A stretch of DNA of 20,097 nt from NCBI GenBank assembly GCA_900551915.1, contig URXT01000035.1, positions 1 to 20,097 on the forward strand, read 5' to 3'. Position 1 is the first letter of the stretch, and each line of letters starts with the position of its first letter. Source of the stretch: an uncultured bacterium (GTDB lineage Bacteria > Cyanobacteriota > Vampirovibrionia > Gastranaerophilales > Gastranaerophilaceae). Shown one piece after another: positions 1-20,097 of the stretch. The notes beneath the pieces are model-generated. The model was not told the DNA's origin, searched no databases, and was given only the letters and a program-made list of their open reading frames with translations. Both the position numbers and the translations under genes were made by a program.

Positions 1-56
1 TATTTTCTTTAATTTTTTTCTCTTTTTCGTAATATTTCGTTACATATCGGAATTGT

Positions 57-90
57 AATATAAAAGAAAGCCCGATTTTACGGGCTTTCT
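57..90 (-). terminator. Rho-independent terminator of waaA
   Basis: A perfect 10-bp inverted repeat, AGAAAGCCCG at 65-74 and CGGGCTTTCT at 81-90, has a 6-nt loop. Read on the minus strand it is followed by CTTTTATATT, a moderate U-tract, and lies just after the waaA stop codon at 112. The plus-strand side has no T-run. Positions 1-56 hold only AT-rich sequence in which I see no gene. Confidence 0.7.
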
Positions 91-111
91 AATTATCGAT
101 AAATATTTAAA

Positions 112-1350
112 CTAAAGAATTTGTCGCAGTTTGCCTATTACAAAGTCAAGAGCACCCTTTTGGCTTTCGAAAACCTTGAAACAGTCATTCTGAGCGGATT
201 TGTAGAATTCTTTGTCCGTTAAAAGTTTAAGCATGTGGCTTTCAAGTTCTTGAGGAGTTTTGACTAATTTTCCTGCATTTGTATGAGTTAAAATGCCGTA
301 AATGTCTTTAAAATTGTGAATACACGGGCCTGTTATCACAGGCTTGTTGTAAACTGCTGCTTCAAGCGGGTTATGACCGCCGGTCTTGTTGAAGCTGCCG
401 CCGATAAAGGCAAAATCGCAAATCGCATACATTTTGCCAAGTTCGCCCATTGTGTCAAGCAAAATTATGTCTTTTTCGGCAAAAGTGTCGCCTTTTGAGC
501 GAAATCCGTAAGACAGCCCTGTTGATTTTACAAGTTCAACGATATCAGGAATTCTTTCAAGATGGCGCGAGGCAAGAAGAAGCTTTGCATTGCTGACTTT
601 TTGTTTTACGTTTTTGAAAGCCTCCAGAACGATTTCATCCTCGCCTTTATGGGTGCTTCCTGCGATTATAAGCTTGTTTTCGCCTTTTCCGATGTCAATT
701 GAAACGTCGAGCTTTTTAATATCAAACTTTAAATTGCCCATGAATTCTGTTGTTTGCGGATTTGCACCTATTGCAATAAGTTTGTCGCGGTCTTCAATGC
801 TTTGTGTGAAAAGCCCTGTGTAATTGCTTAAAATATGCTTGAAGAAGAATTTCAGGCGTTTGTAAGCGTTAAAAGTGCTGTCGCTGATGCGTCCGTTAAT
901 CACAAACAGCGGAATATTTTTCTTTTTGCAGTAATATGCAAAATTCGGCCAGAGTTCGGTTTCTGCAATCAAAACCACGCTAGGGCGGACTTTATTTAAA
1001 AACGAATTAACTGCAAACGGAATGTCAAATGGAAAATACGTGATAAAATCAGCAATTTCTGCGTATTTTTTGTGCGCGATGTCCTGCCCTGTTTTTGTTC
1101 CGGTCGTAATCACAATTTTGTAGTCTGGAAAGGTTTCTTTAATCTTTTTCGTAAGATTTTCGAGCGCAATTATCTCGCCCACGGAAACCCCGTGCAGCAT
1201 GATTACTTTTTCGCCCAAATCAGGTGATTTTAGAAATCCAAGCTTCTCGCGCCAGCCGTAAAGGTATTTTTTCTGAATTACTCTCACGATATAGTAAAAC
1301 GGGAGAAGTGTTAAAAAGATTATTGTTGATAAAATTCCGTATATAAACAT
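112..1350 (-). CDS. waaA: 3-deoxy-D-manno-octulosonic acid (Kdo) transferase
   Basis: Transfers Kdo from CMP-Kdo to lipid A precursor at the cytoplasmic face of the inner membrane, the first step of the LPS inner core, so the organism is probably Gram-negative with LPS. The 412-residue protein has the family layout: an N-terminal membrane anchor (about residues 3-22), HGVSVGE at 53-59 containing the expected catalytic Glu, AETELWPN at 129-136, GNLKFD at 205-210, and a C-terminal GT-B half with a GGHNPLEAA nucleotide-sugar motif. An ATG six codons upstream (1368) is possible. I prefer 1350 because a TATAAT sits between the two ATGs and because the length ahead of the conserved W-x-E/R-x-x-G region then matches E. 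coli WaaA as I recall it. There is no clear Shine-Dalgarno at either start. Family assignment is firm; whether one or two Kdo residues are added cannot be told. Confidence 0.95.
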   Translation of the reverse strand: MFIYGILSTIIFLTLLPFYYIVRVIQKKYLYGWREKLGFLKSPDLGEKVIMLHGVSVGEIIALENLTKKIKETFPDYKIVITTGTKTGQDIAHKKYAEIADFITYFPFDIPFAVNSFLNKVRPSVVLIAETELWPNFAYYCKKKNIPLFVINGRISDSTFNAYKRLKFFFKHILSNYTGLFTQSIEDRDKLIAIGANPQTTEFMGNLKFDIKKLDVSIDIGKGENKLIIAGSTHKGEDEIVLEAFKNVKQKVSNAKLLLASRHLERIPDIVELVKSTGLSYGFRSKGDTFAEKDIILLDTMGELGKMYAICDFAFIGGSFNKTGGHNPLEAAVYNKPVITGPCIHNFKDIYGILTHTNAGKLVKTPQELESHMLKLLTDKEFYKSAQNDCFKVFESQKGALDFVIGKLRQIL

Positions 1351-1359
1351 TTCGTTAAC

Positions 1360-1389
1360 ATTATACATGAAACTTGAAAATTATGTTAA
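1360..1389 (-). promoter_or_regulatory. Sigma70-type promoter of waaA
   Basis: On the minus strand, TTAACA (1389-1384) is separated by 18 nt from a perfect TATAAT (1365-1360). The predicted transcription start lies near 1353, so the 5' leader before ATG 1350 would be only a few nucleotides. This supports the internal start codon. It is back-to-back with the plus-strand promoter of the aminotransferase. Confidence 0.55.
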
Positions 1390-1395
1390 TATAAT
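1367..1395 (+). promoter_or_regulatory. Promoter of the aminotransferase gene
   Basis: A perfect TATAAT is at 1390-1395, with a weak -35 ATGAAA at 1367-1372 and a 17-nt spacer. The predicted start near 1402 leaves a short leader containing the ribosome-binding site AGGGGGT at 1410-1416, four nt before ATG 1420. The region interleaves with the waaA promoter on the other strand. Confidence 0.5.
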
Positions 1396-1419
1396 TTTGT
1401 AAAAATTTTAGGGGGTAAA

Positions 1420-2520
1420 ATGAAAGACAAAACTTTGTTAATGATACCGGGACCAACACCTGTTCCGGAAAACGTTCTTCTTGAGATGGCAAAAGCACCT
1501 GTGCCGCACAGAAGTTCGGAATTCTCGGCAATCTTTGACGAAGTTAATGAAAATTTAAAATGGATTTTTCAAACAAAGAATGATGTTTTTATTTTTGCCT
1601 CAAGCGGAACAGGCGCAATGGAGGCTGCGCTTTCAAACCTTGTTAACGCGGGCGACAAAGTTCTTTCGCTTGTAATCGGAAACTTTGGCGAACGCTGGGC
1701 AAAAATTGCCGAATCTCACGGCGCGATTGCTGGAAGAATGGTCGTTCCATACGGCGAGGTTATAAATCCGGCGGATTTGAAAAAACGTCTGGATGAGGAT
1801 GTAAATAAAGAAATTAAAATCGTAACACTTACGCAATCAGAAACTTCAACCGGCGCAGTTAATGATGTTAAGGCACTTTGCAAGATTATTAATGAGCATG
1901 GCGCACTTTCAGTTGTTGACGGGGTTACGAGCGTCGGCGCGATTGATATTAAGCCTGATGAGTGGAAAATTGATGTTCTTGTCTCCGGTTCGCAAAAAGG
2001 TTTCATGATACCGCCCGGGCTTGCATTTTTAACAGCAAGCGACAGGGCTTTTGAGGTTCATAAACAGTGCAAATATCCGGGATTTTATTTTAACTGGAGT
2101 TCTTACAAAAAATCGCTTTCGCAGCACACAACGCCGTACACGCCCGCAGTAAATCTTATAATTGCGCTTCATATTGCTTTGAAAATGTTGAGAGAAGAGG
2201 GTTTGGAAAATGTTCTTGCGCGCCACAAGTCAAATGCAATGCTTTTGAGAAATTCCTTGCGTGAAATGGGCTTGAAGCTTTTTGTGGAAGATGACAGCAA
2301 AGCAAGCTATGCGGTCACATCTGTTTATCCGCCGGAAGGCGTTTCTGTGCCTGATATCAGACGAATTTTGAAGGACGATTACGACATAATTGTCGCTAAC
2401 GGCCAGAACGATTTGAAAGACAAGATTTTCCGCATTGGCACGCTCGGATTTGTTTCAGAACGCGATATTTTGATGGTTGTCGCTGCATTGAAGGCTGTTA
2501 TTGAAAAGCTGAAAGTATAA
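1420..2520 (+). CDS. Class V aminotransferase (alanine-glyoxylate / serine-pyruvate type)
   Basis: A PLP-dependent fold type I aminotransferase of the alanine-glyoxylate/serine-glyoxylate/phosphoserine group, 366 residues, the usual length. Visible landmarks are the N-terminal IPGPTPVPE (9-17), the cofactor-phosphate loop SSGTGAMEAA (61-70), the pyridine-N-binding Asp167 in VVDGVTSVGA, and the Schiff-base Lys193 in SGSQKGFMIPPG. The C-terminal small domain contains RIGTLGFV. Cyanobacterial homologues have been labelled both as serine-pyruvate aminotransferase and, historically, as a soluble hydrogenase small subunit; the sequence supports only an aminotransferase. The true amino donor (alanine, serine or phosphoserine) cannot be read from the sequence. 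It has its own promoter and a strong AGGGGGT ribosome-binding site, and its stop lies 2 nt from that of the convergent XRE gene. Confidence 0.92.
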   Translation: MKDKTLLMIPGPTPVPENVLLEMAKAPVPHRSSEFSAIFDEVNENLKWIFQTKNDVFIFASSGTGAMEAALSNLVNAGDKVLSLVIGNFGERWAKIAESHGAIAGRMVVPYGEVINPADLKKRLDEDVNKEIKIVTLTQSETSTGAVNDVKALCKIINEHGALSVVDGVTSVGAIDIKPDEWKIDVLVSGSQKGFMIPPGLAFLTASDRAFEVHKQCKYPGFYFNWSSYKKSLSQHTTPYTPAVNLIIALHIALKMLREEGLENVLARHKSNAMLLRNSLREMGLKLFVEDDSKASYAVTSVYPPEGVSVPDIRRILKDDYDIIVANGQNDLKDKIFRIGTLGFVSERDILMVVAALKAVIEKLKV

Positions 2521-2522
2521 AT

Positions 2523-2789
2523 TTAATCTACAATAGTCCAGTCTTTGGGCAATTCTTCGTACACCATTTTGAGGAGTTTGTCCGGTGGAATGTAAAATGC
2601 TTCTGAAAGTTTGCAAAAAGTTGTGATTTGCGGGTCAAGTTTGCCTGTTTCAGCAAGAAGAAGAGTTGTTTTTGAGAGGTTTATTTCATAAGAAATAGAG
2701 CGGGCTGAACGTTTGCTTTCTTCCCGTAATTTTTTTATTACCCTGCCAAAAGCCTGTATAAATTCCTGCTTTTTGTCTTTTGTTTGCAT
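2523..2789 (-). CDS. Small XRE-family helix-turn-helix regulator
   Basis: An 88-residue protein that is almost entirely one Cro/C1-type DNA-binding domain. A leading amphipathic helix (FGRVIKKLREES, 14-25) is followed by the helix-turn-helix, roughly residues 30-58 (SISYEINLSKTTLLLAETGK), then helices containing PQITTFCKLSEAF. There is no sensor or dimerisation domain beyond a short tail, so it probably acts as a simple dimeric repressor or activator. It is divergent from the prepilin-like gene; the two start regions are about 80 nt apart and enclose a perfect 20-bp palindrome, the obvious candidate operator. It ends 2 nt from the convergent aminotransferase. The start ATG 2789 lacks a strong Shine-Dalgarno. 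The regulatory target is inferred from position only. Confidence 0.85.
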   Translation of the reverse strand: MQTKDKKQEFIQAFGRVIKKLREESKRSARSISYEINLSKTTLLLAETGKLDPQITTFCKLSEAFYIPPDKLLKMVYEELPKDWTIVD

Positions 2790-2812
2790 ATTTTCATGAT
2801 ATAGTTTATAAT
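2783..2812 (+). promoter_or_regulatory. Promoter of the prepilin-like gene
   Basis: A perfect TATAAT is at 2807-2812 with TTTGCA at 2783-2788 (4 of 6 matches to TTGACA) and an 18-nt spacer. The predicted transcription start near 2819 falls on the edge of the 20-bp palindrome. The -35 overlaps the start codon of the divergent XRE gene. Confidence 0.5.
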
Positions 2813-2818
2813 CAGTGT

Positions 2819-2838
2819 ATGGACATAATTATGTCCAT
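2819..2838. promoter_or_regulatory. Perfect 20-bp palindrome, candidate operator
   Basis: ATGGACATAATTATGTCCAT is a perfect inverted repeat with no spacer, lying between the divergent XRE regulator and the prepilin-like gene. It starts at about the predicted +1 of the latter. Half-site length and symmetry suit a dimer of a Cro/C1-type protein. A regulator bound here would block the prepilin promoter and could also affect its own gene. Confidence 0.6.
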
Positions 2839-2866
2839 GCCAGTTAAAAATATAGGAGATTTCAAT

Positions 2867-3589
2867 ATGCATTATACAAAAGCTTTTACTATGGCAGAAG
2901 TTCTTATCACACTTGGTATTATTGGAATAATAGCAGCCATGACACTTCCTGCTATTATCCATAGACGTGAGACGAAAATATTAGAAACCCGCTTTAAAAA
3001 GTGTTACAGCAATGCTGCTCAGGCACTTTTGATGACAAAGTTTGCTCTTGGAGTGGATAACCTTCACCGTTCGTTTGCAACTTATAACGGCAAGGAGTAT
3101 GTTAATTCTGACATGTTTATAAATGAGTTTTACAAGCAGCTAAATGTTGTTGAAACGCGAGATTATAAAAAAATACCTCTTAACTATAACAGAACAAAGG
3201 CTGTTCCTTATAATGAAACAACCGGCGGTTTTATGCATTCTATTACCTGTATGCCGACGAAAGTTCTTCCGGACGGTTCTTCTATATGTACACATATATG
3301 GTCAAGGACAATCTCTGTTACAGTTGATGTTAATGGACCGGTTAACGGGCCAAACGCATTCGGACATGATATCTTTATGTTTAGAGTTGATGCAAACCAA
3401 GACATGCTGACAGGACAAAAACCTGGAAGCGGGAATATAGATCCAGACAGCCAGTATGCCGAAACAGATAACCGCCCCTGCTCTATAAAAATATCAACTG
3501 CCGGAAATGGATTGGGTTGTTCGTATTATGCACTTAGAAATGCATGTCCGGACGGTGTTGGGAAAACTTACTGGGATTGCCTGCCGTAG
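2867..3589 (+). CDS. Prepilin-type N-terminal domain secreted/surface protein
   Basis: A 240-residue protein with a class III (type IV prepilin / pseudopilin) leader: MHYTKA then FTMAEVLITLGIIGIIAAMTLP. A prepilin peptidase would cut after Ala6, leaving Phe at +1 and Glu11 as the conserved +5 Glu, followed by a hydrophobic assembly helix (to about residue 28). The globular part has seven cysteines (46, 128, 141, 205, 218, 227, 238), enough for disulphides, and VDVNGPVNGPNAFGHDIF (153-170), which resembles Asp/Asn-rich metal-binding loops in minor pilin-like proteins. An upstream in-frame ATG at 2780 was rejected because ATG 2867 has the Shine-Dalgarno AGGAGAT at 2854-2860 and the leader begins there. 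The gene is isolated from other pilus genes. It is probably controlled through the palindrome at 2819-2838. Minor pilin, adhesin or T2SS pseudopilin cannot be separated. Confidence 0.88.
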   Translation: MHYTKAFTMAEVLITLGIIGIIAAMTLPAIIHRRETKILETRFKKCYSNAAQALLMTKFALGVDNLHRSFATYNGKEYVNSDMFINEFYKQLNVVETRDYKKIPLNYNRTKAVPYNETTGGFMHSITCMPTKVLPDGSSICTHIWSRTISVTVDVNGPVNGPNAFGHDIFMFRVDANQDMLTGQKPGSGNIDPDSQYAETDNRPCSIKISTAGNGLGCSYYALRNACPDGVGKTYWDCLP

Positions 3590-3603
3590 TTTATAAATTT
3601 CTG

Positions 3604-3632
3604 TTGACATTATACTTTAAAATCTATAAAAT
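3604..3632 (+). promoter_or_regulatory. Strong promoter of folK (leaderless arrangement)
   Basis: A perfect TTGACA (3604-3609), a 17-nt spacer and TAAAAT (3627-3632). The -10 ends 6 nt before ATG 3639, so transcription should begin at or next to the start codon. No Shine-Dalgarno is present. Confidence 0.7.
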
Positions 3633-3638
3633 ATTGGT

Positions 3639-4145
3639 ATGGCAATCGTTTACTTAAGTTTAGGGTCAAATAAAGGCGACAGAATCGGATACGTTCAGCA
3701 GGCGACAAGTCTTTTGGGAGCCTGCGAAAAAGTCAGCATAATCCGTACCTCCGCCTTTTACGAAACCGAACCCTGGAACATGAACTCAGAAACCTGGTTT
3801 GTGAATGCTGTTGTAGAAATTAAAACCCAGCTTTCGCCGCGTGAACTTCTTAATGAATGCAAACGAATTGAAATCCAGCTCGGCAGGAAACCGGTCAAAC
3901 CCGGTAATTATGAAGACAGAACGATTGATATTGATATTTTGTTCTACGGAAACGAAATAATTCATGATGAAGATTTGACAATTCCGCACAAATACGTGCA
4001 TTTGCGTGCATTTACGCTAGTGCCGCTTCTGGAATTAATTCCTGATTATATCCACCCTGTTTTGCACAAATCCATTATGGATTTGCACAGCGATTTGGAA
4101 AATCCCGAAATGGTATTTTTATATGGCACCCGCGTTGAAATCTAA
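3639..4145 (+). CDS. folK: 2-amino-4-hydroxy-6-hydroxymethyldihydropteridine pyrophosphokinase (HPPK)
   Basis: Transfers pyrophosphate from ATP to 6-hydroxymethyl-7,8-dihydropterin in cytosolic folate synthesis. The 168 residues match the single-domain enzyme. Signatures are LSLGSNKGDR (6-15), YETEPW (41-46), FVNAV (54-58), the HPPK signature DRTIDIDILFYG (93-104) with the two Mg-binding Asp97 and Asp99, and IPHKYVHLRAFTLVPL (115-130). No folB or folP is adjacent. The promoter places transcription start at the ATG with no ribosome-binding site, so a leaderless mRNA is likely. Its last 23 nt overlap the start of the downstream flavoprotein gene, so the two are almost certainly cotranscribed. 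Confidence 0.96.
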   Translation: MAIVYLSLGSNKGDRIGYVQQATSLLGACEKVSIIRTSAFYETEPWNMNSETWFVNAVVEIKTQLSPRELLNECKRIEIQLGRKPVKPGNYEDRTIDIDILFYGNEIIHDEDLTIPHKYVHLRAFTLVPLLELIPDYIHPVLHKSIMDLHSDLENPEMVFLYGTRVEI

Positions 4146-5283
4146 AATCGCAATAATCGGAGGCGGGCCGGCAGGATGTATTTGTGCTTACTTCTTGAAA
4201 CAAAAGGGGATTTTGCCTGTTATTTTTGAGAAAAATTCACCTTTGAAATCTCTTTTGCCGACAGGCGGCGGCCGCTGCAATCTTGCGCATGCCGAGTTTG
4301 ATATGCGCGGACTTGCTGCAAACTATCCGCGCGGTGAAAAGTTTTTGTACTCTGTTTTTTCAAAGTTCGGAACCTCCGAAACTCTTGAATTTTTTGAAAA
4401 AATCGGTGTCAAAACTTATGTTCAGGAGGATTTACGGATTTTTCCTGAGTCAAACAGTTCGGCTGAGGTTCGGCGCGCAATGCTTGATGCAATCAGCGGT
4501 GTACGGATTAATAATGAGTGCGTAAGCGCAATAAAAATCTGTAACGGCGGATTTGAGGTCAAAACTGACCAAGGTGCGTATTTTTTCGAAAAAGTCATTG
4601 TTGCAATCGGCGGGCATTCTGCGTTTGAAATTCTAAAAGGTCTCGGACACACGATTTTGCCGCCGGTTCCTGCGCTTACAGGTTTGAAAACTTTTGAAAA
4701 CTTCTCTGAACTTGCGGGAGTTTCTGTTAAAAATGTTTCGGCCATATTTGGCAAAAATTCCTTGCGCGGAGATTTGCTTTTTACGCATGAAGGGGTTTCG
4801 GGGCCTTTGATTTACACTATTTCATCAATAATGGCACGTGAAAAATTCCCCTACAAGATTATTCTTGATTGTGCGGGCGAAATCGATTTGCAAACGGTTT
4901 TGAATGAAAATCCGCACAAAAGTATAAAAAATATTTTATCGGATTTCGTGCCGAAGGCTTTGGCGGCTTATATTTTGGTGAAATTGGGACTTGATGAAGC
5001 TTTGAAGGGCTCAAAAATCAACGGCAAAGTAAGAGATGAGATTTTGAAGAGCTTAAACTCATTTGAAATTGAGGCAATTATGACTTCAAAAGGCGGTGAA
5101 GTTGTGACTTGCGGCGGGGTTTCGCTCGATGAAGTCAATTCAAAAACAATGCAGTCAAAGCTCGTTAAAAATTTGTTTTTCTGTGGAGAAGTTCTTGATA
5201 TTGACGGTTTTTGCGGAGGGTTTAATCTTCAAAACTGCTGGTCAACTGGATTTCTTGCAGCTCATGGTGTTTTGGAAAGTTGA
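4123..5283 (+). CDS. BaiN/HI0933-family FAD-dependent oxidoreductase
   Basis: A 386-residue flavoprotein of the HI0933/YhiN family. The FAD-binding Rossmann motif IAIIGGGPAGCICAYFL lies at 9-25, followed by the family signature TGGGRCNLAH (47-56). A middle insertion domain follows, with FTHEGVSGP, and the C-terminal FAD-closing motif FCGEVLDIDGFCGGFNLQNC. Some homologues are annotated as aminoacetone oxidase or as the bile-acid dehydrogenase BaiN. Most have no proven substrate, and nothing here selects one; a bile-acid role in a gut organism would be speculation. ATG 4123 lies inside folK (23-nt overlap) with only a weak upstream GG; a TTG at 4135 is an alternative start four codons in. Translation is probably coupled to folK. 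It is followed by a 165-bp palindromic element. Confidence 0.88.
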   Translation: MAPALKSKIAIIGGGPAGCICAYFLKQKGILPVIFEKNSPLKSLLPTGGGRCNLAHAEFDMRGLAANYPRGEKFLYSVFSKFGTSETLEFFEKIGVKTYVQEDLRIFPESNSSAEVRRAMLDAISGVRINNECVSAIKICNGGFEVKTDQGAYFFEKVIVAIGGHSAFEILKGLGHTILPPVPALTGLKTFENFSELAGVSVKNVSAIFGKNSLRGDLLFTHEGVSGPLIYTISSIMAREKFPYKIILDCAGEIDLQTVLNENPHKSIKNILSDFVPKALAAYILVKLGLDEALKGSKINGKVRDEILKSLNSFEIEAIMTSKGGEVVTCGGVSLDEVNSKTMQSKLVKNLFFCGEVLDIDGFCGGFNLQNCWSTGFLAAHGVLES

Positions 5284-5336
5284 AATTGAAGCCGGCACAT
5301 AGTTGATTGTTTGGTGATATAATTATGGCTTTTATA

Positions 5337-5501
5337 AATTGCCGCAAACACCCGCAGAACACGCTTTGTTCGCTAATAATTCGTATGGCTCAACCCGAAG
5401 CGGGCTAACTCGCTTAACGCTCAAACAAAGCCCGCTTTGTTAAAGTTTCGCCAACGATTATTGCTCACTCCGCTATGGTTCTGCGGATGTTTGCGGCAAT
5501 T
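5337..5501. repeat. 165-bp intergenic palindromic element with 24-bp terminal inverted repeats
   Basis: The left end 5337-5360 (begins AATTGCCGCAAACA) and right end 5478-5501 (ends TGTTTGCGGCAATT) are inverted copies with one mismatch in 24. The inversion continues imperfectly inward (GCTAATAATTCGT near 5371 against ACGATTATTGC near 5454). There are inner hairpins: CCCG-AAG-CGGG and ACAAAG-CCCG-CTTTGT. It contains no ORF and is more GC-rich than its flanks. It sits between convergent genes (BaiN-like and the 474-aa protein), where it could fold as RNA on either strand and act as a bidirectional transcription barrier. A MITE- or REP-like mobile repeat is the likely origin. No target duplication is visible. 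Confidence 0.7.
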
Positions 5502-5571
5502 GCGTAAATGTTATTAATGTTTTGCAATGTTGGAATGGTTTAGCAGACTTGCGGGTTTGCGAGTTTATTTA

Positions 5572-6996
5572 TTATGCGACAAGTTTTCCGTTTTTGATGT
5601 CTTGAGCAAGCTGTTTTTCAATTTGTTCTTTTACTTTAAACTGTCTGTTATCTTTGTCTGCAAATCTCAATGCAACCATTATTACCGGTGCAACAATTCC
5701 GAGTGCTCCAATGCAGGCGCCGATGTTCTTTCTGATGGAACCTCTTTTGAGTTTTCTCAAATCTTTTAAGAAGGCTTCTAAGATTTCCTCCTCTTTCATT
5801 TCCGGTTTGTTGTTGTGCATTTTTTCTGTAAATCTTGCAAACTGGTCGTAAACTTTTCCAAGTTTTTCATTGACTCCTCTAACTTCTGATAAATCAATGT
5901 ATTTTCTTGTGTCAACTGCACTGTTCAAGTCTTTTTTGTCAATTACGCTGATAATATCAGACATTTTGGACATTTTAACAATAATATTGTCTTTGTTGAG
6001 TTTGTTGCTTATGAAAGCGTAAAGGTCTGCGTCTTTCTTGAGTTGTGAAAATGCCTGAAGTGTTGTTTTTAAATCCTTGTTTTTCAAAGCGGCTTTAAGC
6101 TCTTCGCTTTCAATTACCCTTGCGTCAAGCTGGATGTTTCTGTCATGGTTTTTCTCTGCTGAATTTTCAAAGTGCTTCTGGATTTTTTCGCCTAAGAAAT
6201 ACATAAATGCCCAGAAACTTCCTTCTTTTACAATGTAGCCGACTGTATCCTGCGGAGTTCTGGATTCGAAAATTCTTTCAGCTGTGATTGAACCGTCTAC
6301 AAGCATCAGGTTTTTGCTAGGACTGAACATGAAGTCCTGAATACCTGTAAAGGAAGTGTTTTCGCCTGATTTTTTGTTATTTTTGGTATTGTCTTTGTGA
6401 ACAGCCTGGAAAGCAGTTGGAACTTTTTCAAGTTTTGTTGAGATTTCCGTTTTTTGCTTTTGGGCTTCGTCTGACGTTTTGTTCTGCTGAAGCTCGTTCG
6501 CGTGCTTTTTCAGGTAATCTTCCTTAATATGTTCCTCGATATGTTTATGTCTGAACTTTGTTAAACCATAATATGAAAGGATTGTGAGTAAAGTTGAAGC
6601 AACGAATTTACCAAATGTCAGATCTTTAAACTTTTTAGCGGAATTTCCTGCTTTTTCCAAAGCCTCTTGGATTTCTTTTGTCGGAGCATTTTCTTTTACT
6701 TTTTTGAAGACTTCGGGGTCTTTTAGAACTCTCACGTCGATTTTCGGGTCAAATCCCATTGGCTTGAAAAGTGTCCAGTCAAGAAGTTTTTTGTAAACCG
6801 GAATTCCAAAAAGCCAGATTGCCTGAGTTCCGAATTCATCTATAAATCTGTCTCTTCCTTCAGCTTCATCACCTGTAATATACGATGCGGCTGTAAGTCC
6901 TGTGCTGTTTGCGATGTCTTTTATTGCCAGCGGCACAAGTGAATTGCTGTTTCCTAATGTTGAGTATATTTTGCTTGCTGAAATTGCGGGTATCAT
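5572..6996 (-). CDS. Membrane-associated protein of unknown function, 474 aa
   Basis: I do not recognise a functional family. The N-terminus has a compact, conserved-looking patch (GDEAEGRDRFIDEFGTQAIW, 42-61, then LFGIPVYKKLLDW, 62-74). A first hydrophobic segment lies at about 127-147. Then come a long charged, Lys/Glu/Gln-rich stretch (150-215), a second weak hydrophobic patch (260-269), a helical charged region (285-420) and a strong final hydrophobic segment NIGACIGALGIVAPVIMVAL (424-443) followed by a charged tail. There is no signal peptide; two membrane passes with a large soluble middle are plausible. My recollection is that such proteins recur in Gastranaerophilales genomes without assigned function, but this was not checked. 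The start at 6996 is backed by AAAGGAC 10 nt upstream. It converges on the 165-bp palindromic element. Confidence 0.85.
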   Translation of the reverse strand: MIPAISASKIYSTLGNSNSLVPLAIKDIANSTGLTAASYITGDEAEGRDRFIDEFGTQAIWLFGIPVYKKLLDWTLFKPMGFDPKIDVRVLKDPEVFKKVKENAPTKEIQEALEKAGNSAKKFKDLTFGKFVASTLLTILSYYGLTKFRHKHIEEHIKEDYLKKHANELQQNKTSDEAQKQKTEISTKLEKVPTAFQAVHKDNTKNNKKSGENTSFTGIQDFMFSPSKNLMLVDGSITAERIFESRTPQDTVGYIVKEGSFWAFMYFLGEKIQKHFENSAEKNHDRNIQLDARVIESEELKAALKNKDLKTTLQAFSQLKKDADLYAFISNKLNKDNIIVKMSKMSDIISVIDKKDLNSAVDTRKYIDLSEVRGVNEKLGKVYDQFARFTEKMHNNKPEMKEEEILEAFLKDLRKLKRGSIRKNIGACIGALGIVAPVIMVALRFADKDNRQFKVKEQIEKQLAQDIKNGKLVA

Positions 6997-7057
6997 GTAT
7001 TGTTTGTCCTTTACGATTCAGGGCAAATAACGTTTCGGTTATCTGCTCCGCTGTCTA

Positions 7058-7144
7058 CTACAAACCCCAAATTAAGTTCATTAATCTCACGATTGGGGAA
7101 TTCGCTTTTGTAATGACAGTTCTTCGTCGTAATTTTAATGTCAT
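7058..7144 (-). CDS. Possible 28-aa small basic/hydrophobic protein
   Basis: ATG at 7144 follows AAAGGACAA with 5 nt between AGGA and ATG, the same Shine-Dalgarno form used by the 474-aa gene downstream and by the FHA-like gene at 12072. The peptide begins MTLKLRRRTVITK, is strongly basic at its N-terminus, and ends in a hydrophobic IVRLMNLIWGL before two consecutive TAG codons. It would be a leader peptide or small membrane-associated protein upstream of the 474-aa gene. Only the ribosome-binding site and position support it; conservation is unknown. Confidence 0.3.
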   Translation of the reverse strand: MTLKLRRRTVITKANSPIVRLMNLIWGL

Positions 7145-7224
7145 AATTGTCCTTTCACATTTTATTTCAAGTACCGTAAAAATTTTTATTGCTTAATTTT
7201 CCTGATTTTTTAACTTTTTTTAAC

Positions 7225-7262
7225 AAAAAACGAGACCCTGATTTTGTACAAGGTCTTGTTTT
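7225..7262 (-). terminator. Hairpin terminator reading on the minus strand
   Basis: AAAACGAGACC (7227-7237) pairs with GGTCTTGTTTT (7252-7262), 11 bp with one G-U and a 14-nt loop. On the minus strand the stem ends in TTTTTTG, a usable U-tract. The plus-strand side has only TTTT. The nearest upstream minus-strand genes are the envelope operon ending at 8555, beyond the antisense GT2 gene. Confidence 0.5.
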
Positions 7263-7401
7263 GAAATCTTTTATTTCCGCGTAAAAATTTGCGTTTTATT
7301 TTCTCAACAAAACCTCACATTCAAATATTCTACGTCGGATTAATCTTTTCATCATAATTTTATTTTACATAAAGATTTTTTTTTGTAAAGTCTAATGTAC
7401 A

Positions 7402-7548
7402 GGGTTTTATCTACAAGTTTACACTAAACAGGTATCAAATCGTCACTGCGAGCTTAAGTGAAGCAGTCCAAAAAATATAGATTGCCGCGCAAATCTACGA
7501 TTTTCTCGCAATGACGGGGCGAGTTTTGTAAACTTGTAGATAAAACCC
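7402..7548. repeat. 147-bp nested palindromic element with perfect 22-bp terminal inverted repeats
   Basis: The outer arms 7402-7423 (begins GGGTTTTATCTACAAG) and 7527-7548 (ends CTTGTAGATAAAACCC) are perfectly inverted over 22 bp. Inside them CGTCACTGCGAG (7441-7452) is inverted against CTCGCAATGACG (7505-7516) with one mismatch, and a third inner hairpin is formed by TAGATT/AATCTA near 7478-7498. The inner arm matches the CGTCATTGCGAG...GCAATCC type of interspersed palindromic repeat known from several bacterial genomes. No ORF and no visible target duplication. It ends 36 nt before the GT2 start codon. A non-autonomous mobile repeat is most likely. Confidence 0.75.
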
Positions 7549-7550
7549 AA

Positions 7551-7578
7551 TATACAAATATTAATTTTATGATAAAAT
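7551..7578 (+). promoter_or_regulatory. Candidate promoter of the GT2 gene (leaderless arrangement)
   Basis: TAAAAT at 7573-7578 ends exactly 6 nt before ATG 7585. A partial -35, TATACA at 7551-7556, lies 16 nt upstream of it. The start codon has no Shine-Dalgarno, only a T-run. The AT-rich context makes chance matches possible. Confidence 0.4.
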
Positions 7579-7584
7579 TTTTTT

Positions 7585-8562
7585 ATGAATAAAGTAGAAG
7601 TCAGTGTAATTGTTCCGGTTTATAATGTTGGAAAGTTTTTGGCGAAATGCCTGGAAAGCCTTGTCGGACAAACTTTTAAAAATATTGAGATTATATGTAT
7701 AAATGACGGCTCAACTGACAATTCTCTGGAAATTCTGAATTCGTTTGCAGGTAAAGATGAAAGAATAATCCTTGTAAACCAGCCTAATCAAGGCGTCAGC
7801 AAAGTAAGAAACTGCGGTCTGGAAATGGCAAGGGGAAAGTTTCTTCTTTTTATTGACGGCGATGATTATATTGCGTCTGATTTTGTGGAAAAACTTTATG
7901 CTAAAGCTTGCAAAACCGGTGCGGAGATTACAGCCGGAAATATTGTATACGACGAAGAAGGCAATTTAATCAGAAACAATTTCATTTCCAAGCAGACTTT
8001 TAAAATTAATAAAGAAATACTTGTTTCAATAAATGAAAAGGCTTCATTTGCAAAATCAGTCATTATATGCGGCAAGCTTTTTGCAGCGGATTTTGTCCGC
8101 AAAAATAATCTTAAATTTATGGAAGGCTGCAGATTTGAAGACAACGAGTTTTCTTTTTTATCTACGGTATTAGCAGACAAAGTAGCACTGGAGAAAGATG
8201 CCGAATATTATTATGTAATGCATTCGGCCTCCTTGATGGCAAATGTTTTTAATACGGAAACCGTTTTTGATTTTATCAAAGTTTTTAAAGAAATTTCTGT
8301 AAAAATGAAAGATTTGACTGCTGAAAATCGTATTAACCCTCAATATTTGTCTGTTTTTAATGCGCATATGACAAACGCGTTTTATAATACTTTCAAATCT
8401 GCTTCCGAAACTTACAAATCAGAATTCCGGAAACAGGCTGTGGAGCTTCTGAAAAATATTGACACGCACAACAAATATTTTGACGCAAAAACCCTCAAAA
8501 GGTATAACAAACTTTTGGGAATTTCTGAACCTTTCTGGAAGAAATTTGCGATTTTTAAATAA
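7585..8562 (+). CDS. Family 2 (GT-A) glycosyltransferase
   Basis: A 325-residue GT2 enzyme that transfers a sugar from a nucleotide-sugar to a surface glycan or LPS precursor. The N-terminal GT-A domain is complete: VSVIVPVYNVGKFLAKCLES (6-25), INDGSTDNS (39-47), NQGVSKVRN (68-76), and the metal-binding DGDD (91-94) in LLFIDGDDYI. RFEDNEFSF (about 183-191) supplies the ED pair typical of the catalytic base region. There is no transmembrane segment, so it is probably cytosolic and peripheral. Donor and acceptor cannot be read. It stands alone, behind the 147-bp palindrome, and its last 8 nt overlap the 3' end of the convergent zinc-ribbon gene. Distance to waaA (over 6 kb) does not support a shared LPS cluster. 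Confidence 0.92.
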   Translation: MNKVEVSVIVPVYNVGKFLAKCLESLVGQTFKNIEIICINDGSTDNSLEILNSFAGKDERIILVNQPNQGVSKVRNCGLEMARGKFLLFIDGDDYIASDFVEKLYAKACKTGAEITAGNIVYDEEGNLIRNNFISKQTFKINKEILVSINEKASFAKSVIICGKLFAADFVRKNNLKFMEGCRFEDNEFSFLSTVLADKVALEKDAEYYYVMHSASLMANVFNTETVFDFIKVFKEISVKMKDLTAENRINPQYLSVFNAHMTNAFYNTFKSASETYKSEFRKQAVELLKNIDTHNKYFDAKTLKRYNKLLGISEPFWKKFAIFK

Positions 8563-9502
8563 ATGTGATTTCGTAATATCCGTTGTTGAAAAGGAATTTC
8601 AGTTTGATTTTTTCACCGTTATAGTGAGCCGGCGGAGTTTTGTAATAAGGCAGACGCATTAACATAAGATAAACTTCGTCGTTTACGGATTTATTTTGCG
8701 ATTTGTAGATAAAATTTCTATTGATAAGCTTTCCGCTGTTGTCAAGCGAGAATTCAATCGCACAGTCGCCGGAGCCTTGAACTGCTGCAACGTTTAGTTT
8801 TGCAAGAAGCGCGCTCCTGATTGCGCCTTTGTAGTTCAAAAATTCGGAAGGGTTCATTTTGGGCGGTTCTTCTTTTTTGACCGGCTGTTGAACAGTTTGT
8901 TGGGTGGAGGTTGTATTTTGTACAGTATTTAAGACTGATTGCGGAAGTTTTGGTTTTGATTGGGTAGCTGGCTGCGCCGGAGGGGCTTTTTTAACCGGTT
9001 TGGAAGCCGTTGATGTTGTTTTTGAAGCTGGTTTTGGCTGAGTTTTTGCGGCTGCCGCGGGCTTTTGAGTTGTTGAAGTTGTTTGAGTTTTAGGTTTAGG
9101 TGTTTCTGGCGTTTGCACGGGTTTTGGCGAAGGCTCCGGCTTTGGAGCAGTTTCAGCAGTTTGCGTTTGAGGTTTAGCATTCTGCCATAGGCTTTCGATG
9201 TCAGGAATTGTTTTTGCAACTTCTTCTTTTTGCTTTTGTACTGTTTTTGCAGGTTTTTCTGTTTTTATAATCCATGGTATTACCGCCAAAATCAGGCAAA
9301 GACAGAAAAATCCGATTGAAAATACTTTTACCATGTCAAACTTTTTAAAATCGAAATTCTTGTGAGGCAATGGTTGCTGCTCTTTCTGAAATGTTGAGTC
9401 TTTGACCGGCGGCGCGGTAAATTCCTCGAACTCATCATTCCCGCAGGTGCAATATTCGGGTTTTTCTTTAAATTCTTCTTTACATTCTGTGCATCTGTAC
9501 AT
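8555..9502 (-). CDS. TonB/TolA-like protein with N-terminal zinc ribbon
   Basis: A 315-residue bitopic protein. Residues 1-22 form a zinc-ribbon-like CxxC...CxC (Cys4, Cys7, Cys18, Cys20), presumably cytoplasmic. One membrane helix lies at about 57-79. A long Pro/Lys/Thr/Gln-rich periplasmic linker (80-216) follows, typical of TonB or TolA, and then a C-terminal domain (220-315) beginning FLNYKGAIRSALLAKLNV with the pattern of a TonB_C/TolA domain, including CAIEFSLDNSGKLINRNF. The linker holds IPDIESLWQ (99-107) and LPQSVLNTVQN (186-196), motifs shared with its operon partners. It is the last gene of the four-gene operon; the ribosome-binding site AAGGTA overlaps the stop of the preceding gene, 3 nt away. 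No ExbB/ExbD or TolQ/TolR lies nearby. A role as envelope-spanning linker is inferred. Confidence 0.8.
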   Translation of the reverse strand: MYRCTECKEEFKEKPEYCTCGNDEFEEFTAPPVKDSTFQKEQQPLPHKNFDFKKFDMVKVFSIGFFCLCLILAVIPWIIKTEKPAKTVQKQKEEVAKTIPDIESLWQNAKPQTQTAETAPKPEPSPKPVQTPETPKPKTQTTSTTQKPAAAAKTQPKPASKTTSTASKPVKKAPPAQPATQSKPKLPQSVLNTVQNTTSTQQTVQQPVKKEEPPKMNPSEFLNYKGAIRSALLAKLNVAAVQGSGDCAIEFSLDNSGKLINRNFIYKSQNKSVNDEVYLMLMRLPYYKTPPAHYNGEKIKLKFLFNNGYYEITFI

Positions 9503-9505
9503 TTT

Positions 9506-10477
9506 TTACCTTAAAGTTTTTACTTTCTCAATATCTGAAAAATCGTTTGGTGTGCTGAATCTGTCCTGGGTTGAAATTACAAATCCGCCCGTTACATTAG
9601 TTATAACACGTTTTGTGCGCGAAGGAAAGTTTAAAATCGGCTGGCCTTGATAACTCAAAATCAGAGGTTTTAAGTAGTTTACAGCGATTGAACTGTAAGT
9701 ATCCGGAACAGCCCAGGTTCTCAGGTTTGAGATACGGCCTTTTTTGTCGACCGTGAAGGAGAATTTAAAAGCAGTTCCCAGCGGTGCTGCAATTTGTGTG
9801 TCCCGCATAATCTGGTTTTGAAGATTGCTTCGCCAAATATTCCAAACAATTATTTCCTCCTGCTCCGTCAGTGGACGTGTTTCTTCTGCCGTGTTTTCAA
9901 GAATTTGCCTGGGAGTTTGCGTCGGCTCAATTTTCGGGAGCGTAACCTTTTGAGGCTCTTGCGCTGCTGTAGAAGCCTTTGGTTCAGTTTTTTGTGTTTG
10001 ATTGTTCAAAATATCCTTCACCGACTGCGGAATTTTTGCAGTCGTGATGTTTTCGGTGGTTTGAACAGGTTTTGAGGCAGTTGTTGTAACTGTTTTTGTT
10101 GTATTTTGCGGGGGGATAGTTTTTACTGTTCGGGTCGAAGTTTTTATTTTTTCGGACTGCTTTTGAACTTCAATTGTTTTGGATTTGATGTTATTTTTGT
10201 TTTCAAGAACTTTTTCAGTCTGCTGAGGTTTTGGCGATGTTGTATTTAAGACTTTTTCAATGGTTTTAACCTGATTTAAGTCTGTATTTACTATTTTGGT
10301 TGTGTTTTCAGGAGCCTGGTGCGTAGCGTTCGGATTTTGCGCAAGTTCGGTATTTGTTATTTGAAATTCGTTTGCAGCAAATCTTACCGGCTTATTTATA
10401 CCGGGTTTTAAGACGCCGACTGCAATTGTCAGCGCTGTTAAAAATATTAAAACTGCTGTTAAATATATTTTTATCAT
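9506..10477 (-). CDS. TonB/TolA-like envelope-spanning protein
   Basis: A 323-residue protein with a single N-terminal membrane helix (4-23) and almost no cytoplasmic part. A very long Thr/Lys/Gln/Pro-rich linker (25-200) precedes a C-terminal TonB/TolA-like domain (about 203-302): LTEQEEIIVWNIWRSNLQNQ, then FKFSFTVDKKGRISNLRTWA and a final strand VITNVTGGFVIS. The linker has IPQSVKDILNN (149-159) and LPKIE (180-184), matching motifs in the neighbouring genes. Its start codon overlaps the stop of the FHA-like gene by 4 nt, so translation is coupled. It resembles TonB in layout but lacks the compact XP-repeat linker and any visible ExbB/D partner. Function in force transfer or scaffolding is inferred. 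Confidence 0.78.
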   Translation of the reverse strand: MIKIYLTAVLIFLTALTIAVGVLKPGINKPVRFAANEFQITNTELAQNPNATHQAPENTTKIVNTDLNQVKTIEKVLNTTSPKPQQTEKVLENKNNIKSKTIEVQKQSEKIKTSTRTVKTIPPQNTTKTVTTTASKPVQTTENITTAKIPQSVKDILNNQTQKTEPKASTAAQEPQKVTLPKIEPTQTPRQILENTAEETRPLTEQEEIIVWNIWRSNLQNQIMRDTQIAAPLGTAFKFSFTVDKKGRISNLRTWAVPDTYSSIAVNYLKPLILSYQGQPILNFPSRTKRVITNVTGGFVISTQDRFSTPNDFSDIEKVKTLR

Positions 10478-12072
10478 TTTCTATCCAGTTTTGAGATTAA
10501 GCCGTCACAAACAAACAACTCGTATTTTGTCCGGCTTAGAAGGTAGGTTTCTGCAATCAAAAGCGCTGTCGGCACAGTTGCCGCAACAATGCTTAAAAGT
10601 ATTCCGTTTAAGTCCGCACCGATTTCTGTCAAAAAGAACGAGGTGTTCATGCTGAATTCGATAAATATGATTGAAAGCCCTATTACAAAAAGCCTTACAC
10701 GGTCTCTTTCCAAAGTCCTTACATTTTCAAGTCCAAAGATTTCAACACCGTGCGTAAGGTAATTTCTGAAACCGTCAAGCTTGATAATGTCAGAGCCGCT
10801 GACTTTTCTCATGTTTAAAAATGCATTTGATATTGCGAAAAATGCAAACACAATCATCATTGAGGCCAGAATTAAAAACACCAGTGAAAATCTTAGACCT
10901 GAAATTCTAACCCATCCCGCAGCTTCGGGGAAGCACATCGCAAGAGTGTTTGAAACACCGTATGCTAAAAACGGCGCGGTCAAAATTCCTGCAAAAGTTT
11001 CAGCCAAACCTTTTATTTGCAGTGTTAAAATTTTGTCTTTTATATAGTTCAATTTTACAGAACTTAAACTGTTTATAAATAAATCAATCCAATTTTGGTA
11101 TTGATTTAGAACGATTTCAAAATCCTCGCGGTATTCGTATCGGTTTAATTCCAGAGAAAGCTTGTGTCCGCTGTATTTGAAATATCCGCAGGCAAATGCT
11201 ATTACCACGTTCAAAAGTACTAAAAACAGAGCGGTAAAAGTCCCGTAAAATACGCGTCCGTTCGGGTTCATATAATAAATCATATTTATGGCATAAAATA
11301 CACACATAAAAATTGTTGGAAGAATTATCAAAAAGTTTTGTGCAAATTTTGCGCCTGCCGGCGGTTTTTGCAAATCTCTGTTTTGAAGAAATAAGAAAAC
11401 ACCCTGTTTCAGTGAAAGCGAAACCGCATAAGTTAAAACCGAAAACAATCCGAGAATTTTAATGTTTGTCGGCATGTTTATAAATGCAATTGTGTCGGAA
11501 ATCGGAAGCCCCATCAAATAGTTGCATATTCCAAACGTCATAACAATTGTGCTGAAAATAAGTGCGATATTTAAGATTATTGCGGCTTTGAAGTTTAAAG
11601 AAATCCTCTTTTTAATGTCTGTTATTGCAAAAGCTATCTGTTTTGTTATGGCAATTCTGCTTTTTTCAATTGCAGATTTTTTGCTTTCCAGTTTAAGCTT
11701 AACATCAGAGCTTATCTCATGTTCGTAAGTGTCGGAAACTTCTTTTACTGCCGTTTTTTGTTCAGAAAGTGTGTCCGGCAGGTTCTCTGCTATTTTTATT
11801 CCGATAAACTCCCCGCTTTCGGCGAGTTTAAGTTTGCAGAATTTTTCGACTGAAATTTTTCCTTTAAAAGGTTCACCTCGAAAAAGGATTTTCGGATTTT
11901 CAAAATTATTTATAACCGTGCATTTTTTCGAATTTTCGTCATACTGAACAGTTAAAATAAACTCAAATCCGGCATTAATCTGATAGTCGCAGTCTGAATT
12001 TGACCCGATTATTATAAAATCTTTTTCTTTGAAAACTGTTTCTTTATTAAGTGATGAAATTATAACAGTCAT
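10474..12072 (-). CDS. Polytopic membrane protein with degenerate FHA-like N-terminal domain
   Basis: A 532-residue protein. The N-terminal 95 residues look like an FHA beta-sandwich (FIIIGSNSDCDYQIN, 19-33; later strands near 47-55, 62-65 and 88-94). The Arg after the first Gly and the Ser-Arg-x-His that bind phosphothreonine are not evident, so it may be structural, like the FHA-fold head of YscD-type secretion proteins. A charged, helical linker (100-158) leads to seven or eight membrane segments at about 162-182, 205-222, 245-268, 277-297, 357-380, 394-416, 459-478 and 488-511. I do not recognise the membrane family. The ribosome-binding site AAAGGACAA lies within the 14-nt gap after the upstream gene. 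Central position in the operon suggests it is the inner-membrane core of an assembly; this is inference. Confidence 0.75.
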   Translation of the reverse strand: MTVIISSLNKETVFKEKDFIIIGSNSDCDYQINAGFEFILTVQYDENSKKCTVINNFENPKILFRGEPFKGKISVEKFCKLKLAESGEFIGIKIAENLPDTLSEQKTAVKEVSDTYEHEISSDVKLKLESKKSAIEKSRIAITKQIAFAITDIKKRISLNFKAAIILNIALIFSTIVMTFGICNYLMGLPISDTIAFINMPTNIKILGLFSVLTYAVSLSLKQGVFLFLQNRDLQKPPAGAKFAQNFLIILPTIFMCVFYAINMIYYMNPNGRVFYGTFTALFLVLLNVVIAFACGYFKYSGHKLSLELNRYEYREDFEIVLNQYQNWIDLFINSLSSVKLNYIKDKILTLQIKGLAETFAGILTAPFLAYGVSNTLAMCFPEAAGWVRISGLRFSLVFLILASMMIVFAFFAISNAFLNMRKVSGSDIIKLDGFRNYLTHGVEIFGLENVRTLERDRVRLFVIGLSIIFIEFSMNTSFFLTEIGADLNGILLSIVAATVPTALLIAETYLLSRTKYELFVCDGLISKLDRK

Positions 12073-12086
12073 TTTTGTCCTTTCGG

Positions 12087-13355
12087 TTACTGCTGCCTGT
12101 AAAGCTGGACGGTTAATGGTTCAGTCAGCATAATTTGAAGCTGAGAGCCTTCAATTACTCTTATTTCTTCGCCTTTTGATGAAATGGTTGAAATCGCACC
12201 GGCGCCTACTCCGATTGAAGTTCCATATATTATTGCGCTTGTCGGGTCTGCTCCGAAAAGCATTGAAATAGCAGAAAGCAGAAGACCGGTTGCCGCACCG
12301 CCTGCAATTCGTTTTGTTACGTTTAGTGCTCGGGAAGAATTACCGACAATATAAACTTTATTAGTTTTCAAAGGAATTATGTTTCCGTCAGGTGTCATAA
12401 TCTCGTTAAACAGAAGCCCGATTTGTCCGTTTGCCATTGCATAAGAAGCCGCTTTTGTATCAACTGCTCTGCCGTTTAAAATACTTCCAGCGGGTGCAAT
12501 AAGCTGGCCGTTATAAATCCAGTCAGCATCAAGTTCAGCGCTAACTCGGTCATTATTTACAATGCTGTCAGAGCTTATGTCAGAAAGAAGCGCTGCTGTA
12601 AAAGTTGCACCGTCTTGAATGTATATGACGCTTCCGGTAAGAACGCTTCCTTGACCTTGATAGTTCTGAGAATTATAACTGCTTTGTACCGTGCCTGAAT
12701 TTGGATTAAAAGCTTCTCCCTGCCAGGAGGATTCAATTTTTGGAAGTTTTACAATGGCTTTTTCCTGTGTTTGAAGTTCAATCGGAGGCTCGGTTTTAGG
12801 TTCAACAACGATATTTTGCGCGGAGTTGCTGCCGTTAAACCTTGTCTGTGCTTCATCGCTAAAGTCATATTCTATTGCAGATGCATTGATAATTTCATTT
12901 TGAGGAGGTAACATTTGAGAATTTTCTGCAGTTGTGCGCATTTTTATATTTACATTGCTGTGCGCAAGGTTTGTGTAGGCCTCGCCGTAAAAGTAACTCT
13001 TCAGGCTTGAATTTCGGACTTTTTTGCTTTTGAAGTCATTATTTTTCAAAGTTTCAATAAGCTCTTTGCGCAGGCTTTCATCCTCGTTATTTGACATGTA
13101 GTAGAAATAACAGTTTTCGTTTTTATCTGCCAGAATTACAACGTAATAATATTTTTTGTTTTTATCTTCAAGAATATATGAATTTTGTCCTTTTAATGCG
13201 GATGGAAAATTCCTTTTTAAATATGGTGTTAAAACTTTTTCAACCTCAGCCGCCTTGGCATTTTTGACAGTATAAAGCCTTGATACATCAGCTGCAAAAC
13301 CCGAAGTTCCTGTCAAAATAAAAGCGCATATTAAACTAAATAATTTTTTTACCAT
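12087..13355 (-). CDS. Secreted envelope protein with VirB10/TrbI-like beta domain and glycine zipper
   Basis: A 422-residue protein with a signal peptide (MVKKLFSLICAFILTGTSGFAA, probable cut after Ala21 or Ala22). An N-terminal mixed domain (about 23-135) follows, then a low-complexity linker with LPKIESSWQ (204-212). A beta-rich domain (238-338) has GSVIYIQDGATFTAALLSDI, LIAPAGSILNGRAV and MTPDGNIIPL, resembling the C-terminal VirB10/TrbI fold. A glycine-rich hydrophobic stretch (350-390) could be a membrane-inserting zipper, and the C-terminal strand block ends LQIMLTEPLTVQLYRQQ. A TTG start at 13367 was rejected because it would precede the predicted transcription start; ATG 13355 has AGGA close upstream. 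First gene of the four-gene operon. There are no T4SS ATPases nearby, so VirB10 similarity is of fold, not of system. Confidence 0.75.
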   Translation of the reverse strand: MVKKLFSLICAFILTGTSGFAADVSRLYTVKNAKAAEVEKVLTPYLKRNFPSALKGQNSYILEDKNKKYYYVVILADKNENCYFYYMSNNEDESLRKELIETLKNNDFKSKKVRNSSLKSYFYGEAYTNLAHSNVNIKMRTTAENSQMLPPQNEIINASAIEYDFSDEAQTRFNGSNSAQNIVVEPKTEPPIELQTQEKAIVKLPKIESSWQGEAFNPNSGTVQSSYNSQNYQGQGSVLTGSVIYIQDGATFTAALLSDISSDSIVNNDRVSAELDADWIYNGQLIAPAGSILNGRAVDTKAASYAMANGQIGLLFNEIMTPDGNIIPLKTNKVYIVGNSSRALNVTKRIAGGAATGLLLSAISMLFGADPTSAIIYGTSIGVGAGAISTISSKGEEIRVIEGSQLQIMLTEPLTVQLYRQQ

Positions 13356-13369
13356 ATTCCTACACAAAT

Positions 13370-13398
13370 ATTATAGTTGTTCAGAATTCCTTTTGCAA
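13370..13398 (-). promoter_or_regulatory. Promoter of the four-gene envelope operon
   Basis: On the minus strand, TTGCAA (13398-13393), a 17-nt spacer and a perfect TATAAT (13375-13370). Transcription would start near 13363, about 8 nt before the ATG at 13355. The rest of the divergent region to 13490 carries an AT-rich TATATA (13457-13462) that could be the -10 for the vWA gene, without a convincing -35. Confidence 0.6.
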
Positions 13399-13490
13399 TA
13401 AAACTTATACTTACTTAACGATTTTGTAAATTTTTAGTTCAATTTTAACTTTATTATATATAAGGGAAAAATTTGTAATCAGGGAAAATA

Positions 13491-14324
13491 ATGAAAAAAT
13501 TATTATTAATTATTGTATTTTTAAGCCTGCTTTGGGCTTCCTCTCCGGTATTTGCGGGGGAATTTAGAATTTATACAGCAAATGGTTCTCAACAATTGCA
13601 GAGATTAACAGCCCCGCCGCGCGCGATGAGAATCCATGGAGAAGCCATTGAACTTCTCGTTGATTATTCAGGCAGTATGAGCGGCTGGATTAATCTGGCA
13701 AAAGAAGCAATAGGAATTATTCTGCCGCGTCTTCCGTATAATTCTTCTGTTGCCTTAAGAGTATTTGGCGAAAGACCGGGAACGCATCCGGAAATTACCG
13801 AGGTTTGCAAAGCTTCAAGAGTTGTCACTTCTTTTGGAAAACAGAATGAAAGAGCTGTTGTTAAAGGTCTGGCTGAGGCTAAGATAGGAGGCGGAACTCC
13901 GATTGAATTTGCATTGAGAGAAACTGTAGAAAAAGATTTAAAAAATTTAAGAGTTTATGATAAGAACAGAACCTTCAAGGCTAAGAAAATTATTCTCGTA
14001 ACTGATGGCGGCGAAGGCTGCGGCGGAGACCCCTGTGCTTATATAAGAGAAGTTATGCGAACAAGAAAAGATATCTCAATTGATGTAATTCAACTTGGAA
14101 ATGATAACCGGCTTGCCTGTCTTGCTGATGAAACTGGCGGAACTTTCCATAAAGTAAACCGAAGCAGCCAGGATTTTGAACTCGCACTGGAGAAAGCATT
14201 TAATGTCCCGCAAGGAACAGTAGCAACCCGTAAATATATGGAAAAATCCACTTACAAGCCGGCTCCAAAGAAACTTTCTGACCGCAAACAGCTTGCAACA
14301 AAGTACAAATATGTAAAATATTAA
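13491..14324 (+). CDS. Secreted von Willebrand factor A domain protein (paralogue 1)
   Basis: A 277-residue exported protein. Signal peptide 1-22 (cut after VFA). The vWA domain (about 52-240) has a complete MIDAS metal site: D58-Y-S60-G-S62, Thr136 in GGTPIE and Asp172 in LVTDGGE. Five cysteines (106, 177, 182, 210 and neighbours in GCGGDPC and ACLADE) suit a periplasmic or surface location. A basic, Pro/Lys-rich tail (241-270) ends in YKYVKY. It likely binds a protein ligand through the divalent ion. The start ATG has AGGGA 7 nt upstream. It is divergent from the envelope operon (about 135 nt between starts) and followed by a closely related copy, so a role at the surface linked to that operon is attractive but unproven. 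Confidence 0.9.
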   Translation: MKKLLLIIVFLSLLWASSPVFAGEFRIYTANGSQQLQRLTAPPRAMRIHGEAIELLVDYSGSMSGWINLAKEAIGIILPRLPYNSSVALRVFGERPGTHPEITEVCKASRVVTSFGKQNERAVVKGLAEAKIGGGTPIEFALRETVEKDLKNLRVYDKNRTFKAKKIILVTDGGEGCGGDPCAYIREVMRTRKDISIDVIQLGNDNRLACLADETGGTFHKVNRSSQDFELALEKAFNVPQGTVATRKYMEKSTYKPAPKKLSDRKQLATKYKYVKY

Positions 14325-14334
14325 TCAGTCCTAA

Positions 14335-14363
14335 TTGTATTTTACCTTCCTATGATTTATAAT
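14335..14363 (+). promoter_or_regulatory. Promoter of vWA paralogue 2
   Basis: TTGTAT (14335-14340), a 17-nt spacer and a perfect TATAAT (14358-14363) lie in the 68-nt gap between the two vWA genes, so the second copy can be transcribed on its own. A strong ribosome-binding site GGAGG (14384-14388) precedes its TTG start. Confidence 0.5.
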
Positions 14364-14392
14364 TATATAAAAATAAATTAAGCGGAGGTATT

Positions 14393-15235
14393 TTGGAAAA
14401 ACGTGTTTTATTCTCTGTAATTTTTGGAGCGGTCTTTTTTCTAAGTTTTGTCAGTTCTGCATTTGCAGCTAATAGCAGATACAATGTTTATACTCCCTCA
14501 ACTTATAAGCAGATTAATATTGTTCAAAGCCCGAAAAATTCAAGAATAAACGGCTATGCTGTGGAACTTCTTGTTGATTATTCAGGCAGCATGGGCGGCT
14601 GGATTCAGCTAGCAAAAGAAACCCTTGAATTTATTTTGCCAAAAATTCCTAAAACGACGTCGGTTGCACTTCGGGTTTTAGGTGAAAATAACGGACAGAG
14701 AGGTTTCGCCTTTGTTGATTTGTGCAGATCTACAAGACTTGTTACATTTTTCAAGCATGAAAATCAAACAAATATAGTAAAAGGATTACAAGAAGCCCAG
14801 CTTGGCGGAATGACCCCGTTAGAGTTTGCATTGCGCGAAACTATTGAAAAAGATTTACGTAGTGTCAAAGTCTTTAATAATGATAAATCAGGTGCTAAGG
14901 ATAAGAAGATAATTCTTGTCACTGATGGAAATGATACTTGTGGCGGCGATCCTTGCAAATATATAAGAGAAGTTATGCGTGTGCGAAAAGATTTTCAAAT
15001 TGATGTCGTTCAATTAGGAAATTCAACAGAGCTAATGTGCTTAAGCGCAGAAACTGGTGGAAGTTTTTATAAGGTTGACGGCAGCCGCGACAAATTTGTA
15101 AGAGCTTTTGAAAATACATTCGGCGTGCCTGTAGGAACAGTTGAACAGGGAATTAAGGAGAAAACTGGTACTGTCCAGCCCGCAAAGCCTATACCGCAAA
15201 CTCCTGCACGCGGCTATAAGTTTATAAATTTCTAA
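14393..15235 (+). CDS. Secreted von Willebrand factor A domain protein (paralogue 2)
   Basis: A 280-residue tandem paralogue of the preceding gene. Signal peptide 1-25 (cut after SAFA). The MIDAS site is complete: D62-Y-S64-G-S66, Thr141 in GGMTPLE and Asp178 in LVTDGNDTC. Cysteines in DLCRS, TCGGDPC and MCLSAE match paralogue 1. The vWA domains align almost throughout (SVALRV.GE, LEFALRETIEKDL, YIREVMR.RKD, IDVVQLGN), while the tails differ until the final YKFINF, which parallels YKYVKY in the first copy. The start codon is TTG, chosen because GGAGG lies 4 nt upstream and the signal peptide begins there. Its stop codon overlaps that of the convergent phosphatase gene by 3 nt. Gene duplication followed by tail divergence is evident; the ligand is unknown. 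Confidence 0.9.
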   Translation: MEKRVLFSVIFGAVFFLSFVSSAFAANSRYNVYTPSTYKQINIVQSPKNSRINGYAVELLVDYSGSMGGWIQLAKETLEFILPKIPKTTSVALRVLGENNGQRGFAFVDLCRSTRLVTFFKHENQTNIVKGLQEAQLGGMTPLEFALRETIEKDLRSVKVFNNDKSGAKDKKIILVTDGNDTCGGDPCKYIREVMRVRKDFQIDVVQLGNSTELMCLSAETGGSFYKVDGSRDKFVRAFENTFGVPVGTVEQGIKEKTGTVQPAKPIPQTPARGYKFINF

Positions 15236-15861
15236 TCTGAATTTACGAAACTTTCACAGCCATTTTCACAAATAATAGCTGTTAGCGGTGAATCTTTAAA
15301 TTTCCCGCAGCCTGTATCAATACAAATTTTGTCCTCTTGAACCTGCGGGGTCTTAAATTCAGTGTGGCCAAAAATTATTTTTTGAGGAAGTGAATGTTTT
15401 TGAGAATAAAATTCTTTTCTAATATAAACCATATCTTCTTCACGCTGGTTTTCTAATGAAATTCCTGGTTTGAGTCCGGCATGGATGAAAAGATATTTGT
15501 CAGTTAAATAGTAATATTTAAGACTTTTGAAAAATTGGCCATGGGTTTTTAGAATATTTTCAAAGCTTCCGTAACTTTTTGCGGTTTCGACGCCTCCGTA
15601 ATTCCAGAAAAGATAGTTGTAATATTCATCGGATTGTGCATGCAAAAGTGCATATTCATGAGAGCCAATCAAGTAAACGCAGCTGCAAATTTCCTGCATG
15701 CTGATAATTTTATCAACAACTTCTTTCGATTTGTTGCCGCGGTCTATGTAATCCCCCATAAAAATAATAGTATCTTCTTTTTTGGGGTCGATTTTATTTA
15801 AAACAGAACAGAGTTTTTCATACTCTCCATGTATATCTGATATTCCGATTAGTCTTGTCAT
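15232..15861 (-). CDS. PPP-family metallophosphatase (calcineurin-like)
   Basis: A 209-residue cytosolic phosphatase of the bacterial PPP/PrpA-like group, which removes phosphate from Ser/Thr (or Tyr/His) residues or small substrates using two metals. Motif I is DIHGEY (D9, H11), motif II GDYIDRG (36-42), motif IV LFIHAGL and motif V IIFGHTEF; a final IDTGCG follows the usual pattern. Motif III reads IGSHEY (65-70), where the family has GNHE: the metal-bridging Asn is replaced by Ser67. This may alter metal affinity or activity. The start ATG has no Shine-Dalgarno and a TATAAT 11 nt upstream, so the leader is very short. It is convergent with vWA paralogue 2, with overlapping stop codons, and lies upstream of tRNA-Glu on the same strand with its terminator between. 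Confidence 0.88.
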   Translation of the reverse strand: MTRLIGISDIHGEYEKLCSVLNKIDPKKEDTIIFMGDYIDRGNKSKEVVDKIISMQEICSCVYLIGSHEYALLHAQSDEYYNYLFWNYGGVETAKSYGSFENILKTHGQFFKSLKYYYLTDKYLFIHAGLKPGISLENQREEDMVYIRKEFYSQKHSLPQKIIFGHTEFKTPQVQEDKICIDTGCGKFKDSPLTAIICENGCESFVNSD

Positions 15862-15913
15862 AATAATAAGCTATTATAAAATGAGACTGATTTCAATATT
15901 ATAAAATTAAGCA

Positions 15914-15946
15914 TTAAAAAAGCGGCTAAGTTGCCGCATCTTTTTT
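15914..15946 (-). terminator. Terminator of tRNA-Glu (possibly bidirectional)
   Basis: GCGGC (15922-15926) pairs with GCCGC (15933-15937), flanked by A-runs and T-runs. The minus-strand reading gives a hairpin followed by TTTTTT just after the tRNA 3' end. The plus-strand reading also ends in TTTTTT, so it may work both ways. Confidence 0.75.
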
Positions 15947-15951
15947 AAATT

Positions 15952-16024
15952 TACCCCCAAGCGAATTCGAATCGCTGTCTACACCGTGAAAGGGTGTTGT
16001 CCTAGGCCTCTAGACGATGGGGGC
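15952..16024 (-). tRNA. tRNA-Glu (anticodon UUC)
   Basis: The minus strand folds as a 73-nt cloverleaf. The acceptor stem is GCCCCCA/TGGGGGT (7 bp, with a G-U at the first pair) and the D-arm contains GTCTAGAGGCCTAGGAC. The anticodon stem ACACC/GGTGT has loop CTTTCAC giving TTC, and the T-arm is AGCGA-TTCGAAT-TCGCT. The discriminator base is A and CCA is not encoded. The TTC anticodon and the GTCTAGA D-arm are typical of bacterial tRNA-Glu. Confidence 0.96.
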
Positions 16025-16046
16025 TTGTGTTTCTTTCACGTTTTTT

Positions 16047-16075
16047 ATTCTAAGATAAACAAAATTTATTGTCAA
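16047..16075 (-). promoter_or_regulatory. Strong promoter of tRNA-Glu
   Basis: On the minus strand, a perfect TTGACA (16075-16070), a 17-nt spacer and TAGAAT (16052-16047, 5 of 6). Transcription would start near 16040, leaving a 5' leader of about 16 nt for RNase P removal. Confidence 0.8.
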
Positions 16076-16110
16076 TAGTTTTGTTTTAAATTTATAAAAA
16101 TATTTTTTAG

Positions 16111-16124
16111 TACGCCCGGGTGTA
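16111..16124. promoter_or_regulatory. GC-rich near-palindrome upstream of clpC
   Basis: TACGCCCGGGTGTA is symmetric at 12 of 14 positions and stands out in an AT-rich intergenic region, ending 15 nt before the clpC -35. It could be a binding site for a stress regulator. It does not match the CtsR heptad repeat or the HrcA CIRCE element. Confidence 0.25.
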
Positions 16125-16139
16125 TTTTTATTAATAAGG

Positions 16140-16168
16140 TTGAAAGTTTTTTGTTTTTTATGTAAAAT
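16140..16168 (+). promoter_or_regulatory. Promoter of clpC
   Basis: TTGAAA (16140-16145), a 17-nt spacer and TAAAAT (16163-16168). The predicted start near 16175 leaves a leader of about 28 nt with AGGAG at 16192-16196, so the gene begins at ATG 16203. The promoter position rules out the in-frame ATG at 16140. Confidence 0.7.
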
Positions 16169-16202
16169 ATACATATCAACCAAGAGAGAGATAGGAGAGA
16201 AA

Positions 16203-18701
16203 ATGTTTGAACGTTTTACCGAGAAAGCTATAAAAGTAATTATGCTTGCGCAGGAAGAGGCGCGAAGACTTGGACATAACTTTGTTGGCACAGAGCAGGT
16301 TCTGCTCGGGCTTATTGGCGAAGGCACAGGCGTCGCTGCCAAAACCCTTAAATCAATGGGGGTTACTTTGAAGGACGCACGCGCTGAAGTCGAAAAAATT
16401 ATCGGCCGCGGCTCAGGTTTTGTAGCCGTTGAAATTCCGTTTACGCCGCGTGCAAAAAGAGTTCTGGAGCTGTCATGGGATGAAGCAAGACAGCTTGGTC
16501 ATAACTATATTGGTACAGAACATCTTCTTCTCGGCTTAATTCGTGAAGGCGAAGGGGTTGCTGCCCGTGTTCTTGAAAATCTCGGTGTTGATTTAAATAA
16601 AATCAGAAGCAATGTTATTAAAATGCTCGGAGAAACTAAACCCCAATCTGTTTCTTCCGGCGGCTCAAGCTCCTCATCTTCCTCCTCCGGCGGAAAAACA
16701 AAAACTCCTAGTTTGGACGAATTCGGCCGCGATTTAACTCTTGCTGCTCAAGAATTGCGTCTTGACCCTGTTGTCGGACGTGAAAAAGAAATTGAACGCG
16801 TTATCCAAATTCTTGCACGCCGCACCAAAAACAACCCTGTTTTAATCGGAGAGCCCGGTGTTGGTAAAACAGCAGTTGCAGAAGGTTTGGCAATCAGAAT
16901 TGTTAATGCGGAAGTTCCGGATATTTTGGATGGCAAAAAAGTTATTCAGCTTGATATGGGACTTTTGGTTGCCGGCACAAAATACCGCGGCGAATTTGAA
17001 GAACGTCTTAAAAAGATTATGGACGAAATTCGTCAGGCTGGAAATATTATTCTTGTAATTGATGAAATGCATACGCTTATCGGTGCGGGTGCTGCTGAAG
17101 GTGCAATTGATGCCGCAAACATCTTGAAACCGGCTCTTTCAAGAGGCGAAATTCAGGTAATCGGAGCAACTACGCTTGATGAATACCGCAAATACGTTGA
17201 AAAAGATTCGGCGCTTGAAAGACGTTTTCAATCAGTAATTATTGAAGAACCTACAATTGATGAATCAATTGAAATTATCAGAGGGCTTAAACCAAAATAC
17301 GAGGATCACCATAAGCTTATTATTTCTGACGAAGCAATTGACGCTGCTGTCAGATTATCCAGCAAATATATAACAGACAGGTTTTTGCCGGATAAGGCAA
17401 TCGATGTGCTTGATGAAGCCAGCTCAAAAGTTCGTCTGAAAGTGTCAACACTTTCTCCGGAAGGCAAAGAACTTGAAAAAGAACTTCGCAACCTCATAAA
17501 AGAAAAAGAAGATGCGATTCGCAATCAGGAATTCGAAAAAGCTTCTCAATTGAGAGATGAAGAGGCGGATATGAAAGACAGGATTCGCGAAATGGCGCAA
17601 AAATACAGAGAAGAACACGAAGCAAACAAACCAACTGTTACCGCTGAAAATGTTGCAGAAGTTGTTGCAACAATGACGGGTGTTCCGGTTACAAAATTAA
17701 CCGAAGGCGAAAGTGAAAGACTTCTTAAGCTTGAAGATACCCTTCATGCACGTGTAATCGGACAGCATGATGCTGTTGTTGCGATTTCAAAAGCAATCAG
17801 ACGCGCGCGTGTTGGTTTGAAATCACCAAACAGACCAATAGGAAGCTTTATCTTCTGTGGTCCGACAGGTGTTGGTAAAACCGAACTTGCAAAAGCTCTT
17901 GCCGAAGCTGTTTTTGGCTCTGAAGACAACATGATAAGAGTTGATATGTCGGAATTCATGGAAAAACATTCAACCGCAAAACTTATCGGTTCTCCTCCGG
18001 GATATGTCGGATATGATGACGGCGGTCATTTGACAGAATTAATCCGTAAGAAACCGTATTCGGTTGTTTTGTTTGATGAAATTGAAAAAGCTCATCCGGA
18101 TGTATTTAACATCATGCTTCAAATCCTTGATGACGGTCGCTTGACGGATGCCAAAGGAAGACATATTAATTTCAAAAATACAATCATTATCATGACATCA
18201 AACGTCGGAGCAAGTATGATTACAACAACATCAAGACTCGGCTTCTCAACTTCTGATGATGAATCAAAAGACAAATACGAAAAGCTTAAAGAAACTGTAA
18301 CTGAAGAAATGAAAAAAGCTTTCCGTCCTGAATTTTTAAATCGTATTGATGAAACAATCGTATTTGCTCATCTTACCAAGGAAGAAATTCGTGAAATTGT
18401 CGATTTGATGCTGAAAGATTTGTTCAAACGGCTTTCAGAACGCAACTTGTCAGTGGAAGTTACAGACGAAGTTAAAGATCATTTGGCAAAAGACGGTTAT
18501 TCGGAAGCTTACGGTGCAAGGCCTTTGAGAAGGTTAATTCAGCGCAAAATTGAAGATATGCTGGCTGAAGAAATCCTCTCCGGTAAATATCTTGCAGGTG
18601 ACACAATAAAACTTGTGATGAATGAAGACAAGATTGTTTGTGAAAAAGCCTCCAAGAAAAAGTCCAAGGCTAAAGAAGAAGCTGAACAAGTTATACAGTG
18701 A
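16203..18701 (+). CDS. clpC: ATP-dependent Clp protease ATP-binding subunit ClpC
   Basis: A hexameric AAA+ unfoldase that feeds substrates to ClpP in the cytosol. The 832 residues match ClpC. Two Clp-N repeats (1-143; [11 protein letters not shown] and [11 protein letters not shown]) are followed by a Ser/Gly-rich linker (149-163) longer than I would expect. The first ATPase has Walker A GEPGVGKT (215-222) and Walker B VIDE (284-287). A middle domain carries a UVR-like motif (about 434-457, [13 protein letters not shown]) that separates ClpC from ClpB and ClpA. The second ATPase has GPTGVGKT (552-559) and LFDE (622-625), with an exposed RLGF (677-680) where the ClpP-docking loop lies. A Lys-rich C-terminus follows. 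No mcsA/mcsB or ctsR is adjacent, unlike in Firmicutes; this fits a cyanobacterial-type gene. Strong promoter upstream and terminator directly downstream make it monocistronic. Confidence 0.97.
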
Positions 18702-18708
18702 TAAAAAG

Positions 18709-18738
18709 ATAGACCATTTATATGGTCTATTTTTTTTA
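18709..18738 (+). terminator. Rho-independent terminator of clpC
   Basis: ATAGACCA (18709-18716) pairs with TGGTCTAT (18723-18730), with further A-T pairs towards the loop, followed by TTTTTTTT to 18737. It begins 7 nt after the clpC stop codon. Confidence 0.9.
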
Positions 18739-18758
18739 ATATTGTTTATTATATTTTT

Positions 18759-19994
18759 ATGCCTCGATATTTGTATAATGCATTGAAAGAAAATAAAAAA
18801 GATGTTGTAGAGGGTGAAATTGAAGCAGTTACACCGCGTGAGGCCCGTGAAAAAATTCGTGAATTAGGCTATATGCCATTAAAAATATTTGACCCTGCCC
18901 TTGTTGTTAATGAAATGTCAGACTTTTCAGATAATCAGGGCGGAATAACTTTTCTTAGTTTAAACGACAAAATCATGTTTGTTTCAGAAGTTCAAGTCAT
19001 GCTTTCATCTGGAATAAGTATTGTAGATGCTCTTAACACTATTTACGTGAATTCTCCCAGAATGAAAGTGAAAAAAATAGCAAAAGAGCTGCAAGTTGCA
19101 ATTTTAGGTGGTAAAACTTTTGCAGAAGCTGTAAATTATTTATATCATGATGCCTTTGGAGATACATTTATTGACCTTTGTGTGACGGGTGAAAATTCTG
19201 GTGAACTTGATAAAACTTTAGACAGAATGCTTGTTATGTTGAGACAGCAGGATGAGATTAAAGGAAATATTATTCAGGCATTGATTTATCCGTGTATTGT
19301 AATTTTAATTATGTGCGGACTTTTGATACTTTTTTCAAAATTTGTATTTCCAACATTTGCTTCTGCGATTATGATGAGCGGAGCCGGTGTTGATATTCCT
19401 GTATTTGCGGCAACTGTTATGGGAACTCTTCAATTTATAGGAGATTACTGGTGGTTATGTATTTTGTCAATATTTGCCTTCTTCGGTGCTGTAAATTTTC
19501 TGGCCACATATGATAAAACAAGGGCTTTTTTTGATAAGTTGTTTTTGCAGATACCAATTATAAAGGATTTTGTTAATTATATTAATTTGGCAAATTATAT
19601 GTGTATTTTAAATATTTCATATGCAACTGGTGTGCCTTTCATGAAATCACTTGAGCTTGCAAGGCGCACAATCGGTAATACTGAAATAAAACAAAAAGCG
19701 GATTATGCAAATCGTCTTGTAGAAAAGGGGGCAACTTTATCAGACGCATTTCATAAAGCATCCTTGCTTCCGGGAGCGCTTGTCACAATGATTGCTGCCG
19801 GAGAAAAAGCCGGAAATCTTTCGAAAATGCTTCAGGATTGTGTAGATGTTATTGATAAGAAAATTGACATGGTGCTTAAAGCTTTGACTAAAGCTTTTGA
19901 ACCGACATTAATAGTTGTTTTGGGAGCCATTGTTTTTGTTATCGCAATTGCATTTTTCCAATTATATATGGGGTTAATCCAATCGCTTGTGTAA
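18759..19994 (+). CDS. GspF/PilC-family type II secretion / type IV pilus inner-membrane protein
   Basis: A 411-residue integral platform protein that, in T2SS or type IV pili, couples the cytoplasmic ATPase to pseudopilin or pilin assembly. The N-terminus MPRYLYNALKENKKDVVEGEIEA is the usual start of the family. Two homologous T2SSF domains are present: residues 69-198 with GENSGELDKTL (144-154), and 276-402 with GEKAGNLSKML (348-358). Membrane segments lie at about 172-198, 225-248 and 380-405. No GspE/PilB, PilT or prepilin peptidase is in the window; the following gene is cut off. It could serve the prepilin-like protein at 2867, but they are far apart. There is no Shine-Dalgarno; TATTAT (18747-18752) ends 6 nt before the ATG, suggesting a leaderless transcript starting right behind the clpC terminator. 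Confidence 0.92.
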   Translation: MPRYLYNALKENKKDVVEGEIEAVTPREAREKIRELGYMPLKIFDPALVVNEMSDFSDNQGGITFLSLNDKIMFVSEVQVMLSSGISIVDALNTIYVNSPRMKVKKIAKELQVAILGGKTFAEAVNYLYHDAFGDTFIDLCVTGENSGELDKTLDRMLVMLRQQDEIKGNIIQALIYPCIVILIMCGLLILFSKFVFPTFASAIMMSGAGVDIPVFAATVMGTLQFIGDYWWLCILSIFAFFGAVNFLATYDKTRAFFDKLFLQIPIIKDFVNYINLANYMCILNISYATGVPFMKSLELARRTIGNTEIKQKADYANRLVEKGATLSDAFHKASLLPGALVTMIAAGEKAGNLSKMLQDCVDVIDKKIDMVLKALTKAFEPTLIVVLGAIVFVIAIAFFQLYMGLIQSLV

Positions 19995-20059
19995 TTTATC
20001 TTGATATAAATTTCAAAATATGTTACCATTATTATGAGCTACAGAAAGGAGCTAAGAGT

Positions 20060-20097
20060 ATGAAAAAGCAGACTATGATTGAATTTCCAGGGGGGGG
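20060..20097 (+). CDS. Start of a gene truncated by the sequence end
   Basis: ATG 20060 is preceded by the strong ribosome-binding site AAAGGAG (20045-20051), 8 nt upstream. The visible product is MKKQTMIEFPGG, but the last residues rest on a run of eight G that may be an assembly or sequencing artefact. A weak promoter-like TTGATA (20001-20006) with TACCAT (20024-20029) lies upstream. The function cannot be called. Position after a gspF-like gene makes a secretion or pilus protein possible. Confidence 0.55.
   Translation, partial: MKKQTMIEFPGG

What the first reader, a model, noticed from the sequence alone, without database searches (positions are those of the whole stretch)
8555..13355. 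Candidate undescribed trans-envelope complex encoded by a four-gene operon
One promoter drives a secreted VirB10/TrbI-like glycine-zipper protein, a seven- or eight-pass membrane protein with an FHA-like head, and two different TonB/TolA-like proteins, with a 14-nt gap, a 4-nt overlap and a 3-nt gap. The parts could span from cytoplasm through the inner membrane and periplasm to the outer membrane. The usual partners of TonB/TolA (ExbBD, TolQR, TolB, Pal) and of VirB10 (T4SS ATPases, VirB9) are absent. I know of no named system with this set. Operon structure is seen directly; assembly and function are inferred.
Basis: partly seen in the sequence, partly recalled or inferred. Interest (0 to 1): 0.8.

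Follow-up and report, generated by a model that had tools for sequence, protein, structure and literature searches.

The report
Conserved vWA–VirB10–TonB-type envelope module
A non-photosynthetic relative of cyanobacteria carries a conserved gene set that looks like an unnamed machine bridging its two membranes, built from a secretion-channel-like protein, TonB-like arms, an adhesion-type domain and an inner-membrane protein of unknown fold.

Summary
The four-gene operon is real, with the spacings stated, in a Gastranaerophilales-type genome. It is conserved: 260 of 383 genomes of the order have a match to B (13 weak).
In the eight related genomes examined, a TonB-ExbB-ExbD-ExbD locus holds homologues of A (8 of 8) and D (7 of 8), yet no TonB-dependent receptor, TolB or VirB4 was found. 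C and D lack the Ser/His pattern of all eight Exb-linked TonBs.
Best reading: a derived TonB/Glt-like envelope-bridging module with B and vWA in place of ExbBD. Assembly and energy source are inferred. New variant of a known kind.

The parts
12087..13355 (-). Gene A: secreted protein, 422 aa; N-terminal alpha/beta domain (about residues 22-115), disordered linker, VirB10/TrbI-type C-terminal domain
12846..12869 (-). YDFSDEAQ box of A (residues 163-170), in the linker before the VirB10-type domain; candidate docking peptide
   Evidence: 23 of 23 type I and 27 of 39 type II A proteins; 0 of 1442 other ORFs in these loci; variants of the form Y-x-F in 11 of the 12 others, read by eye, the twelfth being N-truncated
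12174..12341 (-). Glycine-rich hairpin of A (residues 339-394), at the place of the VirB10 antenna helices (position by inference)
   Evidence: pLDDT under 50, helices 342-366 and 371-381
10474..12072 (-). Gene B: FHA-fold head plus eight transmembrane helices, 532 aa, N-in/C-in
11782..12072 (-). FHA-like head of B (residues 1-97), cytoplasmic by charge pattern
10492..11580 (-). Membrane domain of B (residues 165-527) with invariant Glu472 and Glu508
   Evidence: invariant in the 68 sequences of alignment A3; helices; no convincing PDB match listed, this part barely tested
9506..10477 (-). Gene C: one transmembrane helix, Pro/Thr-rich linker, about 130-aa conserved C-terminal domain, 323 aa
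   Evidence: cluster of 81 members in 80 loci; no Pfam/PDB match; marginal profile match to D
8555..9502 (-). Gene D: N-terminal Cys4 zinc ribbon, one transmembrane helix, Pro-rich linker, TonB-type C-terminal domain, 315 aa
   Evidence: Cys pattern 76 of 79 ORFs; TonB_2 33 of 33 at E<=0.05, window member E 0.011; PDB top hits TonB E 0.0015
13491..14324 (+). vWA gene 1, divergent from A: secreted (by eye), DxSxS metal-site motif
   Evidence: PF13768 E 3.6e-12; cluster 5 present in 23 of 23 type I loci
14393..15235 (+). vWA gene 2, divergent from A: secreted (by eye), DxSxS metal-site motif
   Evidence: PF13768 E 1.4e-8
13370..13398 (-). Promoter-like site TTGCAA-17-TATAAT upstream of A
   Evidence: 10 of 12 matches, best of 13 sites; 12.9 sites expected in shuffles

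Best explanation
The operon plus the neighbouring vWA gene(s) encodes a trans-envelope module that shares parts with, and probably derives from, the lineage's VirB10-like/TonB/ExbB/ExbD/ExbD locus. A is exported and its VirB10-type domain with a glycine-rich hairpin sits at the outer membrane, probably as a ring. D, and by layout C, are anchored in the inner membrane and reach across the periplasm; D's TonB-type domain, and perhaps C's, dock on A, possibly through A's YDFSDEAQ box, much as TonB docks on a receptor's TonB box. B is the inner-membrane hub with a cytoplasmic FHA-like head, and D's zinc ribbon adds a second cytoplasmic handle. The vWA protein (membrane-tethered in type II, secreted in type I) is the periplasmic or surface binding domain. 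The module works like a TonB/Tol/Glt force transducer or tether that couples inner-membrane and cytoplasmic state to the outer membrane, with B (and vWA) where ExbBD would normally be. SHOWN by computation: gene order and conservation; VirB10 fold of A; FHA fold and 8 predicted helices of B; TonB family of D; homology of A and D to the Exb-linked proteins; absence of the Exb-linked TonBs' Ser/His pattern in C, D and the tethered vWA. INFERRED: assembly, location of A, docking box, energy coupling, physiological role (envelope integrity or lipid homeostasis is hinted at by MlaA/MlaD/PlsY neighbours of some type II loci).
For: Synteny in 81 loci: vWA 81, C next to B 80, D same strand 75, A same strand upstream 61. 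Match to B in 260 of 383 order genomes, 13 weak. A fold VirB10. D TonB (hhalign 94.9%, E 1e-8 to Exb-linked TonB). A profile hits the Exb-linked VirB10-like protein in 8 of 8 genomes; D profile hits the Exb-linked TonB in 7 of 8 loci. No TonB-dependent receptor in 8 genomes by two families, no TolB_N, so TonB-type arms here need another outer-membrane partner. S-x(2,3)-H pattern 8 of 8 Exb-linked TonBs, 0 of 80 C, 0 of 76 D, 0 of 57 tethered vWA. Box in A. Neighbour clusters PlsY 32, MlaD 18, MlaA 16 of 58 type II loci, one representative of each tested. Published precedent: vWA force transducers beside TolQ-like motors (PMC12204202, section 8) and an FHA-TM-TonB protein, GltG (PMC3169522, passages).
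Against: No interaction data and no multimer prediction. 20 of 81 loci lack A on the same strand upstream (19 with none near, one on the other strand), one has D reversed, one has neither C nor D; 5 of 6 distant full-length loci are vWA-B-D without C, seen with short flanks. So A and C are not obligatory, or lie elsewhere. C is not shown to be TonB-like. The VirB10-type domain also occurs in SLH-fused and other secreted proteins of the lineage, so it may be a general surface module. A's model is weak in the hairpin (pLDDT under 50), so outer-membrane insertion is a guess. The loci are close relatives selected by similarity to B, not independent events. Completeness of the 8 genomes used for the absence tests is not told.
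Confidence: 0.5

Rival explanations
1. Passive tether: the module only links inner membrane, wall and outer membrane mechanically, with no energy input; vWA and the YDFSDEAQ box are structural contacts.
For: No ExbB/ExbD gene in the operon; the Ser/His pattern is absent from C, D and tethered vWA; a VirB10-type domain occurs fused to SLH repeats in the same lineage.
Against: B's large, strongly conserved 8-helix domain with invariant Glu in or next to the membrane and two cytoplasmic handles (FHA, zinc ribbon) are more than a tether needs.
Confidence: 0.22
2. C and D are extra TonB/TolA-type arms driven by the lone ExbB-ExbD-ExbD complex encoded elsewhere.
For: Exactly one ExbB per genome (8 of 8; 21 of 21 genomes with a B match in the sample); D is a TonB homologue; 2 to 13 TonB_2 matches per genome.
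Against: 0 of 76 D and 0 of 80 C have the S-x(2,3)-H pattern that all eight Exb-linked TonBs have; 4 C and 1 D have some His in or just before the helix. D has a cytoplasmic zinc ribbon; B, not ExbB, is the syntenic partner.
Confidence: 0.15
3. Export channel: A forms a VirB10-like outer-membrane pore and B the inner-membrane part of a small secretion system that exports, for example, the vWA protein or a polymer.
For: T4SS-core (VirB10-type) fold of A; polytopic B of unknown fold.
Against: No ATPase gene in the operon; VirB4 in 0 of 8 genomes; VirB9 was not searched for; vWA has its own signal-peptide-like start or membrane anchor.
Confidence: 0.1
4. Co-expressed but separate envelope proteins; no single machine.
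For: A missing upstream in 20 of 81 loci and C missing in 5 of 6 distant full-length loci; the FHA head survives alone in 8 genomes.
Against: Overlapping B/C genes and tiny gaps in the window, same order in two paralogous locus types over 81 loci.
Confidence: 0.12

Closest known systems
TonB-ExbB-ExbD (and Tol-Pal) force transducers
   Same: D belongs to the TonB C-terminal family, on one membrane helix with a Pro-rich linker; A and D homologues sit in the related genomes' own TonB-ExbB-ExbD-ExbD locus.
   Different: No ExbB/ExbD in the operon, no Ser/His pattern in C or D, cytoplasmic zinc ribbon on D, 8-helix FHA protein instead, VirB10-type partner; no TonB-dependent receptor or TolB found in 8 genomes.
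Myxococcus Agl-Glt gliding machinery (GltG, GltJ, CglB)
   Same: Inventory: FHA plus TonB-type protein (GltG: PF00498 + PF03544, table passage of PMC3169522), zinc-ribbon/TM/TonB-type protein (GltJ, domain layout recalled), vWA surface adhesin (CglB; known to me here only from a title in reference lists).
   Different: FHA is fused to an 8-helix protein, not to a TonB arm; no AglRQS-like or TPR genes noticed at the locus; VirB10-type protein added. D's NCBIfam GltJ hit (E 4e-5, 22.8 bits against a cut-off of 450) covers only the low-complexity linker.
vWA force transducers with TolQ-like motors (PMC12204202, section 8)
   Same: Inner-membrane-tethered vWA protein in a conserved envelope gene set, as in type II loci.
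   Different: No TolQ homologue recognised in the set; the tethered vWA lacks the Ser/His pattern (0 of 57) and, in the 12 helices printed there, a helix Asp; FHA-8TM and VirB10-type partners are not described in that section.
Type IV secretion VirB10/TrbI/CagY/DotG
   Same: C-terminal beta domain of A by predicted fold.
   Different: A has a signal-peptide-like start, whereas VirB10 is anchored in the inner membrane (recalled); hairpin is glycine-rich; VirB4 absent in 8 of 8 genomes.

Membership tests
TonB family (D) | TonB/TolA C-terminal domain | tested here: met
   TonB_2 matched by 33 of 33 D members at E<=0.05, TonB_C by 28; matches over the Pfam cut-off at the place of D beside B in G005, G006, G007 and G008 (by coordinates). 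The window's own D is below cut-off (13.7 against 22 bits), as is D of G002 (21.0).
TonB family (C) | TonB/TolA C-terminal domain | tested here: inconclusive
   No Pfam or PDB match; hhalign to D 38.5%, E 5.5e-5 and to TonB 1.6%, E 0.013, against E>=0.16 for the remaining 42 of 45 pairs other than D-TonB.
ExbBD-driven TonB/TolA transducer (C, D) | Ser/His motor-contact motif at the membrane helix (SHLS/His in PMC12204202; tested with my own pattern S-x(2,3)-H) | tested here: not met
   0 of 80 C and 0 of 76 D; 8 of 8 Exb-linked TonBs. 81 C and 79 D ORFs entered; 1 and 3 dropped for no clear helix.
TonB system | ExbB and ExbD in the operon | tested here: not met
   None among the window ORFs scanned; one ExbB elsewhere in each of 8 relatives.
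TonB system | TonB-dependent receptor in the genome | tested here: not met
   PF00593 and PF07715: 0 of 8 relatives. The window's own genome is not held.
Tol-Pal | TolB | tested here: not met
   PF04052 0 of 8; OmpA domain in 7 of 8, so a Pal is not excluded.
VirB10/TrbI (A) | VirB10-type C-terminal beta domain | tested here: met
   Fold. Sequence sub-threshold: TrbI 14.9 bits against 35.
Type IV secretion system | VirB4-type ATPase | tested here: not met
   PF03135 0 of 8 genomes; only one of 14 control genomes rang.
FHA domain (B head) | FHA fold | tested here: met
FHA domain (B head) | phosphothreonine-binding GR / SxxH / N-G residues | tested here: inconclusive
   Not seen in the consensus, but the motif is recalled and no structure-based residue alignment was made.
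MotA/TolQ/ExbB motor (B) | MotA_ExbB homology | tested here: inconclusive
   hhalign B membrane part vs ExbB 0.2%; the same run scored the two vWA families at 0.1%, so a negative is weak.
vWA/MIDAS (neighbours) | vWA domain with DxSxS | tested here: met
   Window vWA genes over the VWA_3 cut-off; DxSxS 54 of 54 and 58 of 58; the tethered vWA tested is only sub-threshold in Pfam (18.7 against 27 bits, L115).
Agl-Glt machinery | AglRQS motor and GltD/E/G homologues | not tested
   Compared by domain inventory only; GltG layout from a passage of PMC3169522.

The most novel reading that the evidence does not exclude
B is a previously unknown ion-driven inner-membrane energizer, unrelated to the 5:2 ExbB/TolQ/MotA motors, that uses intramembrane Glu472 and Glu508. 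It replaces ExbBD and drives TonB-type arms against a VirB10-type outer-membrane ring, which they grasp through the YDFSDEAQ box, a TonB-box analogue on a VirB10 fold. FHA and zinc-ribbon heads gate it from the cytoplasm and vWA senses or grips the outside.
Probability: 0.17. Interest if true: 0.88.

Novelty: new variant of a known kind. Interest (0 to 1): 0.64.

Why it matters
TonB-type proteins and a VirB10-type domain are encoded side by side, both in this module and in the ExbBD locus of the related genomes, where no TonB-dependent receptor or TolB was found. If they touch, VirB10-type rings are an alternative outer-membrane partner for periplasmic force transducers, which would link T4SS cores and TonB/Tol systems. 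B is a widespread, strongly conserved 8-helix family of this order that matched no Pfam or NCBIfam model.

Tried and rejected
T4SS locus: rejected, VirB4 0 of 8. Plain TonB uptake system: rejected, no receptor, no Ser/His pattern. Tol-Pal: TolB 0 of 8. B as a diverged ExbB: no support, not excluded, since the same hhalign run scored the two vWA families at 0.1%. In the PDB fold listings for B only FHA rows stood out; membrane transporters at E about 0.1 or weaker, probability under 0.3, looked like chance, and no ExbB/TolQ row was among the 50 shown. GltJ membership of D: the NCBIfam hit is linker composition. Secretin-type hits at A's N-terminus (E 0.013 and 0.005): not borne out by fold, where KA1- and BamC-like rows came up. 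A profile against PDB sequences: no VirB10, one unrelated hit at E 0.036. VirB10-like gene next to ExbB in genomes of the phylum without B: 0 of 30 loci, but only about 1.5 kb on each side and one ExbB locus per genome were seen. Literature: six searches on TonB, ExbB, VirB10, vWA, FHA, Gastranaerophilales and Glt; no listed title or abstract start described this gene set. The lists were capped (e.g. 20 of 1,120 papers, 10 of 80) and cover open-licence PMC only. Read: PMC12204202 (abstract, section 8, passages); PMC8262864, PMC3169522 and PMC12288465 (passages); the rest as listings. Not used: the third protein-database search, PHROGs and PADLOC.

Full report
OBSERVATION. The window carries, on the minus strand, A (13355-12087), B (12072-10474), C (10477-9506) and D (9502-8555) with spacings 14, -4 and 3 nt. 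The best promoter-like site (TTGCAA-17-TATAAT, 13398-13370) is upstream of A, but such sites are no commoner than in shuffles (13 against 12.9). Two vWA genes lie divergently at 13491-15235. None of the window ORFs scanned matches ExbB or ExbD. From homologues and record titles I infer a Gastranaerophilales (Melainabacteria) genome; the window's own genome is not held.

CONSERVATION. A protein search found 1010 relatives of B and 220 of A at E<=0.001, each among a capped 7997 candidates. A pattern scan of 84,980 species genomes gave 320 relatives of B, of which the best 80 loci were kept. With profiles for each family, all 81 loci (80 plus window) have a vWA gene near B, 80 have C next to B, 75 have D on the same strand (one has it reversed, five lack it, some at contig ends), and 61 have A upstream on the same strand (one has it on the other strand, 19 have none near). 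Two locus types exist: type I (23 loci, the window's kind: secreted vWA divergent, then A-B-C-D) and type II (58 loci: membrane-tethered vWA inside the operon, often A-vWA-B-C-D). B had a match in 128 of 386 phylum genomes, 44 of them with two (my count from the table), and in 260 of 383 genomes of the order; 8 and 13 of these are weak. Of 14 genomes looked at again, the 8 weak ones keep only a 99-aa FHA-like ORF (labelled, four read), five have vWA-B-D without C and one vWA-B-C (short flanks). The loci are relatives and were chosen by similarity to B, so counts are not independent events.

Each of 8 related genomes has exactly one ExbB, as do all 21 genomes with a B match in a sample of 59 from the phylum (these overlap with the 8). 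In the 8 loci read, ExbB lies in VirB10-like, TonB, ExbB, ExbD, ExbD, in 6 of 8 with a second, small VirB10-like gene in front that the A profile detects. The A profile finds the main VirB10-like protein in 8 of 8 (E 1e-42 to 1e-51; whole-genome E 4e-26 to 9e-33) and the D profile finds the TonB in 7 of 8. The same 8 genomes gave no TonB-dependent receptor, no TolB and no VirB4; each family rang in at least one of 14 control genomes. Completeness of these genomes is not told. The VirB10-like domain also occurs fused to SLH repeats and in other secreted proteins. All eight Exb-linked TonBs have a Ser-x(2,3)-His pattern at the membrane helix; PMC12204202 (section 8) describes an SHLS motif and its His as the motor contact of TolA/TonB, and my pattern is a looser stand-in for it. 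None of 80 C, 76 D and 57 tethered vWA helices have it, though 4 C and 1 D have a His there. This argues that C and D are not driven by ExbBD in the usual way.

A CANDIDATE DOCKING BOX. The octapeptide YDFSDEAQ is present in all 23 type I and 27 of 39 type II A proteins, close behind the signal peptide in short A proteins and in the linker in long ones; a heptapeptide of it is in 0 of 1442 other ORFs of these loci. Of the remaining 12 A proteins, 11 have a shorter Y-x-F box there and one is N-truncated (read by eye, after the fact). Its place recalls a TonB box, but its partner is unknown.

MECHANISM. I favour a TonB/Glt-like bridging module: A at the outer membrane, C and D as arms, B as inner-membrane hub and possible energizer, vWA as binding domain. 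Neighbour clusters of type II loci include PlsY (32 of 58), MlaD (18) and MlaA (16), one representative each tested by Pfam, which hints at envelope lipid homeostasis. The nearest parts lists are Myxococcus Glt (GltG is FHA plus TonB, PMC3169522 passage) and the vWA force transducers of PMC12204202; neither has an 8-helix FHA protein or a VirB10-type partner in what I read. The hhalign negative (B against ExbB) is weak, because the same run also missed vWA against vWA.

VERDICT. Observation confirmed; interpretation partly supported and extended by vWA, the paralogous type II locus and the Exb-linked relatives. A conserved, apparently undescribed module: a new variant of trans-envelope coupling systems. 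Six literature searches with capped lists showed no paper on this gene set.

Noticed in passing
L111-L114, L162-L165: The only ExbB of these eight genomes sits in a VirB10-like/TonB/ExbB/ExbD/ExbD locus, with no TonB-dependent receptor or TolB found; itself an odd TonB-type system worth its own study.
   Followed up: partly
L121-L128: Eight genomes keep only a 99-aa stand-alone FHA-like protein related to B's head; in the four loci read it lies beside a TolC-like gene (Pfam OEP tested for L121 only).
   Followed up: partly
L152:6012-7286: VirB10-type domain fused to SLH repeats (SLH E 4.5e-20; TrbI E 3e-5, below cut-off); similar proteins in other genomes suggest a general surface module.
   Followed up: partly
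genomes G001-G008: 2 to 13 TonB_2 matches per genome against a single ExbB, some in tandem (e.g. G001 contig 2 around 138-140 kb, G007 contig 1 around 379-381 kb).
   Followed up: no
type II loci such as L036, L038: Neighbours include MlaA (751-aa protein with a weak hydrolase match), MlaD and PlsY, plus a secreted TonB_2 protein (cluster 13, 17 of 58 loci).
   Followed up: partly
window 5572-6996: 474-aa protein without Pfam match at E<=0.01, kept near type I loci (13 of 23).
   Followed up: no
window 2780-3589 and 18759-19994: Prepilin-type methylation motif (just below cut-off) and a T2SSF/PilC-type gene: type IV pilus-like parts in the same window.
   Followed up: no
L038, L041, L076: D is split into two overlapping ORFs in these three loci.
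   Followed up: no
L038, L066, L075: Record titles say Fusobacterium, Acinetobacter and Clostridia although these loci carry the B gene set; mislabelled or mixed MAGs are likely.
   Followed up: no
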